Part shown: one piece after another, positions 1 to 64,000 of the stretch
Numbering within the stretch: the first letter of the stretch is position 1
Layout: each line of letters begins with the position of its first letter
Assembly (NCBI RefSeq): GCF_900111835.1
Contig: NZ_FOJP01000002.1
Coordinates: forward strand, 239,169-303,168
Length of the DNA: 64,000 nucleotides
Reading direction: 5' to 3'
Source: Metapseudomonas otitidis
GTDB taxonomy: Bacteria > Pseudomonadota > Gammaproteobacteria > Pseudomonadales > Pseudomonadaceae
The notes under the pieces: generated by a model
Seen by the model: only the letters and a program-made list of their open reading frames with translations
Databases searched by the model: none
Told to the model about the DNA's origin: nothing
Translations under genes and position numbers: made by a program

Positions 1-3000
1 TGCCGGTGGCGGCATTGTCTTCGACGGTGGTCAGGTCCAGCGGCTTGGAAGTCGGGATGTCGTTCACCGGGTTGACGGTGATCCGCACCACGGCGTCGAC
101 CACGCCGCCCTTGCCATCGTTGACGGTGACGGTGAAGGAGTCCGGGCCGTTGTAGTTGGCGTTGGGCTTGTAGGTGTACTGACCGGTGGCGGTGTCGAAC
201 ACCAGGGTGCCGTTGTTGGTCCCGGTCTTCAGGGTGTAGGTCAGGCTGTCGCCATCGGCATCGGTGGCGTTCAGCTGGCTGGTGAGGGTGCTGTCCTCGT
301 CCACGCTGACGTTGGCGTTGTTGACCACCGGCAGGTCGTTGATCGGGTTGACCGCCAGGTTGATGGTGCCGTTCACGGTGGCTGTGCCGTCGTTGACGCT
401 GTAGGTGAAGCTGCCCACGGCATCGCCGGCCTTGTAGTCGGCGGGGGCGTTGTACTTCAGGCCCTGGAGCTGGGCGCTGGTGAGGGTCTGGCCATTGCTG
501 ACCAGGGTGCCGTCGGCGAGGGTGACCTGGCCGACCACCGGCAGGCCGGTGACCTTGATGGTGAGCACGTCGCCGTCCACGTCGGTGGGCGCCTTGATGC
601 CCAGCGGGGTGCCGACGCTTTCCTCGTTGACGGTGAGGCCGTGGCTGTCCACCACCGGCAGGTCGTTGACTGCGGTGACGCCCACCTTGACGGTGGCGGT
701 GTCGGTGCCGCCCTTGCCGTCGCTGACGGTGTAGGTGAAGGAGCCGGTGCCGTTGAAGTTGGCCGCCGGGGTGAACACCACCTTGCCGTTGACCAGGGCC
801 ACGGTGCCGTTGACCGCGTTCTGCACGCTGATGATGGTCAGGCTGTCGCCGTCCACGTCGGTGTCGTTGCCCAGCAGGGTGGCGGGCTCGATGGTCAGCG
901 GGGTGTCTTCAGCGGTCACCAGGCCGTCGAGGCCATGGCTCAGGCTGTTGCCGCCAAGCACGGTGTAGCTGCCGCCTTCGGGGCGCATCTCCACCTTGAG
1001 CTGGGCCTGGCCGCCCTGGTCCCAGTAGATGATCTGGATCTGGTGGGCGCCGCCGGCAGGTACGTTGAAGGTGGCGAACTCGCGGGCGGTCGGGCCCTGG
1101 TTGGCGTTGTACTCGGCCACCACCTTGCCGTCGATGACGATGCTGAAACCGTCGTCGGCGGTGACGCGCAGCTGGTAGTTGCCGGCGGCCAGGTTGACCG
1201 AGCCGCTCAGCTCGACGATGGCGTCGGAGGTGTTGGCCGGGTCGGTGTTCAGGGTCGCGGCGTCGCTGCCGAGGAACTTCTGCAGGTTGCCGTTGCCGCC
1301 CAGGTCGCTGCTCACGCCGTTGCCATAGTTCAGCGAGGTGGCAGTGAAGGTGGCGTCGGCGGCGTGCTTGGCGATGAAGTCCTTGACCATCGCCAGGTTG
1401 CTCAGGTTCGGGCCGTCGGCGCCTTCGCGGTAGGCGTAGTAGCTGCCCTTCAGGCCGCTGAGGGTCGGGGCGTCGTCACGGGCGTCGGGCGCATCGTTCA
1501 CCGGGGTGACGCTGATGGTCACGCTGCCGTTCACGGTGGCGGTGCCGTCATTGACGCTGTAGGTGAAGTTGCCCACCGGGTCGCCGGCCTTGTAGTCGGC
1601 AGGGGCGTTGTACTTCAGGCCCTGCAGCTGGGCGCTGGTGAGGGTCTGGCCGTTGCTGACCAGGGAACCGTCGGCCAGGGTGATCTGGCCGACCACCGGC
1701 AGGCCGGTGACCTTGATGGTGAGCACGTCGCCATCGGCATCGGTGGGCGCCTTGAGGCCCAGCGGGGTGCCGACGCTTTCCTCGGCCACGGTGAGGGGCT
1801 TGCTGTCCACCACCGGCAGGTCGTTCACCGGGGTGACGCTGATGGCGACGCTGCCGTTCACGGTGGCGGTGCCGTCATTGACGCTGTAGGTGAAGCTGCC
1901 CACCGGGTCGCCGGCCTTGTAGTCGGCGGGGGCGTTGTACTTCAGGCCTTGCAGCTGGGCGCTGGTGAGGGTCTGGCCGTTGCTGACCAGGGAGCCGTCG
2001 GCGAGGGTGACCTGGCCGACCACCGGCAGGCCGGTGACCTTGATGGTGAGCACGTCGCCGTCGGCATCGGTGGGCGCCTTGAGGCCCAGCGGGGTGCCGA
2101 CGCTTTCCTCGGCCACGGTGAGGGGTTTGCTGTCCACCACCGGCAGGTCGTTCACCGGGGTGACGCTGACCGCCACGCTGCCGACCACGGTGGTGGTGCC
2201 GTCGTTGACGCTGTAGGTGAAGTTGCCCACCGGGTCGCCGGCCTTGTAGTCGGCGGGGGCGTTGTACTTCAGACCCTGCAGCTGGGCGCTGGTGAGGGTC
2301 TGGCCATTGCTGACGGTGGTGCCGTCGGCCAGGGTCACGCGGCCGACCACGGGCAGGCCGGTGACGGTGATGGTGAGCGCATCGCCGTCCACATCGGTGG
2401 GCGCCTTGAGGCCCAGCGGGGTGCCGACGCTTTCCTCGGCCACGGTGATGGCGTTGCTGTCCACCACGGGGGCGTCGTTGCGGCCTTCGATGGTGACGCT
2501 GGCGCTGGTCTTGACCAGGCCGCCGTGGCCGTCGCTGACCTCGTATTCGTAGTTCAGGACCAGGTTCTGGCCCTTGGCCAGGTAGTTGTAGGCGGACGGG
2601 TCCACCTTGAGGCTGTTGCTGGCGGCGTCGAAGGTCACGCCGGCGGCGTTGCCGGTGCCGATCTGCTTCAGGTTGATGACGCTGAGCACGTCCTTGGCGT
2701 CGACGTCGCTGGCGTTCTGCAGCAGGTTGATGCTGTAGGGCTGGGCATCTTCGTTGGTCACCGAGGTGATGGCGCCGCTGACCACCGGGGCGTCGTTGCT
2801 GCCGGTGACGGTGATGGTGACGTCGCGGCTGGCGCTGGCGTTGCTTCCGTCGGTGACGGTCACGCGGTAGACCAGGGTCAGGGTCTCGCCGGCGGCCAGG
2901 TAGTCCAGGGAGCCGGCCGGCACGCTATAGGTCCAGTGCACGGAGCCCTGGCCGTCGCCGGTGGCGGAATCGCTGAGGGTGGCGGCGAGGCTGCCCAGGG

Positions 3001-6000
3001 CGGCCACGGCCTGGCCATTGCCGTCGGTGGCGCTGACCAGCTGGGTGCTGACGCTGTGGCTGTCGTTGAGGTCGGCGTCTTCGAAGCCGATGTCGCCGGT
3101 GGCGCTGAGGTTGCCGGCGTTCTCGCCGGGCACGCCGTCGGCGCGTTCGGTGACGCTGCCGGTCTGCACGGTGGTTTCCAGCACCGGCGCGTCGTTGCGG
3201 CCTTCGATGGTCAGGGTGGCGGTGGTGGGGGTGACGCCGCCGTTGCCGTCGACCACGTCGTAGCTGTAGGTGAGCACCAGCTTCTCGCCGGCGGCCAGGT
3301 AGTTGTAGGCGTTGGGGTTGACCTGCAGGGTGTTGCCCGAGACGGTCACGCCGGCAGTGTCGCCGCTGCCGACCAGCTTGACGTTGGCCACCGAGAGCAC
3401 GTCGCTGCGGTCCACATCGCTGGCGTTCTGCAGCAGGTCGACCTGCTGGGCGCCGGCGTCTTCGTTCGTGGTGGTGGCGATGGCCGCGCTGACCACGGGG
3501 GCATCGTTGACGCCGTCGATCACCACGGTGGCCTGGGTGGTGACCAGGCCGCCATGGCCGTCGCTGACCTCGTATTCGTAGGTGAGGGTGACCTTCTCGC
3601 CCTTGGCCAGGTAGTTGTAGGCGCTGGGGTCGAGCACCAGGGTGTTGCCGCTGACGGTCACGCCGGAGGCATCGTTGCCGCTGGTTTCGCGCAGGTTGAC
3701 GACGTTGAGCACGTCGTTGGCATCGGTGTCGCTGGCCTTGGCCAGCAGGTCGATGACCTGGCCGGCGGCGTCTTCGTCGGTGCCGACGCTGATGGCACCG
3801 GTGACCACCGGGACATCGTTGACGCCGGTGATGGTCAGGGTCAGCACGCTGTCGCTGCTGAGCTGGCCGTCGGTGGCGGTGAACGGGACCTGGATGACCA
3901 GCTTCTCGCCAGTGGCCAGGGACTGGTAGGCCGCGTTGCTCGGGTCCAGGGTCCAGGTGCCGTCGGGGTTGAGGCTGAAGCCGGCCGGGGCGTTGCCCTT
4001 GAGGCTGAAGGTCAGTTTGTCGCCGTCGACGTCGGTGGCGGCGAGCTGGCCGCCCACGGTGGGGCCGTCCTCGGTGGCGCTGGCGCTGGTGGGGCTGGCC
4101 ACGGGCGCATCGTTCACCGGGGAGACGTTGATGGTGGCGGTGGCGTTGGTGGAGGTGGCGCCGTTGTTGTCCACGGCCTGGTACTGGAAGGTGGTGGTGC
4201 CGTTCCAGTCGCTGTCCGGGACGAAATAGACCGGGCCGGTGACGCTGTCGCCGGCTTTCAGCGGGGTGCCGCCGTTGGCCGAGGCGTAGAGCTGGCCGTG
4301 CTGGGGCAGGCTGGTGATGACGAAGCCGGTGACGGTGCCATCGACGTCGCTGCCGGCCAGGTCGACCTGGATGCGTGCGGGCTGGTCTTCGCTGCCGCTG
4401 GCGGACACGGCGCTGGCCACCGGGGCGTCGTTGGTACCGGTGACGGTGATTTCCAGGTTGGCGGTGTTGCTGGCACCGAATTCGTCGGTGACGGTGACCG
4501 GCACCTTGATCACCAGCTGCTCGCCGGCCTTGAGGCTGTCGTAGGCGCTGTGGCTGCTGTCGAAGCTCCAGCTGCCGTTGCTGTTGAGGGTCAGGCCGTC
4601 GACGGTGGCGGGGGTGGTGAAGGTCAGTTGGGCACCGTTGTCGACGTCGGTGGCGACCATCTGGCCGGTGATGACGCCATCGCCTTCATTGGCTGCGGCG
4701 GTGGCGGCATCGATCTTCGGCGCATCGTTGGTGCCGGTGACGGTGATGGTCAGGGTGCTCTTCGCACTCAGGCTGCCGTCGCTGACGCTGTAGGGAATGG
4801 TCAGGGTCAGGACCTGGCCCTTGGCCAGGCTCTGGTAGCCGGCGGCGCTGGGGTCGAGGGTCCAGGTGCCGTTGGCGTTGAGCTGGAAGCCGTCCGGGGC
4901 GGGGCCACTGAGGGTGTAGGTCAGTGTGTCGCCGTCGACGTCGCTGCCAGCCAGCTGGCCGCTGATGGGGGCGGCGTCTTCTTCGGTGGCGGCGTCGGTG
5001 GCGCCGGCCACGGGGGCATCGTTCACCGGGTTGATGGTCAGGCCGATGCTGTCATTGTCGGTGAGCTGGCCATCGCTGGTGCGGACGTTGAGGGTGTCCT
5101 GGCCGTTGTAGTCGGCGGACGGAACGTACTTCAGGCCCTGCAGGGCGGCGTTGATGGCCTGGGCGCTGCCGGAGAGCACCAGGGTGCCGGTGCCGTTGCC
5201 GCTGAAGGTCACGCCGTTGCCGAGGTTGCCCAGGGTCAGGGTGCCGTGGCCGACGCTGAGGGTGGTGGTGAGGGTGTCGCCGTCCACGTCGGTGACGCTG
5301 ATGGCGTTGCCGTTGGCGGTGCTGAAGGTCTGGCTGCCGTCTTCGTCGAGGGTCTGGGCGCCGGGGACGCTGTTGACCGGGGCGTCGTTGATCGGGTTGA
5401 TCACCAGTTGCAGCGTGCCGGTGGTGCTCAGGGAGCCGTCGCTGAGGGTGTAGGTGACGGCCGGTACCACGCCGCTGTAGTCGGCGTTGGGGGTGAAGGA
5501 GAACTCGCCGTTGGCCAGCAGGGTCAGTTTGCCCACCGACAGGTAGGCGGTGTCGCCGGCCTGGTAGTTCTGCCCGGCGATGCTGAAGCCGGTGACGCTC
5601 AGGCTGGTGCTGTCGACGTCGCTGTCGTTGGTCAGCACGTTGCCGGTGGCGACGCTGTCCTCGTCCAGGGTGACGGTGTCGTCCACGGCCACCGGGGCAT
5701 CGTTGGTGCCGTTGATGGTGACGGTGACGCTGGTCTTGGTGCCGTCGGCGCTGGTGACCTGGAAGGTGTCCACCAGTTTCTGGCCGACGTTCAGCTCGTT
5801 GTAGGCGGAGTTGGCGACGTAGCTCCAGTTGCCGGCGGCGTCGATGCTGAAGGTGCCGTAGGTACCGGCGGTGCCGGTCTGGGCAACGAAGGTGGCCGGG
5901 CTGTCGACATCGGTGATGGTCAGGGTGCCGCCTGCGGTGAGGGCGCTGTCGGTTTCGTCCAGCTGCACGTCGGCGCTGCTCAGCACGGCGGCGTCGTTGG

Positions 6001-7699
6001 TGCCGTTGATGGTGACGGTGACGCTGGTCTTGGTGCCGTCGGCGCTGGTGACCTGGAAGGTGTCCACCAGCTTCTGGCCGACGTTCAGCTCGTTGTAGGC
6101 GGCATTGGCGACGTAGGTCCAGTTGCCGGCGGCATCGATGCTGAAGGTGCCGTAGTTGCCGGCGGTGCCGGTCTGGGCGACGAAGGTGGCCGGGCTGTCG
6201 ATGTCGGTGATGCTGAGGGTGCCGCCGGTGGTGAGGGCGCTGTCGGTCTCGTCCAGCTGCACGTCGGCGCTGCCGAGCACGGCGGCGTCGTTCACGCCGG
6301 TGACGGTGATGGTCAGGGTGCTGGTGCTCTTGGCGCCGAACTGGTCGGTCACTTCATAGGGCACGGTGAGGGTCAGCTTCTGGCCTTCGGCGAGGGACTG
6401 GTAGGCGGCGTTGCCGGCGTCCAGGGTCCAGGCGCCGGTCTGCGGGTTGAGGCTGAAGCCGGCGGGGGCCTTGTCGGTGAGGCTGTAGCTGAGCACCGCG
6501 CCCTTGTCGGCGTCGCTGGCCTGCAGGGTGCCGCTGACGGTCTGGTCTTCGGTGACGTCGGCGCTGCTGGCGGTGGCGATCGGCGCGTCGTTGGCGCCAT
6601 TGAAATTGATGGTGATGACGCGGGTGTCGCTGGCACCGGACGGGTCGCGCACGGTGACGACGAAGCTGTCGCTGGCTTTCTCGCCGTCCTGCAGGCCGTT
6701 CACGGCCTTGGCGTCCACGACGTAGGTGTAGGTGCCGTCGGCATTGACGGTCAGTTCGCCGTAGGCGCCCTTGCCGCTGCCGCTCCAGGTCAGCTGGGTG
6801 TCGTCCACGTCGGTGGCGGTCAGCTGGCCCTTGATGTCGGCGAAGGTGTCGAGGCCGGCGGTGTCGTTGACGTCGGCGGTGTAGGTGCCGCTGGCCACCG
6901 GTGCGTCGTTGACCGGGGTGATGCCCAGGTTGACGGTCAGCGGGGTGGAGGCGCCGCGGCCGTCGGTGGCGGTCACGACGAAGCTGTCGGCGCCGTTGTA
7001 GTCCTGGGCCGGGGTGTAGGTCCAGGTGCCGTTGGGGTTGAACACCAGGGTGCCGTTGGCCGGGCCCTGGGTGACGCTGAAGGTGATCAGGTCGCCGTTG
7101 GCATCGCGGGCGGTGAAGGTGCCGCTGATCGGGGTGTCTTCCGGCGTGCTCAGGCTGAAGGTGGTGATGGGGCCGCCATCGGCGCCGGTGAACTGCGGGG
7201 CGATGTTGGGCAGGGCGCCCTGGGTCTCGGTGGTGCCGGAGGCGCCGTTGGCCAGGCCCTGGGTGGCGAAACCGATCTGTGCTTCAACGACTCCGCCGGT
7301 AGGGTCCAACAGGACGAAGCTGCGGCCACCGCCGGCTTCACCGCCGCTGGTGGAGCCGCCGGCGCTGGTGGCGCCGGCAGCGGTGGCTTCGAAGGCCTGG
7401 GTCGGGTCGACACCGGCGGCGATGGCCTGTTGCAGCTCTTCGGCGCTGGGTGCGGTCTGGGCGGCGCCGTCATCGGCGGCCTGGGGGGCGAATTCATTGC
7501 TGGCCCAGCGGGTGTCGCGGCCCAGGTCGATCAGGCGGCCATCGGGCAGTTCGATGGTGACCATGCTGGCCGCGCCGGTGACGATCTCGTCACCCTGGAA
7601 GATCCGATCCCCCTCGAAGAGCTGACGCTGCACACCCTCGGCGGAGAGTGCAACGACCTGGCCGATGACGCTTTTCACTACGGCTACGACAGTGCTCAT
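1..7699 (-). CDS. LapA-family giant RTX adhesin (N-terminal 2566 residues; continues past left edge)
   Basis: A very large cell-surface adhesin exported by type I secretion and probably held in the outer membrane by its N-terminus. The frame is open from the ATG at 7699 (Shine-Dalgarno AGGAG just upstream) to the window edge. Residues 1-60 (MSTVVAVVKSVIGQVVALS..., then GDRIFQGDEIVTG and LPDGRLIDLGRD) match the LapA retention module. T106-A107-A108-G109 forms the TAAG motif that the periplasmic protease LapG cuts in LapA. Beyond it lie many ~100-residue Ig/cadherin/VCBS-like units, often joined by a P-V-N-D type linker, and a PA14-like domain around residues 2072-2252. The C-terminal RTX/secretion signal would lie beyond position 1. 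The gene is divergent from its probable exporter. Neither lapD nor lapG is in the window. It may be LapA itself or a paralogue of the MapA/LapF kind; the gene layout alone does not decide. Confidence 0.93.
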   Translation of the reverse strand, partial: MSTVVAVVKSVIGQVVALSAEGVQRQLFEGDRIFQGDEIVTGAASMVTIELPDGRLIDLGRDTRWASNEFAPQAADDGAAQTAPSAEELQQAIAAGVDPTQAFEATAAGATSAGGSTSGGEAGGGRSFVLLDPTGGVVEAQIGFATQGLANGASGTTETQGALPNIAPQFTGADGGPITTFSLSTPEDTPISGTFTARDANGDLITFSVTQGPANGTLVFNPNGTWTYTPAQDYNGADSFVVTATDGRGASTPLTVNLGITPVNDAPVASGTYTADVNDTAGLDTFADIKGQLTATDVDDTQLTWSGSGKGAYGELTVNADGTYTYVVDAKAVNGLQDGEKASDSFVVTVRDPSGASDTRVITINFNGANDAPIATASSADVTEDQTVSGTLQASDADKGAVLSYSLTDKAPAGFSLNPQTGAWTLDAGNAAYQSLAEGQKLTLTVPYEVTDQFGAKSTSTLTITVTGVNDAAVLGSADVQLDETDSALTTGGTLSITDIDSPATFVAQTGTAGNYGTFSIDAAGNWTYVANAAYNELNVGQKLVDTFQVTSADGTKTSVTVTINGTNDAAVLSSADVQLDETDSALTAGGTLTITDVDSPATFVAQTGTAGTYGTFSIDAAGNWSYVANSAYNELNVGQKLVDTFQVTSADGTKTSVTVTINGTNDAPVAVDDTVTLDEDSVATGNVLTNDSDVDSTSLSVTGFSIAGQNYQAGDTAYLSVGKLTLLANGEFSFTPNADYSGVVPAVTYTLSDGSLSTTGTLQLVINPINDAPVNSVPGAQTLDEDGSQTFSTANGNAISVTDVDGDTLTTTLSVGHGTLTLGNLGNGVTFSGNGTGTLVLSGSAQAINAALQGLKYVPSADYNGQDTLNVRTSDGQLTDNDSIGLTINPVNDAPVAGATDAATEEDAAPISGQLAGSDVDGDTLTYTLSGPAPDGFQLNANGTWTLDPSAAGYQSLAKGQVLTLTIPYSVSDGSLSAKSTLTITVTGTNDAPKIDAATAAANEGDGVITGQMVATDVDNGAQLTFTTPATVDGLTLNSNGSWSFDSSHSAYDSLKAGEQLVIKVPVTVTDEFGASNTANLEITVTGTNDAPVASAVSASGSEDQPARIQVDLAGSDVDGTVTGFVITSLPQHGQLYASANGGTPLKAGDSVTGPVYFVPDSDWNGTTTFQYQAVDNNGATSTNATATINVSPVNDAPVASPTSASATEDGPTVGGQLAATDVDGDKLTFSLKGNAPAGFSLNPDGTWTLDPSNAAYQSLATGEKLVIQVPFTATDGQLSSDSVLTLTITGVNDVPVVTGAISVGTDEDAAGQVIDLLAKASDTDANDVLNVVNLRETSGNDASGVTVSGNTLVLDPSAYNYLAKGEKVTLTYEYEVSDGHGGLVTTQATVVIDGVNDAPVVSAAIATTTNEDAGAQQVDLLQNASDVDRSDVLSVANVKLVGSGDTAGVTVSGNTLQVNPNAYNYLAAGEKLVLTYSYDVVDGNGGVTPTTATLTIEGRNDAPVLETTVQTGSVTERADGVPGENAGNLSATGDIGFEDADLNDSHSVSTQLVSATDGNGQAVAALGSLAATLSDSATGDGQGSVHWTYSVPAGSLDYLAAGETLTLVYRVTVTDGSNASASRDVTITVTGSNDAPVVSGAITSVTNEDAQPYSINLLQNASDVDAKDVLSVINLKQIGTGNAAGVTFDAASNSLKVDPSAYNYLAKGQNLVLNYEYEVSDGHGGLVKTSASVTIEGRNDAPVVDSNAITVAEESVGTPLGLKAPTDVDGDALTITVTGLPVVGRVTLADGTTVSNGQTLTSAQLQGLKYNAPADYKAGDPVGNFTYSVNDGTTTVVGSVAVSVTPVNDLPVVDSKPLTVAEESVGTPLGLKAPTDADGDVLTIKVTGLPVVGQVTLADGSLVSNGQTLTSAQLQGLKYNAPADYKAGDPVGSFTYSVNDGTATVNGSVAISVTPVNDLPVVDSKPLTVAEESVGTPLGLKAPTDADGDVLTIKVTGLPVVGQITLADGSLVSNGQTLTSAQLQGLKYNAPADYKAGDPVGNFTYSVNDGTATVNGSVTISVTPVNDAPDARDDAPTLSGLKGSYYAYREGADGPNLSNLAMVKDFIAKHAADATFTATSLNYGNGVSSDLGGNGNLQKFLGSDAATLNTDPANTSDAIVELSGSVNLAAGNYQLRVTADDGFSIVIDGKVVAEYNANQGPTAREFATFNVPAGGAHQIQIIYWDQGGQAQLKVEMRPEGGSYTVLGGNSLSHGLDGLVTAEDTPLTIEPATLLGNDTDVDGDSLTIISVQNAVNGTVALVNGKVVFTPAANFNGTGSFTYTVSDGKGGTDTATVKVGVTAVNDLPVVDSHGLTVNEESVGTPLGIKAPTDVDGDVLTIKVTGLPVVGQVTLADGTLVSNGQTLTSAQLQGLKYNAPADYKAGDAVGSFTYSVNDGTATVNGTINLAVNPINDLPVVNNANVSVDEDSTLTSQLNATDADGDSLTYTLKTGTNNGTLVFDTATGQYTYKPNANYNGPDSFTVTVNDGKGGVVDAVVRITVNPVNDIPTSKPLDLTTVEDNAATG
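945..1485 (-). other. PA14-like domain segment within the adhesin
   Basis: Within the adhesin frame this segment reads GSYYAYREGADGPNLSNL, later FIAKHAADATFTATSLNYG, then a core of the form NYQLRVTADDGFSIVIDGK, then FATFNVPAGGAHQIQIIYWD. That is the usual PA14 beta-sandwich pattern with a DDG turn. It sits between two groups of cadherin-like repeats. In other bacterial adhesins this fold often binds sugars, so a carbohydrate ligand is plausible but is inference. Confidence 0.75.
1494..2474 (-). repeat. Three near-identical 327-bp tandem repeats in the adhesin gene
   Basis: Units 1494-1820, 1821-2147 and 2148-2474 have a period of exactly 327 bp (109 codons) and differ at few positions. Each encodes a cadherin-like unit containing EESVGTPLGLKAPTD, then LTSAQLQGLKYNAPADYKAG. 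A more diverged copy lies at about 345-670, on the other side of the PA14 segment. Such identity implies recent duplication or ongoing conversion, and a risk of assembly collapse. Confidence 0.9.
5700..6287 (-). repeat. Two 294-bp tandem VCBS-like repeats in the adhesin gene
   Basis: Units 5700-5993 and 5994-6287 have a 294-bp period (98 codons). Both encode a VCBS-type unit with GTFSIDAAGNWSYVANSAYN and end in a V-T-V-T-I-N-G-T-N-D linker. Confidence 0.85.
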
Positions 7700-8058
7700 G
7701 GGGGTGAATCTCCTGGTTTGGCTTCAGCTTGCGGCGCCGAGTCGTTCCAGAGGTGGATCGGCGCTGCATTCCTTCATTGATTCGGTGGTGTTGAAAAGCT
7801 GGCGTCAGTAATTTGGCTTATTCAGATTCGCTATTGGGTATATGCCAAAGTATTGACCAATTGTCTGCCATCCTAAACAATTGCCTACGTAATGTCACTT
7901 TGATATTCGCAGCTATTTAAGATAGTTCTGACAGAAGGATCAGGACTGACTTGGGTCACGGATTTCTGCTCGCTGTTTGAGCAAGGTTGACGCCAATTCC
8001 CTGACGGAATCTTGCCCGGACAGAAACCCACCGAATTTCCATGAAAGGATGCCTTTCC
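7700..8058. promoter_or_regulatory. Divergent promoter region between adhesin and exporter
   Basis: This 359-bp non-coding stretch separates two divergent transcription units and is much more AT-rich than its flanks, especially about 7790-7925. Two CAATTG hexamers lie about 20 bp apart around 7858-7882. No clear promoter hexamers or named operator could be assigned. Divergent control of the adhesin and its exporter is the obvious role. Confidence 0.6.
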
Positions 8059-9408
8059 ATGCGTCTGCGCTTTGTTACCGCCTTGCCCTTTGCCCTTGTC
8101 GCCAGCTTTCCCCTGCACGCGCAGACTCTGCAGGAGGCCATGCAGCGTGCGATCGAGTACCACCCGGAGGTCCAGGCCGGGGTGAATGCCCGTCTGTCGG
8201 CTGACTATCAGTTGAAGGCTGCGAAGGGCGGCTACCTGCCGCGTGTGGACGTGGTGGCCGGCTATGGCCGCGAAGGCAGCGACAACACCACCACCCGTGG
8301 CCAGGGTGACCACTGGCGGACCATGACCCGTGGCGAGTCGGCCCTGACCCTGCAGCAGATGGTGTTCGACGGCTTCGCCACCTCCAGCGAAGTGGCGCGC
8401 CAGCAGGCCACCGTGAATTCCCGTGCCTACTCGCTGCTGGGCACCTCCGAGCGCACCGCGCTGGACGTGGCGCAGGTGTACATCGAGGTGATCAAGCGCC
8501 AGGAGATGGTCCGCCTGGCCGAGGAGAACCTGAAGAGCCACCAGCGCATCTATGACCAGATCACCCTGCGCAGCACCCGTGGGGTAGGGCGCCTGGCCGA
8601 CCAGGACCAGGCCGAGGCGCGCCTGGCCCAGGCCCGCAACAACCTGATCACCGAGCAGACCAACCTGGCCGATGCCCGCACCAACTACTTCAGCGTGGTG
8701 GGCACCGACCCGCTCGAACTGACCGAGCCGTCCGGCCTGCCGGGCCAACTGCCCGCCGACCTGGCCGAGGCCCGTCGCGCCCTGCTGGAAAACAGCCCGA
8801 TCCTGCGTTCGGCCGAGTCCGACGTGGCCGCTGCGGAGAAGCAGTACGACGCCGCCAAGTCCACCTTCTACCCGCGCTTCGATGCCGAGCTGCGCCGTGG
8901 CGCCGACAACGACCTGGACGGCCAGAACGGTCACGTCAACGAATGGCAGGCCATGCTGCGCATGCGCTACAACCTGTTCGCCGGCGGCAGCAACAAGGCC
9001 GACCTGGAGTCCAAGTCCTACCAGGTGAACCAGGCCCTGGACATCCGCAACAACGCCCTGCGCGTGCTCAACGAAGACCTGGGCCTGTCCTGGAACGCCC
9101 TGGCCAACGCCCGCGAGCAGTTGCCCATCGCCCAGCAGTACGTGGACTACAGCAGCCGCGTGCGCGAGTCCTACCAGAAGCAGTTCAGCATCGGCGAACG
9201 CACCCTGCTGGACCTGCTGGACAGCGAGAACGAGCTGTTCACCGCCTCGCGCCGCCTGGCTGAAATTCGCTACCTGGAGCTGTTTACTCAGTACCGGATC
9301 AAAGCCACCATGGGCGAGCTGCTCAAGAGCCAGGGTGTCGTCGCGCCCATGGCGAGCGTCGTTCAGAGTGAGCTGAAGCCCGAAGTGAACCTGCCGGGCC
9401 TCAACTGA
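8059..9408 (+). CDS. TolC-family outer membrane channel of the adhesin type I secretion system
   Basis: This is the outer-membrane exit duct (LapE-like) that joins the ABC transporter and adaptor encoded just downstream. The chosen ATG at 8059 has AAGGA about nine bases upstream and starts a good signal peptide, MRLRFVTALPFALVASFPLHA, cleaved before QTLQEAM. An in-frame ATG at 8041 lacks a ribosome site. The mature protein has the two repeated TolC halves: long helices with LDVAQVYIEVIKRQEM and NLITEQTNLADARTNYF in the first, and ALDIRNNALRVLNEDL and YQKQFSIGERTLLDLLDSEN in the second. The latter phrase is typical of T1SS TolC proteins. Length, about 450 residues, is normal. It is first in an operon with the next two genes. 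Confidence 0.93.
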   Translation: MRLRFVTALPFALVASFPLHAQTLQEAMQRAIEYHPEVQAGVNARLSADYQLKAAKGGYLPRVDVVAGYGREGSDNTTTRGQGDHWRTMTRGESALTLQQMVFDGFATSSEVARQQATVNSRAYSLLGTSERTALDVAQVYIEVIKRQEMVRLAEENLKSHQRIYDQITLRSTRGVGRLADQDQAEARLAQARNNLITEQTNLADARTNYFSVVGTDPLELTEPSGLPGQLPADLAEARRALLENSPILRSAESDVAAAEKQYDAAKSTFYPRFDAELRRGADNDLDGQNGHVNEWQAMLRMRYNLFAGGSNKADLESKSYQVNQALDIRNNALRVLNEDLGLSWNALANAREQLPIAQQYVDYSSRVRESYQKQFSIGERTLLDLLDSENELFTASRRLAEIRYLELFTQYRIKATMGELLKSQGVVAPMASVVQSELKPEVNLPGLN

Positions 9409-9449
9409 GCAGCGCCCAACCCCCGTACCGTTGAAAAGAGTGTTCCAGC

Positions 9450-11606
9450 GTGGATCAAGAAGCCAGTCGATTACCCTTCACCAACGATCCACGCGGACAG
9501 CTCGATGACCCCCTGCTCGACAGCCTCCTCAGCCTCTGCCTGCAGCACCAGCGCCCGGCCAGCCGGGCCATGCTCACGGCGGGGCTGCCGCTGCCCGGCC
9601 AGCGCCTGACCCCCGAGCTGCTGCCCCGTGCGGCCGCCCGGGCCGGCCTGCAGGGGCGCCTGCTGCAGCGCAAGCTGGAGCAGATTCCGGCCATCGCACT
9701 GCCGGCCATGCTGATCCTCAAGGAGGGTCGCTGCGCCGTGCTGCTGGGCTGGGAAGCCAATGGCGATGCACGCCTGCTGCTGAGCGAGAGCGACGGCGGC
9801 GAGGTGCGCGCCCCCCGCGAGACCCTGGCCGAGGACTACGCCGGCCAGGCCTTCTTCGCCCAGCCGCGGCACAAGTTCGACCTCAACCACGGCACGCTGA
9901 TTCCCCGGGTCAAGCACTGGTTCCGCGACACCCTCAAGCGTTCCCGCTGGCTCTACGTCGACGCGGTGGCGGCCAGCCTGCTGATCAACCTGATCGGCCT
10001 CGGCGCGCCGCTGTTCGTCATGAACGTGTACGACCGCGTGGTGCCCAACCAGGCCGCCGCCACCCTGTGGGTGCTGGCCGTGGGCATTTCCGGCGCCTAT
10101 GTCTTCGACCTGCTGCTCAAGACCATGCGCGGCCTGTGCCTGGACCTGGCGGGCAAGAAGACCGACATGATCATTTCCGCCACGCTGTTCGAGCGCATCG
10201 TCGGCATGGCCATGAAGCACCGGCCCGCGCGGGTCGGCAGCTTTGCCCAGAACATCCACGAGTTCCAGACGCTGCGGGACTTCCTCGCCTCGCTGACCAT
10301 GACCAGCGTCATCGACCTGCCGTTCACGCTGCTGATCCTGCTGGTGATCGGCATCCTCGGCGGGCACCTGGTGTGGGTGCCACTGGTGGCCTTCGTGCTC
10401 GCCGGCACCCTCGGCTGGCTGCTGCAGAAGCCGCTGGTGGAGACCATGGACCGCACCATGGCGCTGTCCGCCGAGCGCCAGTCGAGCCTGATCGAGACCC
10501 TGGCCGGCCTCGACGCGGTGAAGGTGAACAACGCCGAGAGCGAGCGCCAGTACCTCTGGGAGCAGACCATCGGCACCCTGGGCCGCCTCGAACTGCGGGT
10601 GAAGATGCTCTCCAGTCTCTCGCTCAACCTGACCCTGCTGATCCAGCAGCTGGCCGGCGTGGTGATGATCGTCGCCGGGGTCTACATGATCATCGCCGGC
10701 GACCTCAGCATGGGTGGGCTGATCGCCTGCTACATGCTCAACGGCCGTGCCCTGGGCCCGATGACCCAGCTCTCGGGCCTGATCACCCGCTACCAGCAGG
10801 CGCGGCTGACCATGTTCTCGGTCAACCAGATGATGGCGCTGCCCCAGGAACGCCACGAAGACGAGCGGCCGCTGACCCGCCAGGGCCTGCAGGGCGCCAT
10901 CGAGTTCCGCCAGGTGTCCTTCACCTACCCGAACCAGCAGAACCCGGCGCTGAACACCATCAACCTGATCATCCGCCCTGGCGAGAAGGTCGGCATCGTC
11001 GGCCGCAGCGGCTCGGGCAAGAGTTCCCTGGCCAAGCTGATCGTCGGGCTCTACCAGGCCGATTCCGGCAGCCTGCTGGTGGACGGCGTGGACGTGCGCC
11101 AGCTGGACGTCAGCGACCTGCGCCACAACATCGGCTACGTGCCCCAGGACATCCAGCTGCTGGCCGGCACCCTGCGTGACAACCTGGTGTCCGGCGCCCG
11201 CTACGTCGAGGACGAGCTGGTGCTGCAGGCCGCGGAGCTGTCCGGCGTGCACGAATTCGCCCGGCTGCACCCCCAGGGCTACGAACTGCAGGTGGGCGAG
11301 CGTGGCCAGAACCTCTCCGGCGGCCAGCGGCAGAACGTCGCCCTGGCCCGCGCGCTGCTGCTGGATCCACCGATCCTGCTGCTCGACGAGCCCACCAGTT
11401 CCATGGACAACACCGGCGAAGAACGCCTGAAACAGCGCCTGGCGGCCGTGGTCGCCAACAAGACCGTGCTGCTGGTCACCCACCGCGCCTCCATGCTGTC
11501 CCTGGTGGACCGCCTGGTGATCGTGGACAAGGGTCAGATCATCGCCGACGGTCCGAAGGAAGCCGTGATGGAAGCGCTGAAGAAGGGGCAGATCAGTGTC
11601 GCGTAA
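9450..11606 (+). CDS. Type I secretion ABC permease/ATPase (LapB-like)
   Basis: An inner-membrane ABC transporter that powers adhesin export. It starts at GTG 9450 with AAAAGAG upstream. Residues 1-130 form a C39-like domain with no peptidase active site, as expected for exporters of RTX proteins, which keep their N-terminus. Residues ~160-440 are the six-helix membrane domain. The ATPase domain follows, with Walker A GRSGSGKSS near residue 517, signature NLSGGQRQ near 622, Walker B ILLLDEPTSS near 644, and the H-loop in LLVTHR. At 718 residues it matches the family. Its end overlaps the adaptor start by 11 bp, indicating translational coupling. Confidence 0.95.
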   Translation: MDQEASRLPFTNDPRGQLDDPLLDSLLSLCLQHQRPASRAMLTAGLPLPGQRLTPELLPRAAARAGLQGRLLQRKLEQIPAIALPAMLILKEGRCAVLLGWEANGDARLLLSESDGGEVRAPRETLAEDYAGQAFFAQPRHKFDLNHGTLIPRVKHWFRDTLKRSRWLYVDAVAASLLINLIGLGAPLFVMNVYDRVVPNQAAATLWVLAVGISGAYVFDLLLKTMRGLCLDLAGKKTDMIISATLFERIVGMAMKHRPARVGSFAQNIHEFQTLRDFLASLTMTSVIDLPFTLLILLVIGILGGHLVWVPLVAFVLAGTLGWLLQKPLVETMDRTMALSAERQSSLIETLAGLDAVKVNNAESERQYLWEQTIGTLGRLELRVKMLSSLSLNLTLLIQQLAGVVMIVAGVYMIIAGDLSMGGLIACYMLNGRALGPMTQLSGLITRYQQARLTMFSVNQMMALPQERHEDERPLTRQGLQGAIEFRQVSFTYPNQQNPALNTINLIIRPGEKVGIVGRSGSGKSSLAKLIVGLYQADSGSLLVDGVDVRQLDVSDLRHNIGYVPQDIQLLAGTLRDNLVSGARYVEDELVLQAAELSGVHEFARLHPQGYELQVGERGQNLSGGQRQNVALARALLLDPPILLLDEPTSSMDNTGEERLKQRLAAVVANKTVLLVTHRASMLSLVDRLVIVDKGQIIADGPKEAVMEALKKGQISVA

Positions 11607-12957
11607 GTCGATGGGCGAAGGCCTGATGAGCTACTTCAAGGGCCAGGAGAGCCTGGCCGACCAACCCTTGCCGGAAGTCAGCAAGGCCCTGGTGGAGGAC
11701 GCGCCCCGGGTGGTGCGCCTGACCATCTGGACGCTGATCGGCTTCACCCTGTTCCTCGGGCTCTGGGCGCATTTCGCCGAGATCGACGAGGTGACCCGGG
11801 GCGAGGGCAAGGCGATTCCGTCGTCCAAGCTGCAGAAGATCTCCAACCTCGAGGGCGGCATCATCTCCGAGCTGTTCGTCCACGAAGGCCAGGTGGTGGA
11901 GCCGGGCGACCCGCTGCTGCGCCTGGATGCCACGCGCTTCCAGTCCAACGTCGGCGAGACCGAGGCCGACCGCGTGGCCATGGCCCTGCGCGTCGAGCGC
12001 CTGAGCGCCGAGGTGGACGGCCGCGAGCTGGCCATTCCCGATGCGCTGCGGCAGAAGGCCCCCGGCCAGGCCGAGAGCGAAGAGGCGCTGTTCCGCAGCC
12101 GCCAGCAGCAGCTCAGGGACGAAGTGGCCGGGCTGGAGCAGCAGCTGGTGCAGAAGCAGCAGGAGCAGCGCGAATTCGTCTCCAAGCAGGGCCAGTACCG
12201 CAACAGCCTGGAGCTGCTGCGCCAGGAGATCGCCATCTCCGAGCCGCTGGTGGCGGAAGGGGCCATCTCCAAGGTGGAGGTCCTGCGCCTGAAGCGTTCC
12301 GAAGTGGAGGTGCGTGGCCAGCTGGAGGCCACCAACCTGGCCATTCCCCGGGCCGAATCGGCCATCAAGGAAGTGGAGCAGAAGGTCGCCGAGACCCGCT
12401 CGCGCTTCCGCAGCGAGGCGCTCACCCAGCTCAACGAGGCGCGCACCGACCTGAACAAGGCCGAGGCCACCGGCAAGGCGCTGGAGGACCGGGTCAACCG
12501 CACCCTGGTCACCTCGCCGGTTCGCGGCATCGTCAAGCAGTTGCTGGTGAACACCATCGGCGGGGTGATCCAGCCGGGCAGCGACCTGGTGGAGATCGTC
12601 CCGCTGGACGACACCCTGCTGGTGGAGGCGCGCATCCGACCCCAGGACATTGCCTTCCTCCACCCCGGACAGAAGGCCATGGTGAAGTTCACCGCCTACG
12701 ACTACACCATCTACGGCGGGCTGCAGGCCGACCTGGAGCAGATCGGCGCGGACACCATCACCGACGAGGACGGCAACAGCTTCTACCTGATCAAGCTGCG
12801 CACCCGTAAGAGCCACCTGGGCAGCGACGAGAAGCCGTTGCTGATCATCCCCGGCATGGTGGCTTCGGTGGACATCATGACCGGCAAGAAGAGCATCCTC
12901 AGCTACCTGCTCAAGCCGATCATCCGTGCCCGCGCCGAGGCCTTGCGCGAGCGCTGA
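11596..12957 (+). CDS. HlyD-family type I secretion periplasmic adaptor (LapC-like)
   Basis: A membrane-fusion subunit linking the ABC transporter to the TolC channel. It uses GTG 11596, inside the end of the ABC gene, with AGAAGGGG upstream. One N-terminal transmembrane helix (LTIWTLIGFTLFLGLWAHF) is followed by the lipoyl half-motif GKAIPSSKLQKISNLEGGII, a long coiled-coil hairpin rich in Glu/Gln/Arg, the second lipoyl half (VTSPVRGIVKQLLVNTIGG), and the beta-barrel with IRPQDIAFLHPGQKAMVKF. The C-terminus, near KSILSYLLKPI, is typical of HlyD/LapC. Length is 453 residues. It is the last gene of the three-gene exporter operon. Confidence 0.95.
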   Translation: MSRKSMGEGLMSYFKGQESLADQPLPEVSKALVEDAPRVVRLTIWTLIGFTLFLGLWAHFAEIDEVTRGEGKAIPSSKLQKISNLEGGIISELFVHEGQVVEPGDPLLRLDATRFQSNVGETEADRVAMALRVERLSAEVDGRELAIPDALRQKAPGQAESEEALFRSRQQQLRDEVAGLEQQLVQKQQEQREFVSKQGQYRNSLELLRQEIAISEPLVAEGAISKVEVLRLKRSEVEVRGQLEATNLAIPRAESAIKEVEQKVAETRSRFRSEALTQLNEARTDLNKAEATGKALEDRVNRTLVTSPVRGIVKQLLVNTIGGVIQPGSDLVEIVPLDDTLLVEARIRPQDIAFLHPGQKAMVKFTAYDYTIYGGLQADLEQIGADTITDEDGNSFYLIKLRTRKSHLGSDEKPLLIIPGMVASVDIMTGKKSILSYLLKPIIRARAEALRER

Positions 12958-13072
12958 TTCACAGCTCGGGCAGGCGAGGGTGGACAGCCTGCCGTTCGTC
13001 ACCTAGGGTCTGCGCGGCTTGCGGCTGCGCAGGCCGAGAAACCCAGGTTCCACCGCGTACGCAGGAGCGCCC

Positions 13073-13510
13073 ATGGACGAATTCATGCAGGCCGCCATCG
13101 ACGAAGCCCGCCAGGGGCTCGCCGAAGGGGGCATCCCGATCGGTTCGGTGATCGTGCACCGGGGCCGCATCATCGGCCGTGGCCACAACCGTCGCGTGCA
13201 AGAGGGCAGCGCCATCCGCCACGGCGAGATGGACGCCTTCGAGAACGCCGGCCGGCAGAGCGCCAGCGTCTACCGCGAGTGCGTGCTGTACACCACGCTG
13301 TCACCCTGTTCCATGTGCAGCGGCGCCATCCTGCTCTACGGCATTCCCAAGGTGATCATCGGCGAAAACCACACCTTCCTCGGCGAAGAGGCGCTGCTGC
13401 GCTCGCGCGGGGTCGAGGTCGAGGTGCTGCAGGACGCCACCTGCATCCGGTTGATGGAAGACTTCATCGCCGCCCGCCCCGAACTCTGGAACGAGGACAT
13501 CGGCGAATAG
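13073..13510 (+). CDS. Cytosine deaminase of the fungal (FCY1-like) type
   Basis: A zinc hydrolase predicted to convert cytosine to uracil. ATG 13073 has GCAGGAG in front; the longer frame from 13019 lacks a ribosome site. The zinc site is H50-x-E52 (RHGEMDAFENAG) and C79-x-x-C82 (LSPCSMCSGAIL). The whole 145-residue chain, including GGIPIGSVIVHRG, YTTLSPC, the YGIPKVIIGEN segment and the terminal WNEDIGE, resembles yeast cytosine deaminase more than TadA or the large bacterial CodA. Substrate is inferred from this likeness; another small base or nucleoside is possible. No uracil or cytosine permease is adjacent. Confidence 0.8.
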   Translation: MDEFMQAAIDEARQGLAEGGIPIGSVIVHRGRIIGRGHNRRVQEGSAIRHGEMDAFENAGRQSASVYRECVLYTTLSPCSMCSGAILLYGIPKVIIGENHTFLGEEALLRSRGVEVEVLQDATCIRLMEDFIAARPELWNEDIGE

Positions 13511-13549
13511 GCGAGCGGATCGCCTGCACGCGCGTTCACGGACGACACC

Positions 13550-14968
13550 ATGCACAACCCACCACCCGCCTTCGGGGCGGCTGCCCCTGAGCCCTTCCTG
13601 CGCCGCAACTGGCCGGCGTTGCGCCGTGCCTGCTATGTCTTCGGGGTGCTGGCGGCCCTGCCGTTCGCCCTGCTGTGCCTGCTGATACCGGGCGGGTCGG
13701 GCTTCGGGCTGCTGCTGACCACCGGCGCCTGGCTGGGCATGGCCGGCCTGGTGTGGACGCTGTTCATCGAGCCCGAGGAGGCGGGCGGGCTGGCCAACCT
13801 CTTCGCCTTCTGTCTGCTGCTGGCCGGTGAGCTGGCCTTCCTGCCGCTCTCCATGGGCCTCCTTCTCGGTGCCATGCCGGCCGGGCTGTCGGCCTTGCTC
13901 GTCTGGCCGCCCCTGGTGGGGCTGCACTACATGGTGCGCATCCTGCTGGCCATGCGCGAGAGCGGTGACGTGTTCGCCCTGCGCCTGTTGGCGGGCCTGG
14001 GTGTGGTCATCGCCGTCGGTGGGCCGTTGTACTGGGTGACCCGCGACCAGCCGGCTGCCCAGGTCATTTCCGCCACCCGCCCGGCGGCGGAGATCACCGT
14101 GCTGCGGGAGGGCCCGGCTCGCTTCGCCGAGGTCACGGTTGCCCCGTTGCTGGCCGCCGGGTATCGCAGCGTGCACGCGGACGGCCGCACCTACCAGGCC
14201 CTGCCACGGGGCGCGCGGCGCTCCGTGCCCTGGGCCGGCGAGCCCTCGCGCTATGTGGTCATCGAGCGCATCACCCTCATTCCGGATTCCGAGCCTGCCG
14301 CCTGGCGCAGCGATGTGGAGGTGCTCGATCAGGCCGAGGACCTGCGCCTGGGCAATCGCCAGGCCTGGGTGGGCGACGGCCGGCCGGTGATCGGCCAGGC
14401 GCCCGACGGGTACCCCGAGTTGCGGGATGCGCCTGCCGCCAGCTTCCTGCAGAAGGTGCTGGTCCCGCCGCCGCGCATCAATCTCCCCTGGGGCTACCCG
14501 GAGACGCCGTTGAACCTGCATGAACTGCAGCCCGCCACCCCGGTGGACCCGGCCCTGTTCGCCGGGCGCCCGGCCGGCTGTGGTGCCGTCAGCGTTCGCC
14601 CCAGCCCGGCCGGCTACAACAACGAGCTGGCGGGCCAGGGTTGGTGGTACCAGCCCGACGCCGCCATACGCCAGGTGGCCTGCCTCGGTGACAGTTACCT
14701 GCTGCTCAGCGACTGGCACCTGGGCGGTATCTCCCTCGATCACGTCGACCGTTACGGCCAACTGCTGGGCCAGTACCGCCTGGACCTGAAGGCCACCGAC
14801 GGCAGCCGCGAGGCCGGCCAGGTGGCGCTGCTCTCGGCGGACAGCCGAGGCGGGCGGCTCTACCTGCGCTTCGGCGCGCTGAGCTGGGAGCACCTGAACG
14901 CGCGGGCTACCCGCTACGACCGTGAACTGGCCGTGGACTTCACCCTCGGCAGCCGGCCTCTCTATTAG
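13550..14968 (+). CDS. Unknown multi-pass membrane protein with large soluble C-terminal domain
   Basis: 472 residues, not recognised. The first ~165 residues hold about five hydrophobic helices (for example YVFGVLAALPFALLCLLI and LFAFCLLLAGELAFLPLSM). The remaining ~300 residues are soluble, probably periplasmic, rich in short beta-strand-like stretches and ending in a phrase about a tyrosine-rich bundle (LAVDFTLGSRPLY). The gene lies 39 bp after the deaminase and 2 bp before another small membrane protein, so the three could be co-transcribed. No catalytic motif was seen. Confidence 0.7.
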   Translation: MHNPPPAFGAAAPEPFLRRNWPALRRACYVFGVLAALPFALLCLLIPGGSGFGLLLTTGAWLGMAGLVWTLFIEPEEAGGLANLFAFCLLLAGELAFLPLSMGLLLGAMPAGLSALLVWPPLVGLHYMVRILLAMRESGDVFALRLLAGLGVVIAVGGPLYWVTRDQPAAQVISATRPAAEITVLREGPARFAEVTVAPLLAAGYRSVHADGRTYQALPRGARRSVPWAGEPSRYVVIERITLIPDSEPAAWRSDVEVLDQAEDLRLGNRQAWVGDGRPVIGQAPDGYPELRDAPAASFLQKVLVPPPRINLPWGYPETPLNLHELQPATPVDPALFAGRPAGCGAVSVRPSPAGYNNELAGQGWWYQPDAAIRQVACLGDSYLLLSDWHLGGISLDHVDRYGQLLGQYRLDLKATDGSREAGQVALLSADSRGGRLYLRFGALSWEHLNARATRYDRELAVDFTLGSRPLY

Positions 14969-14970
14969 CC

Positions 14971-15201
14971 ATGGACAGCCTCCTGGGCGCGGTCGGCCGC
15001 TTGCTGGGCGAACTGTTGGTGGAGGTGCTGCTACGCTGGGTGCTGTTCGGCGTCGGCCGCGTCGTCCTGCGCCTGGGCACCCTGGGGCGCTATCCCAGGG
15101 GCCACTGGCTGGACGATGGCTGGGAGAGCGCCATCACCTGCACGGTGGGGTTGTTCGTGCTGCTGGGCACCGTGGTGACCCTCGGCACGCTCATGCAGTG
15201 A
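14971..15201 (+). CDS. Small membrane protein, unknown
   Basis: A 76-residue protein with two hydrophobic stretches (VLLRWVLFGVGRVVLRLGTL and a C-terminal TCTVGLFVLLGTVVTLGTL) separated by a short polar loop, RYPRGHWLDDGWES. It starts 2 bp after the preceding unknown membrane protein and probably partners with it. Its stop overlaps the convergent MFS gene by 11 bp. No family was recognised. Confidence 0.6.
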   Translation: MDSLLGAVGRLLGELLVEVLLRWVLFGVGRVVLRLGTLGRYPRGHWLDDGWESAITCTVGLFVLLGTVVTLGTLMQ

Positions 15202-16696
15202 CCGCTTCCGGCTCCACCTGCGACAGCGGTTTCGCCACGCTCTCCAGCGGCTGCCGCTCGGCCGCCACGCCCCACAGCGCCTGGATCACCCCGGCCGCCA
15301 CCATCAGCCCGGCGCCGATCAGGTAGCCGATGAGCACCTGGCTGCGCTCGGCGCTCTCGATCAACTGGCCGAACAGCAGCGGTCCGACGATGCCGCCCAG
15401 GCCGGTGCCGAAGGCATAGAACACGGCGATGGCCAGGGCGCGAACCTCCAGCGGGAAGGTCTCGGCCACCGTCAGGTAGGCCGAGCTGGCCGCCGCCGAG
15501 GCGAAGAAGAAGATCACCATCCAGGCAATGGTCTGCTGGGTGGCGTCGAGCATCTGCTGCTGGAACAGGTAGCCGCTCAGGGTCAGCAACACGCCGGAGA
15601 GGATGTAGGTGCTGCTGATCATCACCCGTCGCCCCACGTGGTCGAACAGCCGGCCCAGCAGCAGCGGGCCGCAGAAGTTGCCGAGGGCGAAGGGCAGGAT
15701 GTACCAGCCCACCTGGTCCCCCGGGACGTCGTAGAAGTCCGTCAGCACCAGGGCGTAGGTGAAGAAGATGGCGTTGTAGAAGAACGCCTGGCTGGTGAGC
15801 AGGCTGAGGCCCACCAGGGCGCGGCGGCGGTGGCGCACGAACAGGGTGTGCAGCACCTCCGCCAGGGGCGTGTGGTCCCGCCCGCGCAGGCGCATGCGCG
15901 GCAGATGGTCGACGGAGGCGAGTGTGTGCCCCTCGCGGCGGAAGCGCGCCTCGATGGCGTCGATGATGGCCTTTGCTTCGTCCGGGCGGTTATGGATCAT
16001 CAGCCAGCGCGGGCTTTCCGGCAGCCACAGGCGCATCAGCAGGATCACCAGCCCCAGCGCCGCGCCGATGCCGAAGCACAGGCGCCAGCCCATGTCGCCA
16101 CCCACCACGTCCGGGTCCAGCAGCACCACCGAACCCACCGCGCCGAGGGCGGCGCCGATCCAGAAGGTGCCGTTGATGCCCAGGTCCACCCAGCCACGGA
16201 AGCGGGCCGGGGTGAACTCCTGGATGGTGGAGTTGATCGCCGAGTACTCGCCGCCGATGCCGGCTCCGGTGAGGAAGCGGAACAGCAGGAAGCTCCATAG
16301 GTTCCAGGCGAAGGCGGTGGCGGCCGTGGCAGCGATGTACACCGCAAGGGTGATGAAGAACATCCGCCGGCGACCGATGCGGTCGGTCAGCCAGCCGAAG
16401 AACAGCGCTCCCAGCACCGCCCCGGCGATGTACATGCCGCCGGCCAGGCCCACGTCGGTGTTGCTCATGTGCAGGGCCGGACTGTGCTTGAGAGCGGCGG
16501 CCACCGAGCCGGCGAGGGTGACCTCCAGGCCGTCCAGCAGCCAGGTGATGCCCAGCGCCATCACCAGCAGGGTATGGAAGCGCCCCCAGGGCAGGCGGTC
16601 GAGCCGCGCCGGCAGGTCGGTGTCGTAGTGGCGGGTTTCGTCGCCGGTGGCGTCCTGGCCTGGACGGGCGTGTGCGGTCAGCGAGGGGCTGTTCAT
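15191..16696 (-). CDS. MFS transporter (metabolite:proton symporter type)
   Basis: A twelve-helix major facilitator carrier of 501 residues. ATG 16696 is preceded by AAGGAG; a GTG codon directly before it is less well spaced. The family signature DRIGRRR follows helix 2 (GALFFGWLTDRIGRRRMFF), and LPESPRWLM closes the first half, as in sugar and organic-acid porters. GITWLLDGLEVTLAGSV in helix 1 is usual for the metabolite:H+ symporter subgroup. The substrate cannot be read from the sequence and no catabolic operon is adjacent. Confidence 0.88.
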   Translation of the reverse strand: MNSPSLTAHARPGQDATGDETRHYDTDLPARLDRLPWGRFHTLLVMALGITWLLDGLEVTLAGSVAAALKHSPALHMSNTDVGLAGGMYIAGAVLGALFFGWLTDRIGRRRMFFITLAVYIAATAATAFAWNLWSFLLFRFLTGAGIGGEYSAINSTIQEFTPARFRGWVDLGINGTFWIGAALGAVGSVVLLDPDVVGGDMGWRLCFGIGAALGLVILLMRLWLPESPRWLMIHNRPDEAKAIIDAIEARFRREGHTLASVDHLPRMRLRGRDHTPLAEVLHTLFVRHRRRALVGLSLLTSQAFFYNAIFFTYALVLTDFYDVPGDQVGWYILPFALGNFCGPLLLGRLFDHVGRRVMISSTYILSGVLLTLSGYLFQQQMLDATQQTIAWMVIFFFASAAASSAYLTVAETFPLEVRALAIAVFYAFGTGLGGIVGPLLFGQLIESAERSQVLIGYLIGAGLMVAAGVIQALWGVAAERQPLESVAKPLSQVEPEAVTA

Positions 16697-16830
16697 CACG
16701 GGCTCCTTGATCCATGGGGGCCGGCGCCGGGGCTGGCCATGATCTGGAGAGCGCGCGAGGGGGAGGGGAGTTCAGGTTGTCTGCCGGCCGGCACGGGGCC
16801 GACCGGTAAGCGGGGCTGGCGGGTGGTGGT

Positions 16831-17531
16831 TCAGAGGTCGCTGAGGATCTTCATCTTCAGGCTCTGGTACTCGGCCTTCGAGAGCTTGCCCGACTCGAAC
16901 TGCTGCTTGGCATCGGCCATGGCCTTGGCCAGCTTGTCGGCGCTGGCGAAGGCGGTTTGCGGGTTGACCAGCTTGGACAACCCCTGGAGGGCGCCGATGT
17001 CGCCCGTCACTTCGGCGTTGAAGATCGGGGTCGTGGTGCTGTCGCTGTCGCCGCTGTAGGACACGCTGGAACTCGACTGCGTGGTGCGCTTGCTGGCGCC
17101 CGGGGTGCCGTGTCGAAGCGGGTGAAGCCGAGCCCGCGCTCTTCCATGCCGCGGATGCGGTTTCTCTCGCGCCACTCCTGTTCCTGCTGCTGGCAGTACA
17201 CGTACAGGGCCCGCGCGCTGACCACTTCCAGGCCGTTGAGGCGGATCAGCAGGCCGTTGTAGAGGCGCAACCGCAGTTCGGCGCCGAACAGGTCCTGCAG
17301 CAGGTTCTCGTCGATGGCGGCGTCCTGCAGGTCCTGCCAGCGGATGTCGTGCATGCGGTAACCGCCGATCAGGCGGCGGCGGAAGATGATCAGCCGCATG
17401 TTGGTGGCGACCACCACCTCGCGGCGGTGCTTCAGTGCGTGAAGGCGCAGCTGGTGCGAACTCTGGAGGATGGTCTCGTCCCCCAGCAGCAGGGACTTGA
17501 TGGTGGTGAGCGCCGCTTCGATCCGATCCAT
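16831..17531 (-). pseudogene. PH-like plus SHOCT domain gene split by a frameshift
   Basis: Read from ATG 17531, the first frame encodes a bacterial PH-like domain (LLLGDETILQSSHQ, VVVATNMRLIIFRRRLIGG, HDIRWQDLQDA) and runs on to 17007 with a nonsense-like Arg/Pro/Ala tail. A second frame, open from 17175, gives a natural continuation: Ser/Thr-rich linker, then NPQTAFASADKLAKAMADAK and a C-terminal SHOCT helix pair, FESGKLSKAEYQSLKMKILS, ending at 16831. The two join if one base is added near the C run at about 17100-17110. This is either a real inactivating frameshift or a base-calling error. PH-SHOCT proteins are widespread, of mostly unknown function. Confidence 0.75.
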
Positions 17532-17723
17532 GGAGGCTTTCCGGAGTGTGAAAAAGGGCCGCAGAGTGCCATCGGGCTCGGCTCCGGGCAACCCGGTGTG
17601 CAGTGCATCACGCTCACGGCCTTGACAGGCCGGGTGGCGTGGCGGTCCAATGCGCGCCTTTCCGATCCACCCCCTTCCCTCAAGTGGTGAAGCCAATGCC
17701 CCGCGCCAGCCAACTCGCCTGAC

Positions 17724-17804
17724 ACCGACGACGGTTCGACAAGCTCTGTTGCTGGCCGTGCATTCGCACGCTCACTGATCCCGCTGCATCACGTCGTCGG
17801 TTTT
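17724..17804 (+). promoter_or_regulatory. Potential structured leader of the RNA repair operon
   Basis: Perfect 10-nt complementary arms accgacgacg (17724-17733) and cgtcgtcggt (17792-17801) enclose a smaller hairpin, cgtgc-attc-gcacg (17757-17770). The outer stem is followed at once by TTTT and ends 28 bp before the RNA ligase start, which has AAGGAGAAGA upstream. It could act as an attenuator or a leader structure. No transcript start is known. Confidence 0.4.
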
Positions 17805-17828
17805 CCCTGTTTCAAGAAGGAGAAGACC

Positions 17829-18692
17829 ATGACGGACCACGTCCGCGTTTCGACGCTCAACCTCGACTTGTTCAAGTACCCGCGCACGCCTCACCTGGAG
17901 TCGTCGCGGCTGCAGCTCGGCGACAGCGATGCCGACCAGCTCGCCTACCGTGACCTGGCCGGCTGCCACCTTGTGGTGGAGGAAAAACTCGACGGCGCCA
18001 ACGCCGCCATCAGCTTCTCGCCCGGCGGCGAGCTGTTGCTGCAATCCCGAGGGCATTACCTGATCGGCGGCAGCCGCGAGCGCCAGTTCGGCCAGTTCAA
18101 GCAATGGGCCTGTGCCCACGAAGCCTGGCTGCTGGAGCGCCTGGAAGACCGCTACGTGATGTTCGGCGAGGTGTGCAGCAAGCTGCATTCTGTGTTCTAC
18201 GACCGGCTGCCGCACCTGTTCCTCGAGTTCGACATCTGGGACCGCACCGAGCAGGCCTTCCTGTCCACCCGTGCGCGGCATGCGCTGCTGGCGGGTGGCC
18301 CGGTGCTGTCGGTGCCGGTGCTCCACGAGGGCCCGCCGCCGCCCCGGCTGGCCGACCTGCTGCGGCTGGTCGGCCCCTCCCTGGCGCGTTCGCCCGACTG
18401 GCGCGCCAGCTTCGAGCGCACCGTACGGCGCGAAGGGCTGGACCTGGCCCGGGCGCTGGCCAACGGCGACCACTCCGAGCACATGGAGGGGCTGTACCTG
18501 AAGATCGAGGACGCCCGGCACACCCTGGGCCGCGCCAAGTGGGTCCGCCCGGATTTCGTCCAGGCGATCCTCGACAGCGGCCTGCACCATTCACGGCAGC
18601 CGTACATTCCCAACCTGCTGGCGCCGGGCGTTGACCTCTACGCCCCGCAGCCGGTGGTGACCTGGGCCAGCCTGGCTGCCCAAGGAGACTGA
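17829..18692 (+). CDS. RNA ligase, Rnl2-like nucleotidyltransferase family
   Basis: An ATP-dependent ligase predicted to join RNA 3'-OH and 5'-phosphate ends. K53 in the motif EEKLDGANAA (KxDG) is the expected adenylylation lysine. Further ligase motifs are FGEVCSKLHSVFYD (III), FLEFDIWD (IIIa), HMEGLYLKIED (IV) and RAKWVRPDF (V). At 287 residues it is compact, with no added DNA-binding domain. It has a strong ribosome site. The stop lies 5 bp before the HD-Pnk gene, which would supply the clean ends this ligase needs. Known family members seal nicks in RNA or tRNA; the target here is unknown. Confidence 0.88.
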   Translation: MTDHVRVSTLNLDLFKYPRTPHLESSRLQLGDSDADQLAYRDLAGCHLVVEEKLDGANAAISFSPGGELLLQSRGHYLIGGSRERQFGQFKQWACAHEAWLLERLEDRYVMFGEVCSKLHSVFYDRLPHLFLEFDIWDRTEQAFLSTRARHALLAGGPVLSVPVLHEGPPPPRLADLLRLVGPSLARSPDWRASFERTVRREGLDLARALANGDHSEHMEGLYLKIEDARHTLGRAKWVRPDFVQAILDSGLHHSRQPYIPNLLAPGVDLYAPQPVVTWASLAAQGD

Positions 18693-18697
18693 AGACC

Positions 18698-19840
18698 ATG
18701 GACATGGCAACCCTCAGGGCCCTGGTGCCCAACCCCGGCCAGGCGGCGGACTTCGCCGCCTGCCTGGCGGCCATCCCGTCCCTCGGGCGGCTGGCCGATA
18801 CCCCGCAGGACCCGCTCTACCACGCCGAGGGCGACGTCTGGATCCACACCCGGATGGTGGTGGACGCGCTGCTGGCCCAGCCGGCCTATGCCGCTGCCGA
18901 TGCGGACGCGCGCTTCGTGCTGTTCTTCGCCGCGCTGCTGCACGACATCTCCAAGCCCGATACCACGGTGATCGACGAAAGTACCGGCCGCATCGGCCAG
19001 CCGGGCCATTCGCGGCGCGGCGCCATCGATGCGCGCATCCTGCTGTGGCGCGCCAGCGTGCCGTTCGAGCTGCGCGAGCGCATCTGCCGGATCATCGCCG
19101 TGCACCAGCTGCCGTTCTTCGCCCTCAGCAGCGACCGCAGCGGGCGCCCGGTGGAGTTCACCCTGCACCGGCTGTCCTGGGAGCTGCCGCTGTGGATGCT
19201 CTGCGCGGTGGCGCGGGCGGACATGCTGGGGCGTGGGTTCGACGGCAAGCAGGCGGTGCTGGACGAGATCGACCTGTTCGAGCAACTGGCGGAGGAGGAG
19301 GGCTGCCTGCACGCGCCCAAGGCCTTCGTCGACGAGCACACCCGGGTGCAGTACTTCCGCGGCGCGCGGGTGCTGCCGGACTACCCGCTGCACCGGGCCG
19401 TGGAGGGCTCCGAGGTGGTGGTGCTGGCCGGCTTGCCGGCCAGTGGCAAGAACACCTGGCAGGCACGCCACCGCCCCGACCTGCCGGTGGTGTCCTTCGA
19501 CGACGCCCGCGAGGCGCTGGGCCTGCGCCACGGCCAGAACGAAGGGGCCGCTGCGCACTACGCCATCGACCAGGCCCGGGGACTGCTGCGGGCGCGGCGG
19601 CCCTTCGTGTGGAATGCCACGCACCTGTCGGCACAGATGCGCAAGAAGACCCTGGACCTGCTCTACGCCTATGACGCGCGGGTGGAGCTGGTCTACCTGG
19701 AGCAGCCGGAGGCGGAGATCCTCCGGCGCAATCGCCAGCGCGACAGCAGCCTGCGCAACCAGGACATCGCGCGGATGCTGTTCAAGTGGGAGGTGCCGGT
19801 GCCCAGCGAGGCGAACCGGGTGGTCTATCAGGTGGTGTGA
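18698..19840 (+). CDS. HD-Pnk: HD-domain phosphoesterase fused to polynucleotide 5'-kinase
   Basis: A two-domain nucleic-acid end-healing enzyme, 380 residues. The N-terminal HD domain (about residues 20-215) carries H50, H82-D83 (LLHDISKP), H104, H136 (IIAVHQLPF) and D174, the usual metal ligands; in characterised HD-Pnk it removes 2',3'-cyclic or 3' phosphates. The C-terminal kinase (about 238-380) has the P-loop GLPASGKNTW (K251), the likely catalytic Asp in VSFDDARE (D268/D269), and the Arg-rich lid RRNRQRDSSLR. It follows the RNA ligase by 5 bp. Together they form a heal-and-seal pair. Its last 13 bp overlap a convergent gene. Confidence 0.87.
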   Translation: MDMATLRALVPNPGQAADFAACLAAIPSLGRLADTPQDPLYHAEGDVWIHTRMVVDALLAQPAYAAADADARFVLFFAALLHDISKPDTTVIDESTGRIGQPGHSRRGAIDARILLWRASVPFELRERICRIIAVHQLPFFALSSDRSGRPVEFTLHRLSWELPLWMLCAVARADMLGRGFDGKQAVLDEIDLFEQLAEEEGCLHAPKAFVDEHTRVQYFRGARVLPDYPLHRAVEGSEVVVLAGLPASGKNTWQARHRPDLPVVSFDDAREALGLRHGQNEGAAAHYAIDQARGLLRARRPFVWNATHLSAQMRKKTLDLLYAYDARVELVYLEQPEAEILRRNRQRDSSLRNQDIARMLFKWEVPVPSEANRVVYQVV

Positions 19841-20286
19841 GGCTTCACCGATTCCAGCGCCGCCGCCAGGTGCGCCAGCATGGCCTCCCAGCCGGCGCGG
19901 GCGTTGTCGGCCTGTTCGCTCCAGCGGGCGTCCAGGTGATGGGTCAACTGCAGCTCGCAGCCTTCGTCCAGGGCGCTGATGTCCACGTCGACGCGGTCGC
20001 GCTCGGCGCTGTCCCGGCCGATGCCGAAGGTGAAGGACAGCCGCTGGGGGCGGACCAGTTCGAGGTATTCGCCGACGTGCTCGACCTTCTCGCCGTTACG
20101 CAGTTCCACCATCAGCAGGTGGCCACCGGGGCGGGGATCGAGGTCGACGACGCGCATCTCGCCACCGGGCGTGGCGAACAGGAAGCGGCAGGCCAGCGCC
20201 GGGTTGAGCCAGGCGCTGTAGACCGCGTCGGCCGATTGCGCAAAGCGTCGGTGGGTGTGGAGGGCGAGGGTCTGGGTGTCCTGCAT
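19828..20286 (-). CDS. SRPBCC / AHSA1-like domain protein
   Basis: A 152-residue START-like helix-grip protein. It opens HTHRRFAQSADAVYSAWLNP, the usual AHSA1 start, then GGEMRVVDLDPRPGGHLLMV, then EYLELVRPQRLSFTFGI, and ends in a long helix, WEAMLAHLAAALE. AAGGAG precedes the ATG at 20286. Such proteins bind hydrophobic ligands or act as small regulators or chaperones; the ligand is unknown. It is convergent with HD-Pnk and lies 26 bp downstream of the LysR gene on the same strand, so it may share its transcript. Confidence 0.85.
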   Translation of the reverse strand: MQDTQTLALHTHRRFAQSADAVYSAWLNPALACRFLFATPGGEMRVVDLDPRPGGHLLMVELRNGEKVEHVGEYLELVRPQRLSFTFGIGRDSAERDRVDVDISALDEGCELQLTHHLDARWSEQADNARAGWEAMLAHLAAALESVKPHTT

Positions 20287-20312
20287 GGCGGTCTCCTTGC
20301 GGTACGCGCGGT

Positions 20313-21230
20313 TCAGGTCAGGCTGTCGGGGTCGCCGCAGTACATCTGGATGCGCGAGCGCAGCCAGCGTTCCGCCGGGTCGTTGTCCTGGGCGCCGCGC
20401 CAGGCCATGGACAGCTCGAAGGTGCGGTTGCCGTAGGGCGGGTCCTCCACCCGCAGGCCGCCGGCGGCGGTGAGCACGGCTGCGGTGTAGTCCGGCACCA
20501 CGGCGACCATGTCGGTGCCGGCCAGCAGGGCGCCCAGGCCGTTGAACTGCGGCACCGCCAGCACCACCCGGCGGCTGCGGCCGAGCTTGGCCAGCTCCTC
20601 GTCGACGAAGCCGCTGAGGTCGCCAGCGTAGGACACCAGGGCGTGGGGGCGCGAGCAGTAGTCCTCCAGGCTCAGGGGGCCAGGGACCGAGTCGGCCCGC
20701 AGCAGCTTGGAGCGGGCGCGGCGGATGGTCTTGCGCTTGGCGTTGGCCGGTAGCTCGTCGGTGTAGCTGACGCCCACGGAGATTTCCCCCGAGGCCAGCA
20801 GGTTGGGCATCAGCAGGTAGTTGGTGCGGCGCACCACCAGCACCACGCCCGGGGCCTCGGCACGCAGGCGGCGGAGCAGGGCTGGGAGCAGGCCGAACTC
20901 CACGTCGTCCGACAGGCCGATGCGGAACACCGCGTTGCTGGTGGCCGGGTCGAAGTCTGCGGCGCGGCTGATGGCGGTGGAGATGGAGTCCAGCGCCGGG
21001 GTCAGCAGGGAGAAGATCTCCACCGCCCGCGCCGAGGGCTCCATGCTGCGCCCGGTGCGCACGAACAGCGGGTCGTCGAACAGTGACCGCAGGCGGGCCA
21101 GGGCCGCGCTGATGGCGGGCTGGCCGAGGAACAGCTTTTCCGCCGCGCGGGTCACGCTGCGCTCGTGCATGAGCGTCTCGAAGACGATCAGCAGGTTGAG
21201 GTCGACTTTGCGCAGGTCGTTCCTGTTCAT
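20313..21230 (-). CDS. LysR-family regulator
   Basis: 305 residues. The start MNRNDLRKVDLNLLIVFETL at 21230 is the classic LysR opening; the frame extends 24 codons upstream without a ribosome site. The winged helix reads SVTRAAEKLFLGQPAISAALARLRSLFDDPLFVR, a subgroup seen with NodD/SyrM-like regulators. The effector domain follows. It is divergent from the quinone oxidoreductase gene across about 165 bp and probably controls it. The effector is unknown. Confidence 0.9.
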   Translation of the reverse strand: MNRNDLRKVDLNLLIVFETLMHERSVTRAAEKLFLGQPAISAALARLRSLFDDPLFVRTGRSMEPSARAVEIFSLLTPALDSISTAISRAADFDPATSNAVFRIGLSDDVEFGLLPALLRRLRAEAPGVVLVVRRTNYLLMPNLLASGEISVGVSYTDELPANAKRKTIRRARSKLLRADSVPGPLSLEDYCSRPHALVSYAGDLSGFVDEELAKLGRSRRVVLAVPQFNGLGALLAGTDMVAVVPDYTAAVLTAAGGLRVEDPPYGNRTFELSMAWRGAQDNDPAERWLRSRIQMYCGDPDSLT

Positions 21231-21396
21231 GCGTGGGCTTCCGGAAAAAGTGGGTGAAAAATGAGGCTCCGCGCAGGCGCCGTCAAGCGCCCGCATCATC
21301 ACCGTTTATGACGACTATTGATCGCTACGGGTGGTTTTGTGGACAAAGCCCGGATAGAGTCCGTGGCCATGTAAAGAGTCACAGGCGAGGTGCGTG

Positions 21397-22422
21397 ATGT
21401 CCCGCATGATCCGTTTCCATCAGTTCGGCGAGGCCGACGTGCTCAAGCTGGAAGAGCTCCCCACCCCGGTGCCCGGGCACGGCGAGGTTCTGGTGCGCAC
21501 CCGTGCCATCGGCGTCAGCTGGAAAGACGTGCTCTGGCGTCAGAACCTGGCCTCCGAGTCGGCACGCCTGCCGTCGGGTGTCGGGTTCGAGATGGCCGGC
21601 GTGGTCGAGGCCGTGGGCGAGGGGGTCGATGACCTCGAGCCCGGTGTGGCCGTGGCCAGCTTTCCCGCCAGCACCCCCAACCGCTACCCCACTTGGGGCG
21701 ACCAGGTGCTGCTGCCGCGCAGCGCCCTGACGCGCTACCCGGACGAGGTGCTCACTCCGGTCGAGGCAGCGGTGCACTACACCCCCTTGCTGATGGGCTA
21801 CTTCGCCCTGATGGACCTGGCCCGGCTCAAACCCGGCCAGCGTGTGCTGGTCACCGAGGCCGGCCATTGCCTGGCGCCGCAGACCGTGCAGTTGGCCAAG
21901 GCGCTGGGCGCGGTGGTCATCGCCTCCACCAGCTACCCCGAGAGCCGCCCGTTCCTCAAGGAACTGGGGGCCGACAAGATCATCGTCACCGAAGAGCAGG
22001 ACCTGGTGCTGGAGGTCGAGCGCTTCACCGACGGCCAGGGCGTCGAGGTCATCCTCGACCAGTGCGCCGGCCCGCAGATGAAGCTGCTGGGGGATGTCGC
22101 CGCCCAGCGCGGCAAGCTGATCCTCTACGGCCTGAACGGTGGCAACGATGCGGCCTTCCCGGCCTGCGCGGCGTTCAAGAAGCACCTGCAGTTCTTCCGT
22201 CATTGCGTCATGGATTTCACCGGTGGCGATCCGGAGTCGGGCCTGGAGCGTGATGAGGCGGCCGTTCGCCGCGCTCTGGAGCACATCAACCAGCTCACCC
22301 GCGACCACCTGCTCAAGCCGAGCATCGACCGGGTCTTCGAATTCGAGGACTTCATCGAGGCCAGCCGCTACATGGAAACCTGCCCGCCCGGCGGACGGGT
22401 GGTGATGCGCGTCGCCGACTGA
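21397..22422 (+). CDS. Zinc-free MDR-family NAD(P)H:quinone oxidoreductase-like protein
   Basis: A medium-chain dehydrogenase/reductase of 341 residues. It shows HGEVLVRTRAIGVSWKDVLWR and GFEMAGVVEAVGEGV, the GroES-like domain. The nucleotide-binding fold starts LKPGQRVLVTEAGHCLAPQTVQLAKALGA, where the usual GGxGxxG is altered to EAGHCLAP. The structural-zinc cysteines are absent, as in quinone or enone reductases. ATG 21397 is preferred over the adjoining GTG at 21394. It is the likely target of the divergent LysR gene. The substrate is unknown. Confidence 0.87.
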   Translation: MSRMIRFHQFGEADVLKLEELPTPVPGHGEVLVRTRAIGVSWKDVLWRQNLASESARLPSGVGFEMAGVVEAVGEGVDDLEPGVAVASFPASTPNRYPTWGDQVLLPRSALTRYPDEVLTPVEAAVHYTPLLMGYFALMDLARLKPGQRVLVTEAGHCLAPQTVQLAKALGAVVIASTSYPESRPFLKELGADKIIVTEEQDLVLEVERFTDGQGVEVILDQCAGPQMKLLGDVAAQRGKLILYGLNGGNDAAFPACAAFKKHLQFFRHCVMDFTGGDPESGLERDEAAVRRALEHINQLTRDHLLKPSIDRVFEFEDFIEASRYMETCPPGGRVVMRVAD

Positions 22423-22441
22423 CCTGTTCCCGACCCCTTCG

Positions 22442-22464
22442 ATCCGGCGCCCTGTGCGCCGGAT
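22442..22464 (+). terminator. Stem-loop after the oxidoreductase
   Basis: A perfect 9-bp stem, atccggcgc / gcgccggat, with loop cctgt, 20 bp past the stop. Only a weak T tract follows (tgcgtt). Confidence 0.6.
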
Positions 22465-22639
22465 TGCGTTGTGGATGGTGGTGGTTTCAGCCAGGACTGC
22501 AGTCTGCCGTCCCACCTCCTTGCCCGGGTAGTCGATTCCTGCCGGATTCTTGCACGATCCTGCCTGTTTCTACTCGCGTGCGAGACGCCGGTTTTCCCCG
22601 CGGTTAGAGTCGGAAGCCTTGCCGGGAGAAGCCCTAACC

Positions 22640-23566
22640 ATGAACTCATCCGTCTCCAACGCCGACCCTGTTTTCACCGCCCCCCTCGGAGCCCAGGATC
22701 GGTTCGCCAGGCTGATTGAACGATTCGCCAGGGAGGAGTGCGGCAGCGCCACCGCCATCCCCGGCCTCTGGCTGTTCCGCGCCAGCACGCCCAGCGAACC
22801 GCTGCATTGCCTCTACGAGCCCGCCCTGGGCGTGGTGGTCCAGGGCAGCAAGCAAGCCCAGCTCAACGGTGAGTGCTACCGCTACGGCCCGTCCCAGTAC
22901 CTGATCGTCTCCCTCGACCTGCCGGTGATCGGCCAGGTGCTCGAAGCCACGCCCGAGGTGCCCTACCTCAGCATGCGCCTGGACCTGGAGCCCGCCGCCA
23001 TCAGCGAGATGCTGCTGCAGATCGCCGAGCCGCCGCCGCTGTCGGCGTCCGCCCGGGGCATCTCGGTGTGCAGCCTGGACGGCGGCCTGCAGGACGCGCT
23101 GATCCGCCTGGTGGGTCTGCTGGACACCCCGGCCGACATCCCCGTGCTGGCGCCGCTGATCAAGCGCGAGATCCTCTACCGCCTGCTGATGGGCGAGCGC
23201 AGCGCGCAGTTGCGGCAGATCGCCTGCGCCGGCAGCCAGGCCCAGCGCATCGCCCGCGCGGTGGCGTGGTTGAAGACCCACTACCACCGGCCGCTGTCCA
23301 TCGAAGCCCTGGCCAGCGAAGTGAACATGAGCAGCTCGGCGCTGCACCACCATTTCAAAGCGGTCACCGCCCTCAGCCCGCTGCAGTTCCAGAAGCAGCT
23401 GCGCCTGCAGGAGGCGCGGCGGCTGATGCTCAGCGAAGCCCTGGACGCCGCCACCGCCGGTGGCCGCGTCGGCTACGAGAGCCCCTCGCAGTTCAGCCGC
23501 GAATACAGCCGGCTGTTCGGCGCGCCGCCCCAGCGCGACATCGCCCGCCTGCGGCAGAGTGCCTGA
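22640..23566 (+). CDS. AraC-family regulator with AraC_N-type sensor domain
   Basis: 308 residues. The chosen ATG at 22640 has GGGAGA upstream; the frame is open earlier, from 22550. The N-terminal part (LHCLYEPALGVVVQGSKQAQL, then YGPSQYLIVSLDLPV) is the AraC_N cupin-like sensor. The C-terminal DNA-binding domain has two helix-turn-helices: PLSIEALASEVNMSSSALHHHFKAVTALSPLQFQK and AGGRVGYESPSQFSREYSRLFGAPP. It lies 122 bp before the molybdenum hydroxylase genes on the same strand and may sense an aldehyde or N-heterocycle for them. That link is inference. Confidence 0.9.
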   Translation: MNSSVSNADPVFTAPLGAQDRFARLIERFAREECGSATAIPGLWLFRASTPSEPLHCLYEPALGVVVQGSKQAQLNGECYRYGPSQYLIVSLDLPVIGQVLEATPEVPYLSMRLDLEPAAISEMLLQIAEPPPLSASARGISVCSLDGGLQDALIRLVGLLDTPADIPVLAPLIKREILYRLLMGERSAQLRQIACAGSQAQRIARAVAWLKTHYHRPLSIEALASEVNMSSSALHHHFKAVTALSPLQFQKQLRLQEARRLMLSEALDAATAGGRVGYESPSQFSREYSRLFGAPPQRDIARLRQSA

Positions 23567-23688
23567 ACCGGCCGCCGCTTCGTCGCCCCGGCACCGGGGT
23601 CGGCGGCGGCCTTCTAGTCTGAAGAAAACCAGCCAGGCCGCGTGCGGCCGATGACGACCAACCCGATCCCGAAGAGGTGGGCCAACCG

Positions 23689-24147
23689 ATGATTACCCTC
23701 AACCTGAATGGCCAGGACACCGCGCTCGACGTGGCGCCCGACATGCCCCTGCTGTGGGCCCTGCGAGACGTGGCTGGCATGACCGGCACTAAGTACGGCT
23801 GCGGCATGTCGCTGTGCGGCGCCTGCACCGTGCACGTCGACGGCCAGCCCACGCGCGCCTGCGTCACCCCCGTTTCCAGCGTGGTGGGGCGCAAGGTCAC
23901 CACCATCGAAGCGGTGGCCGAGAACGATGTCGGCCGCGCCGTCCAGGCCGCCTGGCGCAAGCTCGACGTGGTGCAGTGCGGCTACTGCCAGTCCGGGCAG
24001 ATCATGGCGGCCACCGCCCTGCTCAGTGGCAACCGCACGCCCACCGATGCCGACATCGACGCCGCCATGAGCGGCAACATCTGCCGCTGCGCCACCTACG
24101 TGCGCATCCGCGCGGCCATCCACGAAGCCGCCGGGCAGCTGGCATGA
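23689..24147 (+). CDS. Molybdenum hydroxylase small subunit, 2x[2Fe-2S] (IorA-like)
   Basis: The electron-transfer subunit of an isoquinoline 1-oxidoreductase/aldehyde dehydrogenase type enzyme, 152 residues as usual. The plant-ferredoxin cluster is bound by C38, C43, C46 and C58 ([18 protein letters not shown]). The second, helical cluster is bound by C97, C100, C132 and C134 (QCGYCQSGQ and GNICRCATY). The stop overlaps an upstream in-frame ATG of the large subunit, although the better-placed start of that gene is 12 bp on. It passes electrons from the molybdopterin subunit to an acceptor such as cytochrome c. Confidence 0.93.
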
Positions 24148-24158
24148 GGAGCGACGTC

Positions 24159-26393
24159 ATGAGCACCTTCGAGCAGGACGCAGCGCCGGAGACCGGCATC
24201 TTCAACGTCAGCCGCCGCACCTTCCTGCGCGGCAGTGGCGGGCTGGCCCTGGGGGTGCTGTTCTCGCCCCTGCTGGACGCCGCCGAACTGCTGGCCGGCA
24301 ACGGCAGCTTCGAGCCCAATGCCTTCGTGCGCATCGACCGCAGCGGCCAGGTGACGGTGATCGCCAAGCACGTGGAGATGGGGCAGGGCGCCTACACCGG
24401 CCTCGCCACCCTGGTGGCCGAAGAGCTGGACGCGGACTGGAGCCGGGTCGTGGTGGAGGGCGCGCCTGCCGACGCCAAGCGCTACAACAACCTGGCCTTC
24501 GGGCCGTTCCAGGGCACCGGCGGCAGCAGCTCCATCGCCAATGCCTACGAGCAGATGCGCAAGGCCGGTGCCACCGCCCGCGCCATGCTGGTGGCCGCCG
24601 CCGCGCGGCAATGGCAGGTACCGGCTGATTCCCTGCGCGTCGAGCAGGGCGTCATCAGCCATGCCGCCAGCGGTCGCAAGGCCGGCTTCGGCGAACTGGC
24701 CGAGGCCGCCGCCCGTGAAAGCGTACCGGCCAGCGTCCCCCTCAAGGAGCCGAAGGACTTCCGCCTCATCGGCCAGGCCGTACCGCGCAAGGACAGCCCC
24801 GACAAGACCGACGGCCGCGCCGTGTTCACCCAGGACTTCAAGCTGCCCGGCATGCTGGTGGCCGTGGTGGCCTACCCGCCGCGCTTCGGTGCCGTGCCGG
24901 CCAAGGTCGACGCCACCCGCGCCAAGGCTGTGCCGGGCGTGGTGGAGGTGGTGGAGTTCCGCGACCTGCCCCACGGCCGTGCCGGCGTCGCCGTGCTGGC
25001 GCACAACACCTGGGCTGCCCGCAGCGGCCGGGATGCCCTGGCGGTGGAGTGGGACGAACAGCGTGCCTTCACCCTCGGCAGCGAGGAGATCTTCGCCCGC
25101 TACCGTGACGCCGCTGCCCAACCGGGCACCGTCGCCACCCGCCAGGGGGAGGTGGAGCCGGTCCTCGCCAAAGCCCACCAGCGCATCGAGGCAGAGTTCG
25201 AATTCCCCTACCTGGCCCACTCGGCCATGGAACCGATGAACTGCCTGGTGCGCCTTTCCGAAGGCGCCTGCGAGCTGTGGAACGGCGAGCAGTGGCAGAC
25301 CGGTGACCAGGCCTCGGTGGCGCGCTTGCTCGGCATCGCCCCGGAGAAGGTCACCATCACCCAGCTCTACGCCGGCGGCAGCTTCGGTCGCCGCGCCAAC
25401 CCGGTGTCGGACTACCCGCTGGAAGCCGTGGCCATCGCCAAGGCCGCCTGGGACAAGGGCGTGAAGGCGCCAGTCAAGCTGGTCTGGACCCGTGAGGACG
25501 ACACTCGTGGCGGCTACTACCGCCCGGCCTATCTGCACCGCGCACGCCTTGCGCTGGATGCCGAAGGCCGGCTGACCGCCTGGCACCACCGCATCGTCGG
25601 GCAATCCATCATCAAGGGCACCGGCTTCGAAGCGGTGATGATCAAGGACGGCGTCGACCAGACCTCGGTGGAGGGTCTCTCCAACCTGTCCTACGCCGTC
25701 CCCAACCTGCAGGTGGAGCTGAGCACCCCCAGCGACATCGGCGTCCCCGTGCAGTGGTGGCGCTCGGTGGGCCACACCCACACCGGCTTTGCCGCCGAAG
25801 TGCTGGTGGACGAAGCCGCCACCATCGCCGGCAAGGACCCGTATGCCTTCCGCCACGGGCTGCTGGAGAAGCACCCGCGTCACCGAGGCGTGCTGGAGCT
25901 GGTCGCCGACAAGGCCGGCTGGTCCCAGCCGCTCAAGCCGGGCGCAGAGGGCGAGAAGCGTGGCCGTGGCATTGCCGTGCACGAATCCTTCGGCAGCTAC
26001 GTGGCCCAGGTGGCAGAGGTGACGGTCAAGGCTGATGGCAGCTTCCGGGTGGATCGGGTGGTCTGCGCGGTGGATTGCGGCCTGGCCATCAACCCGGACG
26101 TGATCAAGGCGCAGATGGAGGGTGGCATCGGCTTCGGCCTGGCGGCCGCCCTGCACGGCGCCATCACCCTGCGGGAAGGGCGCGTGGAGCAATCCAACTT
26201 CCACGACTACCAGGTGCTGCGGATGAACGAGATGCCGGTGGTGGAGGTGCACATCCTGCCCTCCGCCGAGAAGCCCACCGGCGTCGGCGAACCGGGCGTA
26301 CCACCCCTGGCACCGGCAGTGGCCAATGCGCTTTACGCCGCCACCGGCGTGCGCCTGCGCAAGCTGCCGTTCCCCACCCAGGTCAAGGCCTGA
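24159..26393 (+). CDS. Molybdenum hydroxylase large subunit (IorB-like), Tat-exported
   Basis: The molybdopterin-cytosine-dinucleotide catalytic subunit, 744 residues. The ATG at 24159 has GAGGAG in front. A twin-arginine signal is visible, S18-R-R-T-F-L23 followed by a hydrophobic stretch, so export of the folded heterodimer to the periplasm is likely. IorB features include VTVIAKHVEMGQGAYTGLAT, GPFQGTGGSSSIANAYEQMRKAGA, YAGGSFGRR, PVQWWRSVGHTHTGF and GVGEPGVPPLAPAVANAL, which holds the active-site Glu. The true substrate (isoquinoline, nicotinate-like ring or aldehyde) cannot be told. No XdhC/MobA-type maturation gene is adjacent. Confidence 0.92.
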   Translation: MSTFEQDAAPETGIFNVSRRTFLRGSGGLALGVLFSPLLDAAELLAGNGSFEPNAFVRIDRSGQVTVIAKHVEMGQGAYTGLATLVAEELDADWSRVVVEGAPADAKRYNNLAFGPFQGTGGSSSIANAYEQMRKAGATARAMLVAAAARQWQVPADSLRVEQGVISHAASGRKAGFGELAEAAARESVPASVPLKEPKDFRLIGQAVPRKDSPDKTDGRAVFTQDFKLPGMLVAVVAYPPRFGAVPAKVDATRAKAVPGVVEVVEFRDLPHGRAGVAVLAHNTWAARSGRDALAVEWDEQRAFTLGSEEIFARYRDAAAQPGTVATRQGEVEPVLAKAHQRIEAEFEFPYLAHSAMEPMNCLVRLSEGACELWNGEQWQTGDQASVARLLGIAPEKVTITQLYAGGSFGRRANPVSDYPLEAVAIAKAAWDKGVKAPVKLVWTREDDTRGGYYRPAYLHRARLALDAEGRLTAWHHRIVGQSIIKGTGFEAVMIKDGVDQTSVEGLSNLSYAVPNLQVELSTPSDIGVPVQWWRSVGHTHTGFAAEVLVDEAATIAGKDPYAFRHGLLEKHPRHRGVLELVADKAGWSQPLKPGAEGEKRGRGIAVHESFGSYVAQVAEVTVKADGSFRVDRVVCAVDCGLAINPDVIKAQMEGGIGFGLAAALHGAITLREGRVEQSNFHDYQVLRMNEMPVVEVHILPSAEKPTGVGEPGVPPLAPAVANALYAATGVRLRKLPFPTQVKA

Positions 26394-26414
26394 CCGGCCG
26401 GCGAGGTGGCCCTA

Positions 26415-26606
26415 TCAGGCCGCCTCGCCGCGAATCAGCTGGCGCAATGCGCGACGCTCCGCGATGGGCGTGCTCACCTGGAGCATCTCGAAGGTGCCGT
26501 CCTCACGGCACAGCGCCACCTCGGTCTCGAAGTGCAGGCGGAACTCGTCCTGGGTCACATGGGTGACCAGGTAGCTGTTGTCGTCGCAGGCGTGGGGGAA
26601 GGACAT
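26415..26606 (-). CDS. Small conserved-looking hypothetical protein
   Basis: A 63-residue acidic protein starting MSFPHACDDNSYLVTHVTQD and ending AERRALRQLIRGEAA. GAGGAT lies 12 bp before the ATG. It has no membrane segment or known motif. It is convergent with the molybdenum hydroxylase; a GU-containing 11-bp stem at 26401-26428 spans the junction and could end both transcripts. Confidence 0.55.
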   Translation of the reverse strand: MSFPHACDDNSYLVTHVTQDEFRLHFETEVALCREDGTFEMLQVSTPIAERRALRQLIRGEAA

Positions 26607-26684
26607 GGCTCGATCCTCGTTTCAGCGGGGCAGGTGCCCGACCCGAGGCATGATGCCGCTGCGCTCCCGGGCGCAGAACTGAAA

Positions 26685-26709
26685 GGGGCTGATGGTTGCC
26701 ATCAGCCCC
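26685..26709 (-). terminator. Terminator of the DUF2789 gene
   Basis: A perfect 11-bp stem, ggggctgatgg / ccatcagcccc, with a 3-nt loop. On the minus strand it is followed by TTTC. It lies 17 bp beyond the stop of the gene. Confidence 0.75.
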
Positions 26710-26725
26710 ATCGATGGACCCGGCG

Positions 26726-26956
26726 CTAGGCGCTCAGGCGCACGGCCAGCTCGTCCACCTTCACCGCCCAGTCCGCATCCTGGCCGAGGGCGCTGCGCAG
26801 GAAATCCCGCTGGGCCTCGTTCCAGAACGGCGCTTCATGGATCTTCCGACCCTCCTCCAGGCGATGGCCCGCGATGAAGGCCTCGATGGCCGGCCGGCTG
26901 GCGTCCAGCCCGAGCTGTTCGAACAGGGTGGCAAGGGTATGGGGCGTGGTGTCCAT
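26726..26956 (-). CDS. DUF2789 family protein
   Basis: A 76-residue helical protein, MDTTPHTLATLFEQLGLDAS then IEAFIAGHRLEEGRKIHEAPFW and AQRDFLRSAL, the typical DUF2789 pattern. CAGGAG precedes the ATG at 26956; the frame extends 45 codons upstream without a ribosome site. Function is unknown. It is monocistronic with its own terminator. Confidence 0.82.
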   Translation of the reverse strand: MDTTPHTLATLFEQLGLDASRPAIEAFIAGHRLEEGRKIHEAPFWNEAQRDFLRSALGQDADWAVKVDELAVRLSA

Positions 26957-27211
26957 GGTGGTCTCCTGTTGGGTCTGCGGGGTTGGACTCACGATCCAGC
27001 GCAACGGTTCATCGGGTGAGATAGCGACGCTGCAGCGGCAGATTGCTTCTGTGCGCTCTTGGGGAGCAGAGCGCGTGTCTGAAAACCCCAAGAAATCCCG
27101 CGACCCGGTGCAGCTTTGGCTGTGTCTCGGATTCGGTGAGCGATTTTTCTCGGGTGGCTGTGTGAAATCTCCTGCGCCGGTTCTATAGTGCGCGCCCGAG
27201 GAGACACCACC

Positions 27212-28264
27212 ATGAACACCCTGTTACTGCACTGCCGGCCCGGCTTCGAGGGCGAGGTCTGCGCCGAGATCACCGACCTGGCTGCGCGCCTGGAGGTGCC
27301 CGGCTATGCCAAGGGCAAGGCCGGCAGCGCCCATGCCGAATTCATCTGCCAGGAGCCCGGCGGTGCCGAGCGCCTGATGCTGGGGCAGCGTTTCGCCCGG
27401 TTGATCTTCCCGCGCCAGTGGGCCCGGGGTGAGTTCCTCGCGCTGCCGGAGACCGATCGCATCAGCGTGCTGCTGGAGCACCTGGGCGCGTACCCGGTGT
27501 GCGGCAGCCTCTGGCTGGAGGTGCTGGACACCAATGAAGGCAAGGAGCTGTCGAATTTCTGCAAGAAGTTCGAGGGCCCGCTGCGCAAGGCCCTGGAGAA
27601 GGCCGGGCGCCTGCGGGGCGACCCGCGCCTGCCGCGCTTGTTGCTGACGTTCCGCAGTGGCCGCGAGGTCTTCGTCGGGCTGGCCGAGCCGGACAACTCG
27701 GCCCTCTGGCCCATGGGCATCCCGCGCCTGAAGTTCCCCCGCGAGGCGCCCAGCCGCTCGACCCTGAAGCTGGAAGAGGCCTGGCACACCTTCATCCCCC
27801 GCGAGCAGTGGGAGACGCGCCTGTCCGGCGACATGACCGGGGTCGACCTGGGGGCTTCGCCCGGCGGCTGGACCTACCAGCTGGTGCGGCGCGGCATGCT
27901 GGTCACCGCCATCGACAACGGCCCGATGGCCCAGAGCCTGATGGACACCGGCCTGGTGCAGCACCTGCGGGCCGATGGCTTCACCTACAAGCCGAAGCAG
28001 CCGGTGGACTGGATGGTCTGCGACATCGTCGAGAAGCCGGCGCGCAACGCGGCGCTGCTGGAGACCTGGATCGGCGAGGGCCTGTGCCGCGAGGCGGTGG
28101 TCAACCTCAAGCTGCCGATGAAGCAGCGCTATGCGGAAGTGCAGCGCCTGCTGCAACGCCTGGAAGAGAGCTTCAAGGCGCGCCGCATCAAGGTGGCGAT
28201 GGCCTGCAAGCAGCTCTACCACGACCGCGAGGAAGTCACCTGCCACCTGCGGCGCCTCGGCTGA
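27212..28264 (+). CDS. rlmM: 23S rRNA 2'-O-ribose C2498 methyltransferase RlmM
   Basis: A SAM-dependent methyltransferase acting on C2498 of 23S rRNA before 50S assembly. At 350 residues with THUMP-like N-terminal (LLLHCRPGFEGEVCAEI) and Rossmann C-terminal domains it matches RlmM. SAM-binding motif: TGVDLGASPGGWTYQLVRRG; acidic loop VTAIDNG; WMVCDIVEKP and VVNLKLPMKQRYAEV complete the RrmJ-type catalytic core. GAGGAG precedes ATG 27212; an upstream GTG/ATG extension from 27188 is unneeded. It is convergent with the next gene. Confidence 0.95.
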   Translation: MNTLLLHCRPGFEGEVCAEITDLAARLEVPGYAKGKAGSAHAEFICQEPGGAERLMLGQRFARLIFPRQWARGEFLALPETDRISVLLEHLGAYPVCGSLWLEVLDTNEGKELSNFCKKFEGPLRKALEKAGRLRGDPRLPRLLLTFRSGREVFVGLAEPDNSALWPMGIPRLKFPREAPSRSTLKLEEAWHTFIPREQWETRLSGDMTGVDLGASPGGWTYQLVRRGMLVTAIDNGPMAQSLMDTGLVQHLRADGFTYKPKQPVDWMVCDIVEKPARNAALLETWIGEGLCREAVVNLKLPMKQRYAEVQRLLQRLEESFKARRIKVAMACKQLYHDREEVTCHLRRLG

Positions 28265-28273
28265 GGCTGCCGC

Positions 28274-29806
28274 TCAGTGGGGCAGGGGCTGCAGCTCCGG
28301 CAGCTCCACTTCACCAGCCAGGCTCACCTGGCCCGGCCACCAGGACCCGTTGAACAGGTATTGCCCGCTGAAGCCGCTGAAGCGCAGGCCGAGGCGGTCA
28401 CCCGGTTGCAGACGGGTGCTCACCGAAGGCAGGCGCACGTCGGCCCGTGCGGCCAGCGGGGTGACCTGCTCGCTCAGCACCTCCACATCCCCGTTGGCCC
28501 GGTGCACGGCGAGGGCGGCGAAGACTTCGTGATCGTCCTCCCGGGGGCGCAGGTGCAGCAGGGTCGGCCCCACGAGGGCAGCCGGCTGTTCGATCCGCTT
28601 GAGTTCGACGAAGGCCGCCGGCTGCAGCCAGCCGCTGGTGGCGGGGCGCAGGCGGGTTTCCGGCAGGGGCAGCGGGCTGTCCTGGCGGGGTGCTTCGTGC
28701 AGGGCCAGGCCCTGGTCGGTGGACAGGCTCAGGCACAGGCGCGGGATGCTGTCCGCCGCGCCGTGACGGCCGCGCAGGCGGTCTTCGTACCAGTTCACCA
28801 CGGCGGTTTCGAGGTTGAGGGCCTGGCCGTCGCAGTGCAGCACCGGTTCGTTGTTGAAGGGCGGCAGGCCGCTCCACTGCTGCAGCGGTGGCGGCAGGAT
28901 GTGCCCGCCCTGGATGCCCAGCAGGCGCACGTCGGCGCTGCCCTGGCGCAGGCAGTCGCGGATCGCCAGGCCCTGGTCGAGGGGGAAGAGGGTGTCGCGC
29001 AGGCCCTGGATCAGCAGGGCGTCGGCTCGCGGGCGGCGGCCTTGTTCGCAGTAGGCCGCCAGGCTGTGGGCGTGGAGTTCGTCGCGTACCGGCTCGGTCA
29101 GTTCGCCGCCGGCACTGCGCAGGTAGGGCGCCTGGATGAATTTGCCGAGGTCGTAGCCGGTGGCCAGGCCGAGACTGACCAGTACGCCGGTCCAGCCCAC
29201 CTTTAGGCGGCCGCCGGGGGCGAGGGCGTCGGCCAGGTCGTACCAGGTGGCAATGGGCACCAGCACGTCGATGCGCGGGTCTTCGCTGGCGGCCAGCAGT
29301 TGCACGGCGCCGCCGTAGCTTTCACCAAGCATGCCCACGCGCGGGTCCCCGGGGCCGTCCTCGGTCAGGCGCGGTAGGTGGGCGCTGGCCCAGTCCACCA
29401 CGGCGAGGGCGTCCTGCACTTCATAACGTGGGTCCATCATCTCGATGTCGCCTTCGCTGCCGCCCCAGCCGCGCTGGTCGTAGCTGACCACCCAGTAGCC
29501 GGCGCGCCAGGCCCGCAGGGCGGTGCGCCCGGAGATCATGCGCTGGCCGTAGAAACCGTCCGGCCCGGTGACCCGCCAGCCTCCCCAGCCGTGGGTGTGC
29601 ACCACCAGCGGGGCGGTTTCCCCGGTGGCGAGGGCGGGCTGGAACACGGTGGCGGAGAGCCGTGTGCCGTCACGGGCGATGATCACCGCGTCGTACCAGG
29701 TGGCGGGCAGGGCCTTGTCGGTCTGGGCGCTGTAGTCGGGCAGGTGGTTACGGGCGGCGCAGCCGCCGAGCAGGAGGAGGGCAAGCAGCAGGCAGGTCAG
29801 GCGCAT
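28274..29806 (-). CDS. Lipoprotein alpha/beta-hydrolase of the CocE/NonD (peptidase S15) type
   Basis: 510 residues. [16 protein letters not shown] is a lipoprotein signal with lipidation Cys16. The hydrolase core has the oxyanion region [23 protein letters not shown], and the nucleophile S163 in [14 protein letters not shown] candidate acid lies in [15 protein letters not shown] and a candidate His in [12 protein letters not shown]-terminal beta-jelly-roll-like domain follows, as in X-Pro dipeptidyl-peptidase/cocaine-esterase proteins. Its substrate (ester or peptide) is unknown. Placement at the envelope follows from the lipobox. Confidence 0.85.
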
Positions 29807-29946
29807 TGTGGTTGGGCATGTGGTGGGCGTGGCGCGGCAGGCTACCACCGTTGCGTTCCGTCCGGCGGCCCATCCAAGGTCGGGCTCTGGGAGTGGGCGG
29901 ACGCGGCGCTTTGCGCGACAATAGCGCCCCTTCGACGGAGTGCCCC

Positions 29947-30186
29947 ATGACCGATCAGCCCGATGCCATTCTCGACGCCACCGGCCTCAACTGCCCCGAG
30001 CCGGTGATGATGCTGCACAACAAGGTGCGCGACCTGCAGGCCGGCGGCCTGCTCAAGGTGATCGCCACCGATCCCTCGACCCGCCGCGACATTCCGAAGT
30101 TCTGCATGTTCCTCGGCCACGAGCTGGTGGACCAGGCGGAAGAGGCAGGCACTTATCTGTACTGGATTCGCAAGAAAGCCGATTAA
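29947..30186 (+). CDS. tusA: Sulfurtransferase TusA
   Basis: An 79-residue persulfide carrier for tRNA 2-thiouridine synthesis and general sulfur trafficking. The catalytic C16 lies in the CPxP motif of [18 protein letters not shown]. The rest, [18 protein letters not shown] and [19 protein letters not shown], is typical of TusA. It is followed directly by a strong terminator, so it is a single-gene unit, as usual in pseudomonads. Confidence 0.95.
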
Positions 30187-30190
30187 CAAA

Positions 30191-30210
30191 CAGGGCCCGA
30201 AAGGGCCCTG
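30191..30210 (+). terminator. tusA rho-independent terminator
   Basis: A perfect 8-bp GC stem, cagggccc / gggccctg, with the stable loop gaaa, 5 bp after the tusA stop, followed by tt. It also faces the convergent MATE gene and may serve both. Confidence 0.85.
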
Positions 30211-30237
30211 TTGCGTTGTGGCGACGCTATCGCCGGA

Positions 30238-31632
30238 TCAGGCCACAGCGGTCGGCCGCTGGCTCAGGTGGCGGATGTGCGCCCGGGCGCTGCCGGTGAT
30301 GCGGTAGCTGAGCATCACCGCCGCCACCGTCAGGCCGACGATCAGCCCCTGCCACAGCCCGCGCGGGCCGCTGGCTTCGCCCAGCCAGTCGGTCAGCCCC
30401 AGCAGCCAGCCTACCGGCAGGCCGATGCCCCAGTAGGAGAACAGGGTGATGACCATGGTGGCGCGGGTGTCCTGGTAGCCCCGCAGCGCACCGGCGGCGG
30501 TCACCTGGATGGCGTCGGAGAACTGGAACAGCGCGGCGAACACCAGCAGCGAGGCGGCCATGGCGATCACCTCCGGGTCCGGCGTGTAGATGCCGGCGAT
30601 GCCTTGGCGCAGCAGCATCATCAGGCTCGCCGAGAGGCAGGCGTAGGCCAGCGCGGTGGCCATCCCCACGCCGGCGGCGAAGCGCGCCTCGCGGGGCTCG
30701 CCACGGCCCAGGGCCTGGCCGACGCGCACGGTGACGGCCATTGCCAGGGAGTAGGGGATCATGAACACCAGGGAGCTGAAGTTCAGGGCGATCTGGTGGC
30801 CGGCCACCACGTTGGCGCCGAGGCCGCCGATCAGCAGGGCGATCACCGCGAAGATGCTCGACTCGGCGAACACCGCGATGCCGATGGGTAGGCCCACCGA
30901 CAGCAGGCGGCGGATCACCGACCAGTCGGGCCGCTCGAAGCGGGCGAATAGGGCGCTGCCCTGGTAGACGCGGGCGAAGCGCACCCAACCGAGCATGCCC
31001 AGGAACATCATCCACATCACCGTGCCGCTGGCCCAGCCGCAGCCCACGCCGCCCATGGCCGGGAAGCCCAGGTGGCCGTAGATCAGCACGTAGTTCAGCG
31101 GGATGTTCAGCAGCAGCCCGCAGATGCCCAGCACCATGCTCGGGCGGGTCCTGCCCAGGCCGTCGCTGAAGCAGCGCAGCACCTGGTACAGCGCCACCGC
31201 CGGCAGCCCGTAGGCGATGCCGTGCAGGTAGCCCATGCTCGGGGCGATCAGGTCTTCCTCCACGCCCATCAGGTGCAGCACCGGCTCGGCGCACATCAGC
31301 AGGCCGGCGCCGCCCAGGCCCACGGCCACGGCCAGCCACAGGGCCTGGCGCACCAGCGGGCCGATCTCGCCCTGCTGGCCGGCGCCGAAGCGCTGCGCCA
31401 CCTTGGCGGTGGTGGCCAGGAGGATGCCGGTCATCAGCAGGAACACGGGTATCCAGATGGAGTTGCCCAGGGCCACGGCGGCCAGGTCGCGGGGGCTCAC
31501 GCGGCCGGCCATCACGGCGTCGACGAAGCCCATGGCCGAGTGGGAGAGCTGGGCGATCATGATCGGCAGGGCGAGGGTGAATAGGGCTCGGAGTTCGCGA
31601 CGGGTACGGTCGAGGCGAGTTCGAATGGTCAC
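30238..31632 (-). CDS. MATE-family multidrug efflux transporter (NorM/PmpM-like)
   Basis: A twelve-helix cation-coupled drug exporter of the inner membrane, 464 residues. It has LFTLALPIMIAQLSHSAMGFVDAVMAGR, RDLAAVALGNSIWIPV, and the repeated second half with ESSIFAVIALLIGGLG, then HQIALNFSSLVFMIP, characteristic of the NorM group. GTG 31632 has GGAAAG upstream and is preferred; ATG 31647, five codons earlier, lacks a site but is used in the longest frame. It is divergent from pdxB across about 260 bp. Confidence 0.93.
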   Translation of the reverse strand: MTIRTRLDRTRRELRALFTLALPIMIAQLSHSAMGFVDAVMAGRVSPRDLAAVALGNSIWIPVFLLMTGILLATTAKVAQRFGAGQQGEIGPLVRQALWLAVAVGLGGAGLLMCAEPVLHLMGVEEDLIAPSMGYLHGIAYGLPAVALYQVLRCFSDGLGRTRPSMVLGICGLLLNIPLNYVLIYGHLGFPAMGGVGCGWASGTVMWMMFLGMLGWVRFARVYQGSALFARFERPDWSVIRRLLSVGLPIGIAVFAESSIFAVIALLIGGLGANVVAGHQIALNFSSLVFMIPYSLAMAVTVRVGQALGRGEPREARFAAGVGMATALAYACLSASLMMLLRQGIAGIYTPDPEVIAMAASLLVFAALFQFSDAIQVTAAGALRGYQDTRATMVITLFSYWGIGLPVGWLLGLTDWLGEASGPRGLWQGLIVGLTVAAVMLSYRITGSARAHIRHLSQRPTAVA

Positions 31633-31892
31633 GGGAGGTCTTTCCATGGCTGTGTAGCGTTCACCGGTACGGCGGTGGCGTCCGTCTTGCGTATGCCCAG
31701 GGCGGGCCGCCTGGCTGCGATGGGCTCGCAGCGGGCGCTGAAGCGGCCGTGGCAGGGGGACTGCCGGCGATGGGGAATCAGCGGAGGCGAAAGACCGCGT
31801 AGTCTACGCGTTGACGCATGGGTCAGGAAAGGGCTGTAGGACCTTGCGCGACGGATTCCGTAGAATGCCCACCCCGCCCATGGAGTGCCCCC

Positions 31893-33035
31893 ATGCAGAT
31901 CCTCGCTGACGAGAACATTCCCCTGGTCGATGCCTTCTTCGGAGGCTTCGGCACCATCCGCCGCCTGCCCGGCCGGGCCATCGACCGCGCCGCCCTGGGC
32001 GATGCCGAGGTGCTGCTGGTGCGCTCGGTGACCCATGTGGACCGCGCCCTGCTGGAAGGCAGCGCGCTGCGCTTTGTCGGCACCTGCACCATCGGCACCG
32101 ATCATCTGGACACCCAGGCCCTCGACGCGGGCGGCATCGCCTGGTCCAGTGCGCCGGGCTGCAACGCCCGGGGCGTGGTGGACTACGTACTGGGCAGCCT
32201 GCTGACCCTGGCCGAGGACGCCGGCGTCGACCCGGCCAGTCGCACCTATGGCGTCGTTGGCGCCGGCCAGGTGGGCGGGCGTCTGGTGCAGGTGCTGCGC
32301 GAGCTGGGCTGGACCGTGCTGGTCTGTGACCCACCGCGCCAGGCTGCCGAGGGTGGCGACTACGTGGACCTGGATACCCTGCTGGCGCGCTGCGACGCCA
32401 TCAGCCTGCACACCCCGCTGGAAAAATCCGGCGACCACCCCACCCATCACCTGCTCGATGCCACCCGCCTGGCCGCCTTGCGCGACGGCACCTGGCTGAT
32501 CAATGCCGCCCGAGGCGCGGTGGTGGACAACCATGCCCTGCGCGACGTGCTGGGCCGGCGTCCGGACCTGCGCGTGGTGCTGGACGTGTGGGAGGGCGAG
32601 CCCGAGGCGGACCCGCAACTGGCCGCGCTGTGCCGCATCGCCACCCCGCACATCGCCGGCTACAGCCTGGACGGCAAGCTGCGCGGCACCGAGCAGATCT
32701 ACCAGGCCTTCTGCCGGGCCCTGAAGCAGCCCGAGACGGTGCGCCTGGCCGACCTGTTGCCGGCACCCTGGCTGCCCGAACTGGTTCTGGATGCCAGCGC
32801 CGATCCGCAGTGGACGCTGCCCATGCTCTGCCGCGCGGTATACGACCCGCGCCGGGACGACGCCGACTTCCGCCGCAGCCTGGTGGGGGACGCCACCCAG
32901 CGCCGCGCTGCCTTCGACGCACTGCGCAAGCACTACCCGGTGCGCCGCGAGATCGACGGCCTGCGGGTGCGCCTGCTGGGCGAGTCGCCCGCGTTGCAGC
33001 GCTGCATCCGCGCCCTCGGCGCGACCCTCGCCTGA
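31893..33035 (+). CDS. pdxB: Erythronate-4-phosphate dehydrogenase PdxB
   Basis: Second step of the DXP-dependent pyridoxal-phosphate pathway: 4-phosphoerythronate to 2-oxo-3-hydroxy-4-phosphobutanoate. 380 residues. [20 protein letters not shown] is a hallmark start. The NAD fold has [16 protein letters not shown]. The D-2-hydroxyacid dehydrogenase catalytic residues lie in [13 protein letters not shown] (Arg), VWEGEPE (Glu) and [16 protein letters not shown] (His). A C-terminal dimerisation domain ends the chain. The start at 31893 agrees with homologues. Confidence 0.96.
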
Positions 33036-33132
33036 CCTGCGGCGCGCTGCCGCGCAACGGCGGCGCCTGCCTGCCGCCGGCGCCGTGCTATAAACCTTGG
33101 ACTTCAAGCCCCGCAACCACGGAGATGGACGA

Positions 33133-33603
33133 ATGAGCGACACCCAGAACACCCCCAAGTCGAATGCCGCCGAAATCCTCAGCAGCTATGACCTGAGCAC
33201 GGCGAAGGACTTCGAGTGGACGGGGCGCAGCATGGACTGGTTCCTGCAAATGCTGGTGCGCCAGGCCAACGAGCTCGGCGTGGAAGTGGGCATCACCCTC
33301 ACCGTCGGCGCGGGCCTGGTCAGCGGCACGCTGATCTCCGTGGAGAGCTACTTCGACCTGTTCGCCCAGGAATACGCCCACTCCTGGCCGGAAGAGGGCC
33401 GCGAGGACATCCGCGCCACCTTCGCCAAGCTCGGCGTCATGGCCAAGTCCACCGGGGAAGACCCGAACCTGCTGCCGCCCCAGTACATCCACCTGCGTGA
33501 TGTCAGTGTCTACGCCGCCGGCGGCCTGACCTGCACCGGGCTGACCCTGTGGCGTGGCACCCTGGCCTCGGTCACCGGTTTCAACCTCGGCACCCTCAGC
33601 TGA
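33133..33603 (+). CDS. GvpU-like conserved protein
   Basis: 156 residues, cytoplasmic. The core DWFLQMLVRQANELGVEVGITLTVGAGLVSGTLIS resembles proteins named gas-vesicle accessory GvpU, which are common in non-gas-vesicle pseudomonads. The end is VYAAGGLTCTGLTLWRGTLASVTGFNLGTL. GGAGAT precedes ATG 33133. No other gvp gene is nearby, so the name says little about function. It sits 98 bp after pdxB and ends in a stem-loop. Confidence 0.7.
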   Translation: MSDTQNTPKSNAAEILSSYDLSTAKDFEWTGRSMDWFLQMLVRQANELGVEVGITLTVGAGLVSGTLISVESYFDLFAQEYAHSWPEEGREDIRATFAKLGVMAKSTGEDPNLLPPQYIHLRDVSVYAAGGLTCTGLTLWRGTLASVTGFNLGTLS

Positions 33604-33610
33604 TCCTGCC

Positions 33611-33629
33611 GACGGCCTGCGTGGCCGTC
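33611..33629. terminator. Stem-loop between convergent genes
   Basis: A 7-bp stem, gacggcc / ggccgtc, with loop tgcgt, between the GvpU-like stop and the stop of the next minus-strand gene. There is no clear T tract. Confidence 0.4.
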
Positions 33630-33852
33630 AGTACTTGCGCCTGACCGCCACGTCCTGGATGCCGTGGCCGGTGGTCAGGCGCAGGTAGTCCTTGTTGTCC
33701 CTCGGCGGCGTCTCCCCCAGTGGAATGCCGTGTCGCTCCACCAACAGCGCATGGATATCGGCGCTGCTGGGCGGTCCGTCCCGTTCGACGATGAACGCCT
33801 GCGGGCTCCCGTGGAGCCGGTAGATGATTTCGTATCGATTGCTGCCAGGCAT
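33628..33852 (-). CDS. Small hypothetical protein
   Basis: A 74-residue protein, MPGSNRYEIIYRLHGSPQAFIVERDG, then DIHALLVERHGIPLG and DYLRLTTGHGIQDVAVRRKY. GGAGA lies upstream of ATG 33852. The beta-strand-rich start and a C-terminal basic tail are the only visible features. No family recognised. Confidence 0.6.
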   Translation of the reverse strand: MPGSNRYEIIYRLHGSPQAFIVERDGPPSSADIHALLVERHGIPLGETPPRDNKDYLRLTTGHGIQDVAVRRKY

Positions 33853-34066
33853 CTCGCGTCTCCGCTTGCGGCTGTCCGATGTTGGACGGCGGAATGCGGT
33901 GAAGGTGCGGGGTATTTGGCGGCTTCAGGGGCACCTCGCCGGTCAGCGCGGGCAGGGCGGTGGCGGCATCGTGGCGACCCATGAGTACTATCGATCGGAC
34001 TGATTTCCGCACCGCCAGGCCGGCTCCTAGAGTGGCGCCATCGTCCACATCGCCCTGGAGTCCAGC

Positions 34067-34279
34067 ATGCACAGTGCCGAGATCATGTCCCTGGTCGGCT
34101 CAGCCGTTCCCGAAACCCTGCGCCGCGCCGGCCACCTGGCGTGCTGGCTGGTGGTGCTGGATGGCGCGGTGAAGGCCGGCCCCTTCGTGCGCCTGGCCGA
34201 CGCCCAGGCCAGCCAGGCCATCTGGCTGCTGGAAAGCGCCAAGCGGCGCAAGCGCCAGAGTGCTGCGCTCGCCGCCTGA
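34067..34279 (+). CDS. Small hypothetical protein
   Basis: A 70-residue helical protein with a Lys/Arg-rich C-terminus (ESAKRRKRQSAALAA). TGGAG lies six bases before ATG 34067. Its middle, HLACWLVVLDGAVKAGPFVRLADA, is mildly hydrophobic. It is convergent with the LysR gene 8 bp on. No family recognised. Confidence 0.55.
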   Translation: MHSAEIMSLVGSAVPETLRRAGHLACWLVVLDGAVKAGPFVRLADAQASQAIWLLESAKRRKRQSAALAA

Positions 34280-34287
34280 CGGAAGGC

Positions 34288-35232
34288 TCAACCCAGCGTT
34301 GCGCTGTGCTCCAGCAACACCGACTCGTCGGCCTTCAGGCGGCCGGGGAGGAAGTCGCGGAGGAACTCCACCCAGGTGCGGATCTTCGCATCGAGAAACT
34401 GCCGCGACGGGTACAGCGCGTAGATGCCCAGCGGGAACAGGCTGTGATGGGGCAGCACCCGCACCAGGCTGCCGTCTCGCAGGCCGTGCACCGCCGAGTA
34501 CACCGGCAGCACGCCGATGCCCATGCCCGCCCGCAGCGCCTCGGTCAGCGCATCGGCAGTGTTCACCTGGAAGGGCGTCTGGGTGATGGTGATCATCTGC
34601 TGCCCGTCCGGGCCATCGAAGGTCCACTTGTCCAGCGACATCACCGAGTTCACCAGGCGCAGGCAGCGATGCCCCAGCAGGTCGGCGGGCTGGCGCGGCG
34701 CGCCGTGCTTGGCGATGTAGCCGGGGGAGGCGCAGAGCACGCTGTAGGTGGTGCCCAGCTGCTTGGAGATGAAGCCCGAGTCCGGCAGCTCCTGGGCGAT
34801 CACCACCGAAATGTCGTAACCCTCGTCGAGGATGTCCGTGGTGCGGTTGGCCAGGGTCAGGTCGAAGCTCACGTCCGGGTAGGTCTCGGCGTACTGGGCG
34901 ATGGCTTCGATCAGGTAGTGCTGGCCGATGCCGGTCATGGCATGGACCTTCAGGTTGCCGGCGGGGCGGGCGTGGGCTTCGCTGGCTTCGGCTTCGGCCT
35001 CCTCGATGTAGCCGAGGATCTGCTCGCATCGCATCAGGTAGCGCTGGCCGGCTTCGGTGAGGGCAATGCGGCGGGTGGTTCGGTGCAACAGGCGGGTTCG
35101 CAGGTGGGTCTCCAGGGTGGCGACCGCGCGGGAAACGTAGGAGGTGGTCAGGTCCAGTCGTTGGGCGGCGGCGGTGAAGCTGCCGGTCTCCGCGACACAG
35201 ACGAAGGCACGCATGTTGAAGAGGATGTCCAT
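34288..35232 (-). CDS. LysR-family regulator of the adjacent efflux operon
   Basis: 314 residues from ATG 35232, which has CCGGAG upstream; the frame stays open 28 codons further. The helix-turn-helix reads GSFTAAAQRLDLTTSYVSRAVATLETHLRTRLLHRTTRRIALTEAG. The effector domain is of the CrgA-like group. It is divergent from the NodT/FUSC/HlyD efflux genes with a 175-bp gap, like aaeR beside aaeXAB, and is the likely activator. The effector is probably an aromatic acid, by analogy only. Confidence 0.9.
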   Translation of the reverse strand: MDILFNMRAFVCVAETGSFTAAAQRLDLTTSYVSRAVATLETHLRTRLLHRTTRRIALTEAGQRYLMRCEQILGYIEEAEAEASEAHARPAGNLKVHAMTGIGQHYLIEAIAQYAETYPDVSFDLTLANRTTDILDEGYDISVVIAQELPDSGFISKQLGTTYSVLCASPGYIAKHGAPRQPADLLGHRCLRLVNSVMSLDKWTFDGPDGQQMITITQTPFQVNTADALTEALRAGMGIGVLPVYSAVHGLRDGSLVRVLPHHSLFPLGIYALYPSRQFLDAKIRTWVEFLRDFLPGRLKADESVLLEHSATLG

Positions 35233-35407
35233 CAAGGGCTCCGGCCCGGAACGGGGCGCGAATTCTGGCATGAAGTGGTGCCGCCGATTATGGCCGCTGA
35301 GTACACAATGAATCACCTATCCGTGTGCTTATCCTGACCCCCGGGCGACACATAGAATCGCCGCCGTTACGGGCCACCAGAGCCCTTGCCATCAGGATTC
35401 GCCGCAC

Positions 35408-36910
35408 GTGCCCCGCATCGATCGGCCCGGCTTGCTCCGGGTCAGCCTGTACGTCTGTTTCCCGCTCCTCTGTTCCTGCATCGACTCCAACGGCATCGCC
35501 CCGGCCAGCCAGGTCCCCGACCCGGCCGCGCTGGAGGTGGGGGCCGCCATCGCCTCGGCCGAGGCCCAGGCCGGCTGGCCCGCCAGCCAGTGGTGGCGAG
35601 CCTTCGGCGACCCGCAGCTGGACGCCTGGATGGACCGCGCCCTGGCCGGCAGCCCGAGCCTGGACATGGCCGCCGCCCGGGTCCGCCAGGCGCGGGCCCT
35701 GGCCCACGTGGTGGAGGCGGACGAATCGCCCAGCCTCGGCCTGGCCGCCAACGTGCAGCGCAAGCGATGGCCCGACGACGCCTTCTATGGCCCCGGCGAC
35801 CTGGCGCGCACCAGCTCCTGGAACAACACCAGCCAGCTCGGCTTCAGCTACCCGCTGGACCTCTGGGGCCGCGAGCGTGCCCGTGGCGAGGCGGCGGTGG
35901 ACCGTGCCCGGGCCAGCGTCGCCGAAGCCCGCCTGGCAGCCCTGGAGCTGCAGGGCAACCTGGTGCGCGCATACATCGGCCTCGCGCTCCATCACAGCCA
36001 GCTGGACATCGCCCAGGCCGAGCTGACCCAGCGCCAGCAACTGGTGGGACTGGCCAAGCGTCGTCGCCACGATGGCATCGGCACCCGCCTGGAGGTGACC
36101 CGCGCGGAAATGGGCATCCCGCCCGTGGAGCGGCAGATCGACGAACTGCGCGAAAGCATCGCCCTCGATCACAACCTGATCGCCGCACTGGCAGGGGAGG
36201 GGCCGGGGGCGGCCGAAGCCATGACACGGCCGCGCCTGGCGCTGCTCAGGGACATCGGCTTGCCGCCGCGCCTGCCCCTGGAACTGCTCGGCCATCGCCC
36301 GGACCTGGTGGCGGCACGCTGGCAGGTGGCGGCCGAAGCCAAGGGCATCGAGGCGGCCAAGGCGGATTTCTACCCCAACGTCGACCTGCTCGGTGGTCTT
36401 GGCACCTCGGCGGTGCAGGGCGGCGTGCTGGATTTCCTGCGCTACGACAAGCTCACCTGGGGCCTCGGCCCGGCGCTGTCCCTGCCGGTCTACGACGGCG
36501 GGCGGCGGCGCGGCCAACTGGCCGAAGCCAGCGCCGGCTACGACCTGGCAGTGGGGCATTACGACCAGACCCTGGTGCAGGCCATCAAGGGCGTGGCCGA
36601 TGCCCTGGTGCGCCTGGAGTCGCTGCACCAGCAACAGCGCCTGGCGGAAGTCTCCGTGGCCCAGGCGCGACACGCCTGCGACTTGACCCTGCTGGCCCAG
36701 CAACGCGGGCTGACCGACTACAGCGAGGTGCTGCAGGCGCAGCCGGCCCTGTTCGAGGCCCAGCGCGTGGAGCAGCAGGTGCGCGCACGGCGCCTCGCCG
36801 CCCAGGCCGACCTGCTGCTGCAACTGGGCGGCGGCCTGCCCCAGGAAGCCGGCCCCGCCCCTGAACACCTGACGCCCTCCGAACCCCGCTTCCGCCTGGC
36901 ACGCCCATGA
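35408..36910 (+). CDS. NodT-family outer membrane efflux lipoprotein
   Basis: An outer-membrane factor of 500 residues. GTG 35408 begins MPRIDRPGLLRVSLYVCFPLLCSC, with lipidation Cys in the LLCSC lipobox. The two TolC-like halves contain WWRAFGDPQLDAWMDRALAGSPSL, a typical NodT start, and GHRPDLVAARWQVAAEAKGIEAAKADFYP in the second half. It overlaps the FUSC gene by 4 bp (ATGA), so it belongs to the same efflux operon. The weak ribosome site (AGGA 12 bp away) leaves the exact start open. Confidence 0.88.
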   Translation: MPRIDRPGLLRVSLYVCFPLLCSCIDSNGIAPASQVPDPAALEVGAAIASAEAQAGWPASQWWRAFGDPQLDAWMDRALAGSPSLDMAAARVRQARALAHVVEADESPSLGLAANVQRKRWPDDAFYGPGDLARTSSWNNTSQLGFSYPLDLWGRERARGEAAVDRARASVAEARLAALELQGNLVRAYIGLALHHSQLDIAQAELTQRQQLVGLAKRRRHDGIGTRLEVTRAEMGIPPVERQIDELRESIALDHNLIAALAGEGPGAAEAMTRPRLALLRDIGLPPRLPLELLGHRPDLVAARWQVAAEAKGIEAAKADFYPNVDLLGGLGTSAVQGGVLDFLRYDKLTWGLGPALSLPVYDGGRRRGQLAEASAGYDLAVGHYDQTLVQAIKGVADALVRLESLHQQQRLAEVSVAQARHACDLTLLAQQRGLTDYSEVLQAQPALFEAQRVEQQVRARRLAAQADLLLQLGGGLPQEAGPAPEHLTPSEPRFRLARP

Positions 36911-39087
36911 ACATCGACGCTACCTGGACCACGGCGCTGCGCCGTGACCTCGCCCATTGGGCCCGTACCGAAGGGGTCACCTGGGTCTTCATCTTCAAGG
37001 CCCTGCTCACCGCCTTCATCGCCCTGTGGCTGGCCTACCGCCTGGAGCTGCCGCAGCCCGGCACGGTGCTGGTCACGGTGTTCATCGTCATGCAGCCGCA
37101 GAGCGGGCAGGTCCTGGCCAAGAGCTTCTACCGCATCATCGGCACGCTGCTGGGGCTGACGGTGATGGTGGCGCTGATCGCCCTGTTCAACCAGGAGCGG
37201 GTGCTGTTCATGCTGGCCATCGCCATCTGGATCGGCCTGTGCACCGCCGGCGCGGCACGCTACCGGGACTTCCGTGGCTACGCCTGCGTGCTGGCCGGCT
37301 ACACCGCCGTGATCATCGGCCTGCCCGCCACCCTGCACCCCGAAGGCGCCTTCATGTCGGCGCTGTGGCGGGTGCTGGAGATCACCCTGGGCATCCTCTG
37401 CACCGGCCTGGTCAGCGCCCTGGTGCTGCCCCAGACCACCAGCGCCGACCTGCGCGGCACCTTGCAGGCGCGCTTTCGAGACTTCGCTGCATTCGCCTGC
37501 GAAGGCCTGGCCGGCAGCCTCGACAGCGAGCGCTTCGAAGCGCTCAACGCGCGCTTCGCCGCCGTGGCCGTGGGCCTGGAGAACATGCGCAACGCCACCA
37601 CCTTCGAGGACCCGCACATGCGCATGCGCGCCGGGCGGCTGGCGCGGCTGAACAACGAGTTCATGGTCCTTTCCACACGCTTCCACGCCCTGCACCAGCT
37701 GCTCAAGCGCCTGCACCTGGGCGGCGCCCACCTGGTGCGCGAGGCCTTGCAGCCGTGCCTGGGCGAGGTCTCGGCGCTGCTGGCCGCGCAGCGCGAGCGC
37801 CTGGGCAGCGACGCCGAGGCGGCAGAGTTCGCCGAACGCCTGGCCGCCTGCCGACAGGAGCTGATGCAACTGATTCGCAGCGGGCGCGGCTGGCTGGCCG
37901 AGCGCCAGGTGGACGAGGCCGGCGCGCTGGATTTCGATACCGCCGCCGAGCTGCTGTTCCGCTTCGTCGACGACCTCCACGGCTACGCCATGACCCTGGC
38001 CTCGCTGCTGGAACACCGCCACCACCGTGAGGACTGGCAGGAGAGCTTCCGCCCCCGCGCCAACCCCCTGGCCGCCGCTGTGGCGGGTATGCGTAGCAGC
38101 CTGCTGATCCTCGCCCTGGGCACCTTCTGGATGGCCACCGCCTGGCCCGCCGGGGAGACCTTCACCATGACGGTGGGGATGATCTCGGCCCTGGCCTCGT
38201 CCTCCTCCAACCCCAAGCGGCTGGCGCTGCAACTGACCCTGGGCGCCACCGGCGGCGCCCTGGCGGGCATCTTCACCACCTTCTGCGTGCTGCCCTCGCT
38301 GGATGGCTTCGTCATGCTCTGCTGCGCCCTGGCGCCCACCTTCGCCCTCGGCGCGCTGCTGCTGTCGCGCCCGGCCTGGTCCGGCTACGGCGTGGGGCTG
38401 CTGGTGTGGTTCTGCCTGCTGTCGCTGCCGGGCAACCTGGTGCAGTACGACCCTTACCGGCTGCTCAACGAGTACCTGGCGGTGCTGCTGTCGATGACCG
38501 TGGCGACCCTGGCGGCAGCGCTGATCCTGCCACCCAACCGGCCCTGGCTGTGGCGGCGCCTGGAGCACGACCTGCGCATGTGCGCGGTGCACACCGTCAG
38601 CGGGCGCATCCGTGGGCTGGTGAGCGGTTTCGAGAGCGGCACCCGCGACCTGCTGGCCCAGGCCTATGCCTTTTCCGCCGGGCGTCCGGACATCCAGCGT
38701 CGGCTGCTGCGCTGGATGTTCGCCGTGCAGGAGGTGGGGCACGCGGTGATCGAACTGCGCCTGGAGCAGGCGCGCCTGCCGGCGCTGTCCTGCTATGCCG
38801 AATCCATGCCCTGGCGCCACGCCGTGCGCGCCATGGGCCGGGCGCTGATCCGCCTGCTGATCCAGCCCGGCGAGGTCAACCGCCAGCGTGCGCTGCAGGC
38901 CGTCGAACAGGCCATCGAGGCGGTGCGCGCCACCCCCGAGCCTTGCGCGCCACAGTTCGAAACCTCGCCGCTGCGCCGGTTGCAGAGCTACCTGCACTTC
39001 ATCCGCACCTCCCTGCTGGACCCCCTGGCGCCCTGGGCCGAGCACCAGGACGCCGGCACCGCCCCGGTACCCGCCCATGCCCCGTGA
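36907..39087 (+). CDS. FUSC/AaeB-type inner membrane efflux protein
   Basis: A fusaric-acid-resistance/aromatic-acid exporter family protein, 726 residues. Two blocks of about five hydrophobic helices (residues ~25-175 and ~395-540) flank a large soluble helical domain, the usual FUSC plan. Typical strings are PGTVLVTVFIVMQPQSGQVLAKSFYRIIGTLLG and TMTVGMISALASSSSNPKRL. It starts within the NodT stop and overlaps DUF1656 by 11 bp. With these and the HlyD protein it should form a proton-driven export system for organic acids or other toxic aromatics. Confidence 0.92.
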   Translation: MNIDATWTTALRRDLAHWARTEGVTWVFIFKALLTAFIALWLAYRLELPQPGTVLVTVFIVMQPQSGQVLAKSFYRIIGTLLGLTVMVALIALFNQERVLFMLAIAIWIGLCTAGAARYRDFRGYACVLAGYTAVIIGLPATLHPEGAFMSALWRVLEITLGILCTGLVSALVLPQTTSADLRGTLQARFRDFAAFACEGLAGSLDSERFEALNARFAAVAVGLENMRNATTFEDPHMRMRAGRLARLNNEFMVLSTRFHALHQLLKRLHLGGAHLVREALQPCLGEVSALLAAQRERLGSDAEAAEFAERLAACRQELMQLIRSGRGWLAERQVDEAGALDFDTAAELLFRFVDDLHGYAMTLASLLEHRHHREDWQESFRPRANPLAAAVAGMRSSLLILALGTFWMATAWPAGETFTMTVGMISALASSSSNPKRLALQLTLGATGGALAGIFTTFCVLPSLDGFVMLCCALAPTFALGALLLSRPAWSGYGVGLLVWFCLLSLPGNLVQYDPYRLLNEYLAVLLSMTVATLAAALILPPNRPWLWRRLEHDLRMCAVHTVSGRIRGLVSGFESGTRDLLAQAYAFSAGRPDIQRRLLRWMFAVQEVGHAVIELRLEQARLPALSCYAESMPWRHAVRAMGRALIRLLIQPGEVNRQRALQAVEQAIEAVRATPEPCAPQFETSPLRRLQSYLHFIRTSLLDPLAPWAEHQDAGTAPVPAHAP

Positions 39088-39277
39088 AATCGCCGTGCAC
39101 GGCGTCTACCTGCCGAGCCTGACCCTGCTGTTCCTGATCACCCTGGTCGGCGGCTGGCTGATCGACCGCGTCGCCGCGCGGCTCGGCCTCTACCGCCTGG
39201 CCTGGCACCCCGTGCTGCTGCGGGTCTGCCTGTTCACCTGCCTGTATGCCTCCCTGGCCCTGGCCACCTACCGTTGA
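39077..39277 (+). CDS. DUF1656 (AaeX/YtcA-like) small membrane protein
   Basis: A 66-residue protein with two transmembrane helices (LTLLFLITLVGGWLIDRVAA and LLRVCLFTCLYASLALATY), starting MPREIAVHGVYLPS, the standard DUF1656 opening. ATG 39077 lies inside the FUSC end. Such proteins always sit with FUSC and HlyD subunits and are thought to assist the pump. Confidence 0.9.
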   Translation: MPREIAVHGVYLPSLTLLFLITLVGGWLIDRVAARLGLYRLAWHPVLLRVCLFTCLYASLALATYR

Positions 39278-39289
39278 GAGACCCTGTCC

Positions 39290-40165
39290 GTGAAACGAAT
39301 CATCAGTGTCGGCGCGACCCTGCTCATCCTCGCCCTGGCGGTGCTGTTGGTGCAGCGCCTGTGGCAGCACTACATGGACTCGCCCTGGACCCGCGACGGC
39401 CGGGTACGGGCCGACGTGATCAACATCGCCCCCGACGTGGCCGGGCTGGTGGTGGAGATCCCGGTGCGCGACAACCAGCGGGTCAAGGCCGGCGACGTGC
39501 TGGTGCGCATCGACCGTGCCCACTACGAGCTGGCCGTGCGTGACGCCGAGGCCGAGGTGGCCGCACGCAAGGCCGACCTGGAGATGCGCCGGCTGAACGC
39601 CCGCCGGCGAGCCGACATGGACGACCTGGTGGTCTCGCGGGAGAACCGCGAGGACGCCGGCCACCTGGCCGACGGCGCCATGGCCCGCTACCGCCAGGCG
39701 CTGTCCCGGCTCGACGCCGCGCGGCTGGACCTGGAACGCACCGAAGTCCGCGCCCCGGTGGACGGCTACGTGACCAACCTCAACCTCTACCGGGGCGACT
39801 ACGTGCACGCCGGGCAAGCCGGCATGGCGCTGGTGGACGCGCACTCCTTCTACGTCAACGGCTACTTCGAGGAGACCCGCCTGCCGCGCATCCGCCAGGG
39901 CGCGAAGGTGGAGATGCGCCTGATGAGCGGCGAGCGCCTGCTCGGCCACGTGGACAGCGTGGCGCGCGGCATCTACGACCGCGACAACCCGGAAAGCCGC
40001 GAGCTGGTGGCCGACGTGAACCCCACCTTCAACTGGGTGCGCCTGGCCCAGCGGGTGCCGGTGCGCATACACCTCGACGAGGTGCCCGAGGGGCTGGAGC
40101 TGTCCGCCGGGATGACCTGCACGGTGGTGGTGGACGAGTCACGCCAGGGCCTGCCCGGCGCCTGA
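39290..40165 (+). CDS. HlyD/AaeA-type periplasmic adaptor of the efflux operon
   Basis: 291 residues. GTG 39290 begins MKRIISVGATLLILALAVLLVQRLW, a membrane anchor. TRDGRVRADVINIAPDVAGLVVEIPVRDNQRVKAGDVLVRID is the lipoyl half with the usual wording. A short coiled coil and the second half (APVDGYVTNLNLYRGDYVHAG) follow, then the barrel with FEETRLPRIRQGAKVEM. It bridges the FUSC pump and the NodT channel. An imperfect stem (40177-40202) after the stop may end the operon. Confidence 0.92.
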   Translation: MKRIISVGATLLILALAVLLVQRLWQHYMDSPWTRDGRVRADVINIAPDVAGLVVEIPVRDNQRVKAGDVLVRIDRAHYELAVRDAEAEVAARKADLEMRRLNARRRADMDDLVVSRENREDAGHLADGAMARYRQALSRLDAARLDLERTEVRAPVDGYVTNLNLYRGDYVHAGQAGMALVDAHSFYVNGYFEETRLPRIRQGAKVEMRLMSGERLLGHVDSVARGIYDRDNPESRELVADVNPTFNWVRLAQRVPVRIHLDEVPEGLELSAGMTCTVVVDESRQGLPGA

Positions 40166-40309
40166 GGGATTGTTGACCAGCACGTCACAGTCCTTGTGCT
40201 GGATCGCCCTGTAAGCCCCGTGGGACGGGCATTAGAATGGATTCCGCCTCCCACGACAGAGGCACATGCTTGATCCACTTCACCGTTCGTGTGCGGTGTC
40301 GCGCAATAC

Positions 40310-40340
40310 CTTCGGCCCGCTCGTGGAGGGCGGGCCGAAG
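40310..40340 (+). promoter_or_regulatory. Strong hairpin upstream of the first DUF2790 gene
   Basis: A perfect 11-bp stem, cttcggcccgc / gcgggccgaag, with a 9-nt loop, ending 31 bp before the ATG. It may be a 5' leader structure or a terminator from upstream; there is no T run. Confidence 0.5.
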
Positions 40341-40371
40341 CCCTTCTCAAGGCAATCGAGTACTAGAACCC

Positions 40372-40626
40372 ATGAAAGCTTTCCTGTTGCTGGCGCTTGC
40401 CGGCCTGTCTCCGCTCGTCTTCGCTGCCTCGCCTGACCAGACCGTTCCCGCCGAGGTCGAGCACTACCAGTACGGCATGGACCTGGACATCGCCCGCGTG
40501 ATTTCCCGCAGCGAGGTCCCCGATGTGTGCGGCGTGGTGCCGGCCTACCTGACCTACGAGGACCACCAGGGCAAGGTGCACCGCCTGGAGTACATGGTGT
40601 TCGGCAACGGCTGCTCCAACGGCTGA
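40372..40626 (+). CDS. DUF2790 periplasmic protein (copy 1)
   Basis: 84 residues with signal peptide MKAFLLLALAGLSPLVFA. The mature part contains YQYGMDLDIARVISRSEVPDVCGVVPAYLTYEDHQGK and RLEYMVFGNGCSNG, the DUF2790 pattern with two Cys that could pair. Known members in Pseudomonas are small secreted proteins induced by stress such as copper, with no defined activity. It has its own terminator. The next gene is a paralogue. Confidence 0.88.
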   Translation: MKAFLLLALAGLSPLVFAASPDQTVPAEVEHYQYGMDLDIARVISRSEVPDVCGVVPAYLTYEDHQGKVHRLEYMVFGNGCSNG

Positions 40627-40643
40627 CCGCCCGCTCCCTGACA

Positions 40644-40670
40644 AATGCCCGGCCCGATGAGCCGGGCATT
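40644..40670 (+). terminator. Terminator of DUF2790 copy 1
   Basis: A 10-bp stem, aatgcccggc / gccgggcatt, with loop ccgatga, 18 bp after the stop. The downstream sequence is gtcgttt. Confidence 0.8.
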
Positions 40671-40816
40671 GTCGTTTCAGGAGGCCGCGTTTTGTAGGAC
40701 GCACCTGCCGCGTGGGGGCGGGCGTACAGCCTGTAGGACATCCAGGCTGCCGATAGCGTGAATTCGCCGCCTGCCACCCGGCCGGCGACCACCCTCCAGA
40801 CCTACGGGGACTGCCC

Positions 40817-41068
40817 ATGAAAGTACTGACCGCCCTGGCCCTGGCGCTTCTCTCGCCCCTGGCCCTCGCGACCACACCCGCCATGGACGACGGCATCCAG
40901 ACCAAGACCTACCACTACGGCATGAAGCTCGATGTGGCCAAGGTCATCTCCCACAGCCGCATCCCGGACGTCTGCGAGGTCGTCCCCGCCCACATGGTCT
41001 ACGAAGACCGCCAGGGCGAAATCCACCGCGTGGAATACCGCGTGTTCGGCAACGGTTGCTCCAACTGA
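40817..41068 (+). CDS. DUF2790 periplasmic protein (copy 2)
   Basis: 83 residues with signal peptide MKVLTALALALLSPLALA. The mature part, YHYGMKLDVAKVISHSRIPDVCEVVPAHMVYEDRQGE then RVEYRVFGNGCSN, parallels copy 1 almost position by position, so the pair arose by tandem duplication. Both Cys are kept. It has a separate terminator, and the 190-bp gap before it can hold its own promoter, so the copies may be regulated independently. Confidence 0.88.
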   Translation: MKVLTALALALLSPLALATTPAMDDGIQTKTYHYGMKLDVAKVISHSRIPDVCEVVPAHMVYEDRQGEIHRVEYRVFGNGCSN

Positions 41069-41087
41069 GCCGACCCCTGATCCACCC

Positions 41088-41116
41088 AAAAAGCCCGGCC
41101 ATGTGCCGGGCTTTTT
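41088..41116 (+). terminator. Terminator of DUF2790 copy 2
   Basis: A 12-bp stem, aaaaagcccggc / gccgggcttttt, with loop catgt. Both sides carry A/T tracts, giving a good bidirectional rho-independent terminator. Confidence 0.92.
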
Positions 41117-41649
41117 GCATGCCGCAATCCGGCTTCTGGCACCTCGCAGGATGACGCTGAGCGCAGCGAAGCCCATCAATCAGGAGTCCCCGGCGGCACC
41201 GTGCAACGACCTGATGCGGTTCGCCGAGCTCACCGCATCCTACGGAGCGCGGCGTGTAGTCGGACTCAGGCACCTCGTAGGATGGCGCTGAGCGCAGCGA
41301 AGCCCATCGAGCGGGAATACCCGATAGCACCATGCAGACACGTAGCCCGGGCTTCAGCCCGGGAATGGTGCTTGCCGCCCCGGACTGAAGTCCGGGCTAC
41401 CGCATACGTGGCGCGCTCCACGTCCACCACCGGCATCATGGTGACGTCGATGGTGGGCTGAAGCGGAACGCCGCCCGGCCCACCCTGCGCAAGGCGGCTC
41501 GGGTTGCCGCGGTGATGGGAACGAGCGCTGCTCGCGAACGCTCGACGTAAAGTTTCCCTTCATTCGGCTGCCCCGTCGGCCATTTCCCTGGATGGGGGTA
41601 GGCCGGGCGGTGGTGGCCGCCTCGGCCGTTTTCCACGTGCGGGCGTCTG
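41117..41649. repeat. Non-coding stretch with several hairpin repeats
   Basis: No gene was found here. It holds two copies of a 32-bp element with core ggatggcgctgagcgcagcg (41146-41177, 41277-41308), one inverse copy of the gtaggatgcggtgagctc element (41213-41242), and a facing pair of the tagcccgggcttcagcccgg element (41342-41363 plus, 41379-41400 as a diverged inverse). All are imperfect palindromes found elsewhere in the window only between genes. Confidence 0.75.
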
Positions 41650-43605
<1,956 letters not shown>

Positions 43606-43837
43606 GGGGACATCCTCGTGCACAGGAATGCCCGAATAATGGGCCCTCCAGACGCCGGGGGAAAGCCGGGTGCGTTCCAGGCGCGGGAGCGTAGAGATAA
43701 GGACAGGGGAGGTGAGCGGTGCCCCATAAACGCCGAAGGCGCCGGTCAAGGCGCCTTCAAGCGTGGGATGTTTCAGGCATCGATCTGGCCTCGCGACAGC
43801 ATTGACTCAGGCGGGATGCGCTCCGGTCCGTGTGGCC

Positions 43838-44446
43838 TCAGGCAACACGGAAACCGGGGGTGCGGTCGGAGCCATCTTCGGCCACGCGGATGCCAGGGGT
43901 GCGGTCGGAGCCGTCTTCAGCGACGCGGATGCCGGGGGTGCGGTCGGAGCCGTCTTCAGCGACGCGGATGCCGGGGGTGCGGTCGGAGCCGTCTTCAGCG
44001 ACACGGATGCCGGGGGTGCGGTCGGAGCCGTCTTCAGCGACGCGGATGCCGGGGGTGCGGTCGGAGCCGTCTTCAGCGACGCGGATGCCGGGGGTGCGGT
44101 CGGAGCCGTCTTCAGCGACACGGATGCCGGGGGTGCGGTCGGAGCCGTCTTCAGCAATGCGGATGCCGGGGGTGCGGTCGGAGCCGTCTTCAGCGACGCG
44201 GATGCCGGGAGTGCGGTCGGAGCCATCTTCAGCAACGCGGATGCCAGGGGTGCGGTCGGAGCCGTCTTCGGCCACGCGGAAGCCCGGGGTGCGATCAGAG
44301 CCGTTCTCGGCGACCGGCGGGTTCACGGCGCGTTCGGCACCTGCGGTCAGGAGCGAGTCCTGCTGGGTTTGTTGGGGCAGGGCGAGGGCACTGGCGGTAG
44401 CGGTCAGGCTGACGGCGAACAGGCTGGCAAGGATGCGCATTTTCAT
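43838..44446 (-). CDS. Secreted protein built of twelve 13-residue repeats
   Basis: 202 residues. A signal peptide (MKMRILASLFAVSLTATASA) and a short spacer (to ~residue 45) precede twelve tandem copies of AEDGSDRTPGIRV, which then end in Ala and stop. The first copy has AENGSDRTPGF, the last ends in F-R-V-A; all others are identical or differ at one residue. Each unit has three acids and two Arg, a DGSD turn and a Pro-Gly, suggesting an extended or solenoid-like chain. GAGGAAC precedes ATG 44446. I do not recognise a named family; short proteins with GSDR-type repeats may exist elsewhere in Pseudomonas. Export to the periplasm or beyond follows from the signal. Confidence 0.85.
   Translation of the reverse strand: MKMRILASLFAVSLTATASALALPQQTQQDSLLTAGAERAVNPPVAENGSDRTPGFRVAEDGSDRTPGIRVAEDGSDRTPGIRVAEDGSDRTPGIRIAEDGSDRTPGIRVAEDGSDRTPGIRVAEDGSDRTPGIRVAEDGSDRTPGIRVAEDGSDRTPGIRVAEDGSDRTPGIRVAEDGSDRTPGIRVAEDGSDRTPGFRVA
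43844..44311 (-). repeat. 12 x 39-bp perfect-period tandem repeat
   Basis: Twelve units of exactly 39 bp (468 bp) encode the repeats of the secreted protein. Unit-to-unit nucleotide differences are rare and mostly silent or conservative (for example one GTC to ATT change). The stretch is open in several frames on both strands because the period is a multiple of three. Copy number is likely to vary by slippage or recombination. Confidence 0.95.
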
Positions 44447-44880
44447 GATGGGTTCCTCGTGGAAGTGGGGTTGAAAGTGAACACGAGGGCAATGTTAGAG
44501 AAATAAAATCGATAAAAAAGTGGAGATGGTCAATGGTGACCATCGATTTCATTGATAGTGCTCAATTTATTCAATAAAAACAGTTAGTTGTGTTTAATTT
44601 TCAGATCTTTAAGAGCGCCTGAAACCTTATGTAAAACACTCTTTCGTGAAATCATAACAATCGAATAATTCGATTAAATGGCCGGAAATATCCTGAAACA
44701 CGCCATCGATAGCAGGCTCATGTTCGGATCATTGAACGTCTGGCGCCGCCCGCAAGCACGCGGCATCCAGCGGGTAGCGACGGGGAGGCTGGCCTGGCCG
44801 GGCCAGAGCGCTGCGCGCATGCAGGCAGCCGCCGGGCGTCCTGCTAGGCTATGGGCCTTTTCCTACCAATGGATGGCCCC
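44447..44880. promoter_or_regulatory. AT-rich regulatory region with two perfect dyads
   Basis: 434 bp without a gene. From 44480 to 44685 the sequence is strikingly AT-rich against a GC-rich genome. Two inverted repeats stand out: atggtcaatggtgaccat (44526-44543), which overlaps a TTGACC -35-like hexamer reading toward the repeat-protein gene, and aatcgaataattcgatt (44659-44675). The remainder, to 44880, is GC-rich and featureless. Confidence 0.6.
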
Positions 44881-45534
44881 ATGTCCAGCGAGATCGAAAC
44901 GCCCTTCACCCACGAGCCCCTGAGCGCCGTCGAGGTCCGCCTGCTCGGCAGCCTGATCGAAAAGCAGGCCACCACCCCCGAGTCCTACCCGCTGACCCTC
45001 AACGCCCTGGTGCTCGCCAGTAACCAGAAGACCAGCCGCGAACCGGTGATGAACCTCACCGCCGGCCAGGTGGGGCAGGGCATGCGTACCCTCGAAGGGC
45101 GTGGCCTGGCCCGCCTGGTGATGGGCAGCCGCGCCGACCGCTGGGAGCAGCGCGCCGACAAGACCCTGGAGCTGGTCCAGCCGCAGCTCATCCTGCTCGG
45201 CCTGTTGCTGCTGCGCGGCCCGCAGACCCTCGGCGAACTGCTCACCCGCAGCGGCCGCATGCACGAATTCGACGACCTGGACCAGGTCCGCCACCACCTC
45301 GACCGCCTCGCCGCCCGTGGCCTGGCCACCGTGCTGCCGCGCCAGAGCGGCCAGCGTGAAGAGCGCTTCATGCACCTGTTGGGCGAGGCGGCCGACCTGG
45401 AAGCGCTGCTCGCCACCCGGCAGGACGCCCCCGAGCGCAGCGAATCCCGCGCCGGCCTGGAGAGCCGCGTGGAACAGCTGGAAGCCCGCATCGCCGAACT
45501 GGAAGAGCGCCTCGCCCGGCTCGAAGGCCACTGA
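44881..45534 (+). CDS. yceH: YceH / UPF0502 family protein
   Basis: A 217-residue protein with two winged-helix-like domains: [30 protein letters not shown], the standard DUF480 opening, then [36 protein letters not shown]-terminal coiled coil ([21 protein letters not shown]) ends it. Function unknown in the family. ATG 44881 matches homologues; in-frame ATGs at 44851 and 44869 are possible. Confidence 0.92.
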
Positions 45535-45632
45535 TCCGTCCCCATCACGCAAGCCTTTGTCGCCTGGTGCATATGCCCGCACCGGGCGACCTGCCATTCT
45601 TGCGCGCACCCCTGACACAGCCCGAGGTAGTC

Positions 45633-46763
45633 ATGAAGATCAGCGCCGATTTCGACAGCGGCAACATCGAAGTCAAGGACGCCAGCAACCCCCGCCACGT
45701 CCTTCTCGCCATGCGCCCCGACCTGCGCAGCCACCACTTCCAGTGGTTCCACTTCAAGGTCGACGGCATGACCCCCGGCAGCCGCCACGACTTCAGCCTG
45801 GTCAACGCCGGCCAGTCCGCCTACGCCCACGCCTGGACCGGCTACAACGCCGCCGCCTCCTATGACCAGGTCAACTGGTTCCGCGTGCCCAGCCGCTTCG
45901 ACGAGAACGGCCTGCACTTCGGCCTGGAGCCCACCCAGTCGCACATCTGGTTCGCCTATTTCGAGCCCTACAGCCGCGCGCGCCACGACGCCCTCATCCG
46001 CCAGGCCGTCGAAGCGGCCGGCGCCGAGGTCGTCGCCACCGGCAAGAGCCTCGAAGGGCGCGACATCCCCCTGCTCAAGGTCAGCCGCAACCCCCAGGCC
46101 CAGCGCCGCGTCTGGATCATCGCCCAGCAGCACCCCGGCGAGCACATGGCCGAATGGTTCATGGAAGGCATCATCGAGCGCCTCAAGCAGCGCCATGACC
46201 CGGAGCTGGAGCGCCTGCTCGACGCCGCCGACCTCTACCTCGTCCCCAACATGAACCCCGACGGCGCCTACCGTGGCCACCTGCGCACCAACGCCGCCGG
46301 CAAGGACCTCAACCGCGCCTGGCAATCGGCCAGCGAAGCGGAGACCCCCGAAGTCCACTTCGTCCAGCAGCAGATGCGCCGCATCGGCGTCGACCTGTTC
46401 CTCGACATCCACGGTGACGAGGAAATCCCCCACGTGTTCACCGCCGGCTGCGAAGGCAACCCCGGCTACACCCCGCGCCTCGCCGCCCTGGAAGAAGAGT
46501 TCCGCCGCCGCCTCGTCGACATGGGCGCCGAGTTCCAGACCCGCTACGGCTACCCCCGCGACGAGCCCGGCCAGGCCAACATCACCCTGGCCTGCAACGC
46601 CGTCGGTCTGGAGTTCGACTGCCTGTCCTTCACCATCGAAATGCCCTTCAAGGACCACGACGACAACCCCGCCCCGGAAACCGGCTGGAACGGCAAGCGT
46701 TCCATGAAGCTCGGCCAGGACGTGCTCAGCGTCGCCGCCGCCATGGTCCACGGCCTGCGCTGA
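45633..46763 (+). CDS. M14-family carboxypeptidase, cytosolic (CCP/Nna1-like) type
   Basis: 376 residues, no signal peptide. The N-terminal beta domain (ISADFDSGNIEVKDA, HHFQWFHFKVDG) is typical of the cytosolic carboxypeptidase group. Zinc ligands are H167 and E170 (QQHPGEHMAEWFMEG) and H260 (LFLDIHGDEEIPH). NPDGAYRGHLRTNAAGKDLNRAW binds the substrate carboxylate, and the catalytic Glu lies in LSFTIEMPFKD. Eukaryotic relatives remove glutamates from tubulin; bacterial substrates are unknown. It is likely a free-standing gene between YceH and a lipoprotein. Confidence 0.9.
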   Translation: MKISADFDSGNIEVKDASNPRHVLLAMRPDLRSHHFQWFHFKVDGMTPGSRHDFSLVNAGQSAYAHAWTGYNAAASYDQVNWFRVPSRFDENGLHFGLEPTQSHIWFAYFEPYSRARHDALIRQAVEAAGAEVVATGKSLEGRDIPLLKVSRNPQAQRRVWIIAQQHPGEHMAEWFMEGIIERLKQRHDPELERLLDAADLYLVPNMNPDGAYRGHLRTNAAGKDLNRAWQSASEAETPEVHFVQQQMRRIGVDLFLDIHGDEEIPHVFTAGCEGNPGYTPRLAALEEEFRRRLVDMGAEFQTRYGYPRDEPGQANITLACNAVGLEFDCLSFTIEMPFKDHDDNPAPETGWNGKRSMKLGQDVLSVAAAMVHGLR

Positions 46764-46770
46764 CCCCAAG

Positions 46771-46795
46771 GCCCTCCCCGGCAACCGGGGAGGGC
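46771..46795 (+). terminator. Stem-loop after the carboxypeptidase
   Basis: A perfect 11-bp stem, gccctccccgg / ccggggagggc, with loop caa, 7 bp after the stop. There is no T tract. Confidence 0.65.
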
Positions 46796-46906
46796 GTACC
46801 AGGCGGAGCCCCGCCGCGTTCAGCCCCGCGCTAGCTCATCTGCACTATTTCGCCCCGCCCCCGGTCGACGCAACATGCCCGGTCCGCCCCCATCAAGGAA
46901 CGATGC

Positions 46907-47950
46907 ATGAGACTGCCTCGCCTGCTCTCCGCCCTGCCGGCCGCCGTGCTGCTCGCCCTGTCCCTTTCCGGCTGCGTGCCCGAGCCCTACGTCGGCAGCC
47001 CCGGCACCATGGATGACCCGCGCTACGCGCAACTGCTGGACGAGATCGACGCCGCCCTCAAGGCCAACAAGGCCGTGGTGCTGGTGGCCGACGTGAACCC
47101 CCACAAGACCCTGAACGACGGGTTGGACATGACCCAATGGACGCCCACGGTGATCTGGCAGAACGAGCAGGACCCGACGATCACCTTCGGCCGCAGGTTC
47201 CAGACCAACGAACTGCAGCGGGATCGCAGCGCCACCTACCTGTTCAAGGCCTTCGAAGTGCACATCCTGCCGCCCGGCAAGTACCTGCTCACCGGCGGTG
47301 ACGACTACCAGATCCGTGGCGTGCTCGACGAAATCGGCGCCCGCAGCGGCCCACCCGGCTCCGGCAGCGGCCCCAACGGCACCGCGTACCTGTCCACCGA
47401 GCTGTACCGCGAGTACTACCGCGAAGACGTGTGGAAGGACGCCACCTACGGCACCGAAACCAGGAGCCAGGCCGTCTGCACCGCCGTGCACATGGCCTCA
47501 GGCGCCTGTGTCGCCTGGGGCGAACAGCAATACAGCGAGACCACCCAGCGCTCGGGGGCCGGCTACTACCAGCAGACCGACTCCCGCGACGTCCCCTCCA
47601 TCAAGGTCCAGTCGCGCCTGCCAGCCGACAAGGCCCTCGCCAGCTTCACCGTCCAGGGCGGTCAACTGCTGCTGGCCCCACGCATGCACCTGCGCACCCC
47701 GGGCTACCGATACCAGGCGTCCAAATGCCGGGCCACCGCCCCGGAAAAGGTCGAATGCCCGCTGGAGAACCTCACCGTCTACACCTGGCCCGCACCCATG
47801 GACTTCACCACCTCCCTCATCGCCCAGCGCATCCTCAGTGACAGGCACCAGGCGCTGCTGTCGCGGATCCAGCCCTTGCAGATCACCCCGCTGCGCCAGC
47901 AGGGCAAGCAGGACCCCATCTGGGGGGTACCGCTGTCGCTGACCCCGTAG
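46907..47950 (+). CDS. Lipoprotein of unknown function
   Basis: 347 residues. MRLPRLLSALPAAVLLALSLSGC gives a lipobox (LSGC). The mature part begins with VPEPYVGSPGTMDDPRYAQLL, has a beta-rich middle (AVVLVADVNPHKTLNDG, ATYLFKAFEVHILPPGKYLLTGGDDYQIRG) and several Cys that may pair late in the chain. No enzyme motif was recognised. ATG is preceded by AAGGAAC. It appears monocistronic. Confidence 0.75.
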   Translation: MRLPRLLSALPAAVLLALSLSGCVPEPYVGSPGTMDDPRYAQLLDEIDAALKANKAVVLVADVNPHKTLNDGLDMTQWTPTVIWQNEQDPTITFGRRFQTNELQRDRSATYLFKAFEVHILPPGKYLLTGGDDYQIRGVLDEIGARSGPPGSGSGPNGTAYLSTELYREYYREDVWKDATYGTETRSQAVCTAVHMASGACVAWGEQQYSETTQRSGAGYYQQTDSRDVPSIKVQSRLPADKALASFTVQGGQLLLAPRMHLRTPGYRYQASKCRATAPEKVECPLENLTVYTWPAPMDFTTSLIAQRILSDRHQALLSRIQPLQITPLRQQGKQDPIWGVPLSLTP

Positions 47951-48145
47951 GCACGGCGGGCGCAACGCGAGCGGCTCCTGTAGTCGCTCGCGGGCTCCAG
48001 GCGGGCGAGGGGCCTGGTTGCCCCATAGCCGCTCCGAAAGCGCACGGGTGACCGAGCCTCCTGCGACAAAGCCGCAGGATCGTACAAGCGCATCGCAGCG
48101 GCCCTCGCTACCCTCGCAGTTCACCCATCAGCCAGGAGCCGCGTC

Positions 48146-48520
48146 GTGCACCAGCCGACCCACCCGAGCATCAACCTGCAGCACAAGCTCTCCCTGTTCA
48201 GCGAACAGTGGACCCCGAAAGTCATCGCCGAAATGAACGACTACCAGTTCAAGGTCGTGCGCATCGAAGGCGACTTCATCTGGCATTCCCACGCCGACAC
48301 CGACGAAGCCTTCCTGGTGATCGAAGGCCAGTTGCGCATCGACCTCCGCGACGGCGCCGTCCTGCTCGGCCCCGGTGAGCTGTACGTCGTGCCCAAGGGC
48401 GTCGAACACAAGCCCTATGCCGAACGCGAAGTGAAGATGCTGCTCATCGAACCCCGTGGCGTAATCAACACCGGCGAAGAAGGCGGTGAACGCACCGCCC
48501 AGAACGACGTCTGGATCTGA
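48146..48520 (+). CDS. Cupin-domain protein
   Basis: A single-domain cupin of 124 residues. The start is GTG 48146 with CAGGAG upstream. The metal-site motif 1 reads WHSHADTDEAFLVIEGQLRIDL and motif 2 reads GPGELYVVPKGVEHKPYA, giving His, His, Glu and His as ligands. Such stand-alone cupins can be isomerases or dioxygenases; nothing here fixes the activity. Confidence 0.88.
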   Translation: MHQPTHPSINLQHKLSLFSEQWTPKVIAEMNDYQFKVVRIEGDFIWHSHADTDEAFLVIEGQLRIDLRDGAVLLGPGELYVVPKGVEHKPYAEREVKMLLIEPRGVINTGEEGGERTAQNDVWI

Positions 48521-48536
48521 CTGCCTGCCAGCCCGT

Positions 48537-48558
48537 CCCGGGCTGAAGCCCGGGCTAC
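48537..48558 (-). repeat. Dispersed palindromic repeat copy
   Basis: Inverse copy of the tagcccgggcttcagcccgg element, 16 bp after the cupin stop. It can form a stem and may act as a terminator. Confidence 0.8.
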
Positions 48559-48671
48559 CCCCACCATCCAGCGCGCGCAAACGCCCCAATACCGGCCGAG
48601 GAGAGGCCTTACCGAAGCGAAGCGGCACGCCTACACTCCAAGCCCAATTCCACGCGGCAAGGAGGCCCGGC

Positions 48672-49067
48672 ATGGGCGACCTCACCTTCACCGGCGGCTG
48701 CCTCTGCGGTGCCATCCGTTTCAGCGCGCGCCTTCCCGAGCACGATGTAAGCGTGCACACCTGCTCTTGCCTCACCTGCCAGCGTCATTCCGGCAGCCTC
48801 ACCCTGTGCTGGCTGGAACTGCCCAAGGCCGCCATCACCTGGACCGGCCCCGACGGCGAGCCCGCCCGCTACCGCTCCTCCGCCCAGTCTTCCCGTGCGT
48901 TCTGCCGGCACTGCGGCAGCACCCTCGGCGCCCTGGACGACGGCGACACCCTCGGCCTGCTGCTCGGCAGCCTCGACGACAACCACCACCCCGCGCTTGC
49001 ACCGACCGCTCACGCCTTCGTCGACCGCCGGCCAGCCTGGTGGCACCTGTCGGCCAGCGACGCCTGA
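48672..49067 (+). CDS. GFA / CENP-V family zinc protein
   Basis: 131 residues with the GFA fold: GGCLCGAIRFSAR at the N-terminus (first Cys pair), HTCSCLTCQRHSGS (central cluster) and FCRHCGSTLG (final pair). The set of Cys binds two zinc ions. The family is named after glutathione-dependent formaldehyde activation, but most members have no proven activity. AAGGAGG precedes ATG 48672. Confidence 0.9.
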   Translation: MGDLTFTGGCLCGAIRFSARLPEHDVSVHTCSCLTCQRHSGSLTLCWLELPKAAITWTGPDGEPARYRSSAQSSRAFCRHCGSTLGALDDGDTLGLLLGSLDDNHHPALAPTAHAFVDRRPAWWHLSASDA

Positions 49068-49119
49068 GGCTCAAAGGCAAGGCTCACCCCACCCACATAC
49101 TGCGAAGGATTTCCAGCCC

Positions 49120-49830
49120 ATGCAGAGATACAACAAGGAATTTCGGGATGACGTGCTCGGCTTCCTGCTGCGCTACCCCCTGCAGATCGGTACCAAGGGT
49201 GAGTGGGGTACGGACATGTTTCTGTTGCGGCTTGATGAACACAAGGTGGCCGAATTTGATATCCGCGCTGGCAGTTCAGGTGTCGAACTGGTGCGTCATC
49301 TAAAGCAAGGTACTGAGCCCCAGTCGGGGGCTGAAGCACCTTTGAGGGGGTATTGGGTGGACTACGCCCCTGGTGCTGTTGCGGTCACCAGCATCGCTGA
49401 GCGAAGGGCCGACTTCGTCTTCACTTCGATGCTCACAGGGTGCTACATCGCGGTTGGCGCACAACAGGTCGCTCATGTCGCAGCTGATCTGAAGAATGGC
49501 AACGGCCTATTCGCAAAGCGCGCTGCATCGGTCGTCAAACTGGACAGTTCCATCGAGGTGGGTTTCGACTCCAGGCTGTCGCTGGATTGGGATGCGGAGA
49601 ACAACCAATACAAGCAGGATTACCTCGAATACACCTTCGTTGGTGCATTCGTGGGGGGGGGTCTGGAGGTGGTACGTCCAGTGCCATACGCGCTTCGGAT
49701 TCGGAAATGTGAAGCTCTGCAATATCCACTCCGACAGGCCTGCTCCGGCCATGCAATTGGTCGACATGCACTTCGGCTGAAACACCTCGCTCACCCAGTG
49801 GCAGCGAACCCATTCGCGATGCGCTCTTAG
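49120..49830 (+). CDS. Hypothetical protein with atypical composition and G9 run
   Basis: 236 residues in the longest frame from ATG 49120, preceded by CGAAGGA. Sequences such as MQRYNKEFRDDVLGFLLRYPLQIGTKGEWGTDMFLL and ERRADFVFTSMLTGCYIAVGAQQ look like a real protein, but no family was recognised. Codon use is visibly less GC-rich than in neighbours. Nine Gs at 49653-49661 sit where the frame loses its natural look: downstream, the frame of 49496-49780 (ending APAMQLVDMHFG) looks equally natural. A frameshift, a phase-variable tract or a sequencing error is possible. Confidence 0.5.
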   Translation: MQRYNKEFRDDVLGFLLRYPLQIGTKGEWGTDMFLLRLDEHKVAEFDIRAGSSGVELVRHLKQGTEPQSGAEAPLRGYWVDYAPGAVAVTSIAERRADFVFTSMLTGCYIAVGAQQVAHVAADLKNGNGLFAKRAASVVKLDSSIEVGFDSRLSLDWDAENNQYKQDYLEYTFVGAFVGGGLEVVRPVPYALRIRKCEALQYPLRQACSGHAIGRHALRLKHLAHPVAANPFAMRS

Positions 49831-50070
49831 CCCGGGCTTCAGCCCGGGAGCGAACCTGCACGCACCAACGTCCCACAGCCCCCACACACGGCATGGCACC
49901 CGTAGGATGCGGTGAGCTCAGCGAACCGCATCAACCCCAAGCCGCGCCGACCGTCCCACCGCCATGCCCAGCTCACACCAAACGGTGGACCGATAAAGCG
50001 CGGTCCACCCTACGCCCCGCCCACCCGCGTCACCCCGCAAAACCGCCCGCACCCATCCCACCACCCCAAA
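49828..50070. repeat. Non-coding stretch with two dispersed repeats
   Basis: It contains one tagcccgggcttcagcccgg copy (49828-49848), one gtaggatgcggtgagctc copy (49902-49932) and a stem built from ggtggaccgataaagcgcgg and its complement near 49985-50015. No gene was seen. Confidence 0.7.
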
Positions 50071-50072
50071 TG

Positions 50073-50095
50073 AAAACGGGCCCCGAAGGGCCCGT
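50073..50095 (-). terminator. Terminator of the BRO-N gene
   Basis: An 8-bp stem, acgggccc / gggcccgt, with a 4-nt loop, followed on the minus strand by TTTTCA. It lies 12 bp beyond the stop of the minus-strand gene. Confidence 0.85.
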
Positions 50096-50106
50096 CTGTC
50101 AGCGAT

Positions 50107-50607
50107 CTACCAGGGCGCTTGCCGCCAACTGGCGTCGGTGCGCAATGCCGGCTCGTCGAGGCTGGCGAGGAAGACCGGCAGGTCCTGCCGGTTGATCCAG
50201 ACATCCCCCTGCCAGCTCAACACGTTGATCGGCTGGTTGGCCCAGCACATGTAGGCCCGGCGGGGCGCCGCCTCTGCATCCCGATGGCGGTCGTGCAGCG
50301 TCGGCACCACCTGCTCGCTCAGCCACTGGCTGATGGCCCGGTGCTCCGGGTGATGGAAGCGGTACAGCGCCTGGTAGGCCCCGGCATCGCTGATCACCTC
50401 CACCTCCTCGCGGGCGCCGGACTGGTGCAGCAGGAACAGCGCCCGCCGGTGGTGAGGGTCCACCCGCTGGGGCAGGCGATAGGGGCGCAGCGCACCGATC
50501 AGCCGCGCGAAATCCTCGGCGACGAACCAGGGGCGGTTATCGACCATCACGGCACGGAGTTGGTAGGCGTAGCGCAGAAAAACAACGGGGGTATATGCGT
50601 CTTGCAT
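50107..50607 (-). CDS. BRO-N domain protein (phage antirepressor-like)
   Basis: 166 residues. MQDAYTPVVFLRYAYQLRAVMVDNRPWFVAEDFARLIGALRPY is the BRO/antirepressor N-terminal DNA-binding fold, continued by VEVISDAGAYQALYRFHHPEHRAISQWLSEQVVPTLHD. The C-terminal part (NVLSWQGDVWINRQDLPVFLASLDEPAL) is not the usual phage KilAC or Ant domain. TAGGAG precedes the ATG. Although this family is often phage-borne, no phage gene is nearby; relatives occur as single chromosomal genes in Pseudomonas. It may be an orphaned or domesticated regulator. Confidence 0.83.
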   Translation of the reverse strand: MQDAYTPVVFLRYAYQLRAVMVDNRPWFVAEDFARLIGALRPYRLPQRVDPHHRRALFLLHQSGAREEVEVISDAGAYQALYRFHHPEHRAISQWLSEQVVPTLHDRHRDAEAAPRRAYMCWANQPINVLSWQGDVWINRQDLPVFLASLDEPALRTDASWRQAPW

Positions 50608-50981
50608 GGTGAAGCTCCTATCGGTTGGTTCAGGAGCTGCCACTATTCGCTGTCAAACGAAGGGTGGCAGACCGCGCGGGGTTGACAGACCGGCGATAGG
50701 ACCCGGCAGACCCGAGGGTCTCCCCACGCGATCTGCCATAGAGCAATGCAGTTAAAACTGCATGCGTGCACGTACCTGCAAAAAACGTTCGCCGTTTCTC
50801 GCATGCACCATGCGGCGCAATCGCGCCTATCAGAGCGGGCTGTCAAACCCGGTCGCGGGATTTACCGCGACCGGCGAAGGATAGGGAGGTGGGGCGGGGA
50901 GGGCAAGCACGCAGAGGATTCAAGGGGGGCGTGTAGGGTGGGCTTCAGCCCACCGTCTTGAAGTCCGCGTCGTACCAAGGG
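50608..50981. promoter_or_regulatory. 374-bp non-coding stretch upstream of BRO-N with an 18-bp palindrome
   Basis: A palindrome atgcagttaaaactgcat (50746-50763, 8-bp arms, 2-bp spacer) lies about 140 bp before the BRO-N start and is a good operator candidate. A diverged gtagggtgggcttcagccca repeat (50933-50954) lies near the DUF6896-like gene. A facing pair of segments around 50670-50720 is GC-rich without clear meaning. No gene was seen. Confidence 0.6.
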
Positions 50982-51386
50982 TCAGGAGCGTTTCAGGTAA
51001 TAGAGGATGTACCCCGAGTACACCAATTCACCGCGCTCCACTGCCGCCTTGAAGCAGGCGATCAAGGCGCTTTCATCGTCGAATCCGTAATCCCGAAGCC
51101 GTGAGCCAGCAAAGCCCGCCAGACGCCACGCTTCTACACCGTCGATTTCACCGTTGTCGCCAAAATCGAAATCCACGGCGATTCCGGATGACAGCCGAGC
51201 CGCGCAGCCATACCCGTGTTTGAAGTAGGGGATGCCACCGGCCAGTTCGCCCCGTTGCTCCATGTCGTTGCCGGCCCAGTCGTCATTGGAGGCTGGCAGC
51301 TGAAGGCCAGAGCGTTGCATCGCGTCGATCACTTCACGAACGGCGGCCTGGTAGTCGGCGATCAAGCGGGCAAGTCGAGTGTCCAT
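50982..51386 (-). CDS. DUF6896-like hypothetical protein
   Basis: 134 residues. The middle IPYFKHGYGCAARLSSGIAVDFDFGDNGEIDGVEAWRLAGF resembles DUF6896 proteins, a small family seen as stand-alone genes and in toxin/immunity neighbourhoods. The end is VERGELVYSGYILYYLKRS. No toxin gene is adjacent. Function is unknown; the family call rests on pattern memory. Confidence 0.6.
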   Translation of the reverse strand: MDTRLARLIADYQAAVREVIDAMQRSGLQLPASNDDWAGNDMEQRGELAGGIPYFKHGYGCAARLSSGIAVDFDFGDNGEIDGVEAWRLAGFAGSRLRDYGFDDESALIACFKAAVERGELVYSGYILYYLKRS

Positions 51387-51495
51387 GGGCTTCCGAGGCA
51401 GGAATGAAGGCGGGGCGGGAGTCTACCAATCAGTTACCAACCCGTGTGGCGCTGACTGGCTGACTCCCATGGTTCAGCCAGTCGTTGCCCTGTTC

Positions 51496-52656
51496 CTACG
51501 GCTTCACTCCGTCCCCGTCCTTTGCAACCCCATTCCTTTCATGCCGATACGCACTCACCGCCTCATACACCGCTTTACGCAGGCGGTTGATGCCGCCGAT
51601 GGGGCGGTGCTCGGGGAGGGCGTGCCAGGGGTTGAAGGAGAGGTTGTCGCAGAATTCGTTCTGCTCGCGGCTATCGAAGTCCTGGGCGGGGACCTTGATG
51701 GTCGCGACGGTCTGGAAGGGGGAGATCTTCTCGCTCCATTCCACGCTGGTGTCCTCGATGGGCATGTAGTGCTGCGGGTTCTGCACCTGCACCTGGAGGG
51801 CGAAGCAGGCCGGTACGCGGTCGAGGGAGAGGCGCTGGTACAGGGCGTTGCGCAGGAAGTTGGGCAGGTCGGTGTTCTGCTTGGGCAGGGTGTATTCGGG
51901 GCAGGCCTGCGGGTCGGGGATGACGCGGTACTTGATGTTGGCCTGGCCCAGCTTGTACGGGGAGACGGAGCTGTAGACGGTGTCGGTGGGGCTGTCCGGG
52001 GCCGGGGCGAGGGTCTGCAGGGCGATCAGCATGTGGCGGATCTCCCAGGTGCGCGGGTCGAGGCTGGGGAAGAAGGCGCCGACCTTCTGGCCGTTGGCCT
52101 GGGCTTCGAAGTTGCTGCGGTACTCGGCCACATCGCGGATGAAGAACACCGGGTGGTTGAACATGACGAAGTCCTGCTCGTTGGCGTGGGCCGGGCTGGG
52201 CATGAGCTTCTGGCCGGGCACGTCGAGCAGCTTGATGGCCATGCCGCGTGCGTCGCGGGTGCTGTCGAACTGCGGGTAGGCGTTGCCGTTGGAGAGGCGC
52301 ATCCAGGCCTGCCAGGTCTTGCCCGGTTCGGCGAGCACGCCGGCGCGCAGGTCGGCGGCCAGGTCGGGCACCACGGTGACCTCGGCCTTCACGCAGCCGT
52401 GGGCCTTGGCGTGGGCGTCCCGCAGGACGCGGGTGTTGTCGCGGTGCTGCTCCACCACGCGCATGGCGTCTTCGATGATGGCGCGGGCATCGGCCGCTTC
52501 GGTGGGCGGGATCTGCTCCTCGGTGGAGACGGGGCCGGAAAACTTCCAGCTGTAGTAGAGGCTGCCGATGCCCCAGCCGATGAGGCCGACGGCGGCGGTG
52601 ATGAAGAGGAGCCTGCCGAGCAGGCGTCCGAGCCAGAGCCATAAACGTTTGAGCAT
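51496..52656 (-). CDS. Catalase-like haem protein, membrane-anchored
   Basis: 386 residues. An N-terminal hydrophobic helix (LFITAAVGLIGWGIGSLYY) anchors it, facing the periplasm. The catalase fold is truncated, as in the SrpA/catalase-like group: AHAKAHGCVKAEVTVVPD carries the distal His, and WMRLSNGNAYPQFDSTRDARGMAIKLLDVPG and QDFVMFNHPVFFIRDVAEY follow. It lies 81 bp after the dihaem cytochrome gene, with AAGGA upstream, so the two are likely one operon. Peroxidase rather than true catalase activity is common in this group; activity here is inferred. Confidence 0.87.
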   Translation of the reverse strand: MLKRLWLWLGRLLGRLLFITAAVGLIGWGIGSLYYSWKFSGPVSTEEQIPPTEAADARAIIEDAMRVVEQHRDNTRVLRDAHAKAHGCVKAEVTVVPDLAADLRAGVLAEPGKTWQAWMRLSNGNAYPQFDSTRDARGMAIKLLDVPGQKLMPSPAHANEQDFVMFNHPVFFIRDVAEYRSNFEAQANGQKVGAFFPSLDPRTWEIRHMLIALQTLAPAPDSPTDTVYSSVSPYKLGQANIKYRVIPDPQACPEYTLPKQNTDLPNFLRNALYQRLSLDRVPACFALQVQVQNPQHYMPIEDTSVEWSEKISPFQTVATIKVPAQDFDSREQNEFCDNLSFNPWHALPEHRPIGGINRLRKAVYEAVSAYRHERNGVAKDGDGVKP

Positions 52657-52737
52657 GAGCGCTTGGTCCTTGTTGTTGGCTTGCCCGCAGGCGGGTGGTT
52701 CTGGGTGGGCGCAGGCCCGCCGGTGGCGGGCCCTGGC

Positions 52738-54612
52738 TCAGCCCTGGCAGTTCGGCCCGGGCGTCCAGGGGCGCACGGGCTCCGGGGTGAGCTGCGATTC
52801 GAGGCGTTCGTTGCCCAGCACCTTGAGGTATTCGATCAGCGCCAGGCGTTCGTCCGGCGAGAGGGCGCGGCCGATCACGCCGTTGCCCCGGCAGCCGTCG
52901 CGGAATTCGTGGCCGCTGTTGTGGTTGCCGGTGATGCGGGTGTCGAAGAGGAAACCGCCGGGGAAGGCTTCGGTGCGGAAGCCGGCGAACTGCGGGTCGT
53001 ACTCGAAGTTGCCGACGTAGAAGGTGGTGGCGCGCTCGTACACCGGGGAGAGCAGCTGGAAGATCGTCGGCACCGAGCCGTTGTGCAGGAAGGGTGGGGT
53101 GGCCCAGATGCCGTCCAGCGGGCGGGCCTTGTAGGCGCGCAGTTCACGCACGCCGATGGGCAGGCCGTAGCCGTCCATCTGCTTGCGCTCTTCGCCGCTG
53201 ATGCCGGCCTGTTCGTAGGCGCGGTTCTCGACGTAGGCGGTGAGGTAGGCCAGGCCCTTGGCGCTGGAGATCTTGGCGAAGTCGATGTCCTTGAGGTCGG
53301 CGCCGAACAGGCGCACGTCGAGCTGGGCGAGCTGCTCCTTGGTCCAGCCGAGCTTGGTCACGTCGAAGCGGTGGTCGGCGATGTTGTCGGCGGTGGTGGG
53401 GTCGGTGCCGATCTCCTGGGTGCTGATCATGCGCATCTTCCACTCCGGGTCACGGGCGGGGGCCAGGCGCTTGTCTTCCGGCTGCGGGTTGGGGGCGTGG
53501 CAGTAGGCGCAGTTCTCGGCGAACAGGGCGCGGCCCTTGCTGGCGCGGGGCAGGTCGATCTTGCCGAGCACCTCTTCCGGCCAGGTCGGCGGTTTGAGGC
53601 GCTTGAGGGTCTCTTCCAGGGTGTACAGGTCACGCACGCGGGTGCTGGAGCTGTAGCGCTGGTCGAGGGGCACGGGCTGGCCGTTCTCCTCGTGCAGGGT
53701 GAGGCTGGCGCCCACGCCGAGGGATTCGCCGATGTTGCGCGCCATGGGCTGCATGGCGGAGCCGTTCCACTGCACCCAGTCGAACTTCCAGATGTCCCAC
53801 ACCTGCGGGTAGCTCACCGGGGCGTTGGCGATGCGGTAGTTGGACGGGTCGATGGCGTCGCCGAACACGCTGTTGGCGATGCGGCCGAAGGCGTCGGTGC
53901 GGCCGAAGCCTTCCTGGGTGGGGTAGAGGCCGCGGTGGGTGTCGTTCCAGGCGGTGCCCAGCAGGCGGTCGAGCACATCCTTGAAGTCGCGGCGCAGTTC
54001 GTCCTTGCCCTTGGGGTACTCCTCGCCGAGCACGGTCTTGGCGAAGCGGTTGAACTTGAGCGGGTTGTAGTAGGTGAAGGCCATGCTCATGCCCAGCGCC
54101 TGGCCGAAGCCGCCGCCCTTGAGGGTGGGCACGGTGGAGGCGAGGGAGTGCAGGGCGGCACCGCCGTCGATGCGGATGGCCTGGCCTTTGTAGTGCAGCT
54201 CGCCGGTGTGGCAGGCGGAGCAGGTGATGTCCAGGTACTGCTGGCCGGTGTCGTTGTCTTCGTGCCGGGCGAAGCCCACGGGCAGGTTGCCGGGGTTCAG
54301 TTCGGTGGGCTGCTGTTGCGGGTCGACGAGGAAGCCGAAGCGGGCGAGGTAATCGGGGCGGGCGAACTTCTCGCTGGAGAAGGGCAGCTCCAGCGCGGTG
54401 AACCAGTCGTAGCGCAGGCCCTTAACCGTGGTGCCCTGGGGCGTGTAGTAGTAGGTCTGGCGGGATTGCGCGTCCCATTGGTCGAGGTAGTTGACCTTCT
54501 CCGGCGCCTGGTAGGCGGGGAGGTTGGGGTTGGCGATGTAATAGAGGACGACGGCGAGCCCCGCGAGCAGGAGCAGAACCAACAGGATCAGTGCACGGCG
54601 GAGAATGCGCAT
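52738..54612 (-). CDS. RoxA-like dihaem cytochrome c
   Basis: 624 residues, exported through a N-terminal anchor (LILLVLLLLAGLAVVLYYI). Two haem c sites are seen: C131-S-A-C-H135 and C368-A-Y-C-H372. The long insert between them with RNIGESLGVG, IWKFDWVQWNGSAMQPMARN and the later region (PPFLHNGSVPTIFQLLSP) are those of the RoxA/MauG/dihaem peroxidase superfamily. RoxA cleaves polyisoprene oxidatively; most relatives have no known substrate. It heads an operon with the catalase-like protein and is divergent from the AAA+ regulator. A partial dyad (gccaa-N12-ttggc, 54654-54675) lies in the promoter. Confidence 0.85.
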   Translation of the reverse strand: MRILRRALILLVLLLLAGLAVVLYYIANPNLPAYQAPEKVNYLDQWDAQSRQTYYYTPQGTTVKGLRYDWFTALELPFSSEKFARPDYLARFGFLVDPQQQPTELNPGNLPVGFARHEDNDTGQQYLDITCSACHTGELHYKGQAIRIDGGAALHSLASTVPTLKGGGFGQALGMSMAFTYYNPLKFNRFAKTVLGEEYPKGKDELRRDFKDVLDRLLGTAWNDTHRGLYPTQEGFGRTDAFGRIANSVFGDAIDPSNYRIANAPVSYPQVWDIWKFDWVQWNGSAMQPMARNIGESLGVGASLTLHEENGQPVPLDQRYSSSTRVRDLYTLEETLKRLKPPTWPEEVLGKIDLPRASKGRALFAENCAYCHAPNPQPEDKRLAPARDPEWKMRMISTQEIGTDPTTADNIADHRFDVTKLGWTKEQLAQLDVRLFGADLKDIDFAKISSAKGLAYLTAYVENRAYEQAGISGEERKQMDGYGLPIGVRELRAYKARPLDGIWATPPFLHNGSVPTIFQLLSPVYERATTFYVGNFEYDPQFAGFRTEAFPGGFLFDTRITGNHNSGHEFRDGCRGNGVIGRALSPDERLALIEYLKVLGNERLESQLTPEPVRPWTPGPNCQG

Positions 54613-54868
54613 TCGATACTTCCTTGTACGCTTGTTGGAATTTCGTACGTTATGCCAATCAATTCCTAGGTTGGCAAGGTGCTATTACGTTCGTTTGTAA
54701 GGCCTATTTCCTGCGGGTATTCACGGCTCTTTCCTTCATAGCTTTTCGCGATAGCAGTTATGGAGAAGGGTTCCATGACGCGTCAAAGTTCTTGCTAGCG
54801 TTACGGATAGACGCGCCAACACGTTGTTTTTATTGAATAATTCAAAAAATTGGCGCCAAGGACGGGAT

Positions 54869-56152
54869 ATGTTGGAAAACATCACCCAGACCCCGAAACG
54901 CCTTCTCCTGATCGACCCCTGCGACGAGTGCCAACGGCTGATGCCCAGGCTCCAGGCCAGCGGCTGGACGGTGGAAAGCCGGGAGCTGCGCCAAGGCTCC
55001 GAGCCGGGCTGCGACGTGGGCCTGGTGCGCCTGCGCCGCGAGCACCTGGACCACCCGGAGCGCATCCGGGCGCTCATCAGCCGCAGCGGCACCGAGTGGA
55101 TCGGCCTGCTCGGGCCGGACATGGCCCGCCAGGAACAGGCCGAGGACTTCGCCGGGGAGTGGTTCTTCGACACCCTGCCGATGCCGGTGGATGCCGGCCG
55201 CTTGCAGGGCCTGCTGGGGCGGGCGTTCGGCATAGCGCGGCTGCGTGGGCAGGTGGGGCGCCCGCGCGGCGAGCCGGAGCTGGTGGGTCAGAGCCGGCCC
55301 CTGCGGGAGCTGCGCAAGCAACTGGCGCGACTCGCCGGGCAGGAGCGCCCGGTGCTGGTGCTGGGGGAAAGCGGCACCGGCAAGGAGCTGGTGGCGCGCA
55401 CGCTGCACCGCACCTCGCGGCGGGCCGAGGCGCCGTTCGTGGCCTTCAGTTGCGGGGTGCGCGGCGAGCCGGAGGAGGAGCGCGCGCTGCTGGGGGAGGG
55501 CGGCGCGGTGGAGGCGGCCAACGGCGGCTGCCTGTTCCTCGACTCGGTGGCGGAGCTACCGCTGCTGACCCAGCAACGCCTGCTGCTGGCCCTGCGCAGC
55601 CATCGCCTGCGCCGGGCAGGCGGTTGGCTGAGCCTGGATGTGCGCCTGCTGGCGGCGACCGACCGGGACCTGGAGCTGCTGGCCGAACAGGGCCGCTTCC
55701 TGCCGGAGCTGTACCAGTGGCTGTCCAGCCACACGGTGCGGCTGACCCCGCTGCGCCGCCGCCAGGGGGACATCGCCCTGCTGGCCGAGCACTTCCTGGC
55801 GCAGTACGCCATGGCCACCCACGGCCGCCCCCGGCACTTCAGCGAGGAGGCGCTCACCGCGCTGGTGCGCCACCACTGGCCGGGCAATGTGCGTGAGCTG
55901 GCCGGGCGGGTGCGCCGGGGCTATGCATTGGCGGAGGGCGTGCAGGTGGAGGCGGCGGACCTGGGGCTGCACAGCGCGCCGGCCGATGGCGGGGTGATCG
56001 GCACGCTGGAAGACTACAAGCGCCGCGCGGAGTACCAGGCGCTGTGCGATGCCCTGGCGCGCTACGGCAACAACCTGAGCCTGGCGGCGCGGGTGCTGGG
56101 CATCTCCCGCCCGACCTTTTATCGGCTGCTGCACAAGCACCAGTTGCTGTAG
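54869..56152 (+). CDS. Degenerate sigma-54 activator-type AAA+ regulator (VpsR-like)
   Basis: 427 residues. A receiver-like N-terminal domain (RLLLIDPCDECQRLMPRLQASGW) ends about residue 120. The AAA+ domain has Walker A G166-ESGTGKE173. The GAFTGA loop that contacts sigma-54 is missing: the chain runs EEERALLGEGGAVEAANGGCLFLDSVAEL. Walker B is FLDS, with Ser226 in place of the catalytic Glu. The C-terminal Fis-type helix-turn-helix reads NLSLAARVLGISRPTFYRLLHKHQLL. AAGGA precedes ATG 54869; a palindrome ttgaataattcaa (54833-54845) lies just before. It probably acts without sigma-54, like VpsR, and likely controls the divergent cytochrome operon. Confidence 0.85.
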   Translation: MLENITQTPKRLLLIDPCDECQRLMPRLQASGWTVESRELRQGSEPGCDVGLVRLRREHLDHPERIRALISRSGTEWIGLLGPDMARQEQAEDFAGEWFFDTLPMPVDAGRLQGLLGRAFGIARLRGQVGRPRGEPELVGQSRPLRELRKQLARLAGQERPVLVLGESGTGKELVARTLHRTSRRAEAPFVAFSCGVRGEPEEERALLGEGGAVEAANGGCLFLDSVAELPLLTQQRLLLALRSHRLRRAGGWLSLDVRLLAATDRDLELLAEQGRFLPELYQWLSSHTVRLTPLRRRQGDIALLAEHFLAQYAMATHGRPRHFSEEALTALVRHHWPGNVRELAGRVRRGYALAEGVQVEAADLGLHSAPADGGVIGTLEDYKRRAEYQALCDALARYGNNLSLAARVLGISRPTFYRLLHKHQLL

Positions 56153-56158
56153 GGCACT

Positions 56159-57046
56159 TCAGTCCAGCGGCAGCAGCTGCAACTCGCTCTCGAACTGCAG
56201 GTCGCGGCCGCTCAGCGGGTCGCGGAAGGCCAGGGCGCGGGCCAGCAGTTGCAGGGGGCGGGCGTGGTCGTCGTGCTGGTCACGGGCGTCCAGCAACTCG
56301 GGGTAGAACAGGTCATGGAGGATGCCGGCGCCCAGCCCGGCCATCTGTACCCGCAACTGGTGCTTGCGCCCGGTGACCGGGTAGAGCGCATAGCGCCAGT
56401 GCCGGCTGCCGCGTTCGATCACCTCCAGGCGGGTTTCGCTGTTGGGCGGCCCATCCGTTTCGCACATGCGGAAGAACGGCTCGCCCGGCTCCAGGCGCGT
56501 GCGCCGCACCAGGGGGAAGTCCAGCTGCGGCAGGGGCGCGGCCACGGCTTCGTAGCGCTTGTGCACCTCGCGTTCGCGGAACAGCGCCTGGTAGTCGCCC
56601 CGCGTGCTCGGCTCGCAGGAGAACAGCACCAGCCCGGCGGTGTGCCGGTCGATGCGGTGGATGGGCACCAGGTGCGGGTTGCCCAGGCGCTTGGTGAGGC
56701 GCGCCTGGAGCGTCTGCTCGACGTATTCCCCGGCTGGCATCACCGGCAGGAAGTGCGGCTTGTCGGCCACCACCAGGTGATCGTCCTGGTAGAGCACGCG
56801 CTCCTCGAAGGGGATGTCGCGCTCTTGGGGCACCTCGCGGAAGTAGCGCACCAGCTCGCCGGCCCGGTACGGCGTATCGGCATCCAGCGCGTAGCCGTCG
56901 GCATCGGTTACCCGGCCCCGGGCCAGGCGGTCCAGCCAGGTGGCGCGGTCGATGGCGGGGAAGCGCGCGCACAGCCCGTCCAGCAGCGTCGACCAGGGGC
57001 CGGGCGGCAGGCGCAGGGTGCTGGGGCGTACGTTGGGGCTGGGCAT
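56159..57046 (-). CDS. RluA-family pseudouridine synthase
   Basis: 295 residues. The catalytic Asp lies in the family motif PIHRIDRHTAGLVLFS. An S4-like N-terminal region precedes VLYQDDHLVVADKPHFLPVMPAGEYVEQTL, and TGRKHQLRVQMAGLGAGILHD is the C-terminal RluA signature. The start ATG 57046 is chosen because the frame upstream is Arg/Pro-rich without a ribosome site. It converts uridine to pseudouridine in an RNA target that cannot be told (rRNA or tRNA). Confidence 0.92.
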   Translation of the reverse strand: MPSPNVRPSTLRLPPGPWSTLLDGLCARFPAIDRATWLDRLARGRVTDADGYALDADTPYRAGELVRYFREVPQERDIPFEERVLYQDDHLVVADKPHFLPVMPAGEYVEQTLQARLTKRLGNPHLVPIHRIDRHTAGLVLFSCEPSTRGDYQALFREREVHKRYEAVAAPLPQLDFPLVRRTRLEPGEPFFRMCETDGPPNSETRLEVIERGSRHWRYALYPVTGRKHQLRVQMAGLGAGILHDLFYPELLDARDQHDDHARPLQLLARALAFRDPLSGRDLQFESELQLLPLD

Positions 57047-57331
57047 GGCCGTCTCGGGGCGTCGGGGCGGGCGCGCATTAGGCCGCAGCCGCCGGCGCCG
57101 GTCAAACCCGGCGGACGGGCGCCGGGCGTGGGCTGCAGGACGCGCCGGCCGTGGGCCGGGTGTGATGGGCTGCGGTATTTCGCCCAAGGGGCTCCCGGCA
57201 GGGCGCCGGGCTCAGGCTACAATGCCCGACCCGCCGGGGAACGGCGGCCGTCGCAGCAGGTCGGATGCTCGCGCTCGGCGCCCGTCCCGGCCACCCGGAT
57301 TCGGCTTTGCCTTCAACAAGAGGAACGCAGT

Positions 57332-57676
57332 ATGTCTCGCACTTCCATCACCCTCGGCCTGGCCCTGGCGGCGGCCCTGCTGGCCGGTTGCAGCTCCACC
57401 AGCGCCCCGACCGACAAACCTGCCGAGACCAAGGCCGCTCCGGCCACCACCCAGGCGGACCCGACCACCGACGGCCGCTGCTCCTCGGCCCCGGCCCGCG
57501 CTCTGATCGGCCAGGCCGCCACCCCGGAGCGCGTCGAAGAAGCCCGCCGTGCCGCCGGCGCCGCCGACGTTCGCGTGCTGAAGCCGGGCAGCGTGATGAC
57601 CCTGGAATACAACTCCCGTCGCCTGAACCTGGACACCGACGACGCCAACCTGATCAAGGGCGTCAGCTGCGGCTGA
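57332..57676 (+). CDS. I78-family peptidase inhibitor-like lipoprotein
   Basis: 114 residues. Lipobox LLAGC closes the signal MSRTSITLGLALAAALLAGC. After a low-complexity Ala/Pro/Thr linker the I78 inhibitor fold reads SAPARALIGQAATPERVEEARRAAGAADVRVLKPG, then MTLEYNSRRLNLDTDDANLIKGVSCG, with the Cys pair that brackets the domain. Potato-inhibitor-like members block serine proteases; activity here is inferred. AAGAGGAA precedes the ATG. Confidence 0.88.
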   Translation: MSRTSITLGLALAAALLAGCSSTSAPTDKPAETKAAPATTQADPTTDGRCSSAPARALIGQAATPERVEEARRAAGAADVRVLKPGSVMTLEYNSRRLNLDTDDANLIKGVSCG

Positions 57677-57704
57677 CCCCGGGCGGCCCTGCACTGCGGG
57701 GCCG

Positions 57705-58550
57705 CTACCCCAGCTTCATCACCACCACGCCCATCGCGATCACCCCGCACGCCAGCAGCCGCACCGGCGGCATCGGCTCCTTGAGGAACACCCGCCCGAT
57801 CAGCAGGGCGAACACCACGCTGGTTTCCCGCAAGGCCGAGACCATCGCCACCGGCGCCAGGGTCATTGCCCAGATGACGATGCCGTAGGCCAGCAGCGAC
57901 ATCGCCCCGCCCGCCAACCCGCTGCGCCAGTATGGCCCCAGCTGCCGCAACACCCCCGGCCCGCGCTGCACCACGATGGCCACCGCCATCACCGCCCCGT
58001 TCACCGCGAACAGCCACACCGCGTAGGACAGCGCATCGCCATTGCTGCGCGCGCCCTGGGCATCGGCCAGGGTGTAGCCGGCGATGAAGGCGGCGGTCAG
58101 CAGCGAGCAGGTCAGCATGCCCCGGCTCAACCCCACGCCGGTGCGCCCACCGCGCCAGGCCATCAGCCAGATGCCCGCCACCAGGGTCAGCAGCCCGGCC
58201 AGCTCCGGCAGGCCGAGGCCATCGTTGAGGAACAGCAGCGAGAGCAGCGCCACCAGCAACGGCGAACTGCCCCGGGAGATGGGGTACACCTGGCCAAGGT
58301 CGCCGTATTGGTAGGCGCGGGCGAGGAAGTTGTTGTAGCCGATATGCAGCAACGCCGAGAGCGCGATCCACGGCCACGCCGCCGCCTGGGGCACGGCGAC
58401 GAAGGGCAGGGCGCAGAGCGAGATCAGCCCGGCGGCGAGCTGGATCAGCGTGGCGGTGAGCAGGCGATCGAGGCCGATCTTCAGCAGCGCGTTCCAGCCC
58501 GCATGCAGCGCAGCGGCGGCCATCACCACCAGGAATACCGAGGTGTCCAA
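57705..58550 (-). CDS. EamA/DMT-family transporter
   Basis: 281 residues with ten predicted helices in two five-helix EamA repeats. A TTG start at 58550 is preferred: AAGGAAG lies seven bases before it and the protein then begins MDTSVFLVVMAAAALHAGWNALLK, as in homologues. The alternative is an ATG ten codons on. Exporter of small metabolites; the substrate is unknown. The upstream frame, open to 59621, is a shadow of the cyclase. Confidence 0.87.
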   Translation of the reverse strand: MDTSVFLVVMAAAALHAGWNALLKIGLDRLLTATLIQLAAGLISLCALPFVAVPQAAAWPWIALSALLHIGYNNFLARAYQYGDLGQVYPISRGSSPLLVALLSLLFLNDGLGLPELAGLLTLVAGIWLMAWRGGRTGVGLSRGMLTCSLLTAAFIAGYTLADAQGARSNGDALSYAVWLFAVNGAVMAVAIVVQRGPGVLRQLGPYWRSGLAGGAMSLLAYGIVIWAMTLAPVAMVSALRETSVVFALLIGRVFLKEPMPPVRLLACGVIAMGVVVMKLG

Positions 58551-58894
58551 GCGCGATCTTCCTTGTACCGACGAAGACGCAGCGCCCACCGGGGGCGCCG
58601 CCAGGGAGGCGCGATAGTGACACAGCACCTCAGCCCCTGTGAAACCGCCCCCGGCCTGATAGGCACCCTCCGTAGGATGCGGTGAGCTCAGCGAACCGCA
58701 TCGCGCCCATGCCCTGCGCTGGCAGCACTCGGAGTGCGGGGCGCTCCCCGTAGCCCGGGCTTCAGCCCGGGAAGTCGGCATCAGGCGGGGCCCCGATGGT
58801 GGATGGAAAAAGCGCCATCCACCCTGCCGGAGCGGGCCACGGCGCTCGGCTTGATGGGCACGAACCGCATCACGTCCGTGGCCCGGCACCCCGT
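58551..58894. repeat. Non-coding stretch with one composite ~200-bp repeat unit
   Basis: It carries one gtaggatgcggtgagctc element (58672-58702) and one tagcccgggcttcagcccgg element (58750-58771), with linking text (ggtggatggaaaaagcgcca, gagcgggccacggcgctc) also found in the 60869-61300 array. So it is a single diverged copy of that composite unit. No gene was seen. Confidence 0.8.
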
Positions 58895-59881
58895 CTACTT
58901 GATCGGCAGCGCCACCGGGCGGATCGGGGCGGCGTCGGCGCCGCGGAACTTCAGCGAGGCGCCGATGAAGGCGAATTCGTAGACCTTGTCCCGCGACAGG
59001 CCTTCCAGGTCCACCAGCTCCATGATCGGCGCGCCCTGCTGGGCCAGCAGGTAGGTGTGCACGGGGATGTAGTTGTCCGGCACCTCGGTGGGGAAGGTCT
59101 CGAAGCTGAGGTTGTCCGCCCCCACCACCATGGCGCCGCCGTCCTCGACGAGGAATTTCGCCGCGTCCAGGCTCAGGCCCGGCGGGTTGGTCATGTAGCG
59201 CTGGGCGTCCTCGTAGGCGCGCATGCGCCCGGTGCGGATCAGCACCACGTCGCCCTTCTGCAGGCGCACGCCCTGTTTGCTCAATGCCTGCTGCAGGTCC
59301 TGGCGGGTGACGCGGTAGCTGTCCGGCAGCAGCTCCACGCCCTTGGCGGCGGGGATGTCGATCAGTACGCCACGGGCGACGATGGGCGGCAGCTTCTCCG
59401 CGCCGGTCACGTTCCAGCCGCGGTCGCCCAGGTGGTCGGCGGCGGCGTAGCCGTTCCAGATCTTGCCCTCCAGGCCGAAGTGGTTGAGCGCGTCGATGTG
59501 GGTGCCCATGTGGGCGTACATCGACACCGCCGAACCGGTGTAGCTGACGTGGCGGTTCATCGCCTCGCCGACGCCCATCGGGTCGGCCAGCAGGTTGCCG
59601 TGGGGCGTGTGGGTCATCCACATCTGGTAGGGCGGGTCGCCCGCCGCCTGCCAGCTGGGCATGCCGATGAAGTACTCCACGGCCAGGTCGTAGGCCTTGC
59701 CGCCGCTAAGGCGGCCGAGGATGGCGGCGCGGGACTCGGGGGTGATCAGGTTGAGGCGGCCGATCTCGTCCTTCGGCCCCCAGGGGCTCTTGCCGACTTC
59801 CTCAGCGGCGAGGGCGCCCTGGGCCAGGGACAGCAGCAGGGGCAGAGCGGCGAGGCGGGAAAGGGGGCGTGGCAGGTGCAT
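58895..59881 (-). CDS. Secreted cyclase-family hydrolase (kynurenine formamidase-like fold)
   Basis: 328 residues with a signal peptide ending near ALA (MHLPRPLSRLAALPLLLSLA...). The metal-binding motif is H124-M-G-T-H128-I-D130 (MYAHMGTHIDALNHFG), the defining HxGTHxDxxxH pattern. The rest (WGPKDEIGRLNLITPE, VLIRTGRMRAYEDA, VGADNLSFETFPTEVPDNYIPVHTYLL) matches the putative cyclase family. Substrate unknown; export to the periplasm follows from the signal. It is divergent from a LysR gene across 100 bp. Confidence 0.9.
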   Translation of the reverse strand: MHLPRPLSRLAALPLLLSLAQGALAAEEVGKSPWGPKDEIGRLNLITPESRAAILGRLSGGKAYDLAVEYFIGMPSWQAAGDPPYQMWMTHTPHGNLLADPMGVGEAMNRHVSYTGSAVSMYAHMGTHIDALNHFGLEGKIWNGYAAADHLGDRGWNVTGAEKLPPIVARGVLIDIPAAKGVELLPDSYRVTRQDLQQALSKQGVRLQKGDVVLIRTGRMRAYEDAQRYMTNPPGLSLDAAKFLVEDGGAMVVGADNLSFETFPTEVPDNYIPVHTYLLAQQGAPIMELVDLEGLSRDKVYEFAFIGASLKFRGADAAPIRPVALPIK

Positions 59882-59981
59882 GGCGGTATTCCTTGTGGGT
59901 GATGGATGCCGCGATGGTATTTGTCAGCCCTGAAGAGATAATCTCCGTCTCCACTGAAAGACATTCAACCCAAGGGAAAAT

Positions 59982-60872
59982 ATGGACCTGCTCGTTGCCA
60001 TGCGGACCTTCCGCCGCGTCGTCGAACTCGATGGCTTCAGCAAGGCCGCCGTCGACCTGGGCCAGTCCACCGCTGCGGTGAGCAAGCAGGTGCGCCAGCT
60101 GGAGGCGCGTCTGGGCAGCCTGTTGCTGCTGCGCACCACCCGGCGCATGAGCCTCACCGACACCGGGCGTGCCTACTTCGCCGAGTGTTGCCGCCTGCTG
60201 GACGAGCTGGATGCCCTGGAGAACGCCACCGCCCTGGGCACCGGGGAGGTGAGCGGGCGCCTGCGGGTCAACGCGCCGCTGTCGTTCAGCCTCAAGGTGC
60301 TGTCGCCGCTGCTGGTGGAGTTCATGGCGCTGTACCCGCAACTACACGTGGAGCTGACCCTGGACGACCACCTGCTGGACCCGGTCTCCGAAGGCTTCGA
60401 CGTGTCGCTGCGCATCCGCTCCAGCCTGCCCGACTCCAGCCTCATCGCCCGGCGCCTGGGCGAGGTGGAGCAGGTGATCTGCGCCGCCCCTGGCTACCTC
60501 GCGGCGCGGGGCACGCCCCGGCAGGTGGAGGACCTGTGCGGTCACGATTGCCTCGCCTACCGCCTGGCCGACAACCCCGGCGGCTGGCGCCTGGACGGCC
60601 CCAAGGGGCGCGGCGTGGAGCTGCGTACCCGGCTTTCGGCGGACAACAGCCTGATGCTCGGCGAGATGCTGGTGGCGGGCCTCGGCATCGGCGCGCTGCC
60701 GTCCTTCATCGCCAACCCGCTGCTTGCCAGCGGCCAGTTGCAGCGGGTGCTCCCGCAACAGCAACTGGCCCGGCGCACCATCTACGCCCTGTACGCCAGC
60801 AACCGCCACCTGCAGCAGAAGGTGCGGGTGTTCGTCGACTTCCTCGCCGAACGCCTGGCAGGCGAAACGTAG
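59982..60872 (+). CDS. LysR-family regulator beside the cyclase
   Basis: 296 residues. The helix-turn-helix reads GFSKAAVDLGQSTAAVSKQVRQLEARLGSLLLLRTTRRMSLTDTG, the CrgA-like group. It is divergent from the cyclase gene and is its likely regulator. The stop overlaps the first tagcccgggcttcagcccgg element of the repeat array, which may serve as terminator. Confidence 0.9.
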   Translation: MDLLVAMRTFRRVVELDGFSKAAVDLGQSTAAVSKQVRQLEARLGSLLLLRTTRRMSLTDTGRAYFAECCRLLDELDALENATALGTGEVSGRLRVNAPLSFSLKVLSPLLVEFMALYPQLHVELTLDDHLLDPVSEGFDVSLRIRSSLPDSSLIARRLGEVEQVICAAPGYLAARGTPRQVEDLCGHDCLAYRLADNPGGWRLDGPKGRGVELRTRLSADNSLMLGEMLVAGLGIGALPSFIANPLLASGQLQRVLPQQQLARRTIYALYASNRHLQQKVRVFVDFLAERLAGET

Positions 60873-61300
60873 CCCGGGCTTCAGCCCGGGAAATCGGCGT
60901 CAGGCGGGGTCTCGATGGTGGATGGAAAGAGCGCCATCCCCCCTACCGGAGCGGGCCACGGCCCCCGGCCTGATGGCACGCCCCGTAGGATGCGGTGAGC
61001 TCGGCGAACCGCATCGCGCCCATGCCATGCGCTGGCACACATATCGCCTCGAAGCGTGGCGGGGCGCTCCTCGTAGCCCGGGCTTCAGCCCGGGATATCG
61101 GCGTCAGGCGGGGCCCCGATGGTGGATGGAAAAAGCGCCATCCCCCCCTACCGGAGCGGGCCACGGCGCTCTGCCTGATGGGCACCCTCCGTGGGATGCG
61201 GTGAGCTCGGCGAACCGCATCGCGCCCATGCGATGCGCTGGCACGCATGTCGCCTCGGAGCGTGGCGGGGCGCTCCTCGTAGCCCGGGCTTCAGCCCGGG
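60869..61300. repeat. ~205-bp tandem array of composite hairpin repeats
   Basis: Two full units run 60869-61072 (204 bp) and 61073-61278 (206 bp), and a third begins at 61279 with its first element only. Each full unit holds tagcccgggcttcagcccgg, a linker with ggtggatggaaa and gagcgggccacggc, a gtaggatgcggtgagctcgg element, and a tail ending in gtggcggggcgctcctc. The units are highly alike. The stretch 61301-61367 holds nothing else. Confidence 0.9.
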
Positions 61301-61367
61301 AAATCGGCGTTAGACAGGGCCTCGATGTACCGGTGCAGGCGCCACGGCGCGATGCGGTGGTGTGCCG

Positions 61368-61739
61368 TCAGGCGTGGCCGAGCAGGAGGAAGACGCCGAG
61401 GGCGAGCCCCAGCAGGGCGATGCCGAAGTTGATCAGCGGGCCGGAGTTGACGCTGTAGCCCTCGGGGATCTCGATGGGCCTGAGGGTGCGCAGCACCTTG
61501 CGGTACTGCAGCGAGGACCAGCAGGCGCACCAGGCGCCGAGCAGCAGCAGGGCCAGGCCGACCCAGTAGGACGCGCGGTTCTGCAGGCTTTGGGCGTGCT
61601 CGGGCTGCAGCAGGTGCAGCAGCAGGCCGGTGCGCTCGATGGCGAAACCGAAGGCCATCAACGCGAGGCTGGTGCGGTTCCAGGCGAGCAGGGTGCGCTC
61701 GGCGGCGAAGAAGACGCGGGGGTCGTTGAGGTCGGACAT
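61368..61739 (-). CDS. DUF202 (YidH-like) membrane protein
   Basis: 123 residues with three transmembrane helices. It opens with the family motif DPRVFFAAERTLLAWNRTSLALMAFGFAIER. ATG 61739 has TGGAG in front; a GTG two codons earlier is an alternative. Function unknown in the family. Confidence 0.9.
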   Translation of the reverse strand: MSDLNDPRVFFAAERTLLAWNRTSLALMAFGFAIERTGLLLHLLQPEHAQSLQNRASYWVGLALLLLGAWCACWSSLQYRKVLRTLRPIEIPEGYSVNSGPLINFGIALLGLALGVFLLLGHA

Positions 61740-61809
61740 CGTCACTCCAGGGCAAGACGGGACCGGGCAAGCCTGCCATGTCCGGGCCGCTACGGCGACC
61801 CGGCCGGCT

Positions 61810-63237
61810 TCAGCGCCGGTGCAGCCAGCTGAGGAAACCGCCCTTGCGGATGGCGGTGGGTTTCTCGGTCAGCAGGGACTGGCTGGCCTGGGTGCGGAAG
61901 GCCTGCAGCTTGTCGAGCGCGGTGCGCACTTCGCTGCGTTGCGCCAGGCAATCGCGGATCTCCGCTGCGTCGATGCGGTACAGCCGGCAGGAGGTGAGGG
62001 CGGTGAAGCGGGCGCTGGAGGGCGCGTCGCCGTTGATGCCTTCCTCGCCCATCACTTCGCCCGGGCCCATGCGCCCGGCCTCCAGCCAGCCGTCGCCGTC
62101 GGGCAGGGCGGCGGACACCACGCCGCTGCCGATCACCAGGAGCTGCCCGGCCACGTCGCCGCGCTCCAGCAGCACCTGGCCGGCGGGGTGGTCGCTGACG
62201 GTCATCAGCCGGGCCAGGCGCTCCTTCTCCTCGTCGCCCAGGGCGCGGAAGACCTTCACCTCGTCCAGCAGCAGGCGCTCGCGCGAGCGCGGGTGTTCGG
62301 CCGCTTCGCCCACCCGCTGCAGGCCGGCGGCCTCCAGGTTGCGGTGGGCCAGGTCGAACAGCAGGTTGCGCACGTCCACCTTGCTGGCGCCGGCGCCGAT
62401 GAAGCCGCTGATCTCGTACTGGTTGACCTCCACGCCGGCGCTTTTCATCGCCACCTTGGGTGCGGGGGTGGCCAGCAGGTCGCGGCAGCCGCGCAGGGTG
62501 CGCTCCAGGGCGTCCAGCACCCGGCGCGGGCGGATGCTGGCGGGCACCTCCAGGGTGATGGCCACGCCATGGATCTCCCGGGGGCGGCTGTTGTTGATGA
62601 TCTTCGCCTTGGCCGCCAGGGAGTTGGGGATCACGGCGGTGCTGCCCTGGCTGGTGAGCAGGTGGGTGGCGCGCCAGTCGATCTCGATGACCTTGCCTTC
62701 GAGGCCGTCGATGGCGATGGAGTCGTCCAGTTGGTAGGGGCGGGTGGTGTTGAGGATGATCCCGGAGAACACATCCGCGAGGGTGCTTTGCAGCGCCAGG
62801 CCGACCACGATGGCCATGGCGCCGGAGGTGGCCAGCAGGCCCTTGACCGGCAGTTGCAGCACGTAGGCCGCCGCCGCCACCAGGGCGAGCAGGAAGATCA
62901 GCGCGCCGAGCACGTCCTGCAGCAGTCGCCCGGTGTGGCCGCTGCGGCCGATCAGCACCAGGCCCAGCACCACGGTGAGGGTGCGGGCGCCGTACAGCCA
63001 CCAGAGGATTTCCAGCGCGGTGCCGGCCAGGCCTTCGGCGCTGTCGGCCCCCGGAGGCGGCAGCAGCGGGCTGAGGCCGGCGCTGATCAGCACCCAGCTG
63101 TAGAGCAGGAACAGCCCCAGCCGTGCGGCCACGCGCCAGGGACGCGGGCTGGCCGGCAGCAGGCGCCAGGCGAGGATGTCGAGCAGCAACAGGGCGAGGC
63201 CGGCGATCAACGGATGGCTGGCGATGAGGGTGGGCAT
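61810..63237 (-). CDS. Mechanosensitive-channel (MscS) protein with cyclic-nucleotide-binding domain
   Basis: 475 residues. About four hydrophobic helices lead into the MscS core (GLLATSGAMAIVVGLALQSTLADVFSGIILNTTRPYQLDDSIAIDGLEGKVIEIDWRATHLLT). The C-terminal third holds a cNMP-binding-like barrel (HPAGQVLLERGDVAGQLLVIGSGVVSA, then GPGEVMGEEGING). ATG 63237 is chosen, since the longer frame is Arg-rich and overlaps the mltA leader. It probably gates ion flow in response to tension, modulated by a nucleotide. The ligand is unknown. Confidence 0.9.
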   Translation of the reverse strand: MPTLIASHPLIAGLALLLLDILAWRLLPASPRPWRVAARLGLFLLYSWVLISAGLSPLLPPPGADSAEGLAGTALEILWWLYGARTLTVVLGLVLIGRSGHTGRLLQDVLGALIFLLALVAAAAYVLQLPVKGLLATSGAMAIVVGLALQSTLADVFSGIILNTTRPYQLDDSIAIDGLEGKVIEIDWRATHLLTSQGSTAVIPNSLAAKAKIINNSRPREIHGVAITLEVPASIRPRRVLDALERTLRGCRDLLATPAPKVAMKSAGVEVNQYEISGFIGAGASKVDVRNLLFDLAHRNLEAAGLQRVGEAAEHPRSRERLLLDEVKVFRALGDEEKERLARLMTVSDHPAGQVLLERGDVAGQLLVIGSGVVSAALPDGDGWLEAGRMGPGEVMGEEGINGDAPSSARFTALTSCRLYRIDAAEIRDCLAQRSEVRTALDKLQAFRTQASQSLLTEKPTAIRKGGFLSWLHRR

Positions 63238-63373
63238 GGAGGTCTCGGGGCGATGGCGGCGGTGCGCCAAGATAGCAAGGGCGCCGGGGGTGACGGCAAG
63301 GGGCCAGCGTTTGACGTTGCCGGTGGGCTCCCCCAAGCTGCGCGCTTCTTTTTGCCAGCCAGGAACCCGACGT

Positions 63374-64000
63374 TTGATCCAGTCCCTTTCCCGCCTGCGC
63401 CGCCTGTGGCCCTTCGCCCTGGCTCCCTTCCTGTTGCTCGCCGGCTGCGACGACACCCCGAAACGCGAAGCCCCGGCGCTGCCGCGCTACCAGGGCGTGG
63501 CCTGGAGCGACCTGCCGCCGGTGAGCGATGCCGACCTGCTGGCCGGCTTCACTACCTGGCGCTCTGCGTGCGAACGCCTGGCCCGCGACCCGGTGTGGGG
63601 CCCGGTGTGTGCCGAGGCCGTGGGTGTCGCGGACGACCCGGCTGCGGTGCGCACCTTCCTGCAGGCGCGCCTGTCGCTCTACAGCCTGCGCTCCGGCGAG
63701 GGCGAGCGCGGGCTGATCACCGGCTACTACGAGCCCGTCTACCCGGGCAGCCTGGCCCGTTCCGAGCAGATGACGGTGCCGGTGCTGGGCGTGCCGGACG
63801 ACCTGATCGTGGTGGCGCTGGAGTCCCAGTACCCCGAGCTGAAGGGCAAGCGCCTGCGCGGCCGCCTGGAGGGGCGTGTGCTCAAGCCCTACGACGATGC
63901 CGCCACCCTGCGCGAGAAGCCCGATGCCGGCCCGGTGCTGGCCTGGCTGGGTGACCCGATGGACCTGCAGTTCCTGCAGATCCAGGGTTCCGGGCGCATC
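63374..64000 (+). CDS. mltA: Membrane-bound lytic murein transglycosylase A (5' part, runs off right edge)
   Basis: The start is TTG 63374 with AGGAA eight bases upstream. The signal ends in a lipobox, LLLAGC, so the protein is an outer-membrane lipoprotein. Family marks are YQGVAWSDLPPVSDADLLAGF, GLITGYYEPVYPGS and, at the window edge, FLQIQGSGR; the catalytic Asp would lie beyond position 64000. It cleaves peptidoglycan glycan strands with formation of 1,6-anhydro-MurNAc. 209 residues are visible. Confidence 0.93.
   Translation, partial: MIQSLSRLRRLWPFALAPFLLLAGCDDTPKREAPALPRYQGVAWSDLPPVSDADLLAGFTTWRSACERLARDPVWGPVCAEAVGVADDPAAVRTFLQARLSLYSLRSGEGERGLITGYYEPVYPGSLARSEQMTVPVLGVPDDLIVVALESQYPELKGKRLRGRLEGRVLKPYDDAATLREKPDAGPVLAWLGDPMDLQFLQIQGSGRI

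Follow-up and report, generated by a model that had tools for sequence, protein, structure and literature searches.

A predicted RNA ligase/HD-Pnk operon preceded by a conserved short leader ORF and two exclusive RNA structures: a putative leader-peptide attenuator

The locus studied here is part of a 64,000-nt stretch of Metapseudomonas otitidis DNA, referred to as the window in the following. It comprises two adjacent genes and the 5' leader of their operon (about 17682-17834), which is absent from the earlier sequence-only reading of this DNA. The respective features are:

17622..17651, + strand: possible sigma-70 promoter (TTGACA, 18 nt, TCCAAT), identified by eye; similar TTGAC...AAT elements in Pseudomonas relatives
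17686..17690, + strand: leader Shine-Dalgarno (SD) sequence GGTGA, from a search for SD complementarity (L085 is the same sequence)
17696..17722, + strand: leader ORF MPRASQLA* (ATGCCCCGCGCCAGCCAACTCGCCTGA), from pattern and conservation; translation predicted
17724..17733, + strand: 5' arm of stem P1 (segment 1), ACCGACGACG, starting one base past the leader stop; from pairing
17757..17770, + strand: small hairpin CGUGC/GCACG inside P1, from sequence and Pseudomonas alignment
17792..17801, + strand: 3' arm of P1 (segment 2), CGTCGTCGGT, common to both structures; from pairing counts
17792..17834, + strand: alternative hairpin of segment 2 and the following bases with the ligase SD and AUG; folding z -3.83
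17817..17822, + strand: ligase SD AAGGAG, from sequence
17829..18692, + strand: predicted ATP-type RNA ligase, 287 aa, from Pfam, motif residues and fold matches
18698..19840, + strand: predicted HD-Pnk (HD phosphoesterase plus P-loop kinase), 380 aa, from Pfam, motif residues and AlphaFold2/Foldseek

Both genes are present at the spacing of 5 bp given in the sequence-only reading, i.e., the ligase gene comes first and 5 nt separate its stop from the HD-Pnk start. The start assigned there to the cassette (17724) is about 100 nt 5' of the ligase ATG and falls within the leader. For the candidate promoter at 17622..17651, a promoter scan calls none, and we consider it weak for that reason. The flanking genes, both on the reverse strand, match bPH_3 (bacterial PH domain; 17007-17549) and the AHSA1 family (19828-20286) in Pfam; neither is conserved beside the pair across genera.

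The ligase matches the Pfam family RNA_ligase (PF09414; E 3.3e-32, 112 bits, cut-off 27). K53 sits in KLDGAN and is, along with D55, R74, E114, E133, D135, E220, K225 and K237, invariant in an alignment of 23 sequences. We take these residues to be those of the nucleotidyltransferase/ligase motifs, in agreement with the earlier claim of a ligase carrying such motifs. Its AlphaFold2 model (mean pLDDT 76) was compared with known folds by Foldseek, for which RNA ligases provide the best E value (3.8e-6). The fold neighbours are Naegleria Rnl, archaeal ligases and T4 Rnl2 (identity 15-18%, TM about 0.36-0.44). The former label of an 'Rnl2-like' enzyme is thus correct only in part, since T4 Rnl2 is among the fold matches but the Naegleria and archaeal ligases rank above it, all at about 15-18% identity. 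A single-sequence search of the ligase against the PDB gave no match, and its sequence profile found the Naegleria ligase at E about 0.5 only, ranked below unrelated deaminases. By motifs and modelled fold, the protein is an ATP-dependent RNA ligase (Rnl type) of predicted activity.

For the second protein, an HD phosphoesterase joined to a P-loop 5'-kinase had been proposed, and both halves are recovered. That is, the Pfam family AAA_33 is matched with E 3.8e-18 (66.6 bits, cut-off 27), and HD (PF01966) with E 3.9e-4 at 21.1 bits, just below its cut-off of 22. H50, H82, D83, H104, H136, D175, K251 and D268 are invariant in an alignment of 21 sequences; presumably, these are the HD and P-loop motif residues. 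The first six, kept in 21/21, would represent the His and Asp metal ligands of the N-terminal HD domain. Within the AlphaFold2 model (mean pLDDT 93), the kinase half has its best fold matches in 4gp6 and 4jt2 (bacterial polynucleotide kinase). The HD region matches the tRNA-processing enzymes 3wfo and 3wfp by Foldseek as well as by sequence profile, and the profile search against the PDB agrees with the kinase and HD assignments of the two halves, the activities of which are predicted. The P-loop (residues 245-254) reads GLPASGKNTW; among the 21 aligned relatives, the residue following GK is N, D or S, i.e., mostly not the usual S/T. Neither protein matches an NCBIfam model above its curated cut-off. 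Membership in an anti-phage defence system was rejected since neither protein matches a PADLOC model (E up to 0.1).

Next, we studied how the pair is distributed. The best 80 of 171 HD-Pnk relatives from one-per-species genomes were kept, and 78/80 of the respective loci show a ligase match within 600 nt of the HD-Pnk gene, so the pairing is not a matter of chance. The two exceptions are an HD-Pnk alone (L031) and a locus ending at a contig edge (L033). Conserved linkage, suggested previously as a check of the gene pair, is therefore found among these closest loci. The gap between the genes lies between -4 and +44 nt for most loci, with extremes of -14 and +495 nt. From the 78 ligases, 75 are complete at the start and more than 45% identical, and the remaining three are either contig-cut (L055) or divergent (L068 and L084, 24-30% identical). 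The heal-and-seal interpretation of the sequence-only reading is borne out with regard to profiles, motifs, folds and linkage, its RNA target and activities being the predicted part.

Within about 6 kb, no gene family besides the pair and reading frames overlapping it is common to more than 15 of 81 loci. The widest families reach 15/81 (largely Janthinobacterium synteny) and, for a LysR-type family at scattered positions, 14/81. This fits the earlier remark that no nuclease lies next door, and a conserved nuclease or regulator neighbour was rejected on the same grounds. The pair itself is sporadic. HD-Pnk is present in 4/18 genomes of the window's genus (including the window's own), and the ligase in 20/398 Pseudomonadaceae genomes, in 2/369 genomes sampled class-wide (counting the window's own) and in 7/399 genomes of the order of G620. 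Ligase relatives are furthermore found in 21 of 72,556 plasmid records (E up to 1e-5), two of them at 60-80% identity. Sporadic and plasmid-borne occurrence would be in line with an accessory module subject to frequent loss or relocation. A phage origin was also considered and rejected; one HD-Pnk relative was found among viral contigs (29% identity) and one ligase relative among phage records (25%). The IMG/VR viral contig L112 encodes relatives of both enzymes, with 29% identity for HD-Pnk and 49% for the best-matching piece of the ligase.

We then compared 79 upstream regions, i.e., 75 from the loci of HD-Pnk relatives, L002-L004 and the window. A leader ORF, usually of 8-9 codons, is intact in 78/79 regions from Pseudomonas, Burkholderiales and Pectobacterium. 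It is identified by pattern in 70/79, and inspection by eye of the other nine finds eight with an in-frame ORF, among them L043 with 7 codons and L047, L073 and L077 with ATGAAG starts. Within L023 (4969-5137), the leader stop TGA is replaced by TGG, such that reading would continue through the 5' arm of P1; judged from its sequence, L023 may be a natural variant of the switch proposed below that has lost its leader stop. Rows L001, L043, L104, L105, L111, L112 and L114-L118 were dropped before clustering the leaders. The ORFs of the 85 distinct leaders span 27 nt (55 leaders), 30 nt (29) or, for L023, 24 nt without stop. They start with GTG (69), ATG (15) or TTG (1) and end with TGA (53) or TAA (31). 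SD complementarity of at least 4 nt precedes the ORF in 33/39 representatives; compared with shuffles of the 14 bases in question, the enrichment of such matches is weak (median p 0.14), and the median p against the leader's own windows is 0.0.

The encoded peptides vary widely (e.g., VPYASQHA, VPRFFAITC, VPCTSAPH, VSAIRHYA, MPRTPRSC, MPVITNFS) and are rich in Pro and Arg. No codon is common to all leaders besides the usual Pro at position 2. Given this diversity, no single codon explains sensing. Among the 288 sense codons following the starts of the 39 representatives, Gly, Glu and Trp are absent, while Asp occurs once and Cys 21 times; this bias may stem from a pairing constraint or from a property of the peptide.

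The leader RNA is predicted to adopt two mutually exclusive structures, one of which would block the ligase start, and both are conserved. The first is P1, and the distance from the leader stop to its segment 1, which begins at this stop or shortly behind it, is almost fixed. P1 comprises 7-12 bp in 34/39 representatives and 5-6 bp in L072, L075, L081 and L082; for L074, the stem search does not find it. All counts on 37 sequences given in the following exclude L074 for its missing P1 as well as L057 for a wrong ligase start. In the 37 representatives, P1 contains 316 Watson-Crick pairs compared to 280 +/- 5.5 when partners are permuted (highest of 5000: 304), figures that are not true probabilities since the representatives are related. 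Compensatory double changes are observed, e.g., from C-G to U-A and from G-C to A-U. Within the alignment of 18 Pseudomonas leaders, the covariation term is small (-0.32) because these sequences are alike.

The second structure would be formed by segment 2 and the start region of the ligase. Such pairing is found for 35/37 representatives (shuffles: mean 21.3, maximum 26 in 20 rounds), and the ligase AUG is at least two-thirds paired in 28/37 (shuffles: 19.7, maximum 24). The folding z-score of the alternative hairpin has a median of -3.1 and is below -1 for 36/37. When uninterrupted stems alone are considered, pairing of segment 2 with the start region exceeds shuffles but not windows from the ligase coding region (p 0.063). 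The SD of Massilia-type leaders has changed together with its partner, i.e., GCUCC/GGAGC is found in place of the UUUUCC/GGAGAA seen elsewhere. A pseudoknot that would join the P1 loop to codons of the leader appeared attractive on inspection; L028 and L100 have lost it, and we do not claim it.

To relate both structures to translation of the leader, we folded the RNAs with ViennaRNA while masking the footprint of a ribosome at different positions and computed the energy needed to open the ligase SD and AUG. In this simplified model, which uses an exact footprint and leaves out pseudoknots and co-transcriptional folding, the opening energy for the window's leader is 6.0 kcal/mol when the ribosome sits near the leader start and 12.6 kcal/mol when it sits at the leader stop (difference 6.6). 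An early ribosome is advantageous by more than 1 kcal/mol in 31/37 representatives, with a mean of 4.5, and shuffling segment 1 reduces the mean difference to 0.8 kcal/mol. The difference is 0.6 for L049, and for L044 it equals the control. The sign is reversed (below -0.5) in 5/37 representatives (L045, L048, L052, L067, L070), which are longer leaders of Pectobacterium, Janthinobacterium and Roseateles types. A narrower model, in which the SD alone is opened, shows smaller effects.

Finally, we evaluated how specific the leader element is for the ligase operon. Rfam provides no match for window positions 17400-17900 (E up to 5) nor, at gathering thresholds, for 8 relatives, which rules out a known RNA family within these searches. 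A tRNA-like element was rejected as well, given that ARAGORN finds none in the leader. We built a covariance model from the 18 Pseudomonas leaders and searched 396 Pseudomonadaceae genomes. From the 20 resulting matches, 18 are located directly before the ligase according to their coordinates, and the other two are a partial relic in G388 (L137) and a weak match in G105 (E 0.009). The relic spans model positions 50-123 (E 3e-10); its genome has no ligase match, and the sequence looks as if the operon had been lost. Two ligase genomes are without a covariance match, namely G055, for which a leader is found by eye (L102), and G065 with a 39%-identical ligase. Applied to 39 sources, the model recovers Burkholderiales in part (L046, E 2e-11; L106, 3e-4; L034, 5e-4) and many other Burkholderiales leaders are not found, so the case across genera rests on the leader ORF and the pairings. 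Inspection of L084 (4950-5420) revealed a leader of the same plan (VPCMSAITL*) with a P1-like pairing in front of a 30%-identical ligase (model E 0.078); going by its sequence, it appears as if the ligase had been exchanged with leader and HD-Pnk retained. Neither by eye nor with the model is such a leader found before the plasmid operons of Variovorax, Bosea, Methylorubrum and a cyanobacterium.

Genes, leader ORF and both pairings including their conservation follow from sequence and computation, and we propose that they constitute a heal-and-seal operon under a leader-peptide attenuator of ligase translation initiation, which would induce RNA repair on stalled translation. We assign this reading a probability of about 60%. 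HD-Pnk would heal 2',3'-cyclic-phosphate and 5'-OH RNA ends and the ligase would seal them. A ribosome reaching the end of the short leader would cover segment 1; segment 2 would therefore become part of the hairpin that hides SD and AUG of the ligase, i.e., the switch would be OFF. With a ribosome stalled early, segment 1 would remain free such that P1 can form and capture segment 2, which would open the ligase start (ON). RNA repair would thus be induced when elongation fails, e.g., when tRNAs or ribosomes are cut. Enzyme activities, translation of the leader, operation of the switch in cells and its signal are what we infer in this scheme. Its wider version, in which the attenuator reads ribosome stalling as a proxy for cut tRNA/rRNA to switch on the heal-and-seal operon from Pseudomonas to Burkholderiales and Pectobacterium, is put forward tentatively and with slightly less than even prospects.

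The well-supported SD-blocking hairpin is also what one would find if the leader were a structured element under other control, e.g., by a metabolite, by a small RNA or by one of the two enzymes binding to it, with a minor or irrelevant ORF. The 5/37 leaders that break the ribosome logic in the model and L023, which has no leader stop, point in the same direction. On the other hand, frame, start, stop and SD of the ORF are kept in 78/79 regions though codons vary, and the leader stop has an almost fixed distance from P1, which makes such control unlikely in our view. If the ORF is read, it could also act by arrest that is specific for an antibiotic or peptide. In the cat-86, cmlA and erm leaders, expression is switched on by a ribosome that stalls close to the leader end, and the very short ORF directly before a stem as well as the Pro/Arg-rich peptides would suit a leader of that kind. 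However, the ligase start is blocked more strongly in 31/37 modelled cases once a ribosome occupies the leader end, and the peptide sequences differ widely, such that we regard a late-stall switch as quite improbable. Even less is to be expected from transcription attenuation with P1 as terminator: four or five T follow P1 in Pseudomonas, but the terminator scan calls none, the loop is long, and Massilia-type leaders have no T run, the bases following P1 there matching the SD instead.

With regard to the substrate, the enzymes might act mainly on DNA ends or in radiation/oxidative damage rather than on nuclease-cut RNA. The title of a later Deinococcus paper reportedly ties HD-Pnk to radiation and mitomycin C resistance, which we count for this alternative. 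It is further in line with the phosphorylation of DNA 5'-OH ends by a Deinococcus HD-kinase (PMC1997131). Against it stand the partner, which belongs to the RNA_ligase family and has RNA ligases as its best fold matches, and the leader, which suggests a link to translation; taken together, we consider a role mainly on DNA rather improbable. In the same Deinococcus report, the gene of the HD-kinase protein shares its operon with a ligase-like gene; the kinase was active and the phosphatase result doubtful (PMC1997131). The ligase-like neighbour showed adenylylation, and ligation was not detected in vitro (PMC1997131), which we count against the heal-and-seal reading.

The enzyme pair belongs to a known kind, which makes the enzyme part of the locus ordinary; in our view, its most informative part is the leader. 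A word search for 'ligase' in the main text of a 2010 catalogue of structured RNAs returned nothing (PMC2864571), and the accessible parts of the open-licence full-text literature yielded no description of leader control for such an operon. We therefore consider the proposed leader attenuator, for which the searched catalogues and open-licence literature gave no description, the new part of the locus. If the proposed attenuator is true, it would connect failing translation directly to RNA repair. To our knowledge, it has not been established what triggers bacterial HD-Pnk/ligase pairs in nature and what they act on. A translation-reading leader would indicate which stimulus the system senses, and it offers an easy way of reporting the inducing damage, e.g., by tRNA nuclease toxins, rRNA cleavage or antibiotics.

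The leader-peptide attenuators of trp, cat-86, cmlA and erm consist of a short ORF followed by mutually exclusive stems. The leader studied here shares this plan, and its logic would be trp-like, i.e., ON for an early stall and OFF for a completed leader. In contrast to these systems, it has no Rfam match, would act at translation initiation, and would control RNA repair genes. A study of Runella slithyformis HD-Pnk is said to describe an end-healing enzyme, the genes of which often adjoin ligase genes. In Deinococcus radiodurans DRB0098, an HD phosphoesterase is likewise joined to a C-terminal kinase, and the operon also contains a ligase-like gene (PMC1997131). Here, in contrast, the RNA_ligase-family partner of predicted activity is located directly upstream with no macro-domain-like gene in between, and a leader is present. 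HD-like phosphatases are also mentioned in the context of jumbo-phage RNA repair (PMC7824862). Pnkp-Hen1/Pnkp1-Rnl-Hen1 combines kinase, phosphatase and ligase to mend ribotoxin-cut RNA (PMC4411300), whereas an HD healing domain and a separate short ligase are found here, and no Hen1 gene was seen conserved beside the pair within about 6 kb of the 81 loci. RtcBA, finally, is an RNA repair operon induced by RNA damage, with the activator RtcR binding tRNA fragments (PMC7790460). While control is exerted there by a transcription activator, we propose a cis-acting leader in front of a ligase from another family, such that RNA repair would be controlled in cis as well as through RtcR.
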